A model generated the notes under the pieces. That model was not told where the DNA came from, made no database searches, and was given only the letters and a program-made list of their open reading frames with translations. The translations under genes and the position numbers were made by a program. A stretch of DNA of 64,000 bases from Lentisphaerae bacterium GWF2_49_21 (lineage in GTDB: Bacteria; Verrucomicrobiota; Lentisphaeria; Victivallales; GWF2-50-93). Where the stretch lies: positions 1 to 64,000 of the forward strand of contig MHBH01000080.1 of NCBI GenBank assembly GCA_001804805.1, read 5' to 3'. Below are positions 1 through 64,000 of the stretch, piece after piece (the first letter of the stretch is position 1; each line of letters opens with the position of its first letter).

Positions 1-39
1 GTGCGAGGAAATGAATTTAGAATTTTAACCATTCTGGTG

Positions 40-83
40 CTGGCAACCTCGTTTCACTCGGCGCCAGACCAAGAGGCGTTCTT
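40..83. repeat. Left imperfect direct repeat flanking the first toxin-antitoxin locus
   Basis: This 44-bp stretch aligns without gaps to 978-1021, with about 33 of 44 bases identical, and both copies end in GTTCTT. The two copies bracket the antitoxin, toxin and small unknown gene. The sequence fits a dispersed intergenic repeat; whether it mediated insertion of the locus is inference. Confidence 0.5.
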
Positions 84-103
84 GAAATAAAATAAATATC
101 TAT

Positions 104-149
104 TTGACAATAATCAATCTTGTGTTATGCTGTATTACACATGCATACA
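104..149 (+). promoter_or_regulatory. Promoter and possible autoregulatory operator of the CopG/RelE-type locus
   Basis: A -35 TTGACA (104-109) and a -10 TATGCT (126-131) are separated by 16 bp. An imperfect inverted repeat with TGTAT (131-135) and ATACA (145-149) overlaps the end of the -10 and the predicted start of transcription. That is where an antitoxin usually binds to repress its own operon; the operator role is inferred. Confidence 0.55.
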
Positions 150-165
150 ATAGGAGGAATGAAAT

Positions 166-384
166 ATGAGTGTTGCACTTTCAGTACGATTGCCGGAAAG
201 CCTGGCAAAAGAACTTAAAAACGTCGCGTTATTGACGGAAAGGCCAAAATCCTTTCTTATTCAAAAGGCTCTCGAAAATTATTTACAAGACCAAGCGGAC
301 CTGCAAATAGCTCTTGACAGATTGCGGGACACTTCCGATCCTGTAATAACAATTGAAGAGATGAGGAAAGAAATTGGCTTATAA
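166..384 (+). CDS. CopG/RHH-type antitoxin
   Basis: This 72-residue protein begins with the ribbon-helix-helix pattern ALSVRLPESLAKELKNVA, the DNA-binding fold of CopG/RelB-like antitoxins. The C-terminal half is polar and helical and would wrap the toxin. The start follows a strong GGAGG ribosome site 7 bases upstream. The gene overlaps the next reading frame by 11 bases, the normal arrangement for a translationally coupled antitoxin-toxin pair. It probably neutralises the RelE-like toxin and represses the shared promoter at 104-131. The family assignment is firm; the exact subfamily is not. Confidence 0.85.
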   Translation: MSVALSVRLPESLAKELKNVALLTERPKSFLIQKALENYLQDQADLQIALDRLRDTSDPVITIEEMRKEIGL

Positions 385-628
385 AATTACATTCAAGAAG
401 TCTGTCTCGAAAGATCTGAAAAAAATAGATTCCCGCGAAGCAGACCGGATCCTGAAGAAACTAAACACAGATCTTGCTGTAAGCGCCGATCAATTCCCGG
501 AACTGCAAGGACAATTTGCCGGACTTAGGAAATACAGGGTTGGGAATTATCGTGTTATCTATGCCCTGATTGGTGATTCCGTTTTAATTGTCCGAATTCA
601 ACATAGAAAAGACGTATACAGAAATTGA
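374..628 (+). CDS. RelE/ParE-family toxin
   Basis: This 84-residue protein has the compact RelE/ParE layout: an N-terminal FKKSVSKDLKKI helix, a central basic LRKYRVGNYRVIYAL strand pair and the C-terminal RIQHRKDVYRN tail typical of RelE-type mRNA interferases. Translation starts at a TTG inside the antitoxin gene, so the toxin should be made only after antitoxin translation. Known relatives cleave mRNA on the ribosome; the RxxVGxYRVIY core and the HRxDVY tail carry the active-site residues in that family. All are present, so the toxin looks intact. Confidence 0.85.
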   Translation: MAYKITFKKSVSKDLKKIDSREADRILKKLNTDLAVSADQFPELQGQFAGLRKYRVGNYRVIYALIGDSVLIVRIQHRKDVYRN

Positions 629-644
629 GAGAACCAAGCCCCTT

Positions 645-672
645 CAGGTAATCCGGCTCCGCCGGATTCCTG
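645..672. repeat. GC-rich hairpin after the RelE-like toxin
   Basis: CAGG (645-648) pairs with CCTG (669-672) and AATCCGGC (650-657) with GCCGGATT (661-668) around a TCC loop. No T-run follows, so it is better read as a palindromic repeat or mRNA-processing hairpin between the toxin and the next gene than as an intrinsic terminator. Confidence 0.45.
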
Positions 673-703
673 AGGACTGAGGCGTTAGGTAAAGGTAAAT
701 AAT

Positions 704-964
704 ATGAAAAAGATTACAGCAATATTTTTGGATGAGGACTATTCCGAATATCAAGCCTTTAGAAAATGGTTAATAAAAAATCGCAATTCGATTTGCGCAT
801 TCAGCAAGAATGCCGGAGAACCAGATTTTTCTGATGTCTATCGGATTCATTGTGGCGATGACGTTGAGGATTGCCCTGGTTCTGGCGATGCGAGCATTAC
901 AAGATTTGAATTACATACAGACAGAAAAGAGATCGACGAAATAATAGACTCAATAATAAAATGA
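704..964 (+). CDS. Small hypothetical protein, 86 aa
   Basis: The protein is not recognised. It is acidic and soluble, with no signal peptide or membrane segment. It has alternating short helices and strands (KKITAIFLDEDYSEYQAF, then FELHTDRKEIDEIIDSII). Only a weak AGGTAA lies upstream of the ATG. It follows the toxin by 75 bp and lies inside the same pair of direct repeats, so it may have travelled with the toxin-antitoxin locus. Its length and position would suit an accessory or second-antitoxin gene, but nothing in the sequence proves this. Confidence 0.55.
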   Translation: MKKITAIFLDEDYSEYQAFRKWLIKNRNSICAFSKNAGEPDFSDVYRIHCGDDVEDCPGSGDASITRFELHTDRKEIDEIIDSIIK

Positions 965-1527
965 CCTAACTATACGCCTGGTAACTTCGCTACGCTGGAT
1001 GCCAGAACAAGAGCAGTTCTTATGATGCGCCGGCAACATGGCATTCACGTAACACCACGCAATCCCGGCAGCAACCCTGCAAGATATGATTTCCGATTCT
1101 GGAAGATCATTTCATCTTCAACTTGAACTTACGGACGTTCGACCTGTAATTGAATATCCGCCTGCCCCGGTGCGTCGGGAGCACAATAAAAAAACCTCAT
1201 ATTCAATTTTTTTCCTCGCACAGAGGCACAAAGCCACCAAGTATAGATCCTATAATCAAAATTTGCAGCGAAGGGTTCGCCTTCGCTGAAGGATGAAGGA
1301 AGAAATAAAACAAAACCGCATGGCTTTGTTTGATTTCCTTTTCATCCGTCGACTGTCGCCTGATTCCAGGCGACATGCAAATTTTCATATTCAAACTCCA
1401 ATTCTTCCCTTGGTGACTCTGTGGCTTGAGCGAAGCGGGTGCGAGAAAGATTCCCCTGCATTCCCCAGCCAGTTATTCCTCCTTCCTCCCAGTTCGACAA
1501 TGATATTGACGGGACAAGTTGCCCGAG
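965..1527. repeat. Repeat-rich intergenic region with hairpins
   Basis: The right copy of the toxin-antitoxin direct repeat occupies 978-1021. A short hairpin GCGAAGG/GCCTTCGC lies near 1268-1286. A 58-bp imperfect hairpin spans 1291-1348, with GGATGAAGGAAGAAA pairing to TTTCCTTTTCATCC. It sits downstream of the minus-strand BNR gene and could stop or stabilise its transcript, but has no clear T-tract. I see no supported gene here. Confidence 0.5.
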
Positions 1528-2847
1528 TCATTTCCCGTTGCAGATCCCGACCCTGAAACGGGGATCGACCTCTTTGATGTTTTCACTTTTCTCATGGAAG
1601 ACGAAACGCGCAGGTTCGTATCCGCCGTACCCGCCGGTCAGGCGGAATGCGGCGATGAAAAGCCCATCGATCTTGAATGTCCCGGCCTCAGTGAATGTGT
1701 TGGTTTCCGGAGAATAGACGTATCCAGACACGACACCGGCTTCCTTCGCATAGCAGAACAGGCCGCGCGGATCCCTGAACATGTCGCCAATGGTGGTCCC
1801 TTTGGATGTGGAAACTGGCTGGCCCCATTTTTCACCGTTCCAATACTGGACTGTCACGCGGGACCTCTTCGCATCGGCATCGTACTTCTCATAGCCGACA
1901 AGAGGATTTCCAGTCGCCGCATCCGACACTACGCTATGTGTGTGCTGGACGGCATACGGCCTTTCATAGCTGTCACCAGTGTCCAGAACCTTGATCTTGT
2001 TCCATTCTTCGGCACCGGAGATGCATTCTCCGAGGTCCGCGCCTGCGGCATCATGCATGGTCTGTGTCTTGACATCCATATACGTGTAATAGATGTCCTT
2101 GTGGCACTGGTTGTGTCCGCCACGGCCGGCCAGAGTCAGGACGATATTTACTCTCTCGGGATATTTGCCCTGGGCAGGTTCGAGCTTTATGGCGCCGACA
2201 TAAAGTTCCTTCATGTCGTCGATATCGCGGTCCATGCACTTGACCGGATTGCTCCAGGTCTTCCCGCCGTCTTCGGAACGACGGAAATATAATGGACGTT
2301 CCGGATTCTTGTATTTCGGATCCATGTTCCAGTTGTAGAAGACGAAGAGCGTCCCGCCGGAGGTGATTATCGAAAACGGATATCCTGCCGGATCGGGGAA
2401 TATGGTCTCAGTCCAGGGCTTGCTCAGGTCTCCTCCATCTGCGCTCCGGAAATAGTGGAGCTGTTTGACGTGCTTGGTCATGAAGACATGGACAGTGCCG
2501 TCCTTGCCTGCCACAATGCTCGGATAGTCATGGTAATCCGAGTTGCCGGTGTAGTCCAGCTCCTTGATCTGCACGATCGGGGAGATCTCGCCGCTGGTCT
2601 CGTCGATGGAGCGCAACTGGGGGCTCATGCCGGGACCGGGCCATACGACATAGGTCTTCCTGTTGCTGCTGTACGAGAAGAATGTACCGCGTCCGCACTC
2701 CGTGCTGAAATTATTTCCGATGACTGTGAAATTGCCTTTGGTGTCGACGGTTTTGGCAGGCTCTTCCGCCAGTACCGGGCAGACGGACAGCGCCATGACG
2801 GATGCCGAAGCCAGTATCGTTGCCATGTATCGCAGATGGCTGTACAT
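1528..2847 (-). CDS. Secreted BNR_4-type beta-propeller protein
   Basis: This 439-residue protein begins with a signal peptide (about residues 1-27, ending PVLAEE). The rest has repeated Asp-box-like units, for example LYFRRSEDGGKTWSNP and YFRSADGGDLSKPWTE, typical of BNR/sialidase propellers. The overall pattern (DYPSIVAGKDGTVHVF, HTHSVVSDAATGNPLVGYEK) most resembles the BNR_4 group, which includes some polysaccharide lyases of the ulvan-lyase type and many uncharacterised glycan-active proteins. It is probably exported and acts on, or binds, a polysaccharide. The start is supported by AAAGGAAA upstream. It is transcribed away from the prepilin/GH9 operon. Confidence 0.75.
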   Translation of the reverse strand: MYSHLRYMATILASASVMALSVCPVLAEEPAKTVDTKGNFTVIGNNFSTECGRGTFFSYSSNRKTYVVWPGPGMSPQLRSIDETSGEISPIVQIKELDYTGNSDYHDYPSIVAGKDGTVHVFMTKHVKQLHYFRSADGGDLSKPWTETIFPDPAGYPFSIITSGGTLFVFYNWNMDPKYKNPERPLYFRRSEDGGKTWSNPVKCMDRDIDDMKELYVGAIKLEPAQGKYPERVNIVLTLAGRGGHNQCHKDIYYTYMDVKTQTMHDAAGADLGECISGAEEWNKIKVLDTGDSYERPYAVQHTHSVVSDAATGNPLVGYEKYDADAKRSRVTVQYWNGEKWGQPVSTSKGTTIGDMFRDPRGLFCYAKEAGVVSGYVYSPETNTFTEAGTFKIDGLFIAAFRLTGGYGGYEPARFVFHEKSENIKEVDPRFRVGICNGK

Positions 2848-3301
2848 GAAATTTCCTTTAGTTAATTATCCTCGATGTATCTTCTCTTCAACGGAGCGCG
2901 GGTTTTCCAACCCGCGAATTGGCTGACCAGACTTCGCCCAGAAGAGATACGCCATGGCGGACAAGAATGTCCTCCCTCCTTTATTTTGGAACCCCATTCT
3001 ATTTCAAGACGATCAGCAAGTGCATATATGAAATGATTTACTTTTTACTTTAATCTACCCTGTTCAAAATAGCAAAGGAGCACCTGCCCGAAAAGGGGGT
3101 AACGCGGACATTCCTCTCTGCGATTGAAAATGGAATTTGAATTCACAGACAAGAATGTCTGTGCTACTTTTAAATCAAATTACATTTTGAGATTACCTTT
3201 TCGAGCAAAGTCTAACTACAAACGGAATTCATTTGCGGACGGGATCATTTATAAGCCTGGCAGGACTGCCGAGGATTTCTTATCTTTTATCGCTTTCCGC
3301 C
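2848..3301. other. Intergenic region between BNR gene and prepilin operon
   Basis: No supported gene. The segment near 2884-2915 (CTCTTCAACGGAGCGCGGG core) recurs in opposite orientation near 38096-38152, so it is a dispersed repeat. A short frame at 3124-3363 has no ribosome site and overlaps the operator/promoter, so I treat it as a shadow. Confidence 0.5.
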
Positions 3302-3330
3302 TTGACATCTGCAACCGGTTGCAGTACCTT
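3302..3330 (+). promoter_or_regulatory. Promoter with TGCAACCGGTTGCA operator, prepilin-GH9 operon
   Basis: A -35 TTGACA (3302-3307) and a -10 TACCTT (3325-3330) are 17 bp apart. The 14-bp perfect palindrome TGCAACCGGTTGCA fills 3310-3323 of the spacer, starting 2 bp after the -35. A bound protein there would block RNA polymerase. The palindrome with central CCGG is the type used by LacI-family repressors. The same arrangement recurs at 12565-12593 and on the minus strand at 41274-41302. Confidence 0.8.
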
Positions 3331-3378
3331 GAATGTCACGGGAGATGCTGTACCTTTCGGTAAATGGCGGAGGTGAAT

Positions 3379-4293
3379 ATGAAATATGAAATCCACGGCG
3401 CAGGATCCGGGATGCTGGATTCTGGATTCAAGATGCAATTTTCTATTTACAGGCATCCAACCATCAAGAAACCAGTATCAAGTATCAAGTATCCAGTATC
3501 AGTTTTTACTTTGATCGAACTGTTAGTCGTCATCGCCATCATTGCGATCCTCGCGGCCCTGCTGCTGCCGGCCCTGGGAAAGGCCAAGGATCAGGCGCGG
3601 TCGACTGCATGCATGAACAATCTCAAGCAGATGGGCCTGGGCATTGGACTCTATGGGACTGACTACGGATACTACCCTCCATGCACGACAGTGGGATACA
3701 CGACCGACTGGACTTTGCTCCTCAACCAGTATGTAAACACAAATCAAAGTACAAACTACGGAGGCGCCCAGTCTCCAGTCTTCAGCTGCGCGAACGCCCT
3801 TTCCAGGACGAACGGACCAAATAACCTGAGCTACTCAGTCCACTACAGCGTCATGCCGGACATGGGGTGGCATAATGGTACTGACAGGCCAATGAAGTCA
3901 CCGGTACGTTACGACTCCAACCAGATCAAGCGCCCGTCCGACCTGGTCATAGCAGGTGACGGATGCCAGGTCTCTGAAGGTTTTGCCTTCGCCGCCTTCT
4001 ACAATAGTGACATAGGGTACTGGTACCAAGGCCTTGATCCGGCGAATTCCTGGCCCAGCATAGATGCTTCCCAAAAGGACAACATCGTGCCTGACGGCTT
4101 CGCATCCCATAACACGGACAGGAATGACGGAGGAACGGGAAATCAGGCCTGGCCCAGATGGAGACATGGTAACAACAGGATCTGCAATTTCACATTCCCG
4201 GACGGCCACGTGGAAGGAATCAAGTTCACTGAGATAAAATATAAGAACGTGGTCTACAAGTTCGTCAACGGGGGATGGTGCGCCTGGGAGTGA
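3379..4293 (+). CDS. Prepilin-like protein with H-X-DG domain
   Basis: This 304-residue protein has a 42-residue pre-leader, then the type IV prepilin signature [24 protein letters not shown] (F at about 43) and [20 protein letters not shown], as in type II pseudopilins. The C-terminus has [19 protein letters not shown], an H-x-DG processing-associated motif with 11 instead of the usual 9 residues between H and D. The residue before F is Val, not the canonical Gly. The start at 3379 has GGAGGT 5 bases upstream. It is the first gene of an operon with the GH9 enzyme 96 bp downstream, under the operator at 3310. The pre-leader is built from short repeats (AGTATCAAGT units). Confidence 0.85.
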
Positions 4294-4389
4294 TTGGAAT
4301 CATTTTTTTAGACAGGATTACAGGATTTTCAGGATTTAATTCAATTCATCCTGTCAAATATATATCCTATAAATTAAGGAGAGACTTGA

Positions 4390-7300
4390 ATGATCTCATT
4401 TACATTGCGCCGCGGTCTTGCGGCGGTTGTCTTCGCGTCGGTACTCATGCTTCAAACTGCTTCATACTCCCAGACTGATTCAAAACCCGGTGAACCATTC
4501 GTAATCAATGATCTCAGCTCCAACGTCCATTTCTCCTATCTCTCATGGCAGAACAAGATCAATATTGTCGACGGGCATGCCGTGCTCAAGGACATGAAAT
4601 GCGACGGTGGCGCAGGTGTCAACACCCAGCTCGATCTCAGTGCGCATGCCAGCAAGTCTCCTGCGTTGAGGCTCAAGACGAATGCAGGCAACACCGCAAA
4701 GACGATCAAGATCATCATATGTGATGAAGGAGAACGTTCCGGATACTGGGAGTTCGCTCTCCCGGAGCCTTCGGACAAGTTTGTCACTGTCATTCCCAAG
4801 GGCGGCGCCCCTCTCTCCAGGCCGAACACCCTCGAGAACAAGAAGTCTCCTGGAACTCCCGGAGTTCTTGATCTGACCCACATCAAGCAGTACCAGCTGG
4901 TCGGCAACTTGAGCAAGGACAATCTGAATATTGAAGTCGATGCCTTGATCCTCGTCGAAGCTGACGCGGATATTCTTGCACAGCGCGAAGCGTCGGCGAA
5001 ACAGGAGGCCGAGGAGGCCGCGCTCAAGCTGAAAAAGGAAGCTGAAGCGAAGGAAAGGATTGCACGCGACCGCGAGAACAAGATCAAGAAATACGGATAC
5101 AGGGGCGACAGTTCCCCGGAAATCACCCATGTTTCACTGGTTGCGCCGGACATCATGTCGCTGACCATTGATGCCCAGAAGATCATCCTTCCAAAAATAT
5201 CCAAATTCGAATCCCTGCCTGACGACGTGAAGAAGGTGGAGAAATTCAAGGACGGCGTGGTCAAGCGCGCCAAAGTCGTCCGCAACGGAAAGGAACTCGG
5301 ATACCTCCAGGGGAAAGACCTGGACTGGTTGTTCCCTTATGAATCATATGAAGGCGATCCCCTGCTGGATTTCGTTGCGGATCTCGCACCAAACTATACT
5401 GTCAGTTCTAAGGACGATCCGGCTTTTGCCGCAGGTGTCAAGCCTGCCTTCGTCTACCGCAAGAGCATTCCGACCAACTGGCAGCTGACAGGCGGATTGA
5501 TATTCCCCATGCGCCATACGATGTATCTGAAGCTGCCTGCGAAGATCCAGCCCGGGAAGGAATATGTCATATCCACCGAGCTTCCGCTGAACGTCAAAAA
5601 TCCAACCGTTGCCTTCAAGGCCGATCTCCAGAATGTCAGGAGCGAGACTGTCCACGTGAACCAGATCGGATACCGTCCTGACGATACGGCAAAACAGGGA
5701 TTCCTGTCGGTGTGGCTCGGTACCGGTGGAGGCTGCAAGCTACCCGACGGTCTGAAGTTCTCGATACTTGATGACGCCAGCGGCAAGGCTGTATTCTCAG
5801 GAAATGTCGAATGCATAATGGAAGTCGACGGCAAGGAGGTACTGTGCGCGAAACCTCCGAAGAACTACAGCAATACCGCCGTCTACAGGATGAATTTCAG
5901 CGAATTCAAAACTCCGGGAAAATACCGCATCTACGCGGAAGGCATAGGATGCAGCTATCCTTTCGAGATATCAAACAAGGTCTGGGAGAAGGCGTTCCTC
6001 GTCCAGATGAAGGGGCTCTACAACAACCGCAGCGGAATAGAGCTCGGACCTCCGTATTCAGATTTCAAGAAGCCGGTCGATTTCAAGGTTGATGCCGGCT
6101 TCGTCATCACCCGCACCACCTACGATGCGATGGCAAACGGGAACGAGTCGTGGGGGGACATAGTCAAGGGCGACACTGGCGAGTCTGTTCCCGGCGCCTG
6201 GGGAGGATACCATGATGCCGGCGACTGGAACCCCCGCCGCGTCACACATATGAAGACGACGTTCTACCAGCTCGAACTTGTCGAGCTTTATCCTTCATAT
6301 TTCAATTCCCTCAATCTCAACATCCCGAAGATGGAAGGCATTCCTGACATCATCACCGAGGCCCTCTTCGAGATAGACTGTTTCAGGAGGATGCAGCTTC
6401 CTGACGGCGGAATTCCATACGGTATCGAGACCGACGGCGATCCAGGCGTTCCCGATGTGAGCTGGCTCTCCACGCAGCATGCCTACGTGTTTGCCCCGAA
6501 CATCCGCGACTCATGGTTCTATGCTTCAGCCGCCGCTCGCGCCGCGAAGGTGCTGAAACCGATCAAGCCAGAGCTTGCGAAGGTCTACGAGGACAGCGCC
6601 GTCAAGGCCTTCAACTGGGCCGAGGGCGACTACGCGAAGAGGAAAGCGGACGGTTCCATCAGTAAGTTGAAGGACCTGTGGGTCGCCACCGACGCGAGAA
6701 ACCTTTCCGCTCTTATCCTCTACGATATTTCCGGCGACAAGAAATACCATGATATCTTCATGGATAGCACATGTCTCAGGGATCCTACGACCGTCTGCTG
6801 GTGGGCAAAACAGATACAATGCGACGCGGCATTCCACTACGCGCGGCTCGATGACGCCAAGGCCGATCCTGCAATGAAGAAGAACGCGATCAAGGCGGTC
6901 ACGCAGCAGGCCGACAGGTCTATTGTATATGCCTCGGAAAACTCCTTCAACCTGACACAGATGGACAAGTACAGGCCGATGTTCGGAGGTTTTTTCAGCA
7001 CGTCTGGTGGAACCGAACTTGCCCGCGCACATTATCTCACAGGCAAGCCCGAATACCTTAAGGGAGTGCTGCAGTCCTGCCAGTTCCAGTCAGGTTGCAA
7101 TCCGAACAACATCGTCTACACGACCGGACTCGGCGCCAACCCGGTGAAGAATCCGCTGCATCTCGATTCACGCTCGAGCGGACAGCAGGCACCGGCGGGA
7201 CTCACGGTATTCGGCAATGTCGATTATTGGAACAATAAAGGCGGGTTCTGGGACTGGCCGATACCTCTTTATTTCAGCAAGCCCAACAACTGCTGGCCGA

Positions 7301-7470
7301 ATCCCTACGACTGGCCGCTCACCGAGGCTTACTTCGACGTGTTCCTGTTCGTATCGATGAACGAATTCGTAGTAGACACCTGGGCGTCAAACGTCTTTGT
7401 CTGGGGTTATCTGTCGGCACGTCCTGTCCAGGCGGCAGAAACTGCCGCTCCAGTTCCGGCAACCCCTTGA
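4390..7470 (+). CDS. Secreted glycoside hydrolase family 9 enzyme, cellulase-like
   Basis: This is a 1026-residue exported enzyme. A signal peptide (about 1-28) is followed by a CBM-like beta domain (about 35-190), an Ala/Glu/Lys-rich helical linker (about 195-230), an Ig-like region and an N-terminal cellulase domain (VHVNQIGYRPDD, about 420-520). The (alpha/alpha)6 GH9 domain follows. The catalytic Asp pair sits in HDAGDWNPRR (Asp609 and Asp612), and the likely acid Glu979 is in PLTEAYFDV. GH9 enzymes hydrolyse beta-1,4-glucans by inversion. GGAG lies before the ATG. It has a paralogue at 38164-41223 with the same domain order. It is probably induced with the prepilin through the 3310 operator. 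Confidence 0.9.
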   Translation: MISFTLRRGLAAVVFASVLMLQTASYSQTDSKPGEPFVINDLSSNVHFSYLSWQNKINIVDGHAVLKDMKCDGGAGVNTQLDLSAHASKSPALRLKTNAGNTAKTIKIIICDEGERSGYWEFALPEPSDKFVTVIPKGGAPLSRPNTLENKKSPGTPGVLDLTHIKQYQLVGNLSKDNLNIEVDALILVEADADILAQREASAKQEAEEAALKLKKEAEAKERIARDRENKIKKYGYRGDSSPEITHVSLVAPDIMSLTIDAQKIILPKISKFESLPDDVKKVEKFKDGVVKRAKVVRNGKELGYLQGKDLDWLFPYESYEGDPLLDFVADLAPNYTVSSKDDPAFAAGVKPAFVYRKSIPTNWQLTGGLIFPMRHTMYLKLPAKIQPGKEYVISTELPLNVKNPTVAFKADLQNVRSETVHVNQIGYRPDDTAKQGFLSVWLGTGGGCKLPDGLKFSILDDASGKAVFSGNVECIMEVDGKEVLCAKPPKNYSNTAVYRMNFSEFKTPGKYRIYAEGIGCSYPFEISNKVWEKAFLVQMKGLYNNRSGIELGPPYSDFKKPVDFKVDAGFVITRTTYDAMANGNESWGDIVKGDTGESVPGAWGGYHDAGDWNPRRVTHMKTTFYQLELVELYPSYFNSLNLNIPKMEGIPDIITEALFEIDCFRRMQLPDGGIPYGIETDGDPGVPDVSWLSTQHAYVFAPNIRDSWFYASAAARAAKVLKPIKPELAKVYEDSAVKAFNWAEGDYAKRKADGSISKLKDLWVATDARNLSALILYDISGDKKYHDIFMDSTCLRDPTTVCWWAKQIQCDAAFHYARLDDAKADPAMKKNAIKAVTQQADRSIVYASENSFNLTQMDKYRPMFGGFFSTSGGTELARAHYLTGKPEYLKGVLQSCQFQSGCNPNNIVYTTGLGANPVKNPLHLDSRSSGQQAPAGLTVFGNVDYWNNKGGFWDWPIPLYFSKPNNCWPNPYDWPLTEAYFDVFLFVSMNEFVVDTWASNVFVWGYLSARPVQAAETAAPVPATP

Positions 7471-7539
7471 ATTACTGAAATGAAAAAGCACGAGGCAATT
7501 GAAAAATTAATATAAAGGTTTGTTGTGGAGATAAACCCC

Positions 7540-7605
7540 GTTGGAGTACAAGCTTTAGCTTGCGTTTGATTGAATATAAAGACAAACTAAAGTTTGTACT
7601 CCAAC
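7540..7605. repeat. 66-bp inverted-repeat element, MITE-like
   Basis: Arms of 23 bp at 7540-7562 and 7583-7605 match at 21 positions and both end in GTTGGAGTAC when read inward. The same arms bound the longer element at 8350-8587, and a single arm lies at 19981-20003. It is between genes and has no reading frame. Confidence 0.7.
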
Positions 7606-7672
7606 ATAAACAATTAATTTATATATTATAGTGTATATTAAGCGCACAAATTAAAAAAAACAGGAGGGAGTC

Positions 7673-8236
7673 ATGAAGAAGTTCTTGTCGTCAGCAGTCG
7701 TCGCCGCCATCACCATGTGGGGAGTATCGCTTTTTGCAGATGCCGCCCGTGTTGATCTCGACGCTACTAATGATGGTGTCAAAATTACAGCATCCAAGGT
7801 GCCGGAAGGTGGTACTGCCGACAACGCGTCATGGATGGATGAGGCGAAGAACTCCCAGTATATCCACACCGGAATTCCCGCCACCGGCGAATGGAAGCAG
7901 TCCTCGTTCTCATTCAAGGCCGACAAAGATGGAAAAGTCACCATAAAGCTCATGGGCGAATGGAAACCGAAAGACCCGGCAAACACGGAAGATCTCGAAC
8001 CCGTCTGGATCCTCTATGATGACGTCGAAGTCAAGGGCGCCGAACTCAAGAACGGCGGTTTCGACGGCGGATTTGAGGGATGGACAACATACGGCGAACC
8101 GACGCACGTTGCAGACCAGGGACACAAGAAGCCGGGCGCAATGAAAGTCTGGCACAATTCTCCTGCACTGCAGGAAATAACTGTCAAGGCCGGACAGGAA
8201 GTGACGATCAGCTTCTGGTTCAAGACCGCGAAATAA
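7673..8236 (+). CDS. Secreted carbohydrate-binding-module-like protein, 187 aa
   Basis: A signal peptide (about 1-22, ending LFADA) is followed by a single beta-sandwich domain. Its pattern is LDATNDGVKI, then WKQSSFSFKAD, KVTIKLMGEW, VWILYDDVEVKGAELKNGGFD, GFEGWTTYGEP, and a final VTISFWFKTAK. The phrase NGGFDGGFEGW is characteristic of CBM4/9-type or galactose-binding-like modules. No catalytic domain is present. It lies between GH9 and the LamG protein and may act as a free sugar-binding protein. A strong GGAGGG ribosome site precedes the ATG. The binding specificity cannot be read from the sequence. Confidence 0.7.
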   Translation: MKKFLSSAVVAAITMWGVSLFADAARVDLDATNDGVKITASKVPEGGTADNASWMDEAKNSQYIHTGIPATGEWKQSSFSFKADKDGKVTIKLMGEWKPKDPANTEDLEPVWILYDDVEVKGAELKNGGFDGGFEGWTTYGEPTHVADQGHKKPGAMKVWHNSPALQEITVKAGQEVTISFWFKTAK

Positions 8237-8349
8237 ATTTCGGCCGCAAGAAAATGTAAACCACAGAGGTCACAGAGGAAGATTCTCTGTGTGCTCGAAG
8301 ACAAATAAAGAGGTAATTGCACAATACCTCTGATGAATTGATTGCTTAT

Positions 8350-8587
8350 GTTGGAGTACAAGCTTCAGCTTGCGTAATTATATACGATGTCTAAACATAG
8401 TTGACATTGATGCGAAGCATCTTTCGGAGTGCGGCGTGTAAGTGTTTCATCCCGAGGCCAAGGGCTCTCGGGGCGCCGCTTTAGAATCTTAAAGCGCTGC
8501 TGACACAGCGCACTCCAAAAGAGCGACAACTTATTTTTGTCGCTCTATATAATAGAAGACAAGCCAAACTAAAGTTTGTACTCCAAC
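8350..8587. repeat. 238-bp nested inverted-repeat element
   Basis: The outer arms (8350-8372 and 8565-8587) are the same GTTGGAGTACAAGCTT-type arms as at 7540. Within lies a second inverted repeat (GGAGTGC near 8427, GCGCACTCC at 8508-8516). It is followed by a hairpin, AGAGCGACAA (8520-8529) with TTGTCGCTCT (8537-8546). The structure looks like one repeat inserted into another. No gene is seen in the 8237-8665 gap. Confidence 0.65.
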
Positions 8588-8665
8588 GGGGTTTATTCCC
8601 GCAATAACTGTTTTATATAAATGAATTCCTCTGTGCCCTCTGTGGTTAAACTTAAAAGGAGTCCA

Positions 8666-11600
8666 ATGAGAATCAAGATCGGAACAGCAATCCTATCCCT
8701 CGGCATGATGCTTCCATTGTTGCAGGCGCAGGCCGCCGATCCACTGCCAAAACCCATTTTCGAACTTCCATTCGATGGAAGCGCGGACGCCGTCAACGCC
8801 ACGGGCAAGGTCCAGCCGCTTAAGGCTGAAAACCTCAAATATGAAGACGGTGTCAAGGGCAAAGCTGTTCTCATCTCTCCAAATTCATTCCTGGAATATT
8901 CCACCGAAGGAAACCTGAAACAAGAAAGCGGGACCGTCACTCTCTGGTTCAAGCCAAACTGGCGTGCGTCCGAGCAGTCGAGTGATGTCAGGTCCAACTG
9001 GCATTGCCTTTTCTCCGAGCCGTTCCCGAAAAGCGCCCTCGGGAAGGATACCCGGCACGGATCCGGAGCCCTGTGGTTCTGGTTCTGGGGGGCCCACTTC
9101 AGAGGCGATGTAAGCGACATCAACGACACCTACCTGACTGCAGGCAACCAGGGACTCGATAACAGCAAGTGGGTCCATGTGGCGATGACCTGGGACGTCG
9201 ACAAGGGGCATTGCATCTACATGAACGGCATCGCCTGCGGAATGCCCGGCGACGGCAACTCACCTCTCAACGTCAAGAAAGGGGCGAGGGACTTTTCAGC
9301 CCTGAAGAATAAATTTGCATCCTTCTTCGTAGGCAGCCAGGAACGCGAAGCAAAAGCCGACGGCCTCATCGACGAACTTAAGATCTATGACAAGGCTCTT
9401 ACGTCTGCCGGGATCAATTCCGACATAGCCCTGATATCCAAATTGAAACTCGATTTCCTCCCTGCCTACTGCATGGAAGGCGACACAACGGAAATCAAAT
9501 GGAACCTAAAGAACATCTCCAGTCAGGAAACAAGCTGCTCCTGCGCCTGGAGGATAGAGGATTCCCTTGGTAAACAACTAGCTGGCGCCAAGGTGCAGGG
9601 CACGATCCTAAAGCCCGGCGAAGCCCGGGAGTTCTCCGCAAAGTTCATGGCTGCGACAAAAGGTGCATACAAGCTGATCGTGGAGACAGGTAACGGACCG
9701 ACTCTTTCGTCAGACATATGGTCGCTCGGAAAAACCAATCCCTATCTCAAGGAGGCCGGATCCAAAATGGACACCAAGCTCCTCGAGACAATCGATTTCG
9801 TCAAGGGTGTTCCGCCCGAACGGTTCACGTCCATCGGCGACTGTGTGAAAGGAACTCTTGACGGCCGCACTTATTATGAGGCAGGCCCGAAGAAGAACGA
9901 CCGTTTCGCAGTTAAACTAGATCTTCCAGCCGCCGGTGTCCCATATCTCATCGAATGGGATTATCCTGACGACAAGGTGCGCACCATGGAGATGGTTGGA
10001 CAGGACGCAAAGAATGCGGGCAACGACTACGGACTTCAGACGGGAGTCTTCTGCGGCGACGAGTATCCACTATCGATGAAGACGCTCACGCACCGTTCGA
10101 TCCTCTGGGCGCGAGCCAAGAACAACGCACTTATCTTCATGACCGCCAGGGCGGGAGGCGGCCCGGCGGCTGTTTCTGAACTGCGCATATATTCCATACA
10201 GGGCGGACTTCCGGACGCCGGCATAAAGGATGCGCCTCCTGTAGGTGGATGGACACGCACAGTCGGCATCCATTTCGAGGATCCCGCCATTGGCTACGAT
10301 TTCGGAATGGAACGTCAGCTCATGCCGGAATACGAGGAGACTCTCGACCGGCTCATCGCCTACATGAAGTGGAGCGGACAGAACTTCCTTTCATATCCTG
10401 CCGTCTGGTACCATGGAAAGATGGGATTGACCTACCAGCCGAGGCAGCATCCGGACAATTTCATTGGTTGCATCCTTGCGAAGTTCGCAGCAAACGGACT
10501 TGGATTCATGCCGACGATCAACTTCCAGAACATAGATGTCCCGGAAAATGTGATCATCAACGCAAAGACTGTCTCAGACGGCTCCCTGCACAATTCACCT
10601 GTGATGATCCTTTCGGACGGCAAGCCAAATCCGGGCGGCTGGCACGGCACTCCGCCGAACTTCAATCCCCTGCATCCTGCCGTCCATGGATATGTGGACG
10701 CGCAGATTGACGAGATGCTTGATCTCTACTCCGGAAATCCCGCGTTCAAGGGAATCGTCATGCACCTCACAAAGCATACCATCCCCTGGTTCGGCGACAT
10801 CAAGGCCGGATACAACGACTACAATATCGACGCCTTCGAGAAGGACACCGGCAAGAAGGTCACAGTCGATCGCAGCAATCCTTTGCGTGGAAAACTATAC
10901 TACGACTGGCTCATGGCGAACGCCAAGGACGAATGGATACAGTGGCGCTGCCAGAAGATCGCCGACTGGTACAAGGCGGTCGCAAAAAGGATGGCCGCAA
11001 AAAGAGGGGACCTCAAGCTCTCGCTCTGCAGCTACAACCCGACCCTCAGCGACCACGCCAGAGATCCCCGCTTCAAACAGCCGGACTTCGCAGATATCAT
11101 CGACAGGGAGTGCGGCATCGATTCGAAGCTCTATGAAGGCGTGCCCAACATCATCCTCGCCCAGACCATCTATCCGTCCGACTACCGTGAAATGTCCGGG
11201 GCAAGCTGGCTGGCCTCCGCTCGTGCCGCCAGCCGCGACGACCACATGAAACCAGGCATCTACGCCATGCTGAACAGCGCCTCATTCCCCTGGATCAACA
11301 TGCATGACCGCTACTTCGAGGACGCTGTTGGCAGAGCAGGGAAATGGTACGGCGGCGACGGCAATCCTCTCAAGGCCAGCTGGCTGACTGAGACCGGATG
11401 GCGCGTCTCAACCCTCAATCCGAACATCAACAGCTTCCTGGAACACTACGTCATGCCGTTGAAATACAATGACGTCCTCGGTTTCACCAAGGGCGGATTC
11501 CTGATTGGAACCTGCGGAGTTGAAGACAAGCTCGCTGAATTCTCCAGGGCATACAGGCCCCTGCCCGCAAAAAGGTTCACAGATCTTGCGGGTTCGACGG

Positions 11601-11839
11601 AGACGACAAAGTGCAGGACGCTCACAATGCCGGACGGAACATGGTTCTACGCGGTCAACACCGGTAAGGAAGCTTCTTCGGTTTCCTTCGTATTTGATCG
11701 CGCGCCGGGAGCCGTTTCGGATCTAGGGGCCGGACAGGAGCAGAAGGTCTCGGATACGAAGTTCAAGGTAGACCTGAAGCCATACCAACTCCGTTCATTC
11801 AAGGTCCAGAAGGATGTCGCGGTCAAGTCCGTGGAGTGA
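8666..11839 (+). CDS. Secreted LamG-domain protein with TIM-barrel-like hydrolase region
   Basis: The start at 8666 follows AAAAGGAGT and begins a signal peptide (MRIKIGTAILSLGMMLPLLQAQA) of a 1057-residue protein. Residues about 30-260 form an LamG/concanavalin-like domain (SGTVTLWFKPNW, WVHVAMTWDVDKGHCIYMNGI, GLIDELKIYDKALT). Beta-rich segments follow to about 520. A large alpha/beta region comes next (about 535-960), with GFMPTINFQNIDVP, PAFKGIVMHLTKHTIPWFGDI and KIADWYKAVAKRMAAKRGDLKLSLCSY. It resembles GH10- or GH42-like barrels but no catalytic pair can be assigned with confidence. The extreme C-terminus is a small beta domain. A related function in polysaccharide breakdown is inferred from context. 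Confidence 0.7.
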   Translation: MRIKIGTAILSLGMMLPLLQAQAADPLPKPIFELPFDGSADAVNATGKVQPLKAENLKYEDGVKGKAVLISPNSFLEYSTEGNLKQESGTVTLWFKPNWRASEQSSDVRSNWHCLFSEPFPKSALGKDTRHGSGALWFWFWGAHFRGDVSDINDTYLTAGNQGLDNSKWVHVAMTWDVDKGHCIYMNGIACGMPGDGNSPLNVKKGARDFSALKNKFASFFVGSQEREAKADGLIDELKIYDKALTSAGINSDIALISKLKLDFLPAYCMEGDTTEIKWNLKNISSQETSCSCAWRIEDSLGKQLAGAKVQGTILKPGEAREFSAKFMAATKGAYKLIVETGNGPTLSSDIWSLGKTNPYLKEAGSKMDTKLLETIDFVKGVPPERFTSIGDCVKGTLDGRTYYEAGPKKNDRFAVKLDLPAAGVPYLIEWDYPDDKVRTMEMVGQDAKNAGNDYGLQTGVFCGDEYPLSMKTLTHRSILWARAKNNALIFMTARAGGGPAAVSELRIYSIQGGLPDAGIKDAPPVGGWTRTVGIHFEDPAIGYDFGMERQLMPEYEETLDRLIAYMKWSGQNFLSYPAVWYHGKMGLTYQPRQHPDNFIGCILAKFAANGLGFMPTINFQNIDVPENVIINAKTVSDGSLHNSPVMILSDGKPNPGGWHGTPPNFNPLHPAVHGYVDAQIDEMLDLYSGNPAFKGIVMHLTKHTIPWFGDIKAGYNDYNIDAFEKDTGKKVTVDRSNPLRGKLYYDWLMANAKDEWIQWRCQKIADWYKAVAKRMAAKRGDLKLSLCSYNPTLSDHARDPRFKQPDFADIIDRECGIDSKLYEGVPNIILAQTIYPSDYREMSGASWLASARAASRDDHMKPGIYAMLNSASFPWINMHDRYFEDAVGRAGKWYGGDGNPLKASWLTETGWRVSTLNPNINSFLEHYVMPLKYNDVLGFTKGGFLIGTCGVEDKLAEFSRAYRPLPAKRFTDLAGSTETTKCRTLTMPDGTWFYAVNTGKEASSVSFVFDRAPGAVSDLGAGQEQKVSDTKFKVDLKPYQLRSFKVQKDVAVKSVE

Positions 11840-11878
11840 TAAATATTCACTGAAGGATGCCCTTCAGCGAATATTTAT
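11839..11878. repeat. Hairpin overlapping the stop of the LamG protein gene
   Basis: ATAAATATTC (11839-11848) pairs with GAATATTTAT (11869-11878), with CTGAAGG/CCTTCAG inside. A close relative lies at 60219-60259 and shares TAAATATTCACTGAA. There is no T-tract beyond it. It may serve as transcript end or stabiliser, but as a member of a repeat family its role is uncertain. Confidence 0.5.
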
Positions 11879-12564
11879 ATCAGGAATGCAGCACAGGTGT
11901 TTACCCCGTCGGATGACTGGGGTCTCGCCTGCCTCGAGGCGATGTGCATTCGGAGCCGCTTCTTAAAGAATTTGCCTTAAGAGTGTAGGACAGGCGTCTC
12001 GCCTGTAATTGGGAAATTGAGAAAATACATGATAAGAGACAGGCGAGACGCCTGTCCTACATTTTTCAGACGCTGGAGGCGTGAGGTTAGTCATCAAGTG
12101 GCACAGCCAATAATGGCTTGACTACGAACGGAAATCCCCGCAGATGAGGGCATATATAATTCCACAGGTCTACGGCGGATATTCATCTTCAACGCTGAAG
12201 GCGTGTGGTGATATAGCCTATGGGTTCAACCCTGTCTACTGTACGCATATTTGCATATAAGAAACATCTCTGGAGACTTGAGTCCCAGAGGGACGAAATG
12301 GAAATAGGCAGGGGCTTCAGCCCCTGTTTATTACCGTGGTTGTGTTCGCGTGCCATAGGTACGCGATGTCATTGTCTCGGTTATATGGTTTTCATGGCGT
12401 ACCTTCCGGCACGCCTAAATACATATATTCCATTCAACAGGGGCTGAAGCCCCTGCCTATTCTCATCCTGTCCCAGCCGGGACAGGAAATACGCTTGTAG
12501 TAAATCCTCCCCCTGACGCGCCGATAAACATCCTACCATTTTCCCAATTTTCCCTTTTTGCCTA
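11879..12564. repeat. Repeat-filled intergenic region
   Basis: No supported gene. About 11983-12061 is an inverted repeat whose ends read GTAGGACAGGCGTCTCGCC; variants recur near 24022, 36187, 36265, 37569, 37731 and 37798. The palindrome AGCCAATAATGGCT lies at 12105-12118 and recurs at 24148, 30174, 36109 and 36684. Segments with GGGGCTTCAGCCCC-like symmetry lie near 12308-12335 and 12440-12465. Confidence 0.55.
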
Positions 12565-12593
12565 TTGACTCGTGCAACCGGTTGCTATATAAT
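12565..12593 (+). promoter_or_regulatory. Promoter with CCGGTT operator and probable leaderless start
   Basis: A -35 TTGACT (12565-12570) and a perfect -10 TATAAT (12588-12593) are 17 bp apart. The near-perfect palindrome TGCAACCGGTTGCT occupies 12573-12586, again 2 bp after the -35. Transcription should start near 12600, at or within a base or two of the ATG at 12601. The prepilin mRNA would then have little or no 5' leader. Confidence 0.8.
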
Positions 12594-12600
12594 TATGGCC

Positions 12601-13512
12601 ATGGAGGACAGAATCAAAAAAGCGTTTACGCTCATTGAGCTGCCTGTGGCGAGTGGAATCGAACCATTGGTGGCCCGTTCGACAGGCTCAGGGCGACTAG
12701 CAGTTCGTCCAATTTTTACATTGATCGAACTACTAGTCGTAATTGCGATCATCGCAATTCTCGCGGCCATGCTCCTTCCTGCACTGAAGAACGCAAGGGA
12801 TGTTGCAAAGTCATCGGCGTGCATAAACAATCTGAAGCAGTTCGGCCTGAGTTTCGCATTCTACACTACTGATTTTAACGACTATTATCCCAAGTTCCGC
12901 TGGCCGGAAGCCATCAACCCGTATATCAATGGAACGCTCATGGGATCTGCCCAGCTGCCCGATCCCGAAAGCAACAATTCCGCCGTCGACAAGGTAAAGC
13001 CCATGGACCTGATCCATTGCCCGAGCGCCCCATATCTCTCCTCCGACAACCAGAAGATAACTCTGACATATGGCATGTGCGGAATCACCTACAATGCCGG
13101 CGGAAACTGGTGGAAGATCCTCATCAACACGAACCACGCGGAATCGACCGCCGGATACGAAGATCTCCTGCCTCAGGTCAAGATGACACAGGTTGTCAGG
13201 CCGGAGCAGTTCGGAATCCTCACTGAGAACTGGGATACTCACAGTCCGGAACAGAGCTGCTGGACTTCGACCTGGTGGAGGTTGCAGGTCGCGAACAGCC
13301 AGAGCTTCCTCTTTCTGCATGGGAAATCCTCAAACGCAATGCTGGCGGACGGACATGTGGAGGCCCTCCATGGCACCCCTACCCAGAAGGATAACGATCA
13401 TGCGGACGACTCAATGCTGTGGCAGGTCTACGATCAGAATGATTCGCTGTTCAACTACGACTTCGGCAAAAGCCGCCTCGGCAAGCTGACACCCTCCAAA
13501 TACCTGCAGTGA
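12601..13512 (+). CDS. Prepilin-like protein with duplicated FTLIEL leader
   Basis: This 303-residue protein carries two prepilin leader motifs: [10 protein letters not shown] (F at 9) and, after a 22-residue insert, [26 protein letters not shown] (F at 39). The helix continues into [20 protein letters not shown]. The C-terminus has [17 protein letters not shown], a standard H-X9-DG motif. The insert contains TTCGACAGGCTCAGGG, a short motif common in dispersed repeats. An alternative ATG lies 6 bases upstream, but the promoter position favours 12601. The body is closely similar to the protein at 20168-21088 ([14 protein letters not shown] against [14 protein letters not shown]). Confidence 0.85.
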
Positions 13513-13865
13513 GATCATTGGGTGATTTGGAGATTGAAATGATTGGATGATTGACGGTGGCAGGCTCCAAGAACTTCGAACATTCAACTCTGAACATCCA
13601 ACATCGAATGAATAAATTTACAAGAACACGTCTTGCGACGTTAACTACCAACTGATTCAATTCAGGACATTTGAAATTCGTTTGTAGTCAAGCTCGCAAG
13701 AGCTGTTCTTCTCTCTTAGGAATTCTCCGAAGACTGCCTTCTTCATCCACAATTCAAACTTCAAAGTCCAATGTTCGATGTTCATAATTCCTCTCGGGCA
13801 GGTATCCCAGTCATTCGGCGGGACAAGTGCCCGAGTTACTTCGTTACGACCTGTTCGACTGTTCC
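13513..13865. repeat. Intergenic region with AAGAACATG-type repeat
   Basis: No supported gene. Positions 13622-13710 hold a diverged copy of a repeat whose better copies are 18478-18559 and 22420-22534; all begin AAGAACAYG and end GCTCGCAAGAGCTGTTCTT. The rest is low-complexity sequence (CATTCAACTCTGAACATCC-like). Confidence 0.6.
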
Positions 13866-16800
13866 CTACTTCAAAAGCAGCTTCCCCCACTGCCCGGGAC
13901 GCTTGTAGTTGGAGGTGTCACCCTTCCACACCAGCACCGTCTTGCGCTTGTAGTCCTTGTCCGCATCATCCATGGCGAGACTGAATCCGATCTTCTTCCC
14001 CTTGGCAGGAATGAAATTCTTGAACGCTGACCACGGAACGGCAATTTCAAAAGTGTAACCGCCGGGAAAAGCCTTGGACGCGATCTTCGTGCCGCCATCG
14101 CCGTCAAGTTGCAGCCACCATGCCGTCGGCTCCGCGCGGTCCTTGCTTGCCGGAGCGAAGAGGGCCTGGAAATCGTCCGCATTTGACAGGAAATCCTCGG
14201 TGCTCTTGCGGTCGTTCTCGTTGTCCTTGTCATCCAGATCCATGAATATCTCCAGACAGTCGCACGAATATGCCTCTTTCGCAGGACGGTTCTGCATGAC
14301 CACGTCATCGAATACCTTCGCTCCGATGTAGAGATATTTTTCATTCCATCTGAGCCGCGACAATACGGAACAGTCCGCCGCGCCCTGCCAGCTGTCGAAG
14401 TCGGCTTTTTCCTTGACCGTGCTTTCCACCGCCAAACACAGCGGTTCGTCATCCGACCATTCGGACAGATCACCATCGATCTTGATTTCCCCTTCCTTCA
14501 CCGGAGATGCCACCGCTTCGTCTGGCGGGGTGAGCAGTTTCATCAGCTCCTCCCGCGAGCGGAACGGCAGTATCCAGATTTTCTTGTCAGTCTGCTGTGC
14601 GCCAAATTTCACACTAGCCGCAGCTGTCGCCCCTTCCGGCTGTGGCTGGAGATCCGCGACAGGAAAATCAAGAGTGGAGACCGCGCCCGGCGCCAGTTCT
14701 GAAACAGGAAGCGTCGGAGATTCGAGCTTCCAGCCCTTCGGAAGCGACGACCAGCCGACAGTTCCGGAAAGATTCGAAATCTGCGTGTTCCGCAATTTCA
14801 GACGGAGCGCAGGCGCTGAACCTTTAACTTCCAGGGAACCGATCACATCTGTCGCCGCATCCAGCAGACGCGCATTTTTAAGCAGCGCGCAGGCCCTCTC
14901 GCCATCCTGTCCGGGGAGCGACAGATATTTAGGGGCGCCCGCAAGTTCCACGACGATCTCTCCCTTGTCGTCAGGAGCGGCTGCAATCGGTTCTCCGAAG
15001 AAATTTGAGAGGATGAATTTGTTTTTCCCCACGGGAATTGCGACTTTTCCTCCAGTCTTCCAGTTCCACAGCGCAGCAAGTGTTCCTTTCTCGCCGGTAA
15101 ATATGGAGCAGCGGTTGACATCGCCCCATGAGAGCTGGCGGAAGGAATGCGACATACCGGTGAGCACACGGGCAAGTCCGTTCGCTGCGATAAGTTCCGG
15201 GGTAGGCGACTGGTCGAATTCGGTGTGGTCTAGGCCGTAGGGCTGGTGATATCGTATGGTGATAAAACAGCTGTCGTAGTAGAGCTGTCCGAACCAGAAG
15301 AACTTCCCCTTTCCTCCGGCGACCGCATTGAGAAGCGTCTCCCTCAGCATGTATTCGGCCTTGAGCTTGAAGTTGGGAATCAGGAACTGCGGCTCATCGC
15401 AATATTCCACCGGCACGTTCACCTTGCGTCGCGAATATGCGAGTTCACGGGGGATGTAGCTCTTCTCCGTATGCCAGACGGAAGTGTCCTTGCCGTATGT
15501 CTCCTTCATGATCCTGCGCCAGGTCTCCAGCATCTCGTCCGAACCGACGCCGATGGTCCGTTCCGGCGGATTCGTGTCGTAGAGGTGCATTGACAGCGTA
15601 TCGAAATATTTCGTGCCGCCCTGCTTGAACACGTTGTCGGTGAATGTTCCTGGCTTGCCGGCGAAATCGGAGGTTGCGCATACGCCCACCACGTTGCAGT
15701 CGGGATTTCCTTCCTTCGCCGCCTCATAGCTTGCCTTCAAATACGGGAAATATTCTTCAGGCGTCATCCAGAGGTTCGGTTCGTTCAGGACTTCCCAGAT
15801 CGTGACCTTCCCCTTGTAATGGCTCGTCATGGCGCGCACATAGTCCTTCCATGCATCCAGCTTCGCCCAGGTGATACGCCGCCCGTTGGCGGGATTCTCG
15901 ACCAGTTTTTCCAGCGCGTATTTGGGGATTGGCGCCTCATGCCCCCAGTACGGCCACATCAGATCTCCAAGGATCGGCATGATTACAAGCCCGCATTCCT
16001 CCGCACGTTTCACCATCCGGTCGGGCTGGGAGAAATCGAACTTCCCCTTTTCCGCTGCGATGTTCGCAAAATTAAAGATGTTGAAAGCGCGCACTGCGCC
16101 GAACCCGAGCTTCCTCACGATAGGCATCGGATCATTATGGCACGCGAGCGGCCAGTCATCAGGAAGCATTTCGAGCGGCTGTGGCACATACACTCCGAAG
16201 ATCAGTTCCTCGACCTCTCCAGTGGACGCAGTGAAATATCCCCTGTAATATCCACAGGAAAGTTTTCCAAAGTCCACAGGATACGATGCGGTGCTCCCGG
16301 CCTTCATGCTTACCGGGACAGTTCCGGTGAACACAGGTTTTTCCCAGAAGTCCTTGATCACATAGTCGACCTTGCCATCCAATTGCGCCTTCCCGTTGTT
16401 GCGCACGCTGAGCGCCGCCTTGCACGGAGATCCGCTTTCAAAAAGTTTTTCCGGACTTGCCACGCTGATCCCGTATTCCACCTCGGCGGACGGCTGGAAA
16501 TCGGACAGATCCCCCTCTTCCACCTGTACTGCATCTATCCATAGCGAACCTTCCTTGCAGCCCGAATCAATCCCGATCCACGTAAGGCAATAGCCGCCCT
16601 TCTTGAATTCGCTCGTGAAGAACGGGAAGGAATATCTCTTCCATTCCGTTGTCACCGGGAAAGCGCCCCAGTCGTTTCCGCCCCAGCTCTCCTCGGCGCA
16701 GATGATATTCGCCTTTACTCCCGGCTTGTCAGCCTTCATCCATGCCGACACCGTATACTTCTGTCCGCGCTTCAATGGAATGCGGTTGTAGATGGCGCAC

Positions 16801-18404
16801 ACGAATGCAAAATTGTAGGGGCTGTGCAGCTTCGCCGGATCGCTCGCAGTCAGCTTCAGGCTGGTCGTCCCATGCACGGCGGTGGTGGTGTCGAACACCG
16901 GCTGGACTCCCGGATCCGCCATCTTTTCATTCCAGCTGTAGGCGGAGTATGGACGGACGCCGTCGGCGCCGGTCTCAAAGCTCGCACCTTCCTTCAGCAA
17001 ATTCCCCTTGACGTAAGAGGGCGTTTTTTCCTGCTTCGCGAAATGCAGCCGGTATTTCACAATCCCATCCTTAGCCTTCATCTCAAGCTTGAAATTATTC
17101 TTGTCCGATGTCCGGACTACGTCCAGTCGCGCTGCAGCCTTCTGGTCGCATGTCAGGCCGACCTGGTCCGCATCCTCGGGGAAAAGCTCGTAACCTCCTA
17201 CCGAACCATTCCAGTCCTGGAAAAGCATCGACTGGGCCGGTTGATCTGCTGGGAGAGGCATGAAGCGGTTGCCTGCAAGCAATGATTTGCCTGCGAACAC
17301 CTCGGAAGGAAGCACCAGCGCCACCAGTCCTTCCTGCTTGCCGTTCAATCCTTCGAATTGCGCTGAGACGCTGAGCCATCCGTCATCCTCCATCGAAAAT
17401 GACTGGCGCAGGCGCAGAGGCTTGTCCTTGGCCTTGGAGACAACTTCAATCTTGTTATCCTTCTTCTCAAGAGCCACGTCCTCGGTGAAATCTATGCTCG
17501 TATTATTTTCTCTTGCATTGGGCGCCTCGACCGAGAATACGGGAACGCCTTTCTTCTGGACGGAAACCTGTCCGGACTTGGAAATTGAAATTTCGTAGAG
17601 GCCATTCTGCGCCTTCAGAGTTGCGCCTTTTTCCGATACTGACGCTTCCGTTTTTTTGACCACCGTAGCGTTAGGCAGGTCAACTTCGGGGAATTCTTCA
17701 TCCGTCTGCAGGAGGCATAGGAAGAATACCAAGGATTTTTCAGAAAAAGTTATCTGCATATGATAGTTCTTCTCGTCCCATGCGCGGCAGTCCGCAAATA
17801 ATTTACTTTTGACCGGCGAAAGGAATTTCACTCCCAGCTCCTGCCCATTGCCGAGATCGAAGCGGAACTTGTTGTTCTCGCCCTTCCAGTCGTTCAGGAA
17901 TGTCATGTCGGCAGGTTTCTCCACGGGAAACCGCATGTCGCCTTTCGCATCCCAGCGGACACGCCGGTCCTTGAACATCTCAACAGGAAAGATGAAACGG
18001 CAGGCCGCCTCCTTGATCTCCGGAGGCGCATCTCCGTATTCCATGCGCACGAGGAGTCCGCCCTTATGTTCGACGATCGTCCTCTTGCATGAGGTCTTGA
18101 TCTTGTCGATCGTCCCGGATTCCGTCAGCTGTCTCCGCGCCGTATCGACATCGATCTTTGTCCCATCACCGGAAAGGTGCTGGTAGCCGGGATTGAGGAT
18201 CGGGCCGACAATGTTCACCGCGTTCTTCCCGTCGACGTCGAGATGCAGCGTGTAGAACCAGGGTTCGCGGAAAAGTTTCATGCGGCCGTCGGACGACGCG
18301 AAGAATCCTTCCGAGCGGAACTCGAAGGATTCGGATCTGGCGGATGGTGCATTGGAGAAGAGCGCTGCAAGACAAAGGCAGACGTACAGGAGTTTCTTTT
18401 TCAT
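13866..18404 (-). CDS. Giant secreted clan GH-A glycoside hydrolase with CBM9
   Basis: The start at 18404 follows AAGGA and opens a clean signal peptide (MKKKLLYVCLCLAALFSNAPSARS), giving 1512 residues. The N-terminal half is beta-rich. A CBM4/9-like domain lies around 495-655 (GQKYTVSAWMKAD, WKRYSFPFFTSEF, SLWIDAVQVEEG). A TIM barrel follows at about 755-1100 with clan GH-A signatures. Glu875 in VLNEPN is the expected acid/base and Glu980 in VWHTEK a plausible nucleophile, as in GH39/GH5-like enzymes. The C-terminus (about 1290-1512) is a CBM9 module (GEIKIDGDLSEW, NEKYLYIGAKVFDD, DCLEIFMDLDD, GYTFEIAVPW). It probably attacks hemicellulose or a complex glycan. It is divergent from the prepilin at 12601. 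Confidence 0.8.
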   Translation of the reverse strand: MKKKLLYVCLCLAALFSNAPSARSESFEFRSEGFFASSDGRMKLFREPWFYTLHLDVDGKNAVNIVGPILNPGYQHLSGDGTKIDVDTARRQLTESGTIDKIKTSCKRTIVEHKGGLLVRMEYGDAPPEIKEAACRFIFPVEMFKDRRVRWDAKGDMRFPVEKPADMTFLNDWKGENNKFRFDLGNGQELGVKFLSPVKSKLFADCRAWDEKNYHMQITFSEKSLVFFLCLLQTDEEFPEVDLPNATVVKKTEASVSEKGATLKAQNGLYEISISKSGQVSVQKKGVPVFSVEAPNARENNTSIDFTEDVALEKKDNKIEVVSKAKDKPLRLRQSFSMEDDGWLSVSAQFEGLNGKQEGLVALVLPSEVFAGKSLLAGNRFMPLPADQPAQSMLFQDWNGSVGGYELFPEDADQVGLTCDQKAAARLDVVRTSDKNNFKLEMKAKDGIVKYRLHFAKQEKTPSYVKGNLLKEGASFETGADGVRPYSAYSWNEKMADPGVQPVFDTTTAVHGTTSLKLTASDPAKLHSPYNFAFVCAIYNRIPLKRGQKYTVSAWMKADKPGVKANIICAEESWGGNDWGAFPVTTEWKRYSFPFFTSEFKKGGYCLTWIGIDSGCKEGSLWIDAVQVEEGDLSDFQPSAEVEYGISVASPEKLFESGSPCKAALSVRNNGKAQLDGKVDYVIKDFWEKPVFTGTVPVSMKAGSTASYPVDFGKLSCGYYRGYFTASTGEVEELIFGVYVPQPLEMLPDDWPLACHNDPMPIVRKLGFGAVRAFNIFNFANIAAEKGKFDFSQPDRMVKRAEECGLVIMPILGDLMWPYWGHEAPIPKYALEKLVENPANGRRITWAKLDAWKDYVRAMTSHYKGKVTIWEVLNEPNLWMTPEEYFPYLKASYEAAKEGNPDCNVVGVCATSDFAGKPGTFTDNVFKQGGTKYFDTLSMHLYDTNPPERTIGVGSDEMLETWRRIMKETYGKDTSVWHTEKSYIPRELAYSRRKVNVPVEYCDEPQFLIPNFKLKAEYMLRETLLNAVAGGKGKFFWFGQLYYDSCFITIRYHQPYGLDHTEFDQSPTPELIAANGLARVLTGMSHSFRQLSWGDVNRCSIFTGEKGTLAALWNWKTGGKVAIPVGKNKFILSNFFGEPIAAAPDDKGEIVVELAGAPKYLSLPGQDGERACALLKNARLLDAATDVIGSLEVKGSAPALRLKLRNTQISNLSGTVGWSSLPKGWKLESPTLPVSELAPGAVSTLDFPVADLQPQPEGATAAASVKFGAQQTDKKIWILPFRSREELMKLLTPPDEAVASPVKEGEIKIDGDLSEWSDDEPLCLAVESTVKEKADFDSWQGAADCSVLSRLRWNEKYLYIGAKVFDDVVMQNRPAKEAYSCDCLEIFMDLDDKDNENDRKSTEDFLSNADDFQALFAPASKDRAEPTAWWLQLDGDGGTKIASKAFPGGYTFEIAVPWSAFKNFIPAKGKKIGFSLAMDDADKDYKRKTVLVWKGDTSNYKRPGQWGKLLLK

Positions 18405-18477
18405 TTGTATCCTTATGTGAAAGATTTTCATTATAAATTCCAAGTTCCAATTTTCAAAATCCAAACCAGCAAAATCT

Positions 18478-18559
18478 AAGAACATGTCTTGCGACATTGA
18501 CTACAAACGGATTCAATTCATTGAATATGTTCGTAGTTAAGCTCGCAAGAGCTGTTCTT
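18478..18559. repeat. 82-bp dispersed repeat, intact copy
   Basis: This copy runs from AAGAACATGTCTTGCGACATT to CTCGCAAGAGCTGTTCTT. It lies upstream of the minus-strand GH-A gene. It is the same length as the copy at 22420-22534 once the 33-bp insert in that copy is removed, so it serves as the empty-site reference. Confidence 0.7.
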
Positions 18560-18679
18560 TTGTTTTCTCTTGTTTGAATATTTGAATTTTAAATATTGTT
18601 TGGAGCTTGCCCGCCGCGGATTGAAGTTTGGAATTTCCATCCATCCAACCAATCTCCCAATCTCCAAATCACCATATCT

Positions 18680-19792
18680 TCAAATCTTCCTCGCCACCGT
18701 CTTCCCTTCATTGAACCTGATATCCAGAAGCTTGGTACGGTTGCTCCCCTTTCCTTCGATAAGGTAATGGAGCAGCTTCCCCGCCTCGGAGGCAAGTTCA
18801 TAAATTGGACTGTATGCCATGGTGATCTGGATCCCGGCGGTCTGGTGGACCCATGGGAATCCATCATACATATATAAGGACATGCCCTCCGGAATCTTGA
18901 TTCCCTTCTCTTTCAGCACTTCTATTGCTGCAAAGGTGGAGACATCTCCCCAGGTGATGATCGCCGTGCAGTCGAGTCCGTCCAGGAATTCCCTTATCTC
19001 ATTTTTCAGTCGATCAACTTCAAAGTGCCCTGTCTGTCCAAGCAGGCGCGGGTCGGCGTAGAGGCCGGCATCGTTCATCCCCTGCATCCATCCGCGCCGC
19101 CTCTCCTGGAATGAGGCCACATGGTGGACATTGTCGAAAAACGCGATCCGTTCATGCCCGAGCCTGATGAGTTCCCTTGTGATCTGCAGTGCGCCCTTGA
19201 AGTGGTCGCATTCGACATAGGGCATGTCTTCCGGCAGGGGACGTCCGATTGAGACCGCCGGTATTCCTTCTTTTTTCAAAAACTCGACATCTTCCTGCGT
19301 CACCGAATATCCCGCAAAGACGATGCCCTGCCTCATGGACGGAGTAATCCCTTCCTCCCGGACATATTCGACAAATGTCATGTCTCCGCCGAAGGTGCGC
19401 AGGCAGGCGCCCAGCTCCAGATCGGAGAGTTCTGAAAGGACACCCCTCAGGACAAGGCCCATGAACGGATCGTCGTCCTTGAGTTTTCGCACGTCGCACG
19501 CGATCACGGTTATGATCCTGGAGGATTTCTCCGCCGCCCTGCGCTCTTTTACAAAAGTCCCCTTTCCCTGTATCCTTTCGATGTATCCCTCGCTGACCAG
19601 TGCGGAAAGCGCCTCTCGGACAGTATTCCGGCTCAGTCCCAGCAGTTCCGAGAACTCATTGTCCGAAGGAATGCATTTGCCCGGTGAGTAGCGCCGTGAC
19701 GTTATTTCCTTGAGGAGATAATTCTTCGCCTGGGCGCTTTTTGACAAAATGCAGTTTTTCATCTGATTCTTCTTTGACATTGTCCTGTTCAT
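18680..19792 (-). CDS. GntR-HTH / LacI-type sensor transcriptional regulator
   Basis: This 370-residue protein has an N-terminal GntR winged helix (about 18-83: YSPGKCIPSDNEFSELLGLSRNTVREALSALVSEGYIERIQGKGTFV). It is fused to a LacI/periplasmic-binding-type effector domain (about 93-370: IPAVSIGRPLPEDMPYVECDHFKGALQITRELIRLGHERIAFF, then DCTAIITWGDVSTFAAIEVLKEKGIKIPEGMSLYMYDG). This is the AraR-like architecture; such proteins sense a sugar and repress CAZyme genes. It lies between two glycan-degradation blocks. A second ATG at 19780 also has AGGA nearby, so the start may be 4 codons later. Whether it binds the TGCAACCGGTTGCA sites is open, because that palindrome is typical of LacI-type rather than GntR-type HTH domains. 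Confidence 0.85.
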   Translation of the reverse strand: MNRTMSKKNQMKNCILSKSAQAKNYLLKEITSRRYSPGKCIPSDNEFSELLGLSRNTVREALSALVSEGYIERIQGKGTFVKERRAAEKSSRIITVIACDVRKLKDDDPFMGLVLRGVLSELSDLELGACLRTFGGDMTFVEYVREEGITPSMRQGIVFAGYSVTQEDVEFLKKEGIPAVSIGRPLPEDMPYVECDHFKGALQITRELIRLGHERIAFFDNVHHVASFQERRRGWMQGMNDAGLYADPRLLGQTGHFEVDRLKNEIREFLDGLDCTAIITWGDVSTFAAIEVLKEKGIKIPEGMSLYMYDGFPWVHQTAGIQITMAYSPIYELASEAGKLLHYLIEGKGSNRTKLLDIRFNEGKTVARKI

Positions 19793-20167
19793 ATCCTATT
19801 GTATCTCAGTTGTTGGGTTATCCTACAAGTTAAGATAGCAAATAAATCGGCCGTATCAAGGGCAAATTATAAGAATATTCAGAATAATTTCAGGGAAAAG
19901 ATAAGATGCACGCTTCCGCCTTCGCTGAGAGGCTATGGCGGACACAGGAAGCTTGGACTTCAAAGTTGAAACATTTTCTTGTTGGAGTACAAACTTTAGT
20001 TTGTCTTGATCTTAGCTTGGATTGTTCACCACGAAGGGCACGAAGTTATCGAAGCTAATACAAGAGCGAGGATTGCATTGTTTTTTATAGTACAATTATT
20101 TCTTCGTGTTCTTCGTGCCCTTCGTGGTGAAAATGATTTCAAAATAAACCACTGAACGGAGGTGGGA
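19793..20167. repeat. Divergent intergenic region between regulator and prepilin
   Basis: A single inverted-repeat arm GTTGGAGTACAAACTTTAG lies at 19981-20003. Around 20029-20135 an inverted pair of CACCACGAAGGGCACGAAG-like sequences brackets the sequence. A CCTTCGCTGAGAGGCTATGGCGG palindromic element copy lies near 19917-19941. No TGCAACCGGTTGCA palindrome is present and I see no gene. Confidence 0.5.
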
Positions 20168-21088
20168 ATGAAAATCAGCAATCAAAAATTGAAAATCAAA
20201 AGTGTCTTCACCCTTATCGAGCTGCTCGTGCCCTGCCAGCCGACGTGTCCCTCGAAGCTCTCTTGGCGAAGTGGGAAGTTACCCGTAAGGGGACGTAGGC
20301 CAATTCAGTCAAAGTTCACTTTGATTGAATTGCTTGTGGTAATCGCGATCATCGCAATTCTTGCGGCAATGCTCCTGCCGGCGTTAAAGAACGCGAGGGA
20401 TGTGGCGAAATCATCTGTCTGCACCAACAATCTGAAGCAACTGGGTCTTACATTTGCATTTTATACCAGTGATTTTGAATATTACCCCAACTTCCGATGG
20501 CCAGAGGCGCTGAATATGTATCTCAACGGAATAGTACATGGAACTTCCGTGCTTCCGGATTCCGACGCCAATCTTGATAAAGTAAAACCTCTGGATCTTA
20601 TTCATTGCCCGATGGTCCCGACAAAAAACAATTCCGATAAACCTATAACTTTGACATACGGCATGAACGGAGTCTGTGTTGATGGAGAGTTCTGGAGGCG
20701 TCTCATCAGGCCCCAGACCAACAATGATGAAGTGTTGCCACGCGTAAAAACTTCCAGGGTTGTCAGACCCGAGGCATTCGGGATTTTGACAGAATTCTTC
20801 AGTGCAGACGATCCGCAGCAATCCGCATGGACCGCTACCTGGTGGCGCCTGCAGGTTGGAAACGAGCTTGCGTTCCTGCTGACACACGGTAAAAGCTCAA
20901 ACGTACTGCTGGCTGATGCACATGTGGGAACTGCCAAGGCAGACAAAGGAAAACCCACCGGATACTATGGGAACATCGGTCTTTTCTATGTCCGTGACAG
21001 TGATTCTGAAAATGATTCAATGAACAATTATGATTATGGTGCCTTCCGAAATGCAGGCGCGCTTAAACCCTCCAAATACCTCCAATGA
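20168..21088 (+). CDS. Prepilin-like protein with duplicated leader and cassette insert
   Basis: The ATG at 20168 follows GGAGGT; the protein has 306 residues. FTLIELLV occurs at 14-21 and again at 50-57, where it continues as [16 protein letters not shown]. The 28 residues between ([15 protein letters not shown]...PIQSK) are nearly the same as in the next gene. The body ends with [15 protein letters not shown], an H-X9-D-A variant of the H-X9-DG motif. The residue before F is Val in the first leader and Lys in the second. The pre-leader ([11 protein letters not shown]) comes from AT-rich repeat-like DNA. It is followed after 48 bp by another prepilin, probably in one operon. Confidence 0.85.
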
Positions 21089-21136
21089 TTTCCAGGGGAA
21101 AAGGAGAGTGGAGTACAAATGAACGGAGATGAGGAT

Positions 21137-22066
<930 letters not shown>

Positions 22067-22579
22067 TGGGGTGACATGCAGAAAGTTCGAGAGTTCGGAA
22101 TTTCGTAAGTTCGGAAGTTTTCAGGCTTTGCTTCTTTACGCATGGAATGCGTTGAATAATATAGCCTATGGTTTCAACCATAGGTATCGTATCCAAAAAA
22201 TGGAATCGCCCTGAAGGGGCGGAGTATATTCCGTCCCTGCAGGACGCATCTTTTTCCCATATATTACTCCAAGTCCCGAACAATGTTTAAATTGCAAAAT
22301 TACTGGAAACTTGTTAGTAGTCAAGCTCGCAAGAGCTGTTCTTTAAAAGTAGGGACGGCATTTATGCTGTCCCATTCTGAATGTTAAGATGGTACATGCT
22401 AAAGCACGTACCTACTCCCAAGAACATGTCTTGCGACATTAACTACAAACGGATTCAATTCATGGAGTATGTTCGTAGCCTGTCGCGCCGTAGCATCTTT
22501 GCGAAGGCGGGTTAAGCTCGCAAGAGCTGTTCTTCTCGGGCAGTCATGCCCGAGTTACTCCCTCGCAAACGCCTTTCGA
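22067..22579. repeat. Intergenic repeat region with nested element
   Basis: The palindrome CCTATGGTTTCAACCATAGG lies near 22165-22184 and recurs near 36365, 37681 and 54691. A partial copy of the AAGAACATG repeat ends near 22344. A full copy (22420-22534) carries a 33-bp insert at 22479-22511. No gene is seen. Confidence 0.65.
22479..22511. mobile_element. 33-bp palindromic element inserted in another repeat
   Basis: The insert starts CCTGTCGCGCCGTAGC and ends GCGAAGGCGGG, and its ends can pair. Removing it restores an 82-bp repeat identical in length to 18478-18559, with GTTCGTAG joined directly to TTAAGCTC. No target-site duplication is visible. Other copies with the same boundaries lie at 30245-30278, 30352-30382, 42068-42100, 45597-45627 and 52937-52968. 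Reverse-oriented ones lie at 24231-24261 and 30737-30768. Confidence 0.75.
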
Positions 22580-22608
22580 TTGCAGTCTTTGCACCCACAA
22601 GTTATAAT
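22580..22608 (+). promoter_or_regulatory. Promoter of the SGNH hydrolase gene
   Basis: A -35 TTGCAG (22580-22585) and a perfect -10 TATAAT (22603-22608) are 17 bp apart, 39 bp before the start codon. No TGCAACCGGTTGCA operator is present here. Confidence 0.6.
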
Positions 22609-22647
22609 ATGAGCTTATTGCAAAAATATTTTCAGGAGAACTAAGGA

Positions 22648-23982
22648 ATGAAAATAACTTTTCTATTGGAAGGACTTGCCATCATGGGAATTATTTCTAG
22701 CGGCTTTGCCGATGATCAGGCCAGCAATGTCGAGCTCGCAGGCGACTGGAAAATCACCGTCAGCGTGCCCGGCAAAGGACTCAAGGCCGACTTCACGATT
22801 AATCCGACCGATCCCGTAAAGGTGCTCAACGAAAAATATCCAACTCTCCCGGACTTCAATCCGAAGGCCTGGGGCGGATGGCAGAAGGGAATCGCGCTGA
22901 AAGGCGTCAAGGCCCAGGAATGCACCGTGAAGAACGCCCTCGATCCGAAATCGCTCAAAATCACGCAGGGGGATTCAGGAGAATCATTTGCAAAGGGCAC
23001 GGACTTCGATGCCGATCTTGACTGGGGCGGCGTCGGACGGCTCACGGCAGGAAAGATCAAGGCGGGCGTACCCGTCCTCCTAACTTATGAATACACACCC
23101 CAGCGCATAGACTCCGTCGTCATGGACGCGGCAGGAAAATCCTTTTCGCTGAAGCCCGGGACGCCGCATGTATCTCTTCCAAAACCTCCGGAACTCGTCT
23201 CCGGTGAAACACGTATTGCCAACATTTATCTGCCCGCAGGAAAAACGGAGAAACTCACGACCGCTAACATATTCCCCGTCCTTGAACAGGAATTCCCCGC
23301 GGAACTTTCTGCGAAGTTCGCAGGTGCCGCCGAGAAACTCCTTCCGAAAACACTCAAGACCCTCAAGGCGGGAGGAAATCTGAAGATCCTCGCCTGGGGT
23401 GACAGCGTCACCGACGGCGGTTTCCTGCCTGACAAGGATAAGGACCGCTGGCAGTGCCAGTTCGTTTCTCGTTTGAAACAGAAATTCCCCAATGCAAAAA
23501 TAGAACTCGTCACCGAGGCGTGGGGCGGACACAACACCACGCAGTATCTTGCGGAACCGCCGGGATCAGTCCATAACTACAAGGAGAAAGTTCTGGCGGT
23601 AAAGCCGGATCTCGTGGTGATCGAGTTTGTCAATGACGCAGGATTGAAGACCGTCCAGGTGAACGAACGCTACTCTAAGCTGCTCGCGGATTTCAAGGAG
23701 CTCGGGACCGAAGTGATATTGCAGACTCCGCACTATGTCAGGCCCGACTGGATGGGACTGTCCAGCCAGCGCGACATTGACAACGATCCCCGCGAATATT
23801 CGAAGGCTCTGCGCGAATTCGCAGCGAAGAACAATGTTGCTCTCGCGGATGCTGCGGAGCGCTACGGCAGGCTCTGGCGCCAGGGGATTCCATATCTGAC
23901 GCTGATGTCGAACAACATCAACCACCCCTGCCCCGAAGGCATGAAGCTCTTCGCCGACAGCCTGATGTCGCTTTTCGAATAG
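22648..23982 (+). CDS. Secreted SGNH/GDSL-type hydrolase
   Basis: This 444-residue protein has a signal peptide (about 1-22), a beta-rich N-terminal region (to about 235) and a C-terminal SGNH hydrolase domain. Ser253 in WGDSVTDGG is the nucleophile. Block II Gly is in EAWGGHNTT and block III Asn in IEFVNDAG. The last block reads NNINHPCPEG: His426 is present but the usual Asp three residues earlier is Asn423. Such enzymes often remove acetyl or other acyl groups from plant polysaccharides. AGGAGA lies 8 bases before the ATG. The gene stands alone between repeat regions but fits the polysaccharide theme. Confidence 0.8.
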   Translation: MKITFLLEGLAIMGIISSGFADDQASNVELAGDWKITVSVPGKGLKADFTINPTDPVKVLNEKYPTLPDFNPKAWGGWQKGIALKGVKAQECTVKNALDPKSLKITQGDSGESFAKGTDFDADLDWGGVGRLTAGKIKAGVPVLLTYEYTPQRIDSVVMDAAGKSFSLKPGTPHVSLPKPPELVSGETRIANIYLPAGKTEKLTTANIFPVLEQEFPAELSAKFAGAAEKLLPKTLKTLKAGGNLKILAWGDSVTDGGFLPDKDKDRWQCQFVSRLKQKFPNAKIELVTEAWGGHNTTQYLAEPPGSVHNYKEKVLAVKPDLVVIEFVNDAGLKTVQVNERYSKLLADFKELGTEVILQTPHYVRPDWMGLSSQRDIDNDPREYSKALREFAAKNNVALADAAERYGRLWRQGIPYLTLMSNNINHPCPEGMKLFADSLMSLFE

Positions 23983-24582
23983 GGTTTTACACAGGAGCGC
24001 CGGCATCCTGCCGGCAAAAAGAATGTGGTACAGGCGTCTCGCCTGTAATCTCTTAACAATGTAGCACAGGCATCTTGCCTGTGTCTTATCTCTCTGGCTT
24101 TGCTGGTAGTTAACGCATTTTTGCGTGTTCTCGGATTGGAAAACTACAGCCAATAATGGCTTAACTACTAACGAAATTCCCTTGCAGATAAATGAATTCC
24201 GATGGAAGCGGGGGGAGATAATAACAGCTTCCGCCGTCGCCAAGAAGCTATGGCGGACAGGCCGCTGTAAAAACAAAGCGGTGAATAATCACCGCAGTCC
24301 AAAGTCAGGACGAAGCGCCTGACGTAAAGATGAAAAGACATAAGAATCGGAGAGCCGTCCCTACCTCGGGTAAAAAACGTAAACACTATTATGAACTCAT
24401 TAATAATCCGCCTCGGGCGGATTATTTTTGGGAAGGAAATGCCGGCCGAAGGAATATTCGGTCTTTTTGGGGAATGCTGTTTTGTTGCCGGATAATGCCT
24501 GGTGAAATGCCGGAAAATTGTTGTTCAAATCTTCCCTCACCTCAAAAGGTTCCCCCGGTCGGCAAAATCATATATCCTTGTT
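23983..24582. repeat. Repeat-rich intergenic region
   Basis: It holds GTACAGGCGTCTCGCCTGT-type repeats (24022-24085), the AGCCAATAATGGCT palindrome (24148-24161) and a reverse copy of the palindromic mobile element (24231-24261). An intrinsic-terminator-like hairpin follows at 24402-24430. No supported gene is present. Confidence 0.6.
24402..24430 (+). terminator. Rho-independent terminator, orphan
   Basis: AATAATCCGCC (24402-24412) pairs with GGCGGATTATT (24416-24426) and runs into a T-tract. It is about 420 bp after the SGNH gene and before the alcohol dehydrogenase promoter, so it would insulate the two. Confidence 0.65.
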
Positions 24583-24611
24583 TTGGCATATTATAATACA
24601 CGGAATAAAAT
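24583..24611 (+). promoter_or_regulatory. Predicted promoter of the alcohol dehydrogenase gene
   Basis: TTGGCA (24583-24588) and TAAAAT (24606-24611) are 17 bp apart, leaving a leader of about 95 bases. An overlapping TATAAT at 24592-24597 has no good -35. The prediction is from sequence only. Confidence 0.45.
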
Positions 24612-24713
24612 CTGCATATGGGGTATATCCCTACCATCATTTCGGCGGGTTGCATCTTTCATTCCATGCATTAAATTTAACTTCCGGGAAAAATCAAACA
24701 AAGGAGTACCCTC

Positions 24714-25880
24714 ATGCTCATCAAGGAACAGACCTACGGATTCTTCATCCCCTGCGTATCCCTCATGGGAATCGGATGCCACAAGGAACTCGGTGCAAGG
24801 ATCAAATCCCTGGGAGGCAAAAAGCCCCTGCTCGTCACGGATGACGGCATGACGAAGGCAGGAATGACTGCCCGGATCGCAGATCTCATCAAGAAGGACA
24901 CCGGCATCGCCGTGGTTGTCTTTGACAAGGCGGTTCCAAATCCTACCGACAAGAACGTCGAGGAAGGTCTTCAAGTTTTCAGGAAAAACGCCTGCGACAT
25001 GATCATCACCCTCGGCGGCGGAAGCGCACACGACTGCGGCAAGGGAATCGGAATCGTCGCCACGAACGGTGGCAGGATCCACGACTTCGAAGGCGTCGAC
25101 AAATCGACTAAGGCGATGCCTCCGTTCATAGCCGTGAACACCACGGCCGGCACCGCGAGCGAAATGACCCGCTTCTGCATCATCACCGACACCTCGCGCC
25201 ACGTCAAGATGGCGATCGTCGACTGGCGCACGACTCCTAACATCGCAATCAACGATCCCTTCCTGATGAGCGGTATGCCTCCGTTCCTGACAGCCTGCAC
25301 CGGCATGGACGCACTGACGCACGCCGTCGAAGCTTATGTTTCCACAATCGCGACACCTGTCACCGACGCATGCGCCCTCAAGGCGATAGACCTGGTCTCG
25401 AAATATCTCCGTCCTGCAGTTGCGAACGGATCCGACATGGAAGCGCGCGACCGTATGGCGTATGCGGAATTCCTTGCCGGAATGGCGTTCAACAACGCGA
25501 GCCTGGGCTATGTGCATGCAATGGCGCACCAGCTTGGCGGATTCTACAATCTTGCACACGGAATGTGCAACGCGATCCTCCTGCCTCACGTAAGCAGGTT
25601 CAACCTCGTGTCGAGCGTTGACAGGTTCGGCGACATCGCCGTCGCCCTCGGCGAGAACATCAGCGGCCTTTCCAAGAGGGCCGCCGCCGAAAAGGCCCTT
25701 GACGCGATCATGGTCCTTTCAAAGGACGTAGGAATCCCTTCCGGACTTGCCGTGCTTGAAGTCAAGGAACAGGATTTCGAGGTAATGGCGAACAATGCGA
25801 TGAAGGATGCATGCGGCTTCACAAATCCAAGGATCCCGAAGCTTGCCGATGTCATCGCCATGTACAAGTCGGCGATGTAA
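24714..25880 (+). CDS. Group III iron-containing alcohol dehydrogenase
   Basis: This 388-residue cytosolic enzyme has the NAD-binding LGGGSAHDCGKGIG motif (about 100-113). The four metal ligands of the family are present: Asp199 and His203 in GMDALTHAVEAY, His268 in GYVHAMAHQLGG and His282 in NLAHG. Length and motifs match the group of Bacillus methanol dehydrogenase, 1,3-propanediol dehydrogenase and ethanol dehydrogenase. It probably interconverts a primary alcohol and an aldehyde with NAD(H), useful for reoxidising NADH in sugar fermentation. AAAGGAG lies 8 bases before the ATG. It has its own promoter and a strong terminator. The substrate cannot be told from sequence. Confidence 0.9.
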   Translation: MLIKEQTYGFFIPCVSLMGIGCHKELGARIKSLGGKKPLLVTDDGMTKAGMTARIADLIKKDTGIAVVVFDKAVPNPTDKNVEEGLQVFRKNACDMIITLGGGSAHDCGKGIGIVATNGGRIHDFEGVDKSTKAMPPFIAVNTTAGTASEMTRFCIITDTSRHVKMAIVDWRTTPNIAINDPFLMSGMPPFLTACTGMDALTHAVEAYVSTIATPVTDACALKAIDLVSKYLRPAVANGSDMEARDRMAYAEFLAGMAFNNASLGYVHAMAHQLGGFYNLAHGMCNAILLPHVSRFNLVSSVDRFGDIAVALGENISGLSKRAAAEKALDAIMVLSKDVGIPSGLAVLEVKEQDFEVMANNAMKDACGFTNPRIPKLADVIAMYKSAM

Positions 25881-25955
25881 GGGTAAATTAGTTTCAAGTT
25901 TCAGGTCCAAGATTAAAACGATTCCGTATTTGTCAGGCGAGCCTGACTTTGGATT

Positions 25956-25984
25956 GCGGCACCCCTGTGCCGCTTTTCTTTTTT
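25956..25984 (+). terminator. Rho-independent terminator after alcohol dehydrogenase
   Basis: GCGGCAC (25956-25962) pairs with GTGCCGC (25967-25973) around CCCT and is followed by TTTTCTTTTTT. It ends the alcohol dehydrogenase transcript 75 bp after the stop. A near-identical hairpin in reverse occurs at about 37939-37967, so the terminator is also part of a dispersed repeat. Confidence 0.8.
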
Positions 25985-26014
25985 CCGCGGAAACTGATTG
26001 CACGACTTTTTAAC

Positions 26015-26028
26015 TGCAACCGGTTGCA
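26015..26028 (+). promoter_or_regulatory. TGCAACCGGTTGCA operator upstream of GH-A/CBM9 enzyme
   Basis: This is a perfect copy of the 14-bp palindrome 50 bp before the start codon. At the spacing of the other three sites the -10 would be TTATCC (26030-26035) and the -35 the weak TTTTTA (26007-26012). The promoter is thus less clear, and activation or a different start remains possible. Confidence 0.7.
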
Positions 26029-26078
26029 GTTATCCGGACAAGTTATATCTTACTGCATGGAAATCAACGGAGGAACCT

Positions 26079-29000
26079 ATGCATAAGAAAATTTCAATCC
26101 GCCTTTGCCGCCTTCAGGAGACTCTCCTTGCCATTCTTTTCTGCTGTATGGCTGCGGATCTCGCGGCGGCCGACGAGAATGTGATCTGCTCCCGCGAGCC
26201 GGTGGTGGTCGCCGGTGTCAAAGGACAGGCGCTCAACTTCGTCACCTCCGATCCCGGCATGTTCGACTGGAGCAGCAGATCCATGCTTCCAAATGCGCCG
26301 CGTCCATTCCTCTGCGGACAATCGGGGACGATCGCGCTCTGGTTCAAGGGCGAATATCTCTCGAAGGATCACAGCGTCCTCCTGGAACTCGGCACCCACA
26401 GGGACGGACTGTTCACCGACTGGGACGGCATCATGCCCGCAAAAGGCGACTGGCCCGGAGAAACATTGACGCTCGCGATCCAGCCGAAGAAGGCGCCAGG
26501 CGATGGACACGTCGCTTTCTGGGGCAGTGCAGGCGGCACGGATTTCGGTATCACGTCCTCAAATACCATGGATCTGAAGAGCTGGCATCATGCCGCAGTT
26601 GTCTGGCAGCCCGGAAACATTAAACTCTTTGTGGACGGCAAGCTGGCGGGGAGCGCTGCAGTGAAGTCAAACGACTTCGAACTTGCAAGCTACTTCCATC
26701 TGGCAGGCAGTCTGTGGGGAGGCAACGCATTCAACGGGGCACTCGACGAAATCATGATCTTATCCAGAAGCCTCACTCCGGAGGAGATCACCGCGCTGGC
26801 GCAGAAAAAGGATTTCACCGGCGATGCCGCGCTCAGCTTCTACATGCCGTGCGACGGCAGTGCCGTGGCAAAGGTTGAACGGCGCGATCTTGAAAGCGTC
26901 CTCGCCGGCAAGACCGTCTTCAGGGCCGCCCTGGGCAAGTTCCGTTTCTCCCCTGTCGGCGATCCGATCCGGATGAAGCTGAGCCTTCCGCAGGGACCGG
27001 CGGACGAGGAGCTCACCGCAGATCTGTCAATAAAATCGGAAGACGGCAGGACAGTTTTCCAGACCTCCGAACGTCTCCACCGCGATCCTTCCAAGACAGT
27101 GGAGAAGAATTTCAGCGCCACCGTGGAACGCTGCGGGATCTACTGGCTTTCATTCGCATTGAAGGGCGCCGACGGCAAAACGATCTTTGCGAGATCTGCA
27201 AAGTTCGGCGTCATCGCGAAACTTCCTCCCCTTTCTGAAATTCCCGACACCTCACCATGCGGATTCTGGCCCGACACCGCCCGCACCCAGCTCGGTACAA
27301 AATGGATCCGGCTCTGGGACGCAAGCGCATTCAGCTGGACCGCCTTCGAGCCGCAGAAAGGCCGTTTCCACTGGGACTACCTCAACGCTTTTCTGGAGGA
27401 CGTAAAGACCTGCGGCGCCAAACCCCTCCTCTGCATCACCGGCACACCTAGGTGGGCCTCTTCAATGTCGAAACAGGAACTCGATTCACTCAAGAAAACA
27501 AATGCCGAAGGCTACAGCGTGATCCCGGGCGCAGGCTGGGCCGGAACTGCGGCGTATCCTCCGTCAAAGATATCCGACTTCGAAAGTTTCCTCCGCGAGC
27601 TGTTCAAGCGCTACAAGGGCAAAATCACCGCCTATGAATGCTGGAATGAGCCTGACACCACCCATTTCAAAGGAAGCGCCGAACAGTATGTCGAAATGCT
27701 CAAGACGATGTACCGCGTGCTGAAGGAGGAGGATCCAGGCGCGATCCTCGTCGGAGGCGTCGGCTCTGGCTATCCACCATGGAACACGAAGATCTTCGGC
27801 ATGGGCGCAGGCTCATCCATGGACGCGCTCTCGATCCATCCCTACTGCATGTTCGATCCGATATTGGACTACCATAAAGGTTCGCTCGGTCAGTTCGCAT
27901 CCTTTATTAAAGAGAAGGAAAAGGAGCTGGGCCATCCGCTGCCGGTCTGGGCCGATGAACTTGGAATAGTCAATTCGCCGCTGGGAAAAGAGGAGTTCAT
28001 AAAGAAATATGGTGCTGAGACCACGCCCGCTGAAGGAGTCCTCGCCACCTACAAGGAACAGAGCATCCGCTGGGACATAACCATGCAGCTGGCGCTGCTT
28101 GCGATGGGCAATGACAATAAAGTCTTCCCCGGAGGCACGAACAACGCACGCTACGACGACAAAAGCCTGGCGTTCGCGGCGTTTGCGAAAGTCGCAAGCT
28201 TCAGGAAGACCGCCCGTTTCTTCACTGTGAACGACCAGTCGCTTGGGGTAATGCTCGAATGCGAAGGTCGCAAAGATGATCCGAAAAGGATCGCGGCCTT
28301 CTGCGGCGCAGGCTCCGTCGTGTTTCCTCTGGACGCCCCGCAGGTCAAGGGCATGGACATGTACGGCAATCCCGTCGAGTTCAAGACGGAGGACGGCCTG
28401 CTGAAGATGACACTCAGCGCCGACGTGACCTATCTTTTCGACGTCCCTGCGAACTTCGCAGGAATCCAGGTCGTCTCGATCAAGCTGCCAAAGGACTCGA
28501 AAGCCAGGCAGGCTGTCACCGGCGAACTTATAATATCCAATCCCTACAGGCATCAGGAGACTTTCCGGCTGGAGGCGAAATCTCCGGAAGGCTGGAAGAT
28601 CGAGATGGAGAAAGTGACGGCGACACTTGAACCGGGCGCAAAACTCATTGTCCCTATGACAATCCAGAGCGGTACTTCGACAGGCGACGTTGAGATGGGA
28701 TTCACGGCCACTGACACCAAGGGGAATGTCTTTGCAAGCAGGCACACCATGTTCAATCTCGCCATCGTTCCGATGGCAAAGCTTGCGGCGCCCATAGATC
28801 CGGGGAAGGAATCCTCCTGGAAAGATTTACCAGTGCTTGCGACAGTTGACAGCATCAGGAATGTAAACCTCGGTCAGCCGAAACCTGATTTCCCCGACAT
28901 GCCCCACTGGCTTGGACCAAAAGACCTTTCATACCAGATCCGCGGCGGCTGGCGCGAGGACGGAATCTACCTGTGGATCGATGTCACTGACGACAAGCTC

Positions 29001-29873
29001 CATCCCGGCAAGGCGTCGGACTCTCCCTGGAACATGGACGCCGTGGAACTTTTCATCGACCTTCTCAACGGCAAGACTCTGACCGGCGCAAGGACTGATA
29101 CCGAGCAGATCGCCGTCGTTCCATCGCTGGGCAGGGAGTTCGCCCCCTGCGAACTGAGATTCTGCGATGCCGGAACCGGTGCCAAGGTCCAGTTCTTCGG
29201 AAAGAAAACTGAGCGCGGCTATATCGTGGCGGGAAGGATCTTCTACCGTTCCTACAGCAAGCTGCGTCCGGACTTGTGGGTCGGTTTCGACGTGAAGGTC
29301 GACGACTGCGATGATCCCGCCGCAAAGGAGACGCGGAAGGCGTCGATGACCTGGAACGGCGACGAGGAGAACACCGGACGCACATCGAGATGGGGCCGTT
29401 TTGTCCTGACCAAAGGCGCAGCAGGTGATCAGCCCGGATCTTTGATTGCGGCCGCGGACGAGTTCAAACCGCTGCTGCAGAAAGTCCTTGTCAACGGGCA
29501 GACTCTTTATGAAGCCGGCTCCAAGGACGGTGTAAAGACAATTGATGTTGACGCTTCGGCGATGGTGAATCTCCAATGCACGTTCGTGAACAAGGGCAGC
29601 GCGCCGGGCGAGGATCCGTTCAGGGTATTTGTGATAATAAATGAAAATTGGAAGCAGGTTTCCGGTGCAGACTACACTCCGTCAACGCCAGCGACAAAAT
29701 GGGAGAAGGACAAGCCGGTCGTGGATACGACGAGCACGGATCTTTCCACGCTCAAGGGGAAGACGCTGGATGTCCTGATCGGCCTCTATGGCAGACAGGA
29801 CAGGTTCAGCCTGATCAACGAAGGCCAGGACAACGAACAGCGGCTTCCTATCGGGAAATTGAATATCAAGTGA
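26079..29873 (+). CDS. Secreted LamG / clan GH-A glycoside hydrolase / CBM9 protein
   Basis: The ATG at 26079 follows GGAGG; the protein has 1264 residues. A signal peptide (about 1-33) precedes an LamG domain (about 50-255: SGTIALWFKGEY, WHHAAVVWQPGNIKLFVDGKL, FNGALDEIMILSRSL). Next is a beta linker, then a GH39/GH5-like TIM barrel (about 385-740). Its Glu524 in CWNEPD is the acid/base and Glu627 in VWADELG the likely nucleophile. An NEW3-like beta domain follows. A CBM9 module (about 905-1110: GIYLWIDVTDDK, NMDAVELFIDLLNG, GYIVAGRIFYRS) and a final beta domain complete it. It probably hydrolyses a hemicellulose-type glycan. The CCGGTT operator lies 50 bp upstream. Confidence 0.82.
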   Translation: MHKKISIRLCRLQETLLAILFCCMAADLAAADENVICSREPVVVAGVKGQALNFVTSDPGMFDWSSRSMLPNAPRPFLCGQSGTIALWFKGEYLSKDHSVLLELGTHRDGLFTDWDGIMPAKGDWPGETLTLAIQPKKAPGDGHVAFWGSAGGTDFGITSSNTMDLKSWHHAAVVWQPGNIKLFVDGKLAGSAAVKSNDFELASYFHLAGSLWGGNAFNGALDEIMILSRSLTPEEITALAQKKDFTGDAALSFYMPCDGSAVAKVERRDLESVLAGKTVFRAALGKFRFSPVGDPIRMKLSLPQGPADEELTADLSIKSEDGRTVFQTSERLHRDPSKTVEKNFSATVERCGIYWLSFALKGADGKTIFARSAKFGVIAKLPPLSEIPDTSPCGFWPDTARTQLGTKWIRLWDASAFSWTAFEPQKGRFHWDYLNAFLEDVKTCGAKPLLCITGTPRWASSMSKQELDSLKKTNAEGYSVIPGAGWAGTAAYPPSKISDFESFLRELFKRYKGKITAYECWNEPDTTHFKGSAEQYVEMLKTMYRVLKEEDPGAILVGGVGSGYPPWNTKIFGMGAGSSMDALSIHPYCMFDPILDYHKGSLGQFASFIKEKEKELGHPLPVWADELGIVNSPLGKEEFIKKYGAETTPAEGVLATYKEQSIRWDITMQLALLAMGNDNKVFPGGTNNARYDDKSLAFAAFAKVASFRKTARFFTVNDQSLGVMLECEGRKDDPKRIAAFCGAGSVVFPLDAPQVKGMDMYGNPVEFKTEDGLLKMTLSADVTYLFDVPANFAGIQVVSIKLPKDSKARQAVTGELIISNPYRHQETFRLEAKSPEGWKIEMEKVTATLEPGAKLIVPMTIQSGTSTGDVEMGFTATDTKGNVFASRHTMFNLAIVPMAKLAAPIDPGKESSWKDLPVLATVDSIRNVNLGQPKPDFPDMPHWLGPKDLSYQIRGGWREDGIYLWIDVTDDKLHPGKASDSPWNMDAVELFIDLLNGKTLTGARTDTEQIAVVPSLGREFAPCELRFCDAGTGAKVQFFGKKTERGYIVAGRIFYRSYSKLRPDLWVGFDVKVDDCDDPAAKETRKASMTWNGDEENTGRTSRWGRFVLTKGAAGDQPGSLIAAADEFKPLLQKVLVNGQTLYEAGSKDGVKTIDVDASAMVNLQCTFVNKGSAPGEDPFRVFVIINENWKQVSGADYTPSTPATKWEKDKPVVDTTSTDLSTLKGKTLDVLIGLYGRQDRFSLINEGQDNEQRLPIGKLNIK

Positions 29874-31489
29874 ACAGGCAAGGCGGACAATTCAGCCACA
29901 GACTTGCACTGACTAGCCGCAACCAAATTTGAATTATACGGATAGTATTACAGATTAATTCCATGAATTATCAGCTTCTCGATTGCTTCAAGATTAAATT
30001 AAAATATGGGCGGAGACGGATGCCTGTGATTATTCTTTCTTGGCTTTGCTTGTAGTTATACTGTATCGCATTCATTGATATAGTAATTCGGTTAAAGTAT
30101 GTCGGGTTTTCTGTGTCCGCCGTAGCATCTCAGCGAAGGAGGGAATCCGACGTTTAATTGTCGGTTTAACCACAGCCAATAATGGCTTAACTACAAACGG
30201 AATTCCCTCGTAGATGAAATCATTTATATTTCCTGTAAATCCTGCCTGCCACGGCGTAGCTCGAAGAGCGTAGACGGGTTATCCTGTCTGAATATCTTAA
30301 CTTTGTGTCTCCGTGCCTCCGTGCGAGAAAATCTTATCTGTGTAGTCTGTGCCTGCCGCGCCGTAGCCTTGGCGAAGGCGGGTGTTCTGTGGTTTACATC
30401 AAGATTGGCAAGAATATTGCTTTGTTAAAACTCCTGGAGGTCATTTTATGGATTCAAAGCATTACAGGACAGGAAAGGCCATGATTGCCGGGGCTGACGC
30501 CGTCGGTTCCGCTTTTACCTATGCTCTTGCCCAGGTCGGGCTTGGCGACGAGATCGCATTGCTTGACGCCAGGCACGAACTGGCGGTAGGACAGGTAAGA
30601 CATGAAAGACGCAAGAATCCCGGCAAGCCCGACATCAGCATCCGTGAGGAATTCATCGATTCGGAAAGCTGAATTGGCGCATAGCAGGAATTTTTCACCA
30701 CGAAGGACACGAAGTTCACGAAGATTCTTTAACCATCCGCCGTCGCTAAGAAGCTATGGCGGGACAAGCAGAACACACAGATTACACAGAAAACTCAGCT
30801 TTAGATTAAAATAAAATATGGGCTGAGACAAAGTATTGCTCGGAAGCGATTCGTTTCCGAGTAATACGTTTCGTCTGCCCATAACCTTTCTCCGAAAGGT
30901 TGTTTGCCATGGCAAACATATTTTACAGGATTAATACTTGGTGACTCCGTGACTCCGCTGTGTCGGTCGTAGTTCTTCTGAGGAGAACGAAGACTTATGC
31001 GAGGACAATCTTGCTTGCCTTGCGCGAAGGCGGATGATTCGTGGGCAAAGCTACTGATAACTGGTTACTGATGACTATTTAAAGGGAATCTACAGATTAC
31101 CACTTGAATTACAGGCTAGTATATATACAGTGAAATTACTTGGTTGTACTGTATGAAACGGGGGTCTGAATAAAGGGGGATTGATGAAATCCGCGAATCT
31201 CGCATTCCGCACCACCGCCTCCACAGTTCCATCATCCCGTCCTTGTCATTTATTTCTTTATCAATCAATGCGCTTATCTCAGTAAGATTAATACGATTTA
31301 CATATTAGAATCAAATTAAAGGCCAGATTTTTGATTTTAAGGTCATTATTCAAGGCTAATTACTATGTTATCATTTAATAATCAATATGTTAACCATCCC
31401 CGGGGATCGTAAGAGTAAGATATAGATCCCAGTTTATTCATGGTTTGGAAAATCATTATTAAGTTTTGACAACACAGAGGGAGAGATAT
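29874..31489. repeat. 1.6-kb repeat region containing a gene remnant
   Basis: Contents include the AGCCAATAATGGCT palindrome (30174-30187) and palindromic mobile elements at 30245-30278, 30352-30382 and 30737-30768, with a variant near 30114-30143. A repeat at about 30810-30957 recurs at about 41478-41648. The only gene-like piece is the dehydrogenase fragment at 30448-30672. A minus-strand open stretch at 31116-31304 (63 codons, no good start) could be a degraded gene end, but support is weak. Confidence 0.55.
30448..30672 (+). pseudogene. N-terminal remnant of an L-lactate/malate dehydrogenase
   Basis: A normal GGAGG ribosome site precedes MDSKHYRTGKAMIAGADAVGSAFTYAL. The stretch KAMIAGADAVGSAFTYALAQVGLGDEIALLDA matches the Rossmann start of L-lactate dehydrogenases (usual motif GAGAVGS, here GADAVGS, followed by a LxDEIxLxD strand). 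The frame then loses similarity and stops after 74 codons, where the full enzyme has about 310. No catalytic His or substrate Arg is encoded nearby. It is best read as a truncated, decaying gene whose remainder has been replaced by intergenic repeats. Confidence 0.6.
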
Positions 31490-32698
31490 ATGGGTATCTT
31501 GCTAGGCGATCTACTGATGAGAGATATCGATTTGAAACAAATATCTCGCCTTTGGACCCAAGAGTTTCGGCGCAGAAGAGATGAAGCCGCAGACCATCGT
31601 TACTACATACTTTGTCACGCGCAAGAACTTACTCGTCAAATGGATGTTCTTGCAGATTGTGGACTTCAAAGTGACATAAGATCTCACATTCAGGGTAATA
31701 GACTCTCGTTCAATCGAAACTGGGTAGATAGTATTGACCGCACGAAACCAATTATGCGCTGGATCTTTGACGCAGAAGATTTAAATGATCCCCATGCAGC
31801 TCTTGCAGCACAATTAAAAGTCCTTTTTGGAAAGCACCGTATTAGCCGTTACGCAATAACCTTGATCCAGTGTGATCAGCATGACTATATTGTCTTCTTA
31901 GAAGCTCATCGTGAAAAAGAGTCCATATTTGAAATTGCAGAGTGTTCAGATATTTCTTTAATCGCCGAGTGTACTATTATCTATCTAGCATTATTGAAGC
32001 GTAGTCAACTACGCAGCGCTTCCGATTGGGAAAAGGCTGTTCATGAGCTTGTGTCTCCTCTTGACTTTATCTATTCCAATGCGGATTTCTTTACTAACTA
32101 TTTAACTAGAGCTGATGTTAAAGATGAACTTAAGCTTAAAAAGCTTGAGGATTTTCGTCTAATCTCTCGCCTTCTTATCAACCGTCTCCACCAATTTCGA
32201 TTTGCATTTGCTGGACTTCCTGAAGGCAATCTCAAGGTTAATGAAATCAACTTGTATAAGCTCTGTATGCCCATTACCCATCTATGGCATCACGAGGCTC
32301 GTCGCAAAAATCTTAGATTTGTTTACGACGATCTTAAGCATATAGATAATATTTGGTCTGATGAGGAGCTACTTCAATTTGTTCTTTTTAATCTAGTTTC
32401 GAACGCGATCAAATATTCCAGCCGTGGGACAGAAATAGGTTTATATGCACGAAATAATGGCAAACTATTTGTTGTAGGTATACGCAACCAAGGAATTGTC
32501 ATCCCAGAGGAAGAAGGATTTCTTATTTTTGAATCAGGCTATCGTACGGAAGAAGCCCGTCGTGTAGATTCACGTGGCATGGGTATAGGATTAGGTGTAT
32601 GTCGACAACTTATGCTTCGCTTGAAAGGGAAAATATCTTTAACCAAATCCGACCAAACAGAGACTATTTTTGAAATCGAAGCTCCACTACTTAAATGA
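31490..32698 (+). CDS. Soluble sensor histidine kinase
   Basis: This 402-residue protein has no membrane segment. The N-terminal about 175 residues are not recognised. A dimerisation helix with a candidate phospho-His lies in AVHELVSPLDFIYSNADFF. The ATPase domain follows with N-box LVSNAIKYSSRG, IRNQGIVIPEE as the G1 region and RGMGIGLGVCRQL as the G2 box. GAGGGAGAG precedes the ATG at 31490. It heads a tight operon: the receiver gene starts 11 bp later and the membrane protein overlaps that by 4 bases. Its base composition is AT-richer than the CAZyme region. The input signal is unknown and may be cytoplasmic. Confidence 0.82.
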   Translation: MGILLGDLLMRDIDLKQISRLWTQEFRRRRDEAADHRYYILCHAQELTRQMDVLADCGLQSDIRSHIQGNRLSFNRNWVDSIDRTKPIMRWIFDAEDLNDPHAALAAQLKVLFGKHRISRYAITLIQCDQHDYIVFLEAHREKESIFEIAECSDISLIAECTIIYLALLKRSQLRSASDWEKAVHELVSPLDFIYSNADFFTNYLTRADVKDELKLKKLEDFRLISRLLINRLHQFRFAFAGLPEGNLKVNEINLYKLCMPITHLWHHEARRKNLRFVYDDLKHIDNIWSDEELLQFVLFNLVSNAIKYSSRGTEIGLYARNNGKLFVVGIRNQGIVIPEEEGFLIFESGYRTEEARRVDSRGMGIGLGVCRQLMLRLKGKISLTKSDQTETIFEIEAPLLK

Positions 32699-32709
32699 GA
32701 GGAAATAAA

Positions 32710-33114
32710 ATGAAGCATAGAATCCTTTTCGTTGAGGATGACTACATTACGATTGACTGTGCTGTTACACATTTGGAGATATCAGGACACGAAGTACATG
32801 TCTGTGAAGAGATCGCGATTGCCTTGTCACGACTTAGGTATGAGAATTTTACAATGATATTCCTTGACGTCATGCTTCCTCCAGGAGATCAGTTTTCACT
32901 TACGGAAACTGTCAATGGTAGATACACTGGCTTACGAGTACTAGAGAAAGTTTTTACAGATGAGCATTACAAACAGGCTCGTAGTGCTTCTTGGTTTCTT
33001 ATAACCAACTGGCGTGACGAACCGGAAGTTGATGCAGTAGCTATTTCACACAATATCCCTATTCTTCGAAAACCACTCACAATAGAACAAATAAACGAGG
33101 CAATTTCAAAATGA
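32710..33114 (+). CDS. Stand-alone response-regulator receiver domain
   Basis: This 134-residue protein is a receiver domain with no output domain. The acidic pair is Glu9-Asp10-Asp11 (FVEDDY), the phosphorylation site Asp53 (FLDVMLPP), the switch Thr99 (LITNW) and the conserved Lys121 (RKPLT). The segment between Asp53 and Thr99 is longer than usual, with a PPGDQFSLTETVNGRYTG loop. AGAGGAAA precedes the ATG. Lacking an output domain, it must act by protein contact, plausibly with the kinase or with the membrane protein encoded next. Confidence 0.82.
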   Translation: MKHRILFVEDDYITIDCAVTHLEISGHEVHVCEEIAIALSRLRYENFTMIFLDVMLPPGDQFSLTETVNGRYTGLRVLEKVFTDEHYKQARSASWFLITNWRDEPEVDAVAISHNIPILRKPLTIEQINEAISK

Positions 33115-33596
33115 GTATTGAAACAATCATAACAATTCTTTCATTAATTATGACATTTCTTGGTGTTGTGCTAACAATCGTTACTGGTTACTTAGCGTAT
33201 CTAGGCGCTACATTAGAGAGACGTGTTCGCGAATCGATGATATGCTTTGTAGAAGAGAAGAACCGCGAAATGCGTGATCTTGTAGATGCCCGTCTGTCGC
33301 TCGTTGACATCGCAGTGGAGGCTGTGTGTTCGGTGAGAATGGATAGACAGGGAAAAGAGGTTGAAAGTGAATTATATTTTCTTCGCCATTTGAGTCGATT
33401 AGCCAGTAATGATCCTGTTGAGATTGACAAGGCTCTCGGTGCACTGGAGGCAGCTGGCGAAACAGTTCAGCATCTACTTCCATACGTTGAGAGAATTAGG
33501 AACAAGAGCAATTGGCCTCAAGAATGCAAAGTTAAATTTGAAAAGATATTACGCAAAAGGATTGAGTCTGCCAGGCAGCAACCTATCACGAAATAG
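33111..33596 (+). CDS. Single-span membrane protein with cytosolic helical domain
   Basis: This 161-residue protein is not recognised. One hydrophobic segment (about 5-31: TIITILSLIMTFLGVVLTIVTGYLAYL) is followed by a charged, helical, probably coiled-coil region (ERRVRESMICFVEEKNREMRDLVDARLS) and more helices to the C-terminus. The ATG overlaps the receiver stop (ATGA), so the two are translationally coupled. Its position makes it a candidate effector or partner of the kinase-receiver pair. The next genes form a Septu-like defence pair, so a role in abortive infection is possible but unproven. Confidence 0.7.
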   Translation: MSIETIITILSLIMTFLGVVLTIVTGYLAYLGATLERRVRESMICFVEEKNREMRDLVDARLSLVDIAVEAVCSVRMDRQGKEVESELYFLRHLSRLASNDPVEIDKALGALEAAGETVQHLLPYVERIRNKSNWPQECKVKFEKILRKRIESARQQPITK

Positions 33597-33820
33597 AGTA
33601 GTAATAGAAGACGGTACCATGCTGGGCATATAGTTTAAGGAATAAGTAACGACGTTATTATTTTTGGCATCAATGGATCTTTTCGAGAGGCTGTTGGGAA
33701 TAGTGACGGGATTTACGGATAATCAAAACACGAAACATTAAAGATATGGTTATAACTTATTATATCGCAATGTCATGTCCAGCATGGCACTGTCTTTTTC
33801 TGCTAAAATAGGAGCTCATA

Positions 33821-35020
33821 ATGATGACATTCCCATACATATCACAAATTGTAGTTAACAACTGTTATACTTATCAAAACTTTAGAATACCAAATTATGA
33901 GCTTAGTCAAATTAGGCACATTATTTTGACTGGTAAGAATGGGTCAGGTAAAACAACTATATTAAATAGAATTGCCTTTTTGTTATCTCAATTACATGAT
34001 GGAAAAGATAGAGAGAAGGGGATTAATGACTTAAAAAATACAATTCGCGCTAACATGAAACATTCTCTTCGTAATAGCTGGGAACAGCAACTTCAGTATT
34101 ATAATGATATTGATTTAAAATATATCGAGGGTAATGCTAACGTGTTAATAGAACATCCGGAAGATTATATTATTTCTTTTTTCAAAGCACATAGAAAAGT
34201 TGATTTGAAGGAAGTTGAAACAGTGACAAAAGAAGTTGAATTCATTAAGCTTTTCAAGCAGAATGATACAAGTGGTTTTATTAATCAATTTAAACAATAT
34301 CTTGTAAATAAAAAAGTTTATGAAGCTTTTGATTACATGAATTCTAATGATTTAAAAATTAATCAAAGCAAATTATTTTTTGACAATTTAACTTTAACCT
34401 TAAGATCTATTTTTAAAGATGATCAATTGGAACTTGATTTTGTCCAAGAAAGCTTTGAGTTTTATTTAAAACTTAAGGACGATAGGAAGGTAACATTTAA
34501 TCAACTTTCCGAAGGATTCTCTGCATATTTAAGTATCCTTATGGATTTATTAATGCGAGCCGACTTGCTGCGAAAGGATAAAATTAATTATTCTCTTGAG
34601 CCGGAAGGTATCGTTCTTATTGATGAGCCTGAGACTCACTTGCATTTATCAATGCAATATGAAATATTGCCGCTTATAAACAAGCTTTTTCCAAAAATAC
34701 AACTTGTTGTGGCTACCCATTCCCCTGCAATAATTTCCAGTTTAAAAAATGCAGTTATTTATGACTTGACTAGTAAAGATGGAGCCTCGGATTGGGTTCT
34801 TGGAAGTAGTTTTTCTGAATTAATGATTAAGCATTTTGGACTTGAAAATGAATACTCGTCTTTTGCAGATAAAATAATTTTCGATATTAACAAGGCCGTA
34901 CGAGAGAATAGCATCGATAATTTAAGAGCTATTTTGATTGAGAATGATAGATACTTGACGCCATCATTAAGATTAGAAATAGAAAGCCAAATAATTAGTA
35001 TTAATAGCAGGGCTGATTAA
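33821..35020 (+). CDS. Septu-like AAA/ABC-type ATPase (PtuA-like)
   Basis: This 399-residue ATPase has Walker A GKNGSGKTT (residues 38-46 or so), an ABC-type signature LSEGFS at 229-234 and Walker B VLIDEPETH with Asp268/Glu269. An H-loop VVATHSPAII follows. The C-terminus has no TOPRIM nuclease, unlike OLD proteins. It is strongly AT-rich compared with the CAZyme genes, suggesting transfer. The HNH nuclease gene begins 2 bases after its stop. An ATPase plus HNH pair is the hallmark of the Septu anti-phage system. TAGGAG precedes the ATG at good spacing. Confidence 0.75.
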   Translation: MMTFPYISQIVVNNCYTYQNFRIPNYELSQIRHIILTGKNGSGKTTILNRIAFLLSQLHDGKDREKGINDLKNTIRANMKHSLRNSWEQQLQYYNDIDLKYIEGNANVLIEHPEDYIISFFKAHRKVDLKEVETVTKEVEFIKLFKQNDTSGFINQFKQYLVNKKVYEAFDYMNSNDLKINQSKLFFDNLTLTLRSIFKDDQLELDFVQESFEFYLKLKDDRKVTFNQLSEGFSAYLSILMDLLMRADLLRKDKINYSLEPEGIVLIDEPETHLHLSMQYEILPLINKLFPKIQLVVATHSPAIISSLKNAVIYDLTSKDGASDWVLGSSFSELMIKHFGLENEYSSFADKIIFDINKAVRENSIDNLRAILIENDRYLTPSLRLEIESQIISINSRAD

Positions 35021-35021
35021 T

Positions 35022-35753
35022 ATGGTAAACATAAGTAGAGGACTCGAAGTGCCGGCTTCTTTATCCACTCATGAAATAAAACTATATATTGATCAAGTAA
35101 TTCTTTTCAAAAATGATCCAGTTAATAACCCTAAACCAGAAAAGCCTGTTTCTTATAGGAATTCAGATTTGTTGTCAGCATTTGACAGAGATTTTTATTC
35201 AAAATGCTATTTGACAGAAATGAAATATGTTAATTCATGGAGTATGGATATTGAACACTTCATCCCTCAGTCAGAATGCCCGGAATTAGTTTATGAATGG
35301 AAGAATTTATTCCCTGCTGATCACTACTCGAATATGATAAAGCCAAGAAATACACCAACTGGTGGATATTTAAATCCCTGTGAGCCAACAGAAGATGTTG
35401 AATCAGAAATAAAATACTCCTTGTCTTCTTTGGGTGCTGATCCCCATTTTGAGGCTTCTAATGTTAGGAATCGAAAAGCACTGAATACTTGTGAACTTCT
35501 TGAACGTATACACAATGGTCATGATGAGCCAACAAAAAATGCAACTAGCGATTTAAGACACGCAATACATAAGAAATATATAGAAATATTAAATAAAATT
35601 ATTAAATGGCAAGCACATCCTGAAGGGACCCAGGAGAAATATCAAGCAAAAAGGGAATTAAGAGATTTATTGTCACGCAAGTCTTCTTTTACGATGTTGT
35701 GTAGATCAATACCTGCTGTTAGAGAATATTTACCAGCTGACATTTATGATTAA
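35022..35753 (+). CDS. Septu-like HNH endonuclease (PtuB-like)
   Basis: This 243-residue protein has an HNH-type core: His79 in DIEHFIPQ, then EWKNLFPADHYSNMIKP, the pattern of the PtuB/TIGR02646-type nucleases (E-H-F-x-P-x, W-x-N-L, N-x-x-K). The second zinc-type Cys pair seen in some relatives is not evident. The rest is helical (TSDLRHAIHKKYIEILNKIIKW). It is directly coupled to the ATPase gene. In Septu, the ATPase and HNH protein form a complex that degrades DNA on phage infection. The family match is by motif reading only. Confidence 0.72.
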   Translation: MVNISRGLEVPASLSTHEIKLYIDQVILFKNDPVNNPKPEKPVSYRNSDLLSAFDRDFYSKCYLTEMKYVNSWSMDIEHFIPQSECPELVYEWKNLFPADHYSNMIKPRNTPTGGYLNPCEPTEDVESEIKYSLSSLGADPHFEASNVRNRKALNTCELLERIHNGHDEPTKNATSDLRHAIHKKYIEILNKIIKWQAHPEGTQEKYQAKRELRDLLSRKSSFTMLCRSIPAVREYLPADIYD

Positions 35754-35816
35754 TAAAGAAAATCGGCGCCATTAACTTTACCTGAAAGGGTTGAAAGGGG
35801 TCTGACCCGAATGGCG

Positions 35817-35984
35817 CTAAGATAAGCGGGTTTTATAGTATCTCTTAATATGCTGTATTTCCATGAAGACATGCCTTGGTGCAGTCATCCACTGACAGGG
35901 CTTGGGTCTCCTTTTCACTGCCCTGGGCTCGCGCCTGAAGGGTCTTTCCGGAACCATAGATTTGGCAATGTACAGGAGGGTCAT
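35817..35984 (-). pseudogene. C-terminal remnant of an IS4-family transposase
   Basis: This 55-codon open frame encodes EPRAVKRRPKPCQWM followed by APRHVF, the highly conserved C-terminal tail of IS4-type transposases (EPRAxKRRPKxxxxLxxPR). An in-frame stop lies just before the first ATG and no upstream transposase sequence remains. The fragment ends at the border of the 138-bp direct repeat at 35988. A nearby inverted pair GCGCCATT (35767-35774) / AATGGCGC (35812-35819) may be an element end. It marks past IS activity next to the Septu-like genes. Confidence 0.65.
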
Positions 35985-36719
35985 CGTTTAGGGACGTTCC
36001 CACTTATGTAATTGATGCATAGTGGATTATAGAAAATAAACGCCATAAAAGCCGCCTTAAATGCGAAAAAATGGCATGGAAATCGCAAATAAGACGAATA
36101 CCTGATACAGCCAATAATGGCTTGATCCGCCGTACGCTACGAGCGGGGTAAAAAGAGAGTCCAAGAAGTTGCCGGCAGTATCCCCGTCGAATGACAGGCG
36201 GGACGCCTGTCCTACATTCTGGAGTCCAAGAAGGTGCTGGCGCTCCATAGGAAAAAAAGAATTACAGGCGAGACGCCTGTACCACGTTGTTAAGAGTTGA
36301 CGGCGTTCCGAAAGAACAAGAACCTTCCGTCCCTGCAGGACGAATTCTTTTTGGGGATCCGTTACCTATGGTTGAAACCATAGGCTGTATTACTCCAACG
36401 CCTTCAGCGTTGAAAATGGATTGAACAATTGTGGATGATGTGGTCGTTGCAAGTTATCTCTTTGATAATAAGCCAATAACAATTGATTATCGGATATTAA
36501 TTGAGGCTGACGAGTGGTATTTTATAGGCTGTTTTCTGCATTTAGTTTAGTAGCTTAGTAGCTTAGGGACGTTCCCACTTATGTAATTGAAGCATAGTGG
36601 ATTACAGAAAATAAACGCCATAAAAGCGGCCTTAAATGCGAAAAATTGGCCTGGAAATCGCAATTAAGACGAACTCCTGCTACAGCCAATAATGGCTTGA
36701 GTTTTTATCTGGGATGCAC
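35985..36719. repeat. Duplicated repeat blocks A, B, C and second A
   Basis: Block A is 35988-36125 and recurs at 36563-36700 at the same 138-bp length with roughly 10 differences. Block B is 36141-36252 and recurs at 37516-37627, 112 bp each with about 2 differences. Block C is about 36323-36413 and recurs at about 37641-37727. Between the second A and second B lies the DinJ/YafQ-type locus. No gene is present in the blocks themselves. Confidence 0.75.
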
Positions 36720-36748
36720 TTGAATATGTAGCACGGATGTGCTACAAT
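36720..36748 (+). promoter_or_regulatory. Promoter and palindromic operator of the DinJ/YafQ-type locus
   Basis: A -35 TTGAAT (36720-36725) and a -10 TACAAT (36743-36748) are 17 bp apart. A perfect palindrome TGTAGCAC-GGAT-GTGCTACA fills 36727-36746, covering the spacer and most of the -10. It is the natural site for autorepression by the antitoxin. Confidence 0.75.
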
Positions 36749-36770
36749 ATGGATAACAAAGAGGTTTATC

Positions 36771-37031
36771 ATGAGAACGTCAGTTGTCAGGGCAAGGATT
36801 GAACCGGACTTGAAGCTCCAGGCGGAGAACATATTCAAGGCCATAGGAATTTCCCATACGGACGCCATCAGGCTGTTCTATAGGCAGTCAGTCATAAGCA
36901 GAGGCATACCTTTCAAGCTGAAAGTCCCGAATGCAATGACTTTGGCGGCTGTAAAGGAGCTTGAGGGAAAGAAATCCCCGAAAAAGTTTTCCTCTGTCAA
37001 AAAAGCTCTCGAATCCCTGGAGAATGACTGA
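36771..37031 (+). CDS. RelB/DinJ-family antitoxin
   Basis: This 86-residue protein starts with the ribbon-helix-helix segment VVRARIEPDLKLQAENIFKAIGISHTDAIRLFYRQSVISRGIPF, the DinJ/RelB signature including the GIPF motif. The C-terminal tail is basic and flexible, suited to wrapping the toxin. GAGG lies 8 bases before the ATG. Its stop shares a base with the toxin start (TGATG). It should repress the promoter at 36720-36748 by binding the palindrome there. Confidence 0.88.
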   Translation: MRTSVVRARIEPDLKLQAENIFKAIGISHTDAIRLFYRQSVISRGIPFKLKVPNAMTLAAVKELEGKKSPKKFSSVKKALESLEND

Positions 37032-37309
37032 TGCTCGACATTGTCTTCTCCAGCCAATTCAAAAAGGACTACAAGAAGATCAGGAAATCAGGCCAGAAGG
37101 ATATGTCCAAACTCCAGCATGTCATGACAATCCTTGCAGAGGAAAAGCCGTTGGATGCAAAATACAGGAACCATCCTCTCAAGGGGGAACTCAACGGATA
37201 TTACGATTGCCATATTGAACCTGACTGGCTTCTGATATATCGGATTGATAAGAATGCCAACTGCCTTAAACTTGCCAGAACCGGTTCACATTCCGAACTT
37301 TTCGAGTAA
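37031..37309 (+). CDS. YafQ-family mRNA interferase toxin
   Basis: This 92-residue protein carries the YafQ family landmarks: FKKDYKKIRKSG at the N-terminus, HPLKGELNGYYDCHIEPDWLLIYRI in the middle and TGSHSELF at the C-terminus. The catalytic His of this family lies in the GSHSxLF motif and is present, as are the central Asp residues. It is thus probably an active ribosome-dependent RNase, checked by the preceding antitoxin. Codons overlap by one base, giving coupled translation. Confidence 0.88.
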   Translation: MLDIVFSSQFKKDYKKIRKSGQKDMSKLQHVMTILAEEKPLDAKYRNHPLKGELNGYYDCHIEPDWLLIYRIDKNANCLKLARTGSHSELFE

Positions 37310-38163
37310 CTGTTTTCTGCATGTAGGGCAGTTCTCGATGAGAACGCCTCTTAAAGCAACCGCGCTCATCCGCCGTCCCCCGTCGCCAAGGGGCTTCCGC
37401 CTTCGTATAGAGACTTCGGCGCGACATGATGGGGGACACGGTCGCGTCCTGTAGATATCGGAGAAGATTCCGTCTACGCAAGGCCTACGCCGTGACAAGA
37501 TGGTGGACAGGCTTCGAGCGGGGTAAAAAGAGAGTCCAAGAAGATGCCGGCAGTATCCCCGTCGAATGACAGGCGGGACGCCTGTCCTACATTCTGGAGT
37601 CCAAGAAGGTGCTGGCGCGCCATAGGAAAGAGAACCGTTCCTTCCGTCCCTTCAGGACGAAATCTTTTTGGATCCGTTACCTATGGTTGAAACCATAGGC
37701 TGTATTACTCAACGCCTTCAGCGTTGATGAAGTGTAGCACAGGCGAAACGCCTGTTCCTTCTCCTGTATTTCCATGGTTTTCAATGACACAATGGCATGC
37801 GAGACGCCTGTCCTACATTCTGCTAAGAACAGAATCAAATCCTATACTATCAACTACTGGCACCAATGCCTTACAAGAAGTTGCCGGCAAGATGCCGGCG
37901 CTCCTGTGGAAAGCGGACACAGATCCGCATCAGGAAAAAAGAAAAGCGGCACAGGGGTGCCGCACTCCAAAGATTGCTTCGCAATCATAAATTAATCACA
38001 GGCATCCTCCTTCGCATGGACGCTACGGCGGACAAGAGATGCCTGTGTTACATTGTTAATCGTCTCGAAATAGTATGGAGTTTCAAAATAACGGAGGGCG
38101 GGTTTTCTTACCCGCCAGGGAAAACCCGCGCTCCGTTGAAGAGGAAAAGCATTGAGACGATCA
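37310..38163. repeat. Repeat region after the YafQ-type toxin
   Basis: It contains second copies of block B (37516-37627) and block C (about 37641-37727), and GGCGAGACGCCTGTCC-type repeats (37731-37815). A reversed copy of the 25956-25984 terminator hairpin lies at about 37939-37967. An inverted CGGGTTTTC pair sits near 38100-38135, next to the end of the GH9 gene. No supported gene. Confidence 0.6.
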
Positions 38164-41100
38164 TTACCTCTTCTGGGCGGCTAGATAGCCCCAGACAAAG
38201 ACGTTCTGCTGCCAGGTGTCGATGACGAACTCGTTGGTCGAGACCAGAATCCAGACATCGAAGTAGGCTTCCTGCAGCGGCCAGCCGTAGACGTCGGGCC
38301 AGAGCTGTTCGGGCTTGTTGACGAACTGCATGTTGATGTCCCAGAAGCTACCGCGGAAGTTCCAGATGTCGGAGTTTCCGAACACCGAGAGTCCGACAGG
38401 CGTCGGCTGTCCCGAGGAACGGGCGTCGAGCTGCAGCGGGTTCTTAACGGGGTTGGAGCCCATGCCGGTGGTATAGACGATGTTGCCAGGGTTGCATCCC
38501 ATTCCGAACTGGCATGACTGGATGGCGCCCTCGAGATATTTCTTGTCGCCGGTCAGGAAGTGGGCGCGCGCCACCTCCATGCCGCCAGAGACGCTGAAGA
38601 AGCCTGCGAACATGGGCCTTCCTTTTTCGCGGCAGGTGACGTTGAAGGCGTTGTTCTTTGCGTAGTCCATGGAGAAGTCTGCCAGCTTGAGCACGGCGGC
38701 ACGGGCGTTCTTCTTGATTTCAGGATCGGTCTTGGCGTCGTCCATGCGGGCATAGAGGAATGCGGCGTCGGTCTGGATGCCCCCGCCCCAGGAACAGATG
38801 TCCTGTCCGGGCTTCTTCAGGAAGGTGCCTTCCATGAATACATCGTGATATTTCTTGTCGCCTGTGATGTCATAGAGCACCAGTGCCGAGGCGTTGCGCC
38901 AGTCCTTGGCCTGCCAGAGCTCTCCTTTCATCTTGTCGAGGGTTTTATCGGCGACCTTCTTGGCGTAGTCCGCTTCGGCCCAGGTGAAGGCCTTCACGGC
39001 GCTGTCCTCGTAGACCTTCGCGAGTTCCGGCTTGATCGGCCGCAAAACCTTCGCAGCGCGCGCCGCCACGGCGGCGTAGAACCAGGAGTCACGGATATTC
39101 GGTGCGAGGACATAGAGATGCTGCGTGGAGAGCCAGCTAATCTCGCCCGACATCGGGTCGGTCTCCGATTCGATGCCATAGGGGATTCCTCCGTCGGGAA
39201 GCTGTATGCGGCGGAAACAGTCGACCTCCCAGAGCGCTTCGGTGATGATGTCGGGTATGCCTTCTCCGGAAGTGGGAGGGATGTTGAGCTTGATCTTGCT
39301 GAAATATTCCGGCATGATCTCAATCAGTTCCAGCTGCGAGAAGGTGGTGTTCATGTGGGTGACGCGGCGCGGGTTCCAGTCACCGGCGTCATGATAGCCG
39401 CCCCAGGCGTTCTTGATCACTTCGCCAGTGTCGGTCTTGGGCAGATCTTTCATGTTGTACTGCCCTTTTTCCATGACGTCGAAGGTGGCGCGGGTGACCA
39501 CGCAGCCGTCATCGGGGTGGAAGTCGCGGGGCTTCTTGTATTCGCTGTAGGGCGGACCGACCTCGATGCCGCTACGGTTGTTGTAGAGGCCTTTCATCTG
39601 GAGCTGGAAAGCCTTTTCCCAGACCGATTCGCCGATCTGGAACGGGTAGCTCGAACCAATGCCTTCCACGCAGACACGGAAGGTGCCGGGGGTATTGAAG
39701 GCGCTGAAGTCCATCTTGTATACTGCGGTCTGCGCGTAGTTCTTGGCGGGCTTGGTCCAGAGCTCCTCCTTGCCGTCGATGTCCATGACCAGCTCAACCT
39801 TGCCGTTGAATACGGGCTTGCCGCTGCCGTCCTCGACGATGGAGAAATTCAGTCCGTCGGGGAACTTCAAGGCACCGCCGGTCCCGAGCCATACCGAGAG
39901 CAGCGCCCTCTTGTAGGGATCGTTCGGGTGGTAGCCGTTCTGGTTGACGTGGACGGCCTCGCTGAGCATTTTCGCATAGTCGACAGCGAACGTTGGGTTC
40001 GGGTTCTTGAGGTTGATCTTCTCGGTCTTGACCGAATATGTCTTTCCAGCCTTGAGGGTGGACGGCATCTTCAGGTAGACGCGGTGGCGCGTCGGATAAT
40101 TGCCTCCGGGCAGCGGCACGTTGGTAGGAATGGACTTGCGGTGGACTTTTGCCGGCTTGACGCCGTTGGCGAAGTCCGGGTCGTCCTGTGAGGTGACAGT
40201 GAAATTATCGGGGTCGTCGGCGAGGAAATAGAGGAAGGGGTCGCCTGCGATGTTTTCGCCGTTGGTCAGCCAGTCGAGCTTGATGCCCTGCAGGATGCCG
40301 AGGAATTTGCCGTTGCGCATGAGCTTGGCGCGGCGGATTCCGTTGTTCGCTCCGCCGTCGGGCCATTTCTCCTCAATCTTCTGGTCTCCTTCCTGAGGTT
40401 CATATTTGACAATGGTCGATGATTTTATCCACTGGGCTTCGACGGTGAGGGAGAGGATGTCGGGTGCGACCAGGGAGACGTTCACGAGAGTCGGCGAATT
40501 CTCGCCGCTGTAGCCGTAGCTCTTGATCATGGCGGCGCGCTTCTTGGCGGCAGCCTGCTTCTCATCCTCGGCCTTTTTCACAGCAGCGGCCACTTCTTCG
40601 GCCTGCACTTTCACGTAGGCCTCGCGGTCGGCCAGAATCTTCGCGTCCGGCTCCACGAGGAGCAGGGCGTCGATCTCTACGTCGAGGGTTGCTTTGCTCC
40701 AGTCGCCGCCCACGTGGAACTGGGTGACGTTCGTCAGATCCACGTCGCCCGGCTTGTCAGGGCTGTCCTTGTCTTCCTTCACATTCGGATTCGAGAGCGC
40801 GGCGGAACCCTTCGCCGTGACGATGGTGAATTCATCTGCCGGCGCCGGCGTCTGGAAGGTCCAGCGTCCGCTGTGCCCCTTGCTGTCCGAGATGATGACG
40901 TACAGCCCCTTCCCGGTGTTCGCCGGGTTCGCCTTGATCTTGAGCGCGGGAGAGCGGCTGGCATATGCCGAGAGATCCATCTTGAGGTTGACTCCGCCGC
41001 CGCCCGAGCACTTCAGTCCCTTCAGTACGAGGTGGCCGTTGGCGGCCGTCACCTTGTCCTGCCAGTCCACGTAGGTGAAATCCAGCGTCTTGTTGAAATC

Positions 41101-41223
41101 GTTCAAGACAAACGGTGCGGCAGGCGCGGCATCGGCGGCGGCTACGTCGCCACACAGGGCGGTGAATGCGATTACGGCCAGTGACAATACCAGAGCCCGT
41201 CCTGAAAATAATTTCCTGATCAT
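38164..41223 (-). CDS. Secreted glycoside hydrolase family 9 enzyme, second copy
   Basis: This 1019-residue paralogue of the enzyme at 4390 has the same layout: signal peptide (about 1-30), CBM-like domain (about 38-185), Ala/Glu/Lys-rich helix (about 195-235), Ig-like and cellulase N-terminal domains (VHVNQNGYHPND), then the GH9 catalytic domain. Asp612 and Asp615 lie in HDAGDWNPRR and Glu985 in PLQEAYFDV, so the catalytic set is complete. It probably cuts beta-1,4-glucan outside the cell. GGAG precedes the ATG. It has its own operator-containing promoter at 41274-41302. A long antisense frame inside it is only a composition effect. Confidence 0.9.
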   Translation of the reverse strand: MIRKLFSGRALVLSLAVIAFTALCGDVAAADAAPAAPFVLNDFNKTLDFTYVDWQDKVTAANGHLVLKGLKCSGGGGVNLKMDLSAYASRSPALKIKANPANTGKGLYVIISDSKGHSGRWTFQTPAPADEFTIVTAKGSAALSNPNVKEDKDSPDKPGDVDLTNVTQFHVGGDWSKATLDVEIDALLLVEPDAKILADREAYVKVQAEEVAAAVKKAEDEKQAAAKKRAAMIKSYGYSGENSPTLVNVSLVAPDILSLTVEAQWIKSSTIVKYEPQEGDQKIEEKWPDGGANNGIRRAKLMRNGKFLGILQGIKLDWLTNGENIAGDPFLYFLADDPDNFTVTSQDDPDFANGVKPAKVHRKSIPTNVPLPGGNYPTRHRVYLKMPSTLKAGKTYSVKTEKINLKNPNPTFAVDYAKMLSEAVHVNQNGYHPNDPYKRALLSVWLGTGGALKFPDGLNFSIVEDGSGKPVFNGKVELVMDIDGKEELWTKPAKNYAQTAVYKMDFSAFNTPGTFRVCVEGIGSSYPFQIGESVWEKAFQLQMKGLYNNRSGIEVGPPYSEYKKPRDFHPDDGCVVTRATFDVMEKGQYNMKDLPKTDTGEVIKNAWGGYHDAGDWNPRRVTHMNTTFSQLELIEIMPEYFSKIKLNIPPTSGEGIPDIITEALWEVDCFRRIQLPDGGIPYGIESETDPMSGEISWLSTQHLYVLAPNIRDSWFYAAVAARAAKVLRPIKPELAKVYEDSAVKAFTWAEADYAKKVADKTLDKMKGELWQAKDWRNASALVLYDITGDKKYHDVFMEGTFLKKPGQDICSWGGGIQTDAAFLYARMDDAKTDPEIKKNARAAVLKLADFSMDYAKNNAFNVTCREKGRPMFAGFFSVSGGMEVARAHFLTGDKKYLEGAIQSCQFGMGCNPGNIVYTTGMGSNPVKNPLQLDARSSGQPTPVGLSVFGNSDIWNFRGSFWDINMQFVNKPEQLWPDVYGWPLQEAYFDVWILVSTNEFVIDTWQQNVFVWGYLAAQKR

Positions 41224-41273
41224 ATGCTCTCCTCGATGATAGGTATTTTAATTTTTCTCCGTGAATAGCCCAT

Positions 41274-41302
41274 AGAGTAGTGCAACCGGTTGCAAATATC
41301 AA
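41274..41302 (-). promoter_or_regulatory. Promoter with TGCAACCGGTTGCA operator for second GH9
   Basis: On the minus strand a -35 TTGATA (41302-41297) and a -10 TACTCT (41279-41274) are 17 bp apart. The perfect palindrome TGCAACCGGTTGCA lies at 41281-41294, 2 bp after the -35. The geometry is the same as at 3302-3330 and 12565-12593. Confidence 0.8.
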
Positions 41303-42149
41303 GCCGGGAAAAATACAATTATTTAAAATAAAACAGAGTTATCCCACAGGATGACGGATGGATGGATGAAATCTTTTTTGGGCTTTTGGAAATCAAGCAA
41401 AAATGTTCTCGCACAAAGGCACAAAGGCACAAAGCCGCAAAGTAGGAATAATTGGTTTCAAGAGTGCTCCAAGGTTAATAAAATATGGACTGGGACAAAG
41501 GATTATTCGGAAACGGATGTCCGCTTCCGAATAATTCTTTCGTCTGCTCATGACCTTTCTTTGAAAGGTTGTTTGCGATGGATTCGACAAGCTCACCATA
41601 AACAAACATATTTTACGGGATTAAAACTTGGTGTCTCTGTGACTCCGTGCGAAGATATCTTCAACGGAAGCCCTCCTGCGTCAGGATATGGATTGTTGAA
41701 AAATACAGTGATTGATTCCGAAATGTCGCCAAGATAAGACACAACTAAAGTTGTGAACTCCTACAAACTGATGTCTCAATCCTGATCATCACGTAACCAA
41801 GTTTTACGCACAAGCTACATGCATTCAAAGGGCATGAATTATGCTTTGTAAACTATGGGGATTTCTGATAATTAGGAATGCCCCGGATTCAATCATCCTC
41901 GAAAGGCAGTGGGTTGAACGCGATAAGCGAAATCGCTTTACATAACAACACTGTCCCAAATAAGCTGGGACGGATGGTTGGATGTCTGGATGATTGGATG
42001 AATGGGTTTGAAATGAATCAGAAAACGAGTTCTTATTTCTCTTTTTCATTTTTTCACATCCATCCAGCTTGCCTCGCCATAGCTTCCCAGCGACGGCGGG
42101 TCATCCATTAATCCATCCATCCTGAAAACTAAATCGAGGAGGATGTGTC
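41303..42149. repeat. Repeat-rich intergenic region before PilC/GspF
   Basis: A long repeat at about 41478-41648 matches 30810-30957 but carries a 21-bp insert at 41582-41602. Low-complexity GGATGGATG-type tracts lie near 41353-41370 and 41970-42120. A palindromic mobile element is at 42068-42100. No supported gene. Confidence 0.6.
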
Positions 42150-43427
42150 ATGCCGTTATTTAAATATGTGGCGATGGATACAGTTGGCAAGGAGATAAAA
42201 GGATGTCTTGAGGCCGCCAGCGAGCAGGCCGTCAACCTGACGCTGAAGGAGCAGGGATTGTTCCTGACGGCTGTCAGCGAGGGCTCATCGAAGAAACCGG
42301 CTAAAATGGCGAGAGCGGAGGTCAAGGGCGGGTCGAAGGGCTCGATGATGGCGGGCTTGAATCTTTCGTTCGGACAGCCGGGGCTGAAACGCAAGGACCT
42401 GATGATTTTCACCAGGCAGCTGTCGATCCTGCTGGATGCGGGACTTCCGCTGGTCCAGTCACTGCGGATCCTCGAGGACCAGTCGACGAACAAGGCTGAA
42501 AAGAACATCCTCGGGAATTCCGCCAGGTACATAGAGGAAGGATTGACATTTTCCGAGGCGCTCACCCAGAATCCGAAATCGTTCGACAAGCTGTACATCA
42601 ACATGGTGAGGGCCGGCGAGGCGTCGGGCGCGATGGAGAAGATACTCAACCGTCTGGCTGAACTCCTCGAAAAGGCCGCAAGGCTCACAGCGAAGATCAA
42701 GTCGGCGATGGTGTATCCGATCGTCGTGCTTTCGATAGCCGTGATCATTACGTCGGGACTGATGATCTTCATCGTCCCAAGGTTCGAGACCATGTTTGCC
42801 GAACTTCTGGGGGATAAGCCGCTGCCGGCGCTCACCCGCTACGTGATCGAGATCAGCAACATGCTGAAGGACCATATACTGGCGACGATAATCGTCATAG
42901 TCTTCCTCTGCGCCGCCTACAAACTGGCAAACAGGACAGCGAAGGGGAAGTTCGCGTTCGACTGGATTAAATACCGCATGCCCCTTTTCGGCCCCATCAT
43001 CTCGAAGTCGGCCATAGCCAGGTTCTCGAGGACCCTCAGCACGCTGATGTCGTCGGGGGTGCCGGTGCTCAACGCCCTCCAGATCGTGAAGGAGACATCG
43101 GGGAGCGAAGTGGTTTCAGCAGCGGTCCAGAAAGTCCATGACGCCGTCAAGGAGGGTGAAAGCATAGCCAAGCCCCTGGCGGCGACGCATATCTTCCCCA
43201 AGATGGTCGTCAGCATGATCCAGGTGGGCGAGCAGACCGGAAAACTGCCGGACATGCTCGAGAGGATAGCGGACACCTACGACGAAGACGTGGACAATGC
43301 GGTCGATGCGTTCACCTCGATGCTCGAGCCTCTGATGATCGTGGTACTGGCGGTGCTTGTCGGGACAATCGTAATTGCCCTCTTCATGCCGATGATCACG
43401 ATCATAACCGAGATGGGAAAAGGGTGA
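42150..43427 (+). CDS. PilC/GspF-family inner-membrane platform protein
   Basis: This 425-residue protein has an N-terminal region MPLFKYVAMDTVGKEIKGCLEA typical of the family. Two T2SSF domains follow (about 90-215 and 290-415), each with the pattern FTRQLSILLDAGLPLVQSL / FSRTLSTLMSSGVPVLNAL. It has three membrane segments (about 190-215, 245-265, 390-415). In known systems it anchors the ATPase and assembles pilins or pseudopilins. No ATPase, peptidase or secretin gene lies beside it. It may serve the four prepilin-like proteins of the window; this link is inference. GAGGAGG precedes the ATG. Confidence 0.9.
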   Translation: MPLFKYVAMDTVGKEIKGCLEAASEQAVNLTLKEQGLFLTAVSEGSSKKPAKMARAEVKGGSKGSMMAGLNLSFGQPGLKRKDLMIFTRQLSILLDAGLPLVQSLRILEDQSTNKAEKNILGNSARYIEEGLTFSEALTQNPKSFDKLYINMVRAGEASGAMEKILNRLAELLEKAARLTAKIKSAMVYPIVVLSIAVIITSGLMIFIVPRFETMFAELLGDKPLPALTRYVIEISNMLKDHILATIIVIVFLCAAYKLANRTAKGKFAFDWIKYRMPLFGPIISKSAIARFSRTLSTLMSSGVPVLNALQIVKETSGSEVVSAAVQKVHDAVKEGESIAKPLAATHIFPKMVVSMIQVGEQTGKLPDMLERIADTYDEDVDNAVDAFTSMLEPLMIVVLAVLVGTIVIALFMPMITIITEMGKG

Positions 43428-43765
43428 TTTGGGGAAGTTACCATTAATCGGTAATCAGTGGTCAGGTGACAGTAATCAGACGACAGAGGACAGACGACAG
43501 GTGTCAGTAAGATTGACCACGGAGGCACAGAGTTAAAATTAATTGGGAACGCTGAAGGCGTTCCAGGAATGGGATAAAAAATAGTGTGTGGCAGGGTTTC
43601 ACCCCATAGCATGCGGAATCCCGAAGGTTATCATCCTCTTGCCACGGTAGTGTTTTACCCCATGGGAAAGCAGGTTTTCACCCCATGGCGGGCATGCGTG
43701 TCACGGCTTATACTGCTTTCAGAGAGAAAGATTGATTTTAAAACAAGTAAAAGAGGAGAACGACC
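43428..43765. other. Intergenic region after PilC/GspF
   Basis: No gene seen. Three short units reading TTTCACCCCAT or TTTACCCCAT occur between about 43597 and 43690. The first part has GGTCAGGTGACAG-like low-complexity sequence. Confidence 0.4.
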
Positions 43766-43918
43766 ATGTTATACACAATTGCAATTATTCTGATTGTGCT
43801 TTGGCTGTTGGGGTTGATTACATCATATACGATGAGTGGATTTGTCCATGTTCTGCTTGTCGTCGCAATCATCATGATTCTTGTGAATTTCATAGGTGGC
43901 GGCCGCAGGACGGCTTGA
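43766..43918 (+). CDS. lmo0937-type small hydrophobic membrane protein, 50 aa
   Basis: The frame begins MLYTIAIILIVLWLLGLITS, continues YTMSGFVHVLLVVAIIMILV and ends NFIGGGRRTA. This matches the small lmo0937-family membrane proteins (pattern MLxTIAxILxxLWLLGLxxSYTxGGFIHxLLVxAI), with two hydrophobic helices and a basic tail. GAGGAGAA is 6 bases before the ATG. Relatives are widespread and often stress-induced; the molecular role is unknown. It is monocistronic as far as can be seen. Confidence 0.8.
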   Translation: MLYTIAIILIVLWLLGLITSYTMSGFVHVLLVVAIIMILVNFIGGGRRTA

Positions 43919-44163
43919 ACCGTGACCGGAATCAGCGATGTGATTATGAAATTCCCAATGCAGGCCTCCGCATTTTGAAATATGGGGTGGGAATTATTGC
44001 CTCCGTCCCTGCAGGATTCATCATCGTATTTCATGTATGACAACGTATAATACGCACGCTAAAGCTGTGAACTCCAACGAGTGGAATAAATCCATTTAGC
44101 TTATATTCTGACTTCCATATTCCCGAACTTTAGCACTCCCGCACTCCCGAACTTCTCTTGAAT

Positions 44164-45459
44164 CTATTTCTTCTCGCCGACGTCCTTGATTTCCTTCGGG
44201 GTGATCACATACCTCATGCATTTCTTCATCTCATAGCCGTGAGTGCAGCCCTGCTTCACTTCCATCGACTTGTTCTCGTGAGGGATGTTGTTGTAGACGA
44301 TCCACACGCTGGACGGCGGACAGGTGTAGTCGCCGTAGTTGGCAATGAGATGGACCTTGGAATTGATGCGTTTCGCATGGAAGACGGGGTCGAAGTAGTT
44401 CAGGGCTTCATTGTAGTCAGGACGCCATCCGCGGAGCCTGCCCAGGGTGATACCGCCGAAATCGCAGCACCATGGAGACCATATGCTGCTGGAGCTGACA
44501 TCCTTGTCCAAAGCGGCACCCCACAGGCCCTGCAGTCCGCCCTGGCTCCCGCCGTTGCTCTGCAGATCCTTGCCGTTCCATTCTGGAAGGGACTTCACGT
44601 ATTCCAAAGCCCGCATAACGCGCATTGCCATTCCGTAGTAGTAGGTTTTTTCGCGGTCGGTGTTCTCATCCTTCTTGAAACAGTAGTTCTGAAGATCCTT
44701 CTGCAGCTGCTTGAAATACTCGTCATCCTTGCCGAGTTCCATTCCGTGTGCGTTCACATCGAAGACGATCGCCTTGTCATTCAGCCCGCCGGGAGGAGTG
44801 TGCTTCCTGACTCCGTATCCGTGGAACTGCAGGATGCCGAGCAATGATTTCTCCTTGGCGTCCGCGGGAACAGTCAGATAGCCGGTCACCGGCCTTGGAC
44901 CGGCGCAGTCGATCTTCACCTCATAGATCTTGACCTTGGGATTCTTGCTGGGCACTTCCTTTTGTTCCGCCTTGAGCGGGACTTCCGCCAGCTTTGCTTT
45001 GGTGGCTTTCCAGAATTCATCGAAATCCTTCGGCTCCTCGACGGTTATCAGCTTTTCCGGATCCACGCATGCGCCGCCGTCAAAGAAAATATTTCCGTTC
45101 TTGTTGTCTCCCCAGCCACCTACAAACCCCTGCAGGTTCTTGCCGTCTTCTCCGAACGCGTGTGCCAGGATGCGGACGAATCCGGGCTTGTCAGTTGAAG
45201 TGGTAACTGTCAGCCCTTTTTCATCTACGACACCTTCGCCTTTCTCGGTCTTTCCGTCATCGCCAGTGCGCGTCCATTTCACTGTCTTGCCGGCGACCGG
45301 GCTTCCATTGTCAAGGACACGGAGGGTGAACACCATTTTCTCGCCAGGCTTGTAAATCGCCACATCCTTGTCAGTCGTGCCACGGATGGAATATTCGGCG
45401 GCGCCTGCGGTTAAAGCCAGCAGCAGACATGACAACAGGCACAATGCTTTTCTCGACAT
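44164..45459 (-). CDS. Secreted Axe1-type acetyl xylan esterase
   Basis: This is a 431-residue exported protein (signal peptide about 1-21, ending AGAAEY). An N-terminal Ig-like domain (about 25-120) precedes an Axe1/cephalosporin deacetylase domain. The nucleophile Ser305 lies in GGSQGG, the Asp in NYGDYTCPPSSVW and the His in CTHGYEM. The family removes acetyl groups from xylan and other sugars, helping glycanases reach their substrate. GGAGGAT precedes the ATG at 45459; an upstream ATG at 45477 lacks a site. It stands alone, with no CCGGTT operator. Confidence 0.88.
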   Translation of the reverse strand: MSRKALCLLSCLLLALTAGAAEYSIRGTTDKDVAIYKPGEKMVFTLRVLDNGSPVAGKTVKWTRTGDDGKTEKGEGVVDEKGLTVTTSTDKPGFVRILAHAFGEDGKNLQGFVGGWGDNKNGNIFFDGGACVDPEKLITVEEPKDFDEFWKATKAKLAEVPLKAEQKEVPSKNPKVKIYEVKIDCAGPRPVTGYLTVPADAKEKSLLGILQFHGYGVRKHTPPGGLNDKAIVFDVNAHGMELGKDDEYFKQLQKDLQNYCFKKDENTDREKTYYYGMAMRVMRALEYVKSLPEWNGKDLQSNGGSQGGLQGLWGAALDKDVSSSSIWSPWCCDFGGITLGRLRGWRPDYNEALNYFDPVFHAKRINSKVHLIANYGDYTCPPSSVWIVYNNIPHENKSMEVKQGCTHGYEMKKCMRYVITPKEIKDVGEKK

Positions 45460-45762
45460 GATATCCTCCATATTCATTTATGTTCGAAGTTTTTTATGCG
45501 AAATGAAAAGGCAATATACATTCCCGGCAGGGACATGCAATTGCCGAGAGGCAGTTGTCAGTAATCAGACGACAGAGGGCAGACGACAGAGGACAGCCTG
45601 CCGCGGCGTAGCCTTGGAGAAGACGGGAGGTCGGAAGTTGAGACATAAACTCGGATCCCTTGATTCCATGGGCTCTCCGGATTACTATGGTGTCCCCATC
45701 CAATTTTTGCATTTTATTTTTAGTACGGATTAAGTAAACGACATAGTTTACTGAATACGTAC
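45460..45762. repeat. Intergenic region with palindromic element
   Basis: A copy of the palindromic mobile element occupies 45597-45627 (CCTGCCGCGGCGTAGCC to GAAGACGGG), within GACAGAGGACAG-type low-complexity sequence. No gene seen. Confidence 0.55.
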
Positions 45763-46035
45763 CTACAACGCCTGCAGGATCGCATAGCAGATGAAGACGA
45801 GGAATGCATTCATGGCCATTCCTGCGACCGACATCCATTTCATGTTCTCATGCTTGACGAGTCCTTCAATTCCGCAGATTATCCCTGCGCAGGCCGCCGT
45901 AATCATCACCATAAGCAGGGAGCTGGCGGGCAAAGCCAGAGTATGATTGATGCCCTGCATGAGAAAAGCAGACACGAGCAGGATCATGGGCATGCATATT
46001 GAAACGGTACTGTAATATGTCTCATGTACTTTCAT
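45763..46035 (-). CDS. Small multi-span membrane protein, 90 aa
   Basis: The protein is not recognised. Three hydrophobic segments are visible (about 10-28, 36-56, 68-88), with short charged loops (EGLVKHENMKW). AAAGGAG lies 7 bases before the ATG, a strong reason to accept it as a gene. It is separated by repeat-rich DNA from its neighbours and has no obvious partner. Confidence 0.65.
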   Translation of the reverse strand: MKVHETYYSTVSICMPMILLVSAFLMQGINHTLALPASSLLMVMITAACAGIICGIEGLVKHENMKWMSVAGMAMNAFLVFICYAILQAL

Positions 46036-46441
46036 GAGAGACTCCTTTCCTGTTCCAGGATCCCTTGAAGCAGATATTATGCCAGAAAAATCCTCTTAGT
46101 AATCGGCAATCAGTAAACAGTGAGCAGTGAGAGATCCACGCGGCAAGTCGCAAAGAAGCAATTAACCGCTGATGAACGCGGATAAACACAGATTTTCCAC
46201 CACGAAGGACTCGAAGTTCACAAAGGGGAATCTGTTTAATAAAATATGGGCTTTCTGTGTTAATCTGCGTTTATCTGCGGTTGATTTGTACTTCGTGACT
46301 TAGTGGTCCCGACGCATGAGAGGGCCGGGATCTTCGACTTAGTGAGAGGATATCTTGATTTCCGGGATTCGGAAGTTCTATTTAACAATACACAATACGG
46401 CGGACGCATGATAAGAAGTCCGCCAGCAAAGGAGAAAAGAT
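46036..46441. other. Intergenic region
   Basis: No gene seen. The region carries TTCACCACGAAGGACTCGAAG-like and TTAATCTGCGTTTATCTGCGG-like low-complexity sequence of the kind found in the other gaps. Confidence 0.4.
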
Positions 46442-46729
46442 ATGGGATGCTTAATTGCAGCTGTCGCCCTGGCCGTGCCACGGGTGTTGATGTTCGTCGC
46501 CCTGCTGTTCACGGACTGGTTCGGACGTTCATTCGATACACATCTGTGGCCGATACTGGGATTCGTGTTCATGCCGTATACCACCCTCGCCTACATGGCG
46601 GCCATGCTGAACAACAATCATTCGCTGTCAGGCGGCTGGCTGGCGCTTTTTATTTTCGCCGTTCTTGTTGACGCCGGTCACTTTGGCGGAAGCGGGCTTA
46701 CGTACCGAAAAAAATCGAAAAATCCGTGA
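46442..46729 (+). CDS. Small membrane protein, 95 aa
   Basis: The protein is not recognised. Three hydrophobic stretches (about 3-25, 34-56, 64-80) end in a basic tail TYRKKSKNP. AGGAG lies 7 bases before the ATG. The pattern VALLFTDWFGRSFDTHLWPILGF and MPYTTLAYM resembles a family of short bacterial membrane proteins of unknown function. It has no operon partner. Confidence 0.7.
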   Translation: MGCLIAAVALAVPRVLMFVALLFTDWFGRSFDTHLWPILGFVFMPYTTLAYMAAMLNNNHSLSGGWLALFIFAVLVDAGHFGGSGLTYRKKSKNP

Positions 46730-46778
46730 GCACGGATAAGATATCATTATGATGACGGCTGCACTTAAGGGATGAAGA

Positions 46779-47780
46779 TCATTTCCCATGCGGAACTTTC
46801 GGCTGCTCGGGATCAGCTGTCGTGATGCTGAAATCATGGCCCTTGTGCGCTTCTGGTGAAACCGGCAGGTCGGTTATGATCAACGTCGTGCCCGATGTAA
46901 TGATACCACGCGCATTCTCAACAAACTTCGGGGGGATCTTGGTGATCTCCGACAAAGCCTTCACGTCCAGATTCTCTCCACCGCCGATATTGGTTACAGA
47001 CAGCCAGTCGCGCTTCCCGTCAGAATCCACGCTGTCAAGTGCAGAATAGACATGGCTGCCTGAAATTGCGACCTTCTTGTCCAGGTTGAATGCGGTACGC
47101 CCGATCTGGACGCCGTTGCGGAACACATAGAGAACCGAGTCTGACATGCTGAAGATGATGGACACCGCTCCTTCTGCGGATTTCTCCGGCTGCCACTCGA
47201 AACCGGCGGCCGGCAGTTTCTCCAGAGGCGCGTCACCGATCTTGCCGCTGAGCAGCAGTCCGGGGCTTGCCGTCTTGCCAGGCGCATACTTCTGGTCCGT
47301 GACAATGACAGTCGAGCTGTTTTTCGTCACCGAATACAGTTTCTCGGCGAATTCCTCCGACAACCGCACGCAGCCGTGCGAGGCGGGATATCCGGGAAGC
47401 TTGCCAGCATGCAACGCGATGCCGTCCCAGGTGAGCAGCTGCATGTACGGCATCTTCGCCCCCTTGTAAATCGTGGACTCGTGGTCGACCTCCTTCTGGA
47501 GGATCGTGTATATCCCTGCCGGCGTTTAATTCTCCTTGCCGGAGCTGACGGTAGACCGCCCGATGCGGACACCGTTGCGGTAGACGTAGATCTCCTGTGA
47601 CGGCAAACTCACGATGACGACGACCGGCCCCTTGGGCGACACTTCCGGGATCCAGACGTATTCGCCCGGCTTCAGTTCCTTGGGCAACGGTTCGATCTCG
47701 CTGCCCCTGGTAAAGTTATTCTGGGCTAAAGTCGGATAGAAAATCGCAAAGAATACCAATGTAACAAATATAAATTTCAT
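46779..47780 (-). pseudogene. L,D-transpeptidase interrupted by an in-frame stop
   Basis: One continuous frame encodes a signal peptide (MKFIFVTLVFFAIFYPTLAQ) and a YkuD domain, but codon 85 is TAA (47526-47528). Before it: SLPSQEIYVYRNGVRIGRSTVSSGKEN. After it, without frame change: TPAGIYTILQKEVDHE and SHGCVRLS, with catalytic Cys at codon 137. YkuD domains normally read STGK..TPxGxFxI across this point, so only one residue is lost. A second strand-turn motif SVLYVFRNGVQIGRT follows near codon 235, suggesting an internal duplication. The downstream part could start at an internal ATG (47453) but would lack export. Readthrough or a recent nonsense mutation are the two readings. No strong ribosome site is seen. 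Confidence 0.75.
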
Positions 47781-47939
47781 GGCTGCTAAAGATAATATGG
47801 GGAGATTGGAAGTCAAGATGGGTCAGCAGCCGTCGGCCTGCGGTTGACTTATCCTCCGTGGTGAAATATCCGACTCCTCCTGCCGCGACGTGACATGCAG
47901 TCATCTTGTATTCCTGTCGTTTCATGATTACTTTCCATC

Positions 47940-50402
47940 ATGACGAAAACTAAAATTATTATCATCGGCTGTCTTTCGATTCTTTTGCTGGTGATGACAT
48001 TGCTGGCCGCAATAGGCGTGGCATTGGTGCTGTACCTGTCAAGGAATGGTGATGTTGCGAATTCCGCAGCGCCTCCCGGCGCGGTGACCGGCAGGATGGA
48101 AACTGGCGCGAGTGTCAGCCTTCTTTCCGCAACCGTCAAGCCCTCCGGAGGCATCATCGAACTGCACAAGAAAGGCAGTCCGCTGGACGGATTCATCGTG
48201 GACGTCCCGGAGGGATCCTATCCGGACGCTCGCAGTTTCCGCATGTCGTATGCAGCAATTACCAAGAATACTTTCGGCCCCAATTTCAAGGATCTCTCTC
48301 CACTCATCACGATCGACAATGGCGGCAGTTCCGCCCGGCACTACATGAAAGTGACAATCCCGGTCAAAGTCCCGGCCGGAAAGTTCGCCATGGGATTTCT
48401 CTATAACCGCAAGAATGGAACACTGGACGCCCTTCCCATGTTCAAGAGGACGGAAAGTTCGGTCACGGTGGCGACCAGGCATTTCAGCGACGTGGTCGTC
48501 TTGTCGGTCGATGAATCCGAATTGTCCAAGGAATTCAAAACCGAATATAAAATGGAACAGGACAACTGGTCCTTTCCGAACTATGGCACGTATTACCAGT
48601 CCACCGGCCTGTGCAATGGCATGAGCCTGACCTCAGTCTGGTATTTCCTGCACCGGAAGAGTATTGAAGATCCCTCATTGTACAGCCGGTACGACAACAA
48701 CGGGCGCAACGACAAGACAATTGAGCGCTGGGAGGATGATTCCCTGGGATACCGCTTTGCCTCCATAATGCAGTTCTACGCCAAGGCGGAGATTTCCACG
48801 GACTCCAGCGAACTGTCCAGAAGCGACATCCAACTGCGGGACGAGATCTCCTTTGCCCTGCGGACAGGCAAGCCGCAGGTGCTGGGGCTGACACATCCTT
48901 CCGGTGCATGCCACGCCATTGTCGCATATGGCGTGACGCCCGAAGGGAACATCATGGTCGCCGACCCGAACCGGCCGACCGATCACGAAGCGGTACTGAA
49001 GTATCAGGACGAAAAAATGGTGGTCTACAATGCCGGACTGGGCGCGGGGTCGCCTCCGATTCCCTTCGACCGGGCCTCACTCGTGGGCAACCAGGACAAG
49101 AACTGGGAGACGATCGCCGATGAGTATGAAAAGGTCAAAGACGGCTCCATCGGCAAGCATGTCTTCCCAGATTACAGTCTGGTGTACAAGGACGAAACCG
49201 GGAAAAAGAAACCGCTTGTGGACGGGACGATCATCGGCGATCAGAAACTCTGGGTGGATTCCCCCTGCGAGGATAAGAATGTAAAAGTATTCCTGAAACC
49301 TTACGCCGGAACTGACCTGCTCGACTGGGACAAGGACGGCTGCATATCGCTGAAACCGGGATTGAACGAGATCGGTTTCCTGATCCTGGGCCTGACGGAC
49401 GTGATGGATGATAACAGCAACAAGGTCAAGATGCCGATCGACTTTGTCTACAGGAAAATCATTGTCTCTCCTGTGAAGATCGATCCGTCCGCACCGACCT
49501 TGGACGTGGGGCAGGAGCAATCTTTCCAGGTGCTTATGAATCCTCCTCCCGCCAATGCCAAGTTTGAATGGACGGTAAATGGCAAGCCTGTTCCGGACTT
49601 CAACAACCCATACAAGACCAAGTTTGACAAGGAAGGCACCTACGAACTTGTCGTGAAGGTGTCCGACGCCAATGGAAAAGAATTCGGTTCGGCAAAGTCC
49701 ACTGTCAAAGTCGTTCCCAGGGAAGGCGGCTGGGTGCTGGTCGGAAAACCGAGACTGGTGAAAAGCCAGCCTCCTGTTTCCGGACTGACATTTTCCACGA
49801 ACAGCGCAACCTACAAGAAAAAAAGCATTCAAGAGCGGTTTGTACGCACGGGGACTAGCTATGGCGCCCCCAAAGTGAAGCAAAATTTTACGGCCATTCG
49901 CGAGGTTAAATTTACCTTCACCGCACCTCCTCAGCGAATGAAACCGGGCGATATCATTCCCTTTGCGAACAGCGTCAATGCGTCCACATCGTATCCGGAC
50001 TCGCCTGAAAAAGATCGCAATGAGTGCCTGAAGGCGACGTCGGAGTATGCATGCGACCAGGAACTGCATATATGCGTGGCGAACAGCTATAACGCAGATG
50101 ACGACAAGAATATCGGCTCGCTGGCTTTTCCATTCATCAAGCTGGACAGTGGTGGCTCGAAGGGGAGCACGCAAAAGAAGAGCTTCAATTTCAAGGTTCC
50201 GGAATGCGGGAAGCCAAGAAAAAAGTCGAATGAGGAGATCAATAAGGAGATCTTCGGGGAAAGGAAGGGCGACCCGGTGTACAATCCTCTGGATTTTGGA
50301 TTCAACAAAAAAATCCATCTGGTCTATCATTTTTTCGGAAGGAAAGACGGCGGGGAATACATGATCGCGACCTATGAATATCAGGGCCCGGGGGCACCCT
50401 GA
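47940..50402 (+). CDS. Membrane-anchored C39-like peptidase-fold protein with PKD domain
   Basis: This 820-residue protein has one N-terminal membrane anchor (about 5-33). A beta domain follows (about 60-195), then a papain/C39-like region. Cys225 in GLCNGMS, His325 in ACHAIVAYG and Asp/Asn near 343-345 in VADPNRP make a plausible catalytic triad. Residues about 520-610 form a PKD/Ig-like domain (FEWTVNGKPVP, YELVVKVSDANGKEFGSAKSTVKV). The C-terminal part is beta-rich and unassigned. The family of such proteins is poorly known; a protease or bacteriocin-processing-like role outside the cell is a guess. No clear ribosome site precedes the ATG. Confidence 0.65.
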   Translation: MTKTKIIIIGCLSILLLVMTLLAAIGVALVLYLSRNGDVANSAAPPGAVTGRMETGASVSLLSATVKPSGGIIELHKKGSPLDGFIVDVPEGSYPDARSFRMSYAAITKNTFGPNFKDLSPLITIDNGGSSARHYMKVTIPVKVPAGKFAMGFLYNRKNGTLDALPMFKRTESSVTVATRHFSDVVVLSVDESELSKEFKTEYKMEQDNWSFPNYGTYYQSTGLCNGMSLTSVWYFLHRKSIEDPSLYSRYDNNGRNDKTIERWEDDSLGYRFASIMQFYAKAEISTDSSELSRSDIQLRDEISFALRTGKPQVLGLTHPSGACHAIVAYGVTPEGNIMVADPNRPTDHEAVLKYQDEKMVVYNAGLGAGSPPIPFDRASLVGNQDKNWETIADEYEKVKDGSIGKHVFPDYSLVYKDETGKKKPLVDGTIIGDQKLWVDSPCEDKNVKVFLKPYAGTDLLDWDKDGCISLKPGLNEIGFLILGLTDVMDDNSNKVKMPIDFVYRKIIVSPVKIDPSAPTLDVGQEQSFQVLMNPPPANAKFEWTVNGKPVPDFNNPYKTKFDKEGTYELVVKVSDANGKEFGSAKSTVKVVPREGGWVLVGKPRLVKSQPPVSGLTFSTNSATYKKKSIQERFVRTGTSYGAPKVKQNFTAIREVKFTFTAPPQRMKPGDIIPFANSVNASTSYPDSPEKDRNECLKATSEYACDQELHICVANSYNADDDKNIGSLAFPFIKLDSGGSKGSTQKKSFNFKVPECGKPRKKSNEEINKEIFGERKGDPVYNPLDFGFNKKIHLVYHFFGRKDGGEYMIATYEYQGPGAP

Positions 50403-50475
50403 TTTTTTACCTGAGCTGAACAGGAGCATGAAATGAGAAAACGATATCACTGCTAATAATGCTCGTCGTCCGCCC

Positions 50476-51378
50476 CTACTTCACGGCTTCCGTCGTCAAT
50501 CCGATGGTCACGCTGCTGCCCTGGATCTTCTTCTCGAGGTTTCCGCGGAGCTTGTCGATGACCTTCTGGACTTCGGCGACCGTCTTTTCAGGACTGAACT
50601 CCAGGAATATCTCGATATAGACCTTGCTGCCGGAACGCCTCGACCGTATCCCGTGGACCTGCTGGTAGTCATCGAAGAATCCGACCAGCTCCTGCAGGAT
50701 TAGGATCTGGCGCTCCTCTTCAAGCGTCCTGTCGAGAAGGTCGTAGATGGAGCTGGAGAATATCCCCAGTATTGCGGACAGGATCGAGAACGCTATTATC
50801 ATTGAAGCGGCAGGATCTATGTACACCGACCAGCTGTATTTCTTCAGCAGCAGGCTGAGTGCAAGGGAGATCAGGATGAAGAGATTCCCGATGAAGCGGG
50901 TCAGGAAGAGCCGGGTCTGCGAATCCATCAGCGGAGACGAGGAAGACTTCGCGAGCTTCTTGTTCTTCACGTAGAGGGAGCCGTTTATCACTAGGTAGAG
51001 CGACTGGGCGCCTACGCTTATCCAGACACCGATTCCGGCGATATGTCCGGGATGGAATATGTTCCTGATCGCGTTCACCATGATTATGACGAACGAGACG
51101 AACATGACAAACCCGACGAAGATGCTCAGCATGTTCTCAAGCTTGCCCAGCCCATACTCAAAAGACTTGTCCCCCCTGTTTATCCGGCGCATCGCCATCC
51201 ATGAAAGGAAGATCGCGAGAAGCTCTATTGAAGTCTTGAGGAAGTCCGCAAGGAGGACGCTGGAATTGGCCATGATGAACGCGACGGATGTGATGATCGC
51301 GTCAAGGAGGCCAGCTATAAACAATCCTTTTAACGCCGCTTCCTTGGATTTACTGTCTGTCTCTGGTAATTCTGACAT
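50476..51378 (-). CDS. CDF-like cation efflux family protein lacking usual metal ligands
   Basis: This 300-residue protein has six membrane segments and a C-terminal cytosolic ferredoxin-like domain (VYIEIFLEFSPEKTVAEVQKVIDKLRGNLEKKI), the cation diffusion facilitator fold. The usual TM2 motif with ADxxHxxxD reads ADFLKTSIE: one Asp stays, His is Lys and the last Asp is Glu. In TM5 the usual HxxxD reads as TRLFLTRF. The motif YGLGKLE replaces YGxxRxE. It may move another ion or act as a sensor. Its ATG overlaps the STAS gene stop (TGATG), indicating coupled expression. Confidence 0.75.
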   Translation of the reverse strand: MSELPETDSKSKEAALKGLFIAGLLDAIITSVAFIMANSSVLLADFLKTSIELLAIFLSWMAMRRINRGDKSFEYGLGKLENMLSIFVGFVMFVSFVIIMVNAIRNIFHPGHIAGIGVWISVGAQSLYLVINGSLYVKNKKLAKSSSSPLMDSQTRLFLTRFIGNLFILISLALSLLLKKYSWSVYIDPAASMIIAFSILSAILGIFSSSIYDLLDRTLEEERQILILQELVGFFDDYQQVHGIRSRRSGSKVYIEIFLEFSPEKTVAEVQKVIDKLRGNLEKKIQGSSVTIGLTTEAVK

Positions 51379-51752
51379 CAGGATTTCGCTTTATGCTTTT
51401 TCACTCGCTCCACTGCCTCCTCGTGGGTTCCGGCAACGTCGAGTATCGAAAGGAAGTTGCTGATCTCAAAGACCTTCCTGACATTTTCCCCGAGGGCACA
51501 GAAGACGATCCTGGTATTCTTGTTCTTGCTTTTCTTGAGGGCGACAAGCAGGACTCTCAGTCCGGCGCTGCTTATATATATCAGTTCACTGAAATTGGCC
51601 ACGATCCTGTCGCCCTTTTCTATGACTTCGGACATCTTGGCTTCCGCCGCCGGAGATGAGACAGAATCAAAGTGCCCCTTGAAATGGACAATATGGATCC
51701 CGTCCTCCTCATTGTGCTGGTGCTGTATTTCAAAATGCTCTTTCTTGCTCAT
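51378..51752 (-). CDS. STAS-domain anti-anti-sigma-type protein
   Basis: This 124-residue protein is a single STAS domain: IHIVHFKGHFDSVSS, then IVANFSELIYISSAGLRVLLVAL. The Ser in YISSAGLRVL is the phosphorylation site in SpoIIAA-like proteins. A final VRKVFEISNFLSILDVAGTHEEAVERV completes the fold. Such proteins switch partner anti-sigma kinases or transporters. No kinase lies beside it. It is coupled directly to the CDF-like gene, which suggests that the STAS protein might regulate that transporter; this is inference. Confidence 0.82.
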   Translation of the reverse strand: MSKKEHFEIQHQHNEEDGIHIVHFKGHFDSVSSPAAEAKMSEVIEKGDRIVANFSELIYISSAGLRVLLVALKKSKNKNTRIVFCALGENVRKVFEISNFLSILDVAGTHEEAVERVKKHKAKS

Positions 51753-51967
51753 TCGTACCCCTGGATTACGTTGATGCTGGTTTAATCAGACGTATTTTCA
51801 GTTCTCAATAATACCCCGAACTTGTTTATTTTCAACAAGGCCTGTGGATTCGACAAACCCGCCTCGCAACGGCAAATCTCCCGCCCAATTGTAACCTTCA
51901 GGAAGCAAATACCGTATAAAAGGGTATGTTAAGGCATCCGATAAATACTCTATAAAAGGAAATATAT

Positions 51968-52891
51968 ATGAAAATCAAGACACTCCTGATCGCGGCAGCC
52001 GTCACCATCACCACTCTTATCTCCAGCCAGGCCGAAGAGCCGGCTAAAAAGAAACTCGCGCAGAGCATCCCGGAAGAAGTCATGTTCAGCGTCCGGCTGG
52101 ATCTTAACGCCGCCCGGAAGGAAAAAGAGACGAAGACAATCCTTGACGCCGCTGAAAAACAGTTCAATGACAAGCTCGAGAAGATCGGAGAGTTCAGCGG
52201 ACTGGACCTTGGTGACATCACCTGCGTGTGGATCAATGTCGTAAAGGACAAGGAAGTGCTCATCATCCTCGAAGGCAATTTTGATACTGAAGACATCATG
52301 AATTCCCCGGTCGTGGCCAATTCGAGGAAATTACCGAGGCTCGGAACCCTTACGACCATCGAAATGAAGGATGAACAGAAAAATGAACTGAACCAGGGCG
52401 TCCTCATCAATGAAAACATCGTCGCCTTCGGACGACCGGAGCTAGTCGACAAGTTCATCAGCAAATACGTCGACGGAAAAACCGGATGGGACAAGGACGG
52501 ACTCGCTGTCATGGACAGGCTTGCCGCCTCCAATGCCATGCTCAACCTCTCTTTAATGAAACTTCCTGAACAGGAGATCCAGCAGAAGCCGTTCCTGGCC
52601 AATCTTGTCAATGCCAGCCTGGAAATGAACATGGTGGAGAAGAAGATCAGCGCAACGGCAAAAGTCACCATGCAGGACGAAGCGAAGGCCAAAGCCCTCA
52701 AGGACCTGCTCAGCGGCCTGGTCGTGCTCGATATCACAAGCGAGATCAAGGTGGACCAGCCGGAAATCAAGAAGGCAATCATTGACGGACTGAAACTTGG
52801 CAATGAAGGCAGGACGGCCACACTGTCATCCAGCATGGACATCGAACTGCTGCGGAACCTGCTCAGGAAAAAAGGGCTGGAGCTGAACTAG
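51968..52891 (+). CDS. Exported protein of unknown function, 307 aa
   Basis: A signal peptide (MKIKTLLIAAAVTITTLISSQAEE) is followed by a soluble alpha/beta protein. The segments IPEEVMFSVRLDLNAAR, VLIILEGNFDTEDIM, ENIVAFGRPELVDKFI and NAMLNLSLMKLPEQ give a duplicated-looking pattern like DUF3352-type proteins, which is a weak comparison. AAAGGAAA lies 6 bases before the ATG. Upstream, GTATAAAAGG and CTATAAAAGG repeat at a spacing of about 38 bp. It is probably periplasmic; no catalytic motif is visible. Confidence 0.65.
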   Translation: MKIKTLLIAAAVTITTLISSQAEEPAKKKLAQSIPEEVMFSVRLDLNAARKEKETKTILDAAEKQFNDKLEKIGEFSGLDLGDITCVWINVVKDKEVLIILEGNFDTEDIMNSPVVANSRKLPRLGTLTTIEMKDEQKNELNQGVLINENIVAFGRPELVDKFISKYVDGKTGWDKDGLAVMDRLAASNAMLNLSLMKLPEQEIQQKPFLANLVNASLEMNMVEKKISATAKVTMQDEAKAKALKDLLSGLVVLDITSEIKVDQPEIKKAIIDGLKLGNEGRTATLSSSMDIELLRNLLRKKGLELN

Positions 52892-53245
52892 GAACTGTCG
52901 TCAGAAGACAGAAGAATGGGACGGGGAAGTAAACAGCTTGCCGCAGCGTAGTTTTTAACGAAGACGGGTAATCAGTAAAAGTGACTAGTAGAGGCCATTT
53001 CAAATTGCCTCTTTTGAATAATATTGGGCTCAATTAGTCGTTTTTTTAAGGAATAATTAATTTTCTCTGACTGTTGAATGAGTTCGTCTTTTCTTCCCTT
53101 CATCGGTTGGATATTCCTTGTCACGCATTGCGTGATAAATTGGATACTTGTCCTGCATGGCAGGATTGGATATTCAGTCTTTCCATTCGAGTTACCCACT
53201 CGATCTGAGAAAGAGCCTTATTTCCAAAAACGGGAAAAGGATCAG
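52892..53245. repeat. Intergenic region with palindromic element
   Basis: A 32-bp palindromic element lies at 52937-52968 (CTTGCCGCAGCGTAG to GAAGACGGG), within GTAAACAG/TAATCAGTAA low-complexity sequence. The frame of the next gene stays open to an ATG at 53078 with hydrophobic residues, but the ribosome site favours 53246. Confidence 0.5.
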
Positions 53246-53749
53246 ATGGTCGGAAAATATATCCTCATACAGTCAGCAATATGCGCCATCATCAACATGC
53301 TGGTCAATCCGGCTCTGGCATGGGCCGTAAACACCAGGATGGGATTTGTACCGCTCTGGGGGGACGGCTGCATCATGGTCGATACGACGATCACGTCCTT
53401 CATAATGCCCCTGGTGGTGTCGCTATTCACGGTGGCAGGAGTGCGCAGGTCCATCAAGACCGGACAGTTCGCGGGCGCAGGCGGATTTCCGCGTGCAGGA
53501 TTCCTGCTTTCCCGCATGCCCTTGAATGCCTGGGGACTTGGCTGCATGCTCGGATTGGCTTCAGTCATCATCGTTGTCCCTCTCTCCTATGGACTCTTCC
53601 GCCTCTCCGGAGTTTCCGGTCTGCCATTCATGGAATTTGCCCTGTTCAAGGTGTTATATACTGGACCGCTGGCGTTTCTGATCACTCGCTGGGTGATCAT
53701 CAGGCAGCTGGCTACGGAAAAATCAAACAAGGAGGATGCTGTAATATGA
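53246..53749 (+). CDS. Four-helix membrane protein, 167 aa
   Basis: The start at 53246 follows AAAAGGA. Four hydrophobic segments are visible (about 5-25, 43-63, 98-120, 135-155), with FPRAGFLLSRMPLNAWGLG between the second and third. The protein is not recognised. It overlaps the SDR gene by ATGA, so the two form an operon and may act together, for instance in handling a lipid-like substrate at the membrane; that is inference. Confidence 0.65.
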   Translation: MVGKYILIQSAICAIINMLVNPALAWAVNTRMGFVPLWGDGCIMVDTTITSFIMPLVVSLFTVAGVRRSIKTGQFAGAGGFPRAGFLLSRMPLNAWGLGCMLGLASVIIVVPLSYGLFRLSGVSGLPFMEFALFKVLYTGPLAFLITRWVIIRQLATEKSNKEDAVI

Positions 53750-54552
53750 AGGTGAAAGAGTATTTCAATGGAAAAGTATGCGTGGTTACCGGCGCGGCTT
53801 CAGGAATCGGTTTTTCCCTGGCGGAAGCCCTCCTGCAGGCCGGAGCAGTCGTATGCATGGCTGACAGGGACGCAAAAATGCTGCAGTCCTCGGTCGCCCG
53901 GCTTTCCGCCCATTCCGGACGCATCCGTTCCATGGTCGTCGATGTGACGAAACAGGAGCAGGTGAGGAAGATGGTTGAAGACACCGCCTCGTCCAATGGC
54001 CGGCTCAACGTATTGTTCAACAATGCCGGAATTCCCGGTTCGCTGCCGATCGGCGACGCGACCATTGAATTCTGGCAGCGTATCATAGACATCAACCTCT
54101 GGGGAGTCATATACGGAATCAATGCCGCCCTTCCGATCATGAGACGCCAGGGATCCGGACACATCGTCAACACCGCATCAATGGGCGGACTCCTGCCTCT
54201 GCCATACCAGGTTCCCTACTGCACCACCAAGGGAGCCGTGATATCCCTCAGTGAAAGCCTGAGGTATGAACTCCGTGATGAGAAGATCAATGTCTCGGTA
54301 GCGTGTCCCGGATATGTTGTCTCCCGCATTTACGGATCCGGAAAAATTCCCGAGGATGCCATTCCTGCGGAAGAGGCCGTCCGCATCATTCTTGAAGGGG
54401 TCGCAGATCTGGAAGGCATCATTGCGCTGCCAGAACCATCCAGGAAGCTATGGGGTGAATACAGGAGAAATCCCGAGGCTTTCGACATCTGGGTCCGGGA
54501 TCTGGCCAGACAGCGTCTAGCAAATCTGAAGTCACGCGGATCAATTGAATAG
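53746..54552 (+). CDS. Short-chain dehydrogenase/reductase
   Basis: This 268-residue classical SDR has TGAASGIG at about 14-21 for NAD(P) binding, NNAG near 88-91, a catalytic Ser in NTASMGG and the YxxxK pair in YCTTKGA. It also has the CPGYV motif after the active site. The acidic residue Asp in MADRD at the end of beta-2 suggests NAD rather than NADP, though this is not decisive. GGAGG lies 9 bases before the ATG, inside the upstream membrane-protein gene. The substrate is unknown. Confidence 0.88.
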   Translation: MKVKEYFNGKVCVVTGAASGIGFSLAEALLQAGAVVCMADRDAKMLQSSVARLSAHSGRIRSMVVDVTKQEQVRKMVEDTASSNGRLNVLFNNAGIPGSLPIGDATIEFWQRIIDINLWGVIYGINAALPIMRRQGSGHIVNTASMGGLLPLPYQVPYCTTKGAVISLSESLRYELRDEKINVSVACPGYVVSRIYGSGKIPEDAIPAEEAVRIILEGVADLEGIIALPEPSRKLWGEYRRNPEAFDIWVRDLARQRLANLKSRGSIE

Positions 54553-55249
54553 CATCACATATGAAAAATAAAACTTTCTTGAATGAAGGCCGGCACCATG
54601 CCAATGCCGTTAACTTAAGTGTAACATTTTAATAATATGAGAGTTAGATTGTTTTTCCTCTTTACGCATGGAATGCGTTAGGTAATAAAGCCTATGGTTT
54701 CAACCATAGGTATTGAATCCCAAAATTTGTTTTGCCCTGAAGGGGCAGAGTATATTCCGTCCCTACAGGACGAATCATCTTTTATACGAAACCTGTGGCT
54801 GAAGCCACAGGCTATATTACTCAATCCCTTCAGGATTCGTCATCAGAATATCAACGCATTCGAGGAATATTCCAGGGCCGTCGCGGACATCTTCGTCAAG
54901 GACGCCAAGTCGCAGAAGCTCCCGATCGCTAAATGCTTCAAATAAGATATTCGGCCACAGACTTTCACTGGCTAACCGGCCACAGACAACTCGGATATTT
55001 CACCACGAAGGGCACGAAGTCCACCAAGGGGAGTAATGCAAACATATTTTACAGAATTAAACTTCGTGAGCTTCGTGCCCTCTGTAGTGAAAAACTCCTG
55101 ATTTGATGTATTGTTTGAAAATTTTAATCACTGTGCAAAGGGGATCTTATGATATCTGGAAAAGTTGTCCGTTGTTTTGGGAAAGATTTGTTTCATTGGA
55201 TGCATTAGTTGCGTTGATTTCATCAAGTACTGTCTTCTGCAAGCTTCCA
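54553..55249. repeat. Repeat region with possible gene remnant
   Basis: CCTATGGTTTCAACCATAGG (near 54691-54710) and a GGGGCAGAGTATATTCCGTCC unit (about 54738) are copies of repeats seen at 22165-22245 and 36320-36400. The stretch 54847-54945 encodes INAFEEYSRAVADIFV and ends LPIAKCFK in a codon-biased frame, resembling the end of an unidentified protein. A GGCACGAAGT inverted pair lies near 55010-55085. Confidence 0.45.
54847..54945 (+). pseudogene. Possible C-terminal gene remnant
   Basis: About 32 codons reading NINAFEEYSRAVADIFVKD and ending with KCFK have GC-rich third positions like the real genes and stand out from the repeats that precede them. The parent protein is not recognised. 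The frame upstream is made of the CCTATGG-type repeats, so the fragment has been cut off by repeat sequence. Chance cannot be excluded. Confidence 0.3.
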
Positions 55250-55286
55250 CAGAAATAAAAAAGGAGCCGTTTTTAGACGGCTCCTT
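55250..55286 (-). terminator. Rho-independent terminator of SWIB gene 1
   Basis: AAGGAGCCGT (55261-55270) and ACGGCTCCTT (55277-55286) form a 10-bp stem. On the minus strand it runs into TTTTTTATTT (55260-55251). It lies 21 bp beyond the SWIB stop and has a sister at 58835-58868. Confidence 0.85.
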
Positions 55287-55307
55287 AATGAAAATTGTTC
55301 CCCGGCC

Positions 55308-55553
55308 TTACGAAAGGTGCTTGCTTACAAGCTTGGTCATGTCGAACATCGATACCTGATCCTTCTTGAAGATCGGCTTGAGCTTGTCATCGGCGTTGAT
55401 CATGCGCTTGTTGTTCTTGTCCTGGAGGTCGTTCTTCTTGATGTAGGCCCAGAGCTTCCTTGTGACTTCCGTCCTTGGAAGCGGATTTGGACCCACGATC
55501 GCCGCCAGAGTTTCACTGGGTTTCACTGGTGTCATGAACTTCGAATTCGCCAT
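55308..55553 (-). CDS. SWIB/MDM2-domain protein, 81 aa
   Basis: The protein is a lone SWIB domain. Residues LAAIVGPNPLPRTEVTRKLWAYIKKNDLQD are the family hallmark, followed by the NKRMINADDKLKPIF segment and a DQVSMFDMTKLVSKHLS tail. Bacterial SWIB proteins occur in chlamydiae and relatives, sometimes fused to topoisomerase I, and may bind DNA or proteins. AGGAGG precedes the ATG. A paralogue at 58889-59062 lacks 24 residues of the middle. Confidence 0.88.
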   Translation of the reverse strand: MANSKFMTPVKPSETLAAIVGPNPLPRTEVTRKLWAYIKKNDLQDKNNKRMINADDKLKPIFKKDQVSMFDMTKLVSKHLS

Positions 55554-55699
55554 TCTTTCCTCCTATTGTTTTAGGGGACATCCATGTTCCCCTGATTTTA
55601 AACTGCCTCAAAAATAGCAGGGCGGTGTAAAAATGCAAAGATGGAGTCTTTCAAAGGATGTGTATATTCAAATTCCAAGTTTCCAGTATCGAGCAGCAA

Positions 55700-56857
55700 T
55701 TAGTGCTCCGTTTTAATTATCTCCACATTGACCTGCTGTCCTTCCTTGAACTGCCAGTCAAGCTCCTGGAACACGACTGTTTCATTGTCCTTCAAAGGGG
55801 TCTCGGCTATTGTCACTATGAACTGGTTCACCTTGAGGGAGCCGGGATCCGCCAGGACTACATGGTCGTATGTCGTGCTATGGACAAAAGCGTCCATGGG
55901 CTTGACCCTTACTTTCTCCACCGTGAATTCGAGGGGCAGAGGTGTCGGAAAAACCTGATCCTTCGCCCTGAACACAAAGTTGCCTTCGTCGTCCTTGTTC
56001 AATGCGGCGGGCGGGATCGTCAGGGAGATCTTCCCTTTTTCGATCTCCGTCGCGAAAACTATCTGGATCTGGCGGACCTTTGCCATCTTGTCCTGTTTTT
56101 CGGAGAGTTTCGGTATCGCCTTGGGCTCATTCCTGGCAAAGAGGTCGATGTGATCGGAGAAGGCATATCTCCGGTCAAACCATCCGCCGGAAGGCTGGTC
56201 GGAGCCGACCGGATAAATGCTTATCTTGTCGCGGAGGCTGACGCCGTCCATCGCCTCCTGTGGCAGTTTGATCCTTATAATCACCGGGGAGATCATCGAC
56301 AGCTTGACGACATTTGTCCCCTGCGGGACGCCCACACCGGCCCTGAAAAAGACTTCTTCGACCATGCCGCTGAACGGCGCATAGATATTGCATGAGTCCA
56401 GGTCCAATGCCGCCATTGCCAGGTCCTGGCTGTCCTTCAGGAGTTCGTATTCCGCGTTCTTGCACAGGGTTTCGGCATTGAGCAGGTCCTTTTCACTTAT
56501 CGCATTGCCCTTCGAAAGCTGCAAGGCGCGTTCGTAGTCTTTCTTCATCTGGTTAAATGCGGTCTTTGACATCTCGACTTTCAATTCCGCCTCTTTCAAC
56601 GCCATCTTATAATATGTCGTATCCAGGGACGCCAGCAGATCGCCCTGCCTTATGATCCTGCCATCTGCATCGACAAGCGGGCTTTTCACAAAGGTGCCGA
56701 ACGGAGCGACATACGAGACGACGCCGTTCTTGGGAAATGACAGGAGTGCAGTTTTCGCGCATACCACCTCGCCCTGGACTTTCAGGTTTTTCGCATTCTG
56801 GGCATTACACAAAACTGCAATGAAGATCGTTAAAATAGCGCATATGCATTTTCTCAT
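55700..56857 (-). CDS. HlyD/RND-type membrane fusion (adaptor) protein
   Basis: The start at 56857 follows AGAGG and gives a signal peptide (MRKCICAILTIFIAVLCNA), total 385 residues. Residues VCAKTALLSFPKNGVVSYVAPFGTFV and GDLLASLDTTYYKMALKEAELKVEM form the lipoyl/coiled-coil start. The hairpin spans about 80-165. IYAPFSGMVEEVFFRAGVGVPQGTNVVKLSM is the returning lipoyl half, followed by a beta-barrel. Adaptors of this type bridge RND or ABC pumps to the outer membrane. No pump or TolC-like gene is adjacent, so it may be an orphan or serve a distant pump. Confidence 0.8.
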   Translation of the reverse strand: MRKCICAILTIFIAVLCNAQNAKNLKVQGEVVCAKTALLSFPKNGVVSYVAPFGTFVKSPLVDADGRIIRQGDLLASLDTTYYKMALKEAELKVEMSKTAFNQMKKDYERALQLSKGNAISEKDLLNAETLCKNAEYELLKDSQDLAMAALDLDSCNIYAPFSGMVEEVFFRAGVGVPQGTNVVKLSMISPVIIRIKLPQEAMDGVSLRDKISIYPVGSDQPSGGWFDRRYAFSDHIDLFARNEPKAIPKLSEKQDKMAKVRQIQIVFATEIEKGKISLTIPPAALNKDDEGNFVFRAKDQVFPTPLPLEFTVEKVRVKPMDAFVHSTTYDHVVLADPGSLKVNQFIVTIAETPLKDNETVVFQELDWQFKEGQQVNVEIIKTEH

Positions 56858-57054
56858 GGACAACCTCTTTTTTATAAGTGCCATTCCCATTCCATTTCGA
56901 ACCCTAACTCCGTATTTTAGGTGGTTAAACTTGAAAAAGCAATGGGTGAACTGGGATTCTTCCGGATAATGGTATGAACCAGATGTTTCTTCTTTGAAAT
57001 TAGCCATGATTGCCAGTATCTTGTCCGATTGAAAAATATAACTCCGGAGGAATT

Positions 57055-58344
57055 ATGCTCCACATGAAAATGAAACCGATTTGCCCGCTATTCATTGTTT
57101 TTCTGCTGTCAATAATGCTTTCCGCCGCAGATTCCAATCCAGTGATCGTCAAGAATGAACTGGTGCTGGAAAGCGGTCCGGGCAGATATGCGCAGGTCCG
57201 CCACATAGTGCTCAAGGGATCATATGAGCAGATCGGAAAGGCCCTGGGCGAAATCGCCAGGAAGGACTACAAGGCAAATCTCGTCAAATACGCCAGTCCC
57301 ATATATGCCAAGGCCCGTCTTGAATACATGAAGAAGAACAATCCGCCCATGGCGCAGTACATGAAGGGCATCGCCGGCGCCTACGGGCTCTCCCTGGAAA
57401 ATACAGACTTCGATACCAGCTATCTTTATTACTGCATGGACTCCCCGAAATGTTCGGCGGTATTCTTCCCCGCAGAGATATCCGCGGACGGGAAGAACTT
57501 CTATGTCAGCAACAGGGACTACTATACTGCAGGCATGTCGGAGATCATGGGAGGCGAAAAGAAGCCGGGCGAGATTGACTTCCTGTCGCGCCTCTTCGTG
57601 ATCGAAACTTATCCTGACAATGGATACGCTTCGATCGGGATCGGCGGACTCGACCTGCTCAACACACGCATTGATTCTGTCAATTCAAAGGGTCTTGCCG
57701 TAGCTGTCCTTGAGGATGACACCTTGGGCATGGAGCACACGAACAAGGATCTTTCACGGCAGACCGGACTGACCCAGTACCAGACCGTGCGGCTCATCAT
57801 CGACACCTGTGCGACGATGGATGAGGCGAAGCAGGTGATCCTGAACAACAAGATATCCACATCAATGATGCCGGCCCACTTCATCGTCGCCGACAGTTCC
57901 GGCGCTTCCTTCATCTATGAATGCTCTCCGGACGATTTCAGCGACCGCATCATCGACAGCGCCAAGGGAAAGCCTGCGGTGATAACCAATAATTCAGTCT
58001 ATCAATATCCGACCGTCGACAAACTGCCCGAACCTTCAAAGGACGACTATGACACCTTCAACCGGTTCCGCAGGCTGGTGAACTTCGTGGATTCCCACAA
58101 GGGCAAATATACTGCGGAGGACGGACAGAAGGCCATGGGCCTCGTCTTCGGCCGTGTCGATGAAGCTTCCGAAGGCGGACCCCACCTGCTGCCGCTGAGG
58201 ACGCTGTATACCACCGTGGTCAACATTGATGAAGGGAAGATATCGGTGAGGTTCTATCAGAAGGACGGCAAGCTTGATGAAAAGACCAGGCTGCATGAAC
58301 TGATCTTCACCGAGCCCCTGGAATTCCAATTGAAGAAGCAATAA
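57055..58344 (+). CDS. Secreted C45-type Ntn acyltransferase/peptidase-like protein
   Basis: The start at 57055 follows GGAGG and opens a signal peptide (MLHMKMKPICPLFIVFLLSIMLSAADS); total 429 residues. The sequence matches the C45/AAT family: YEQIGKALGEIARKDYKANL at the start, Cys133 in KCSAVFF as the expected Ntn nucleophile, NRDYY, and NSKGLAVAVLEDD. In acyl-CoA:6-APA acyltransferase the nucleophile follows Gly; here it follows Lys, so self-cleavage may differ or be absent. It probably cleaves or transfers an acyl amide outside the cytoplasm. The SHOCT/PH gene starts 1 bp after its stop. Confidence 0.82.
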   Translation: MLHMKMKPICPLFIVFLLSIMLSAADSNPVIVKNELVLESGPGRYAQVRHIVLKGSYEQIGKALGEIARKDYKANLVKYASPIYAKARLEYMKKNNPPMAQYMKGIAGAYGLSLENTDFDTSYLYYCMDSPKCSAVFFPAEISADGKNFYVSNRDYYTAGMSEIMGGEKKPGEIDFLSRLFVIETYPDNGYASIGIGGLDLLNTRIDSVNSKGLAVAVLEDDTLGMEHTNKDLSRQTGLTQYQTVRLIIDTCATMDEAKQVILNNKISTSMMPAHFIVADSSGASFIYECSPDDFSDRIIDSAKGKPAVITNNSVYQYPTVDKLPEPSKDDYDTFNRFRRLVNFVDSHKGKYTAEDGQKAMGLVFGRVDEASEGGPHLLPLRTLYTTVVNIDEGKISVRFYQKDGKLDEKTRLHELIFTEPLEFQLKKQ

Positions 58345-58345
58345 C

Positions 58346-58840
58346 ATGAGTCTCACAGACGAACTTCGCAAGCTTGCGGAACTCCATGAGGAGGGGCATC
58401 TCAGCGATCAGGAATTCGCCGATGCCAAGCGTAATCTGATCTCGGGAGATGGGAGGCTTCAGGACGAATTGGATGAGGAGGAAGATGAAGGCTCCGGGGA
58501 ACAGGAGGGCGAAACTGAGGAAAAGACTTATCAGGCGAGCCGCTGGTCGTCAGGAAATTTCTTTTTCCCGGACAGGCTGACCTTGTCGGGCGATGGCATG
58601 CTGTTCCAGAAACGTGCGCTGTTCGGCTCCAGCGAGGAGCATATAAACTACCGGGCAGTTGCATCGATCCACATCAAGAACGGTATTTTCCTGTCCGATG
58701 TCAATATTGAAACTTCCGGAGGCAGCCAGCCGATCTTCCTGAACGGCCTGTGGAAATCCCAGGCCAGGGAGATCCAGGACACGATACGTGCAAATTTAAA
58801 GCCTGAACAACGGCAGCCAGGCGCCGGTCATCAGAAATAA
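58346..58840 (+). CDS. SHOCT plus PH-like domain protein, 164 aa
   Basis: Residues 3-32 (LTDELRKLAELHEEGHLSDQEFADAKRNLI) are a SHOCT motif, a short oligomerisation helix pair. An acidic linker (35-60) leads to a PH-like domain (about 68-150: RLTLSGDGMLFQKRALFGSSEEHINYRAVASIHIKN, then IETSGGSQPIFLNGLWKSQAREIQDTI). Such bacterial PH proteins usually sit at the membrane. The start codon follows the C45 stop directly, so translation is coupled. Its first 14 codons are nearly repeated at the start of the gene at 60689. Confidence 0.78.
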   Translation: MSLTDELRKLAELHEEGHLSDQEFADAKRNLISGDGRLQDELDEEEDEGSGEQEGETEEKTYQASRWSSGNFFFPDRLTLSGDGMLFQKRALFGSSEEHINYRAVASIHIKNGIFLSDVNIETSGGSQPIFLNGLWKSQAREIQDTIRANLKPEQRQPGAGHQK

Positions 58841-58868
58841 AAAAGGAGCCGATGTTGGTCGGCTCCTT
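58835..58868 (-). terminator. Rho-independent terminator of SWIB gene 2
   Basis: AAGGAGCCGA (58843-58852) and TCGGCTCCTT (58859-58868) form a stem followed on the minus strand by TTTTTTATTT. It is nearly the same as the terminator at 55250-55286. On the plus strand it overlaps the stop of the SHOCT/PH gene, but the T-tract there is poor. Confidence 0.8.
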
Positions 58869-58888
58869 CTTAAAAGTGTTCCCCTTTC

Positions 58889-59062
58889 TTACGAGACGTG
58901 CTTGCTCACAAGCTTGGTCATGTCGAACATCGATACCTGATCCTTCTTGATGTATGCCCATAGCTTCCTGGTGACTTCCGTCCTTGGAAGCGGACTTGGC
59001 CCCACGATCGCCGCCAAGGCCTCACTGGGTTTCACTGGTGTCATAAACTTCGAATTCGCCAT
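58889..59062 (-). CDS. Truncated SWIB-domain protein, 57 aa
   Basis: The protein is colinear with the SWIB protein at 55308-55553 but passes directly from LWAYIKK to DQVSMFDMTKLVSKHVS, losing 24 residues (72 bp). The ends of the deletion are 8-bp repeats TCAAGAAG on the coding strand. Substitutions elsewhere are few and conservative. The missing part includes a helix and turn of the SWIB fold, so the product is probably unable to form the normal domain, although the reading frame and ribosome site (GGAGAAAATC region) are kept. It may be a decaying duplicate or a regulator of its full-length copy. Confidence 0.72.
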   Translation of the reverse strand: MANSKFMTPVKPSEALAAIVGPSPLPRTEVTRKLWAYIKKDQVSMFDMTKLVSKHVS

Positions 59063-59231
59063 GATTTTCTCCTTCTGTTCCAGGTTCAATTGATTATAAA
59101 ACTGCCTTAAAAAAATAGCAAGGCGGCTTAAAAATGCAAAGACGGAGGCTTTCAAGCGATACGGATTTGCAAATCAACAGTATAAGATTTAGGTTCCATT
59201 TAGTTTCAAAGATTCACAGGAAGGAACATCC

Positions 59232-59642
59232 ATGAGATTGATCATACTGATAGTCGTAGACGTCCTAATCGTAATAGGCATCATCGCCATCATCATGTCA
59301 ATCAGGCGCCGAAAGGACAATGCCAGCACAAACCTTCATCTGCGGAATCCGTCCCCGGGGGGCTGGAACTGGAGGCTTGCTTCAGGGAAACAAAAGCCTT
59401 CCGAAGATGTCGTCAATGAACTCGGGGATAAGGAGTCAGTTCCAGAACCTGATCCAAAACAGGAGGGAATGGCTGTCCAGACATGTTCGCTGTGCGGCGC
59501 GCCGATGGTCCTGAGGGCGGCGCAGAAGGGCAAATATGCGGGCAAGCCATACTTCGGCTGCTCCAAATATCCCAAGTGCGAAAACACCTCGCAGTATATT
59601 AGCCTGCGCGACACGAAGATCATGAAGAGCATACTGAGATGA
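59232..59642 (+). CDS. Membrane-anchored topoisomerase-type zinc-ribbon protein
   Basis: This 136-residue protein has an N-terminal membrane helix (about 2-23: LIILIVVDVLIVIGIIAIIMS) and a variable linker. The C-terminal zinc ribbon of the zf-C4_Topoisom type has Cys in CSLCGAPMVLR and in FGCSKYPKCENT. In topoisomerase I these ribbons bind single-stranded DNA; here the ribbon is tethered to the membrane. AGGAAGGAAC precedes the ATG. A function in DNA uptake or nucleic-acid sensing is possible but not shown. Confidence 0.75.
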   Translation: MRLIILIVVDVLIVIGIIAIIMSIRRRKDNASTNLHLRNPSPGGWNWRLASGKQKPSEDVVNELGDKESVPEPDPKQEGMAVQTCSLCGAPMVLRAAQKGKYAGKPYFGCSKYPKCENTSQYISLRDTKIMKSILR

Positions 59643-59848
59643 AAAAATTCTTGTCAGTATAATGGCCAAGATGCTGCGGTATTCGCACCTTTTTCCAGCA
59701 GCAGTTTTATCAAGCATCGGATATCATTCTAGGGAACCTCTATTATCAAATCTGCTTGACATATTGGTTCTCCATGTAACAGTACGGACATATTCTTTGT
59801 AAATAATAAAAGCCGGGGGGTGCCATTAATTAAGGAAGGATCATACCG

Positions 59849-60172
59849 ATGAGCGAGCCCGTAAAACCCCTCAGGCTGAAAATCAAATCAAGAGTAGTCC
59901 TGCATACGCAGAACAGCCGACCGGCACAGATGACTTCTTCGTCCACCCAGATGCCTGATCCCCTCCCTATGGCGACAGTCGCCGGACTTGAGGAACTTGT
60001 CATGTCCGGTCACATCCTGGGCATGAGCGCATCCGTGCAGAACGACCGCTTCTGCCTTTCCGCCTGCATAGAGAACAATCCCGGCCTCCAGTTCATAGGA
60101 CAGGGATCAAATGCCGAAGAGGCAATGGCCGATCTGAAGGCCAAGGTGCTTGAACTAGGCCTGGTGATATAG
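59849..60172 (+). CDS. Hypothetical protein, 107 aa
   Basis: The protein is not recognised. A disordered, Ser/Pro-rich N-terminal half (SRPAQMTSSSTQMPDPLP) precedes a small alpha/beta part (FCLSACIENNPGLQFIGQGSNAEEAMADLKAKVLELGLVI) that resembles HicB-like or dodecin-like strand-helix units without a clear match. AAGGAAGGA precedes the ATG. No operon partner is seen. Confidence 0.6.
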   Translation: MSEPVKPLRLKIKSRVVLHTQNSRPAQMTSSSTQMPDPLPMATVAGLEELVMSGHILGMSASVQNDRFCLSACIENNPGLQFIGQGSNAEEAMADLKAKVLELGLVI

Positions 60173-60218
60173 GCTTGAAACTGGATACTCGCAACTTGAC
60201 ATTTGACGCAGGCAGATG

Positions 60219-60259
60219 GTAAATATTCACTGAACAATGTTCGTTCAGTAAATATTTAC
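60219..60259. repeat. Hairpin repeat beside the SAP-like gene
   Basis: GTAAATATT (60219-60227) pairs with AATATTTAC (60251-60259), with ACTGAAC/GTTCAGT inside. It is related to the hairpin at 11839-11878. It lies just past the end of the minus-strand SAP-like gene and could end that transcript, though there is no T-tract. Confidence 0.5.
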
Positions 60260-60262
60260 ATC

Positions 60263-60460
60263 TTACGCCTCGAGGCAGTCTGTGCGCCAGTAGCATTTAT
60301 CCTGACCGCATGTGGCGGCTGCGCCTGTGCCATAGCACTGGGAGTTGCCCTCTGCAGCCTGGATGGCGCGGATTATTTCAACCTTCTTCGCGGTCTTGTC
60401 GAGAGAAAGCTTAAGTTCCCTCGCCTTCTTCTTGACTTCGACGATGTTCAGTTTCTTCAT
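60263..60460 (-). CDS. Small SAP-like protein with Cys-rich tail
   Basis: This 65-residue protein begins MKKLNIVEVKKKARELKLSL, with the SAP-like helix-turn-helix continuing KTAKKVEIIRAIQAAEGN. A tail with three Cys follows (QCYGTGAAATCGQDKCYWRTDCL, read in two parts). Relatives of this layout occur in several anaerobes; the Cys-rich tail may bind a metal or form a disulfide. GGGGGAATT precedes the ATG. The role is unknown. Confidence 0.72.
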   Translation of the reverse strand: MKKLNIVEVKKKARELKLSLDKTAKKVEIIRAIQAAEGNSQCYGTGAAATCGQDKCYWRTDCLEA

Positions 60461-60656
60461 AATTCCCCCTATGTTAATTTTAAATATTGGTTCTGATTTT
60501 GAATAATTTTCTAGTATACATGCTAAAATTTAAAATGCATATGCGATGGTGGAAAATTGTCACAGGCCTGTTCCATCCTGTCTCCTTACCTGTCCCCGCA
60601 CCTGTACCGGCCTGTGCCGACAGCCGGCCATTGGCAAAGTACAGGGAGGGAATGTA

Positions 60657-60684
60657 TTGTTAGTAAAAGCGAAAGAAGTATAAT
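60657..60684 (+). promoter_or_regulatory. Promoter of the SHOCT-signal-peptide fusion gene
   Basis: TTGTTA (60657-60662) and TATAAT (60679-60684) are 16 bp apart. Transcription should begin near 60690, that is at or next to the ATG at 60689, implying a leaderless or almost leaderless mRNA. No ribosome site precedes the ATG. Confidence 0.6.
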
Positions 60685-60688
60685 AGAC

Positions 60689-62356
60689 ATGAACCTTACT
60701 GACGAACTGCGCAAGCTTGCAGAACTCCATGCCAGGAAATATGCGGCGGTCATCCTGCTGATGACGGCTTCCGCATTGCTCGCGCAGGATGCCGAGAGGA
60801 AAAAGCAGACCTCGGTGAGATTCCATTCAGGCAGTGTGCTCGCGGCGGAAATCCTTCCTGACAATCCCGAGATCCCCATAATCGTCAAAAGGGTGAGCCC
60901 CCTGGAACCTCCGTCCAGGATTACTTCGGACGTTGCATATGCCGCAGTCACGGTGAAGCTCGATCCGGGCAGGAGCCTCAGCGTCTATGACTACGTGCTC
61001 GTAAACAAGAGGAAGGACGAGTTCAAATGCATAGGCATCCGCGAGGAGGAGGGAGACTACGATTATGAGAAATGGGAGTTCGATACCACGAGAGCTGACA
61101 AGCTCTACACGCTTCTCTTCAAGGTGCAGCTGCCTTCCTTCAACGAGGGTATGTCCTACTCGCTGCGGTTTGCGCTTAACAAAAGCAAGGTGGAGGAGCT
61201 TTCTCTCCCCTTCGTCAAGATAGGAGGGCCATTTACTTCTCCTTCAAAAATTCCTGCCGAAGGGATGCTCGGAATAGATCCTTCAAAGACGGTAGAAGTC
61301 AAGGCGGAAACCGCAAAGGCCGGTGAACCAAAAGCCGGCAAGCCTGCCGAAAATGCGAAGAAGACTGAAGAACCTCCCAAGAAGGCTGAGACAGCGTCGC
61401 CTGAAGGCATGAAAGTTGACAAGTCGGCCAAATGGTGCGCCCTCACATATCCTGAGAAGTCTTCTGTCGGACAGACCATGGAAGTCAAGGCGAAGATCAC
61501 CGGGCTCAAGGCGCCCACGAAGCTCTGCGCCGATCTGCACTGCCGCACGACAGGGCGGGTTTATGCCGGACCCTATTCAAGCGCCGAACCGCAGGAAATA
61601 AAGGCGGATGGCGAATACACATTCAAGTTCGACATCAAGGACAAGGACAATCTAGAGTCGGTGCATCTTCTCGTCTTCCAGTCCCCTACCGGAAATTTTG
61701 ACGACCAGAAGGCTTCAGTGACGGGACCTGACATAATGATATCGGGTGCGACAAAGGTCGCTGTTCCCGAGAAACCAGTCATTGCCAAGGAGGAAGCGGG
61801 CAAGAAGCTTCCCATCGATGACGGGGGATATATCCGAAGCTGGCTGGCTCTGCCTGCGATTCCCCTGAACACCAATATCTCCCATACGGAGGAGATGCTT
61901 AAACCATTTTTGCAGAAGGATTTCTTCCCCAACCAGAAGACGGCCACGCCTAAGGAAAATGACAAGGTCGCTGTTGACGGCAGGGAGATGGCGTGGAAGG
62001 CCTATCATACGGACGATCCCTGCTGGAAATTCAATTCGCCTGTCGACAACTCGCTCTATTATGTTGTTGCATACGTAATCGCCGAGCAGGACATTCCCAA
62101 CGTAATCTTGTCGATTGGATCGGATGACGGCTCGATGTGGACAGTGAACGGGGTTGAAGCGATCAGGGTATATGCTGGGCGTGCAGTGGAAAAGGATACG
62201 GACAGGTCCCAGCCCCTGACATTGAAGAAAGGCACGAACGTCATCCGGGCTTTAATCATCAACGGAGGAGGAGATGCCGGTGTATGTGCCAGGCTTGTCG
62301 ACAAGGATGGAAATCCTGTCAAGAATATCAAGGTTGCCACTGCTCCTGCGAAGTAA
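60689..62356 (+). CDS. Exported multi-domain protein with SHOCT-derived N-terminus
   Basis: This 555-residue protein starts MNLTDELRKLAELHARKYAAVILL. Codons 1-15 match the SHOCT/PH gene at 58346 (37 of 43 bases). From residue 16 comes a normal signal-peptide core (RKYAAVILLMTASALLAQ). A beta domain (about 35-195), an Ala/Lys/Pro-rich linker (about 210-250), an Ig-like part and a C-terminal PA14/galactose-binding-like domain (about 385-540: IRSWLALPAIPL, YYVVAYVIAEQDIPNVILSIGSDDGSMWTVNG, LKKGTNVIRALIINGGGDAGVCARL) follow. The latter type is common in PVC secreted proteins and is likely a binding module. Confidence 0.7.
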   Translation: MNLTDELRKLAELHARKYAAVILLMTASALLAQDAERKKQTSVRFHSGSVLAAEILPDNPEIPIIVKRVSPLEPPSRITSDVAYAAVTVKLDPGRSLSVYDYVLVNKRKDEFKCIGIREEEGDYDYEKWEFDTTRADKLYTLLFKVQLPSFNEGMSYSLRFALNKSKVEELSLPFVKIGGPFTSPSKIPAEGMLGIDPSKTVEVKAETAKAGEPKAGKPAENAKKTEEPPKKAETASPEGMKVDKSAKWCALTYPEKSSVGQTMEVKAKITGLKAPTKLCADLHCRTTGRVYAGPYSSAEPQEIKADGEYTFKFDIKDKDNLESVHLLVFQSPTGNFDDQKASVTGPDIMISGATKVAVPEKPVIAKEEAGKKLPIDDGGYIRSWLALPAIPLNTNISHTEEMLKPFLQKDFFPNQKTATPKENDKVAVDGREMAWKAYHTDDPCWKFNSPVDNSLYYVVAYVIAEQDIPNVILSIGSDDGSMWTVNGVEAIRVYAGRAVEKDTDRSQPLTLKKGTNVIRALIINGGGDAGVCARLVDKDGNPVKNIKVATAPAK

Positions 62357-62412
62357 GATACTGAATCTTACTTCAGTTTGATTATAATAACATCCAAGGA
62401 GACCAACAGGAA

Positions 62413-63447
62413 ATGATCATATCATCTGGAATGAAAGTGTTTGTTACCGGGGCTTCCGGCCGTATCGGAAAGCACGTCGTCAGGAAGCTCGCGTCGTCAG
62501 GCTACCGCGTGAAGTCGTTTGACAGGGCCGAACCTGAACAGACGCTCCCCGACGTAGAATATGCGCACGGCGACATCAACGACTTCAATTTCGTCCTCAG
62601 CCATATGAAGGGCGCGGATGCCGTCGTCCATCTCGCGGCACTGCCTGCGCCAGACAGGGGGACATCGCAGGAAGTCATCAGGATAAACGTCCTCGGGACG
62701 TTCAACGTATTCCGGACAGCCATCGAGAACGGAGTGAAGAAGATCGTGCAGGCCAGCTCCATCAACGCCCTCGGTTCGGCATACGGGATAAAGAAGTTCA
62801 ACGTCCAGTATTTCCCGATCGACGAGGAGCACCACTCCTCGATAACCGATCCTTATTCCCTCTCCAAGAAGATGGACGAGGATATTGCGGACTACTTCTG
62901 GCGCAGGGAGGCGCTGTCAAGCTTCTCCCTGAGGTTCCCGGGCGTCATGGACACGGCGACATTCCAGTTCGGACATATGGACAGGGAGCTCATCCTGAGG
63001 GCGATCACGGAACTCGAGGAGATGCCAGTAGATGAGAGGATGAAGCTGATAGAGGACGTCTTCAAGGACATGGAATCCGTCATACAGGGCTGGAAGAAGG
63101 GCAAGATCTCGGAGATGGAGGATCCTGTCCTGCAGATGAAGATGATCAAGGCGAGGATCATATTATGGGCGAGGAAGAATTTCTGGACCTACCTCGACTA
63201 CAATGACTGCGCCCAGTCGGTGCTCAAGTCGCTGCAGGCGGACGTGAAAGGCTCGCATGCGCTGTTCCTGAGCGCGAAGAGCAACGGGACAGCCTTCGAC
63301 ACCATGCGCCTCATCAAGGTCTTCTTCCCCGAGGTCAAGGAGTTCAAGAAGGAGATAAAGGGATTTGAACCGGCGGTCAGCATCGACAAGGCCGTGAAGA
63401 TGATCGGGTTCGCTCCGGAATATGTAATTAAGACGGGTAAGGAATAG
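62413..63447 (+). CDS. NAD-dependent epimerase/dehydratase family protein
   Basis: This 344-residue extended SDR has the Rossmann motif VTGASGRIGKHVV near residues 10-22 (TGxxGxxG). HLAALPAP follows, then a catalytic region with SSINALGSAYG and the YxxxK pair in DPYSLSKK. The C-terminus binds the substrate in sugar-nucleotide epimerases. An insertion around 195-250 is highly charged (ELEEMPVDERMKLIEDVFKDMESVIQG). AAGGAG lies upstream. ATG at 62431 is an alternative start. The substrate is unknown; a sugar nucleotide is usual for the family. Confidence 0.82.
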   Translation: MIISSGMKVFVTGASGRIGKHVVRKLASSGYRVKSFDRAEPEQTLPDVEYAHGDINDFNFVLSHMKGADAVVHLAALPAPDRGTSQEVIRINVLGTFNVFRTAIENGVKKIVQASSINALGSAYGIKKFNVQYFPIDEEHHSSITDPYSLSKKMDEDIADYFWRREALSSFSLRFPGVMDTATFQFGHMDRELILRAITELEEMPVDERMKLIEDVFKDMESVIQGWKKGKISEMEDPVLQMKMIKARIILWARKNFWTYLDYNDCAQSVLKSLQADVKGSHALFLSAKSNGTAFDTMRLIKVFFPEVKEFKKEIKGFEPAVSIDKAVKMIGFAPEYVIKTGKE

Positions 63448-63457
63448 AACTGCCATC

Positions 63458-63802
63458 ATGAAAAATGTACTTATCTTTATTGCTTCTTTAATTTTTAAGC
63501 TATTCGCTCTTTCTGCTTTTGTCTTTGCTATGTATTTTCTTCTAAAATTCAATCTTCCATCTGATAAATCTACAGCATGGGGATATCTAATTTACATAAC
63601 GATTGGAATTTCTCTTCAATTCGTTTTTGGTGTTTTTGGGATGTTAATATCTCGTTTTCTTGTTTGCAGCACTCCGACTTGGAATGCGAAATATATAAAA
63701 TGCCTAAAAGTGGTTAACATATCAAATTTTGCAGCACTTATAATTTCAGGTTTAATTCTTCTATCCCAATTAATACTTTGGGTAATTGAACTTATGGCGT
63801 AG
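63458..63802 (+). CDS. Three-span membrane protein, 114 aa
   Basis: Hydrophobic segments lie at about 3-30, 42-66 and 88-110. The protein is not recognised. The gene is AT-rich compared with the preceding epimerase and has no ribosome site. It starts 10 bp after the epimerase stop, so it may be translated from the same mRNA. Composition suggests a recent arrival or low expression. Confidence 0.5.
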   Translation: MKNVLIFIASLIFKLFALSAFVFAMYFLLKFNLPSDKSTAWGYLIYITIGISLQFVFGVFGMLISRFLVCSTPTWNAKYIKCLKVVNISNFAALIISGLILLSQLILWVIELMA

Positions 63803-64000
63803 TATAGGTGGAGCTGTTGGTCTTCAGGGACGGGGAGTTCAAGTCTCAAAACGATTAAAAGCCCAAAACTTGTAGGAGTTCACAGCTTTAGATGTGTCTT
63901 GAATAGGAAACGGATGTGATATGTCGCCACCCTGCGGGGACTTACTGTTTTAGATAAATTAATCACCCCACGCTTCGCATGGGGCTACAATATTTCGCCT
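63803..64000. repeat. Terminal repeat stretch
   Basis: No gene is seen before the window ends. CAAAACTTGTAGGAGTTCACAG resembles units near 41750 and 44060. An inverted CCCCACGCTTCGCATGGGG hairpin lies at 63965-63983. Confidence 0.4.

Follow-up and report, generated by a model that had tools for sequence, protein, structure and literature searches.

Very small mobile repeats, recognised by their presence or absence between related genomes, are reportedly represented by the small dispersed repeats of Nostoc described by Elhai in 2008. These repeats are cited in PMC3116915. Among the palindromic repeats, the E. coli TnpAREP requires conserved stem mismatches and a 5' tag in its REPs, and characterised RAYTs cleave at CT or CA (PMC8266576); RAYT-driven insertion of REP-like palindromes is still a matter of inference. 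A separate class, the CGTC REPs, combines a CGTC or TGTC tag with a hairpin, has no known transposase and includes RPE-4, RPE-6 and the Neisseria dRS3 (Di Nocera 2013, PMC3733652). It is defined by a CCA-like tail and an 8-9 bp stem whose first two pairs are A/T; CGTC dimers of H. neapolitanus are located inside other palindromes, and REP insertion into other palindromes is mentioned in passing (PMC3733652). REPs also act as insertion hot spots for IS elements (Tobes and Pareja 2006, PMC1525189). Rickettsia palindromic elements (RPEs) are ∼150 bp long and often lie in frame with a conserved peptide (PMC10969869).

The window, a stretch of 64,000 nucleotides analysed as a whole, belongs to a Lentisphaeria-type genome of 5.9 Mb in 91 contigs (G000). 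It contains a 33-bp insert, hereafter B, which reads CCTGTCGCGCCGTAGCATCTTTGCGAAGGCGGG and splits an 82-bp repeat made of two GTAG-tagged palindromes in inverted orientation, hereafter U (Table 1). Each U unit is laid out as GTAG-TTAA-arm-CGCAAG-arm-TGTTCTT, and the uninterrupted 82-mer folds into a single long hairpin (z -6.6). Removing B from the interrupted repeat rejoins GTTCGTAG^TTAAGC, returns the 82-bp length of the intact dimer at 18478-18559 and recovers GTTCGTAGTTAAGC. In the interrupted repeat, the 59 bp to the left of B are 95% identical to 18478-18536, and the 23 bp to its right equal 18537-18559 exactly. The initial annotation, which had described a clean 33-bp insertion into another repeat, is therefore borne out. 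Its description of the insert as palindromic holds in that a hairpin is present, but two conserved internal mismatches make the palindrome imperfect. Nearby, at 22133-22265, lies a member of a ∼130-bp repeat family with inverted halves, many copies of which occur in G000, G001 and G003 at 81-89% identity.

Table 1. Copies of B, B-like sequences and U repeats in the window.
Feature	Position	Strand	Observation
U dimer (82 bp, inverted) split by B	22420-22534	+	folds as one hairpin without the insert
B: tag CCTG plus imperfect hairpin, at GTAG^TTAAGC	22479-22511	+	45.1 bits
U dimer, empty copy	18478-18559	+	93.8% identical across the junction
Single U unit, empty	22312-22344	+	
U units of another dimer, empty	13615-13710	-	
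B in ATCC-type repeat	42068-42100	+	E<=1.7e-7; orthologous site in G001 lacks the 33 bp
B in palindrome (GTCGGGTTTT..GAATCCGAC)	30111-30143	+	strong; absent from the earlier list
B at CTGTG^TGTTCTGTGGTT	30352-30382	+	E<=1.7e-7
B at TTCTG^TGGTTA	30736-30768	-	E<=1.7e-7
B copy	24230-24261	-	E<=1.7e-7
B copy, absent from the earlier list	19915-19947	-	50.1 bits, strong
B-like copy, diverged	45597-45627	+	weak, E 0.09
B-like copy, diverged	38005-38036	-	weak, E 0.008
B-like 30-bp in-frame insertion, diverged	21253-21283	-	weak; in pilin-like gene 21119-22066, absent in paralogue 20162-21088

A covariance model finds seven strong copies of B within the window. Seven sister copies had been listed previously; four of these are strong, whereas 45597-45627 is weak and 30245-30278 and 52937-52968 fail a threshold of E=1, both resembling diverged B copies by eye. 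Two copies or relatives of B lie within the 5' part of pilin-like reading frames. The two pilin-like genes of the window, at 20162-21088 and 21119-22066, carry two FTLIELLV motifs at their start with sequence composed of B-like palindromes between them, and a full copy sits in a similar frame elsewhere in G000 (C26:77077-77109). Other small features of the window include two Acido-Lenti-1 RNAs (RF01687) that exceed the gathering score, at 37680-37725 and 54792-54837, and TTCACCACGAAGGACACGAAG-type repeats at 20025-20131, 30694-30714 and 54999-55019, some of them arranged as inverted pairs.

Across G000, a profile built from B, as initially proposed, counts at least 139 copies (covariance model, E<=0.001). 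The core pattern CGCCNTAGCN{2,9}GCGAMGGMGG has 104 matches against 0 for a reversed-pattern control; by both counts, the family lies far from chance. Junctions and flanks were analysed in 67 distinct, well-bounded copies drawn from 1.63 Mb of G000. These measure 30-34 bp, mostly 32-33 bp (33 bp in 40 copies, 32 bp in 20), and 64 of the 67 differ in sequence. B encodes no conserved peptide and carries no transposase gene, in agreement with the lack of coding capacity noted earlier.

The conserved architecture of B begins with a tag (CNTG or CYGYG), followed by a closing pair (T-A or C-G), a C-G pair and an optional 1-nt bulge. An outer stem of four pairs, mostly CGCC/GGCG, leads to an R.M mismatch, a T-A pair, an A.G mismatch, a GC/GC stem and a loop of ∼6 nt. 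Of 106 copies taken without any requirement for pairing, 81 form the complete set of four outer pairs, compared with a mean of 55 (maximum 62) after shuffling of the 3' arms. Closing pairs alternate between T-A (75 copies) and C-G (17), whereas the internal R.M position remains mismatched, since it is GA in 56, AC in 37 and AA in 10. As single-stranded DNA, the given strand of B folds at -8.0 kcal/mol, compared with -5.4 for its complement. No strand bias of B relative to GC skew was found (44:45).

B is a very small mobile element. Comparison with 0.8 Mb of a sister genome of the same genus (G001), along the lines of the filled and empty sites suggested at the outset, identified only two fully clean orthologous sites from which exactly 33 bp are absent in G001 with intact flanks. 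One is C23:19746-19778, within a U unit at GTAG^TTAA, and the other is window position 42068-42100; both are free of scars when empty. Another site, C32:201856, is filled in both genomes. B is judged mobile because 33 bp are missing at the two sites while a filled site is shared, and this same pattern indicates that the insertions differ in age. Exact core copies are about five times more numerous in G000 (103) than in G001 (20); movement of B therefore took place mainly on the G000 side. The G001 locus L040 was rejected as an exact orthologue of the 22420-22534 site; it matches in position only, since the dimer there lacks its left half. The sites at C63:68022 and on C40 were not comparable with G001. 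A genome search with joined flanks returned empty-looking counterparts for nearly every B, a count in which weak matches and self-matches spanning the insert are included.

Analysis of the 67 junctions reveals no target duplication, as the initial annotation had stated: 58 lack any repeated base, and short flank matches are rarer than with swapped flanks. A DDE-type MITE, in contrast, would be expected to duplicate its target site. The junctions likewise show no fixed target motif. The left tetranucleotides are GTAG (11), CTTT (7), TTTC (6), CCAG (5) and others, and only 2 of 67 left flanks end in CT or CA. An IS200/IS605-type non-autonomous element would share the missing duplication with B, but B lacks a fixed tetra- or pentanucleotide 5' of the insertion. 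Almost all copies of B are followed by T or A, and none of the 67 by G.

The choice of target is nevertheless non-random and biased to the feet and tips of REPs. The site GTAG^TYAA of U accounts for 11 of the 67 distinct junctions, where about 0.007 would be expected from the number of sites, and 12 of 82 U units are occupied at this same nucleotide. A further bias concerns hairpin apices, which hold 18 of 67 junctions, compared with 6% for swapped flanks and 4% for random positions. Many of these apex hosts are GTAG palindromes, such as GTAG-GTACGTGCTTT^AGCATGTACC. The remaining hosts include ATCC, TTCGA and TTCTG repeats, several junctions lie in simple repeats, and at C76:10628 a B is nested in a B that is itself nested in U.

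Beyond the genus, the exact core of B is found in contigs classified as Kiritimatiellae, Verrucomicrobia, Planctomycetes, Deltaproteobacteria, Acidobacteria, Omnitrophota, Bacteroidetes and others, and a similar tag precedes most of these matches. By an estimate from the size of the collection, chance should yield only a few core matches, although single matches may be due to chance and binning errors are possible. In another family of the same order, three genomes (G170, locus L254 and others; G031, L253 and others; G159, L252 and others) each carry one B subtype amplified within a longer repeat, often at contig ends.

The route of movement, for which the initial annotation had named no mechanism and suggested looking for a matching transposase such as a RAYT, could not be traced to a gene: neither a RAYT nor any other recurrent gene is paired with B, despite 20 Y1 transposase (Y1_Tnp; RAYT or IS200-like) genes in G000. 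Several of these are flanked by GTAG REPs of their own. The locus L094:16965-17603 (C9) encodes a 212-aa RAYT with, on both sides, members of the REP family in whose tip B sits; surrounded by six GTAG-GTACGGSCTTTAGSCTGTACC-type REP copies, it constitutes a clear REPtron. None of the G000 Y1 loci examined has B on both sides, and a paired RAYT was rejected on this ground. In 93 B-bearing contigs from other genomes, the only genes that recur in the neighbourhood of B encode ABC-type ATPases; transposases do not recur there. The single Y1 match near B in that set (L196) was rejected as a partner, since it carries terminal repeats of its own, whose end lies 17 nt from B. In 198 genomes of the class, the number of B copies does not track the number of Y1 genes (Spearman coefficient 0.125, p 0.08), a weak and confounded test because G170, G031 and G159 carry B amplified within longer repeats. 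Several genomes contain B but no detectable Y1 gene.

With a probability of roughly 0.55, we interpret B as a non-autonomous miniature mobile element that inserts precisely into other repeats, without target duplication, and is moved in trans. Movement probably proceeds via single-stranded DNA. B would be recognised as a folded single strand, through its 5' tag and mismatched hairpin, by an enzyme supplied in trans, and would be joined into a single-stranded target such as a hairpin loop or foot, as HUH single-strand transposases do. This model is suggested because the tag, the mismatched hairpin and the missing duplication match the HUH mode (PMC8266576), and because hairpin loops and feet remain unpaired. 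The candidate enzyme may be one of the 20 resident Y1 proteins (RAYT or IS200-like), or something not yet recognised. How REP-like palindromes multiply becomes a testable question with this element, because the donor is defined (33 bp), the target nucleotide in U is fixed and the candidate enzymes are few.

Several observations could also be explained if B inserted only rarely and composites of a GTAG REP with B were then spread by the RAYT of the host REP or by gene conversion. Near-identical forms of some composites recur at several loci (GTAGGTACGTGCTTC-B-AGCATGTACC), the 212-aa RAYT of L094 is bordered on both sides by the matching REP family, and B lies inside longer amplified repeats in G170, G031 and G159. 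Such hitchhiking is less likely, however: at C23:19746 the same pre-existing U unit carries B in G000 but not in G001, almost all the elements differ in sequence, and B has entered a wide range of hosts (U, several REP stems, ATCC, TTCGA and TTCTG repeats, B itself and pilin genes). Slightly less likely still is that B is simply another REP family, mobilised directly by a resident canonical RAYT or IS200/IS605 transposase, as its tagged, mismatched hairpin, the lack of target duplication and the many Y1_Tnp genes, several with GTAG REP pairs, might suggest. What speaks against a standard RAYT is that B has neither GTAG nor a paired gene and does not use CT/CA junctions; the target is not a fixed tetranucleotide either, and Y1 genes are undetectable in several genomes that carry B.

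Covariation in the stem would equally fit a functional structure, and the site filled in both genomes would fit an immobile B, that is, an ancestral RNA or DNA structural module of the repeats that was precisely lost in places. We consider this very unlikely, given the identical ends of B in unrelated hosts, in a B within U and in reading frames, the excess of copies in G000 (103, against 20 in G001) and the scar-free empty sites. Still less probable is a different recombination system that works on folded single-stranded DNA, for example a tyrosine recombinase of the integron type that would cut G^TT within a hairpin. The attC core is G^TTRRRY, to which the U site G^TTAAGC conforms, and mismatched hairpins resemble attC, but only the U sites fit this core, and the apex and simple-repeat junctions do not.

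B combines clean empty and filled orthologous sites and a fixed target nucleotide in U units with the lack of a paired RAYT, and it shows REPs parasitised by a smaller REP-like element, with nesting to three levels. Tentatively, B could be the visible part of a widespread, undescribed, RAYT-free system in many phyla that moves ∼33-nt DNA hairpins with the core R-TAGC...GCGA-M into the loops and feet of hairpins.

The nearest described groups to B are the GTAG REPs, the CGTC REPs and the Nostoc small dispersed repeats, and B lacks defining features of each REP class and of RPEs. The initial annotation had likened B to Rickettsia palindromic elements, and the similarity of style stands: both are palindromic, have no coding gene of their own and sometimes lie in reading frames. 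As an assignment it was rejected, since B measures 30-34 bp (33 bp at this locus) rather than ∼150 bp, lies mostly in other repeats and has no conserved in-frame peptide. IS elements that target REPs share their hot spots with B but are far longer and carry a transposase gene, which B does not. Like the Nostoc repeats, B is present or absent between close relatives, at two clean sites; it apparently differs in sequence and lineage. With CGTC REPs it shares a tag plus hairpin and the lack of a dedicated transposase found, whereas its stem is G/C-rich with C-G and G-C as first pairs, has internal mismatches and no CCA tail, and forms a single hairpin rather than a dimer. The conserved stem mismatch of E. 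coli-type REPs (PMC8266576) is also present in B. Like GTAG REPs and REPINs with their RAYT (TnpAREP), B is a short, tagged, high-copy, dispersed and non-coding hairpin, and some of those REPs also have stem mismatches. Unlike them, B has a CNTG or CYGYG tag in place of GTAG, and neither a paired RAYT nor a CT/CA junction. GTAG REPs are instead the targets of B, and the host U and apex repeats do carry GTAG.

Follow-up and report, generated by a model that had tools for sequence, protein, structure and literature searches.

A gene for a putatively exported protein with a 5′ end resembling that of a neighboring SHOCT gene in a Lentisphaerae bacterium

The window, by which is meant the whole 64,000-nucleotide stretch of Lentisphaerae bacterium GWF2_49_21 DNA analyzed here, carries close to its end a gene whose product begins with MNLTDELRKLAELHARKYAAVILLMTASALLAQDAE and whose first codons resemble the start of an upstream SHOCT/bacterial-PH gene (Table 1). 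No family could be assigned to the encoded protein by Pfam, NCBIfam or PDB-sequence search and no previous account of the gene was found in the literature. Its N-terminal domain is widespread in the order. The AlphaFold2 model, built from a five-sequence alignment, was poor (pLDDT 45.9). Membership in the SHOCT family was taken to mean a full two-helix motif of about 28 residues detectable by the Pfam model, and by this measure the protein stands outside the family, giving no match to PF09851 up to an E-value of 1. The SHOCT/PH label of the upstream gene is itself near-threshold, as both of its Pfam scores lie just below the curated cut-offs (26.6 against 27 bits for SHOCT and 20.4 against 23 for bPH_3).

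Table 1. Genes and sequence features at the chimeric locus, in window coordinates.
Feature	Position	Strand	Description
SHOCT/bacterial-PH gene (donor family)	58346..58840	+	164 aa, intact; Pfam SHOCT E 4.6e-6, bPH_3 E 7.6e-4
SHOCT-gene part matching the captured start	58344..58388	+	From the repeat search
Stretch like the sequence directly before paralogue G000:C69 (L063)	60618..60664	+	Probably native 5′ flank; moderate evidence
Promoter-like TTGGCA-18-TATTGT	60631..60660	+	9 of 12
Promoter-like TTGTTA-16-TATAAT	60657..60684	+	Flagged by the initial annotation; consensus match only, 10 of 12
24-nt leader	60665..60688	+	Holds TATAAT at 60679-60684; none of the SHOCT upstreams matches it significantly
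Chimeric gene	60689..62356	+	555 aa; SHOCT-derived start, signal peptide, N-terminal domain, middle part, C-terminal module
Captured SHOCT-gene start	60689..60731	+	ATG plus 13 codons (MNLTDELRKLAELH) and one base
Native signal peptide remainder	60732..60790	+	ARKYAAVILLMTASALLAQD; R/K pair and hydrophobic core; orthologue alignment begins here
NAD-dependent epimerase gene	62413..63447	+	Synteny anchor; also downstream of the G001 orthologue

The initial annotation had described a 43-base match between the two gene starts that gives way abruptly to signal-peptide sequence, and both parts of this description were borne out: 60689-60731 is identical to 58346-58388 at 37 of 43 positions, and the likeness ends after 60731, where signal-peptide sequence follows. 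A repeat search recovered the same pair as 45 nt at 87% identity (58344-58388 against 60687-60731), and at the protein level 13 of 14 residues are shared in the same start-codon register. When the SHOCT 5′ region (58330-58530) was searched against the 5.9 Mb of the organism's own genome, 60682-60731 was recovered with an E-value of 1.3e-8; the next match reached 0.02 over 24 nt, and nothing besides the query and 60682-60731 fell below that value. A yardstick for chance is provided by the relative G003, in which a 27-nt match at 93% identity (E 0.007) corresponds to an unrelated helix (...LTELRKLAE...). The match between the starts is far beyond chance. Across 384 gene starts of this genome (about 0.48 Mb sampled), the pair 58346/60689 is the only one of this strength that is registered on both start codons and ends inside both reading frames, and no second case of start capture was found among them; the other matches, judged by coordinates alone, look like paralogues, repeats or out-of-register matches. 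The capture is a single event and not a system.

Comparison with related genomes indicates which state is ancestral. The protein is matched in 48 of the 60 genomes searched, with one full-length orthologue, from the same-genus Lentisphaerae bacterium GWF2_50_93 (G001; MHBI01000062.1), that is 73-74% identical, covers residues 15-555 and has the same epimerase gene downstream. This orthologue (gene start ATGAGATTCGTATTC, protein start MRFVFRTFAAAILLMTVSALSAQD) lacks the SHOCT piece and has a plain short signal peptide; no SHOCT-like sequence lies between its ATG and the in-frame stop nine codons before it, and its DNA likeness to the window begins at 60733. In an alignment of 14 homologues, an extra DELRKLAELH after the fourth residue is present in the window protein alone, and the SHOCT piece is absent from all 13 others, the orthologue included; the N-termini of further homologues that were inspected are ordinary as well. 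Residues 1-8 were matched in the 60-genome protein search by nothing but the window's own entry, and the junction, searched as a degenerate pattern, occurs in one of the four genomes of the genus, its own. The initial annotation had proposed that a SHOCT-gene start was fused to a signal peptide and had suggested a search for orthologues without the fusion, a shared N-terminus in all of them being the sign of an old family feature. Such a shared N-terminus was not found, and the proposed origin is upheld by the orthologue and 12 further aligned homologues without the piece. The borrowed n-region also stands, though its given size of 15 residues does not: 14 codons are SHOCT-like, and the N-terminus is 10 residues longer than that of the orthologue. 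An old family feature was rejected, as the orthologue and paralogues are without the SHOCT piece. Because an unfused orthologue and homologues exist together with a genus-wide SHOCT gene of like N-terminus, sequence comparison identifies the gene as a derived 5′-end chimera, known as a fusion from one genome and compared with one full-length orthologue.

The donor family is confined to 4 of the 60 genomes, which are all four of the genus, and its members begin MNLTDELRKLAELR (G001), MNLAEELRKLAELH (G002), MNLTDELRKLSDLH (G003) and MSLTDELRKLAELH (window). The captured 43 nt are identical to these genes at 38 positions in G002, 37 in the window, 35 in G001 and 30 in G003. The SHOCT genes of the three relatives start with MNL(T/A)... 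and the window's own copy with MSLT..., so that at codon 2 it is the window's SHOCT gene itself that is the odd one out; the captured piece differs from it at this codon and at four synonymous ones. The captured MNLTDELRKLAELH is nearest to the family consensus and closer to the genus start than the window copy is, and because of this better fit the capture is not recent; probably it either took place before codon 2 changed in the SHOCT gene of the window or drew on a different copy of SHOCT. Fourteen codons are too few to tell constraint on the captured piece from chance. Two copies of a SWIB-domain gene (− strand) lie with their flanks at 55250-55673 and 58832-59174 and are 79-91% alike by piece; the SHOCT gene has its 3′ end within the flank of the second copy.

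Upstream of the start codon, the TATAAT does end 4 bases before the ATG, as had been reported. The region 57000-64000 holds 14 promoter-like sites against 7.3 expected in shuffles, and therefore neither of the two sites in Table 1 is compelling. A promoter at 60657 would normally start transcription at about 60690-60692, which is within the ATG. The leaderless transcript proposed by the initial annotation is possible from the spacing, and needs an unusually short discriminator. From the site at 60631, the leader would be about 22 nt. A TATAAT ending 0-4 nt before the ATG is rare, occurring at 5 of 242 sampled gene starts in this genome, and promoters with 10 of 12 matches are so placed at 3 of the 242 against 0.5 expected from local shuffles, the chimeric gene being among the 242; a genome-wide leaderless signature was set aside, as these figures are a hint at most. 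A Shine-Dalgarno (SD) core stands at the right place in 92 of the 242 starts, against 30 of 242 in a control window, and a start without a strong SD, such as that of the chimera, is therefore normal in this genome. An AATATT/TATATT box lies 8 nt ahead of the ATG in paralogues of the secreted gene from two species (L063:635-2260, − strand, and L064:1643-3262, + strand), which hints that such near-leaderless starts may be common in the small family to which they belong. Elsewhere, at window position 12595, a TATAAT with an upstream TTGACT box is separated by 1 nt from the first ATG of an open reading frame; either this start too looks leaderless or the start codon has been set wrongly.

The body of the chimeric gene is under purifying selection, with a dN of 0.161, a dS of 0.837 and a dN/dS of 0.19 over 540 codons compared with G001; within the first 34 residues, 24 codons could be aligned, and these give a ratio of 0.56. 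Recognition by Sec was judged by a positive n-region, a hydrophobic core of at least 7-10 residues and small residues before the cleavage site. Work cited in PMC2805444 found lower export rates where the n-region charge was zero or negative. The R16/K17 pair and the hydrophobic core are intact in the chimera, where the residues ahead of the core include three acidic ones and carry a net charge of +1, compared with +2 in the G001 orthologue; on a simple scale the peak 11-mer hydropathy is 2.54 against 2.35 in the orthologue, and ASALLA precedes QD. The initial annotation had suggested that the extra residues may alter export. Sec export is probably kept, since the R/K pair and the core remain, and a charge of +1 with this pair close by also argues for it.

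The best explanation of these observations, to which we assign a probability of about 0.75, is a 5′-end chimera made by capture of a short fragment. A piece of a SHOCT-gene start (43 nt coding, possibly up to 67 nt with the 24-nt leader) would have been copied into the start of the gene for the exported protein, displacing the native ATG together with about five codons. It would now provide the start codon and 14 codons, read in one frame with the old signal peptide, and an intact SHOCT gene stays 2.3 kb upstream. The native flank would be kept up to about 60664, translation would start at 60689, and the protein would still be exported by Sec with a longer n-region; as this would be cleaved off along with the rest of the signal peptide, the mature protein would be unchanged. 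The event would have been tolerated rather than being an adaptation. The boundary in the coding sequence lies no more than a few bases from 60731. Upstream, 60618-60664 aligns to the bases that immediately precede the start of the C69 paralogue of this genome, with a score of 36 that is the best of 242 gene upstreams and is reached by 0 of 20,000 dinucleotide shuffles, and the aligned stretch stops 5 nt before the ATG of that paralogue. Against this, 49 of 20,000 random upstream pairs score as high, an unrelated place outscores the match in a wider scan, about a dozen upstreams were tried, and the chimera's upstream gives no significant alignment to that of the direct orthologue in G001; for these reasons an insertion of 43-67 nt is favored over a larger exchange with moderate weight. 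The G002 homologue of the secreted gene begins MNLTVKI, and the first four codons of the chimera could therefore be native and the insert even shorter. Two candidates were discarded in the upstream comparisons, a donor leader, as 60665-60688 matches the region before none of the four SHOCT genes, and a match of GAAAGAAGTATAATAGAC to the orthologue's upstream, which is reached by 266 of 500 shuffles and is put down to chance.

An exchange of greater extent is possible though unlikely; a second SHOCT locus, since lost, would have contributed the promoter and leader as well as the gene start, and the secreted protein would now be under SHOCT-type control. It would agree with the missing alignment of the sequence upstream of 60689 to the orthologue, and with captured codons that fit the SHOCT starts of other species as well as that of the own copy, as a lost second copy would; the chimera's upstream, however, has no significant likeness to any of the four SHOCT upstreams, and the stretch at 60618-60664 is like the sequence that precedes a paralogue of the recipient. 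That the fusion silences export, either because the acidic helical extension holds the protein in the cytosol or because the gene is decaying, is improbable: three acidic residues were brought into the n-region, and the ribosome-binding-like AGGGAG before the orthologue's ATG is missing in the chimera, but the 555-codon frame is open, dN/dS is low, the R/K pair and the core are preserved, and an SD core is found in just the 92 of 242 genes noted above. It is quite improbable that short-fragment capture was followed by retention of the helix for function, its acidic/basic amphipathic prefix slowing or redirecting signal-peptide recognition together with a near-leaderless start after the TATAAT. 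On the same slender odds, this would mean an ESPR-like control of export or a cytosolic plus an exported pool, and the agreement of the 14 residues with the genus SHOCT consensus despite synonymous drift of the DNA would, just as doubtfully, reflect constraint.

Very improbably, translation starts elsewhere than at 60689, leaving the SHOCT-like codons untranslated or inside a longer protein; the frame is open upstream to a TTG at 60557 and no strong SD stands before 60689, but the chimera's ATG is exactly homologous to the start codon of the SHOCT gene, and no other in-frame ATG follows until residue 25, which lies within the hydrophobic core and comes too late for a signal peptide. An artefact of assembly or binning is scarcely credible even for a junction seen in a single metagenome-derived genome of a genus whose named relatives are MAGs, as reads would not be misjoined over a repeat as short (45 nt) and as diverged (87% identity) as this one, the frame is unbroken, and the downstream synteny is as in the relative. 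Convergence, by which common helix-forming codons would have given a SHOCT-like start by chance, is extremely improbable; the G003 match to an unrelated helix illustrates how such a likeness can arise, yet its E-value of 0.007 compares with 1.3e-8 for the fusion, whose 43 nt are in register with both start codons.

In terminal reassortment of type III effectors, the moved N-terminus carries a promoter and a secretion signal. The chimera shares with such cases a 5′ end from one family and a remainder from another, with unfused forms of both, and differs from them in that the moved part brings no signal peptide and the upstream matches no SHOCT upstream. ORPHETs (PMC3826837) are likewise N-terminal gene parts reused before another gene, and the N-terminal copy may sit near the complete allele; unlike ORPHETs, the chimera places a non-secretory start before the recipient's own secretion signal, and no type III system is implied. 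The ESPR or long N-domain signals of autotransporters resemble it in having a charged N-terminal extension before an ordinary n-h-c signal peptide (PMC2805444), but they are put at about 40-50 residues or more, some 25 of them in the extension, whereas the chimera's presequence is about 30-34 residues, with no sign of an autotransporter and no ESPR or autotransporter family found in Pfam and NCBIfam scans. With SHOCT proteins (PF09851) it shares 14 residues that are the start of a genus-specific SHOCT/PH protein, but these contain the first helix only, the rest of the motif being missing; oligomerization by SHOCT was tested and not supported in PMC3581485. Promoter capture through small duplications in bacteria (PMC11111574) is alike in that a copied 5′ segment can give an old gene a new start region; the chimera has no tandem duplication left, and a promoter gain would be conjectural.

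The chimera is genuine, of a known kind and not very recent. It provides a clear small-scale bacterial case in which the start codon and first codons of a gene have been replaced by a copy from an unrelated neighbor, and for which the unfused orthologue and the two parent families are all available; it is a natural experiment in how much foreign, partly acidic sequence a signal-peptide n-region tolerates; it changes nothing known about export or SHOCT domains.

Two repeated elements also lie in this part of the window. An Rfam Acido-Lenti-1 RNA (RF01687, 42.7 bits; among the RNAs listed in PMC2864571) at 54792-54837 (+ strand) falls within a dispersed repeat of about 250 bp (54600-54851), which has dozens of matches, up to 98% identical, in its own genome and the genus, and the RNA may belong to a mobile or REP-like repeat rather than being a single-locus sRNA. 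A 46-bp palindromic element at 60218-60264 (TAAATATT...GAACAATGTTC...AATATTTA) occurs at many places in all four genomes of the genus (G000-G003), at about 87-98% identity.
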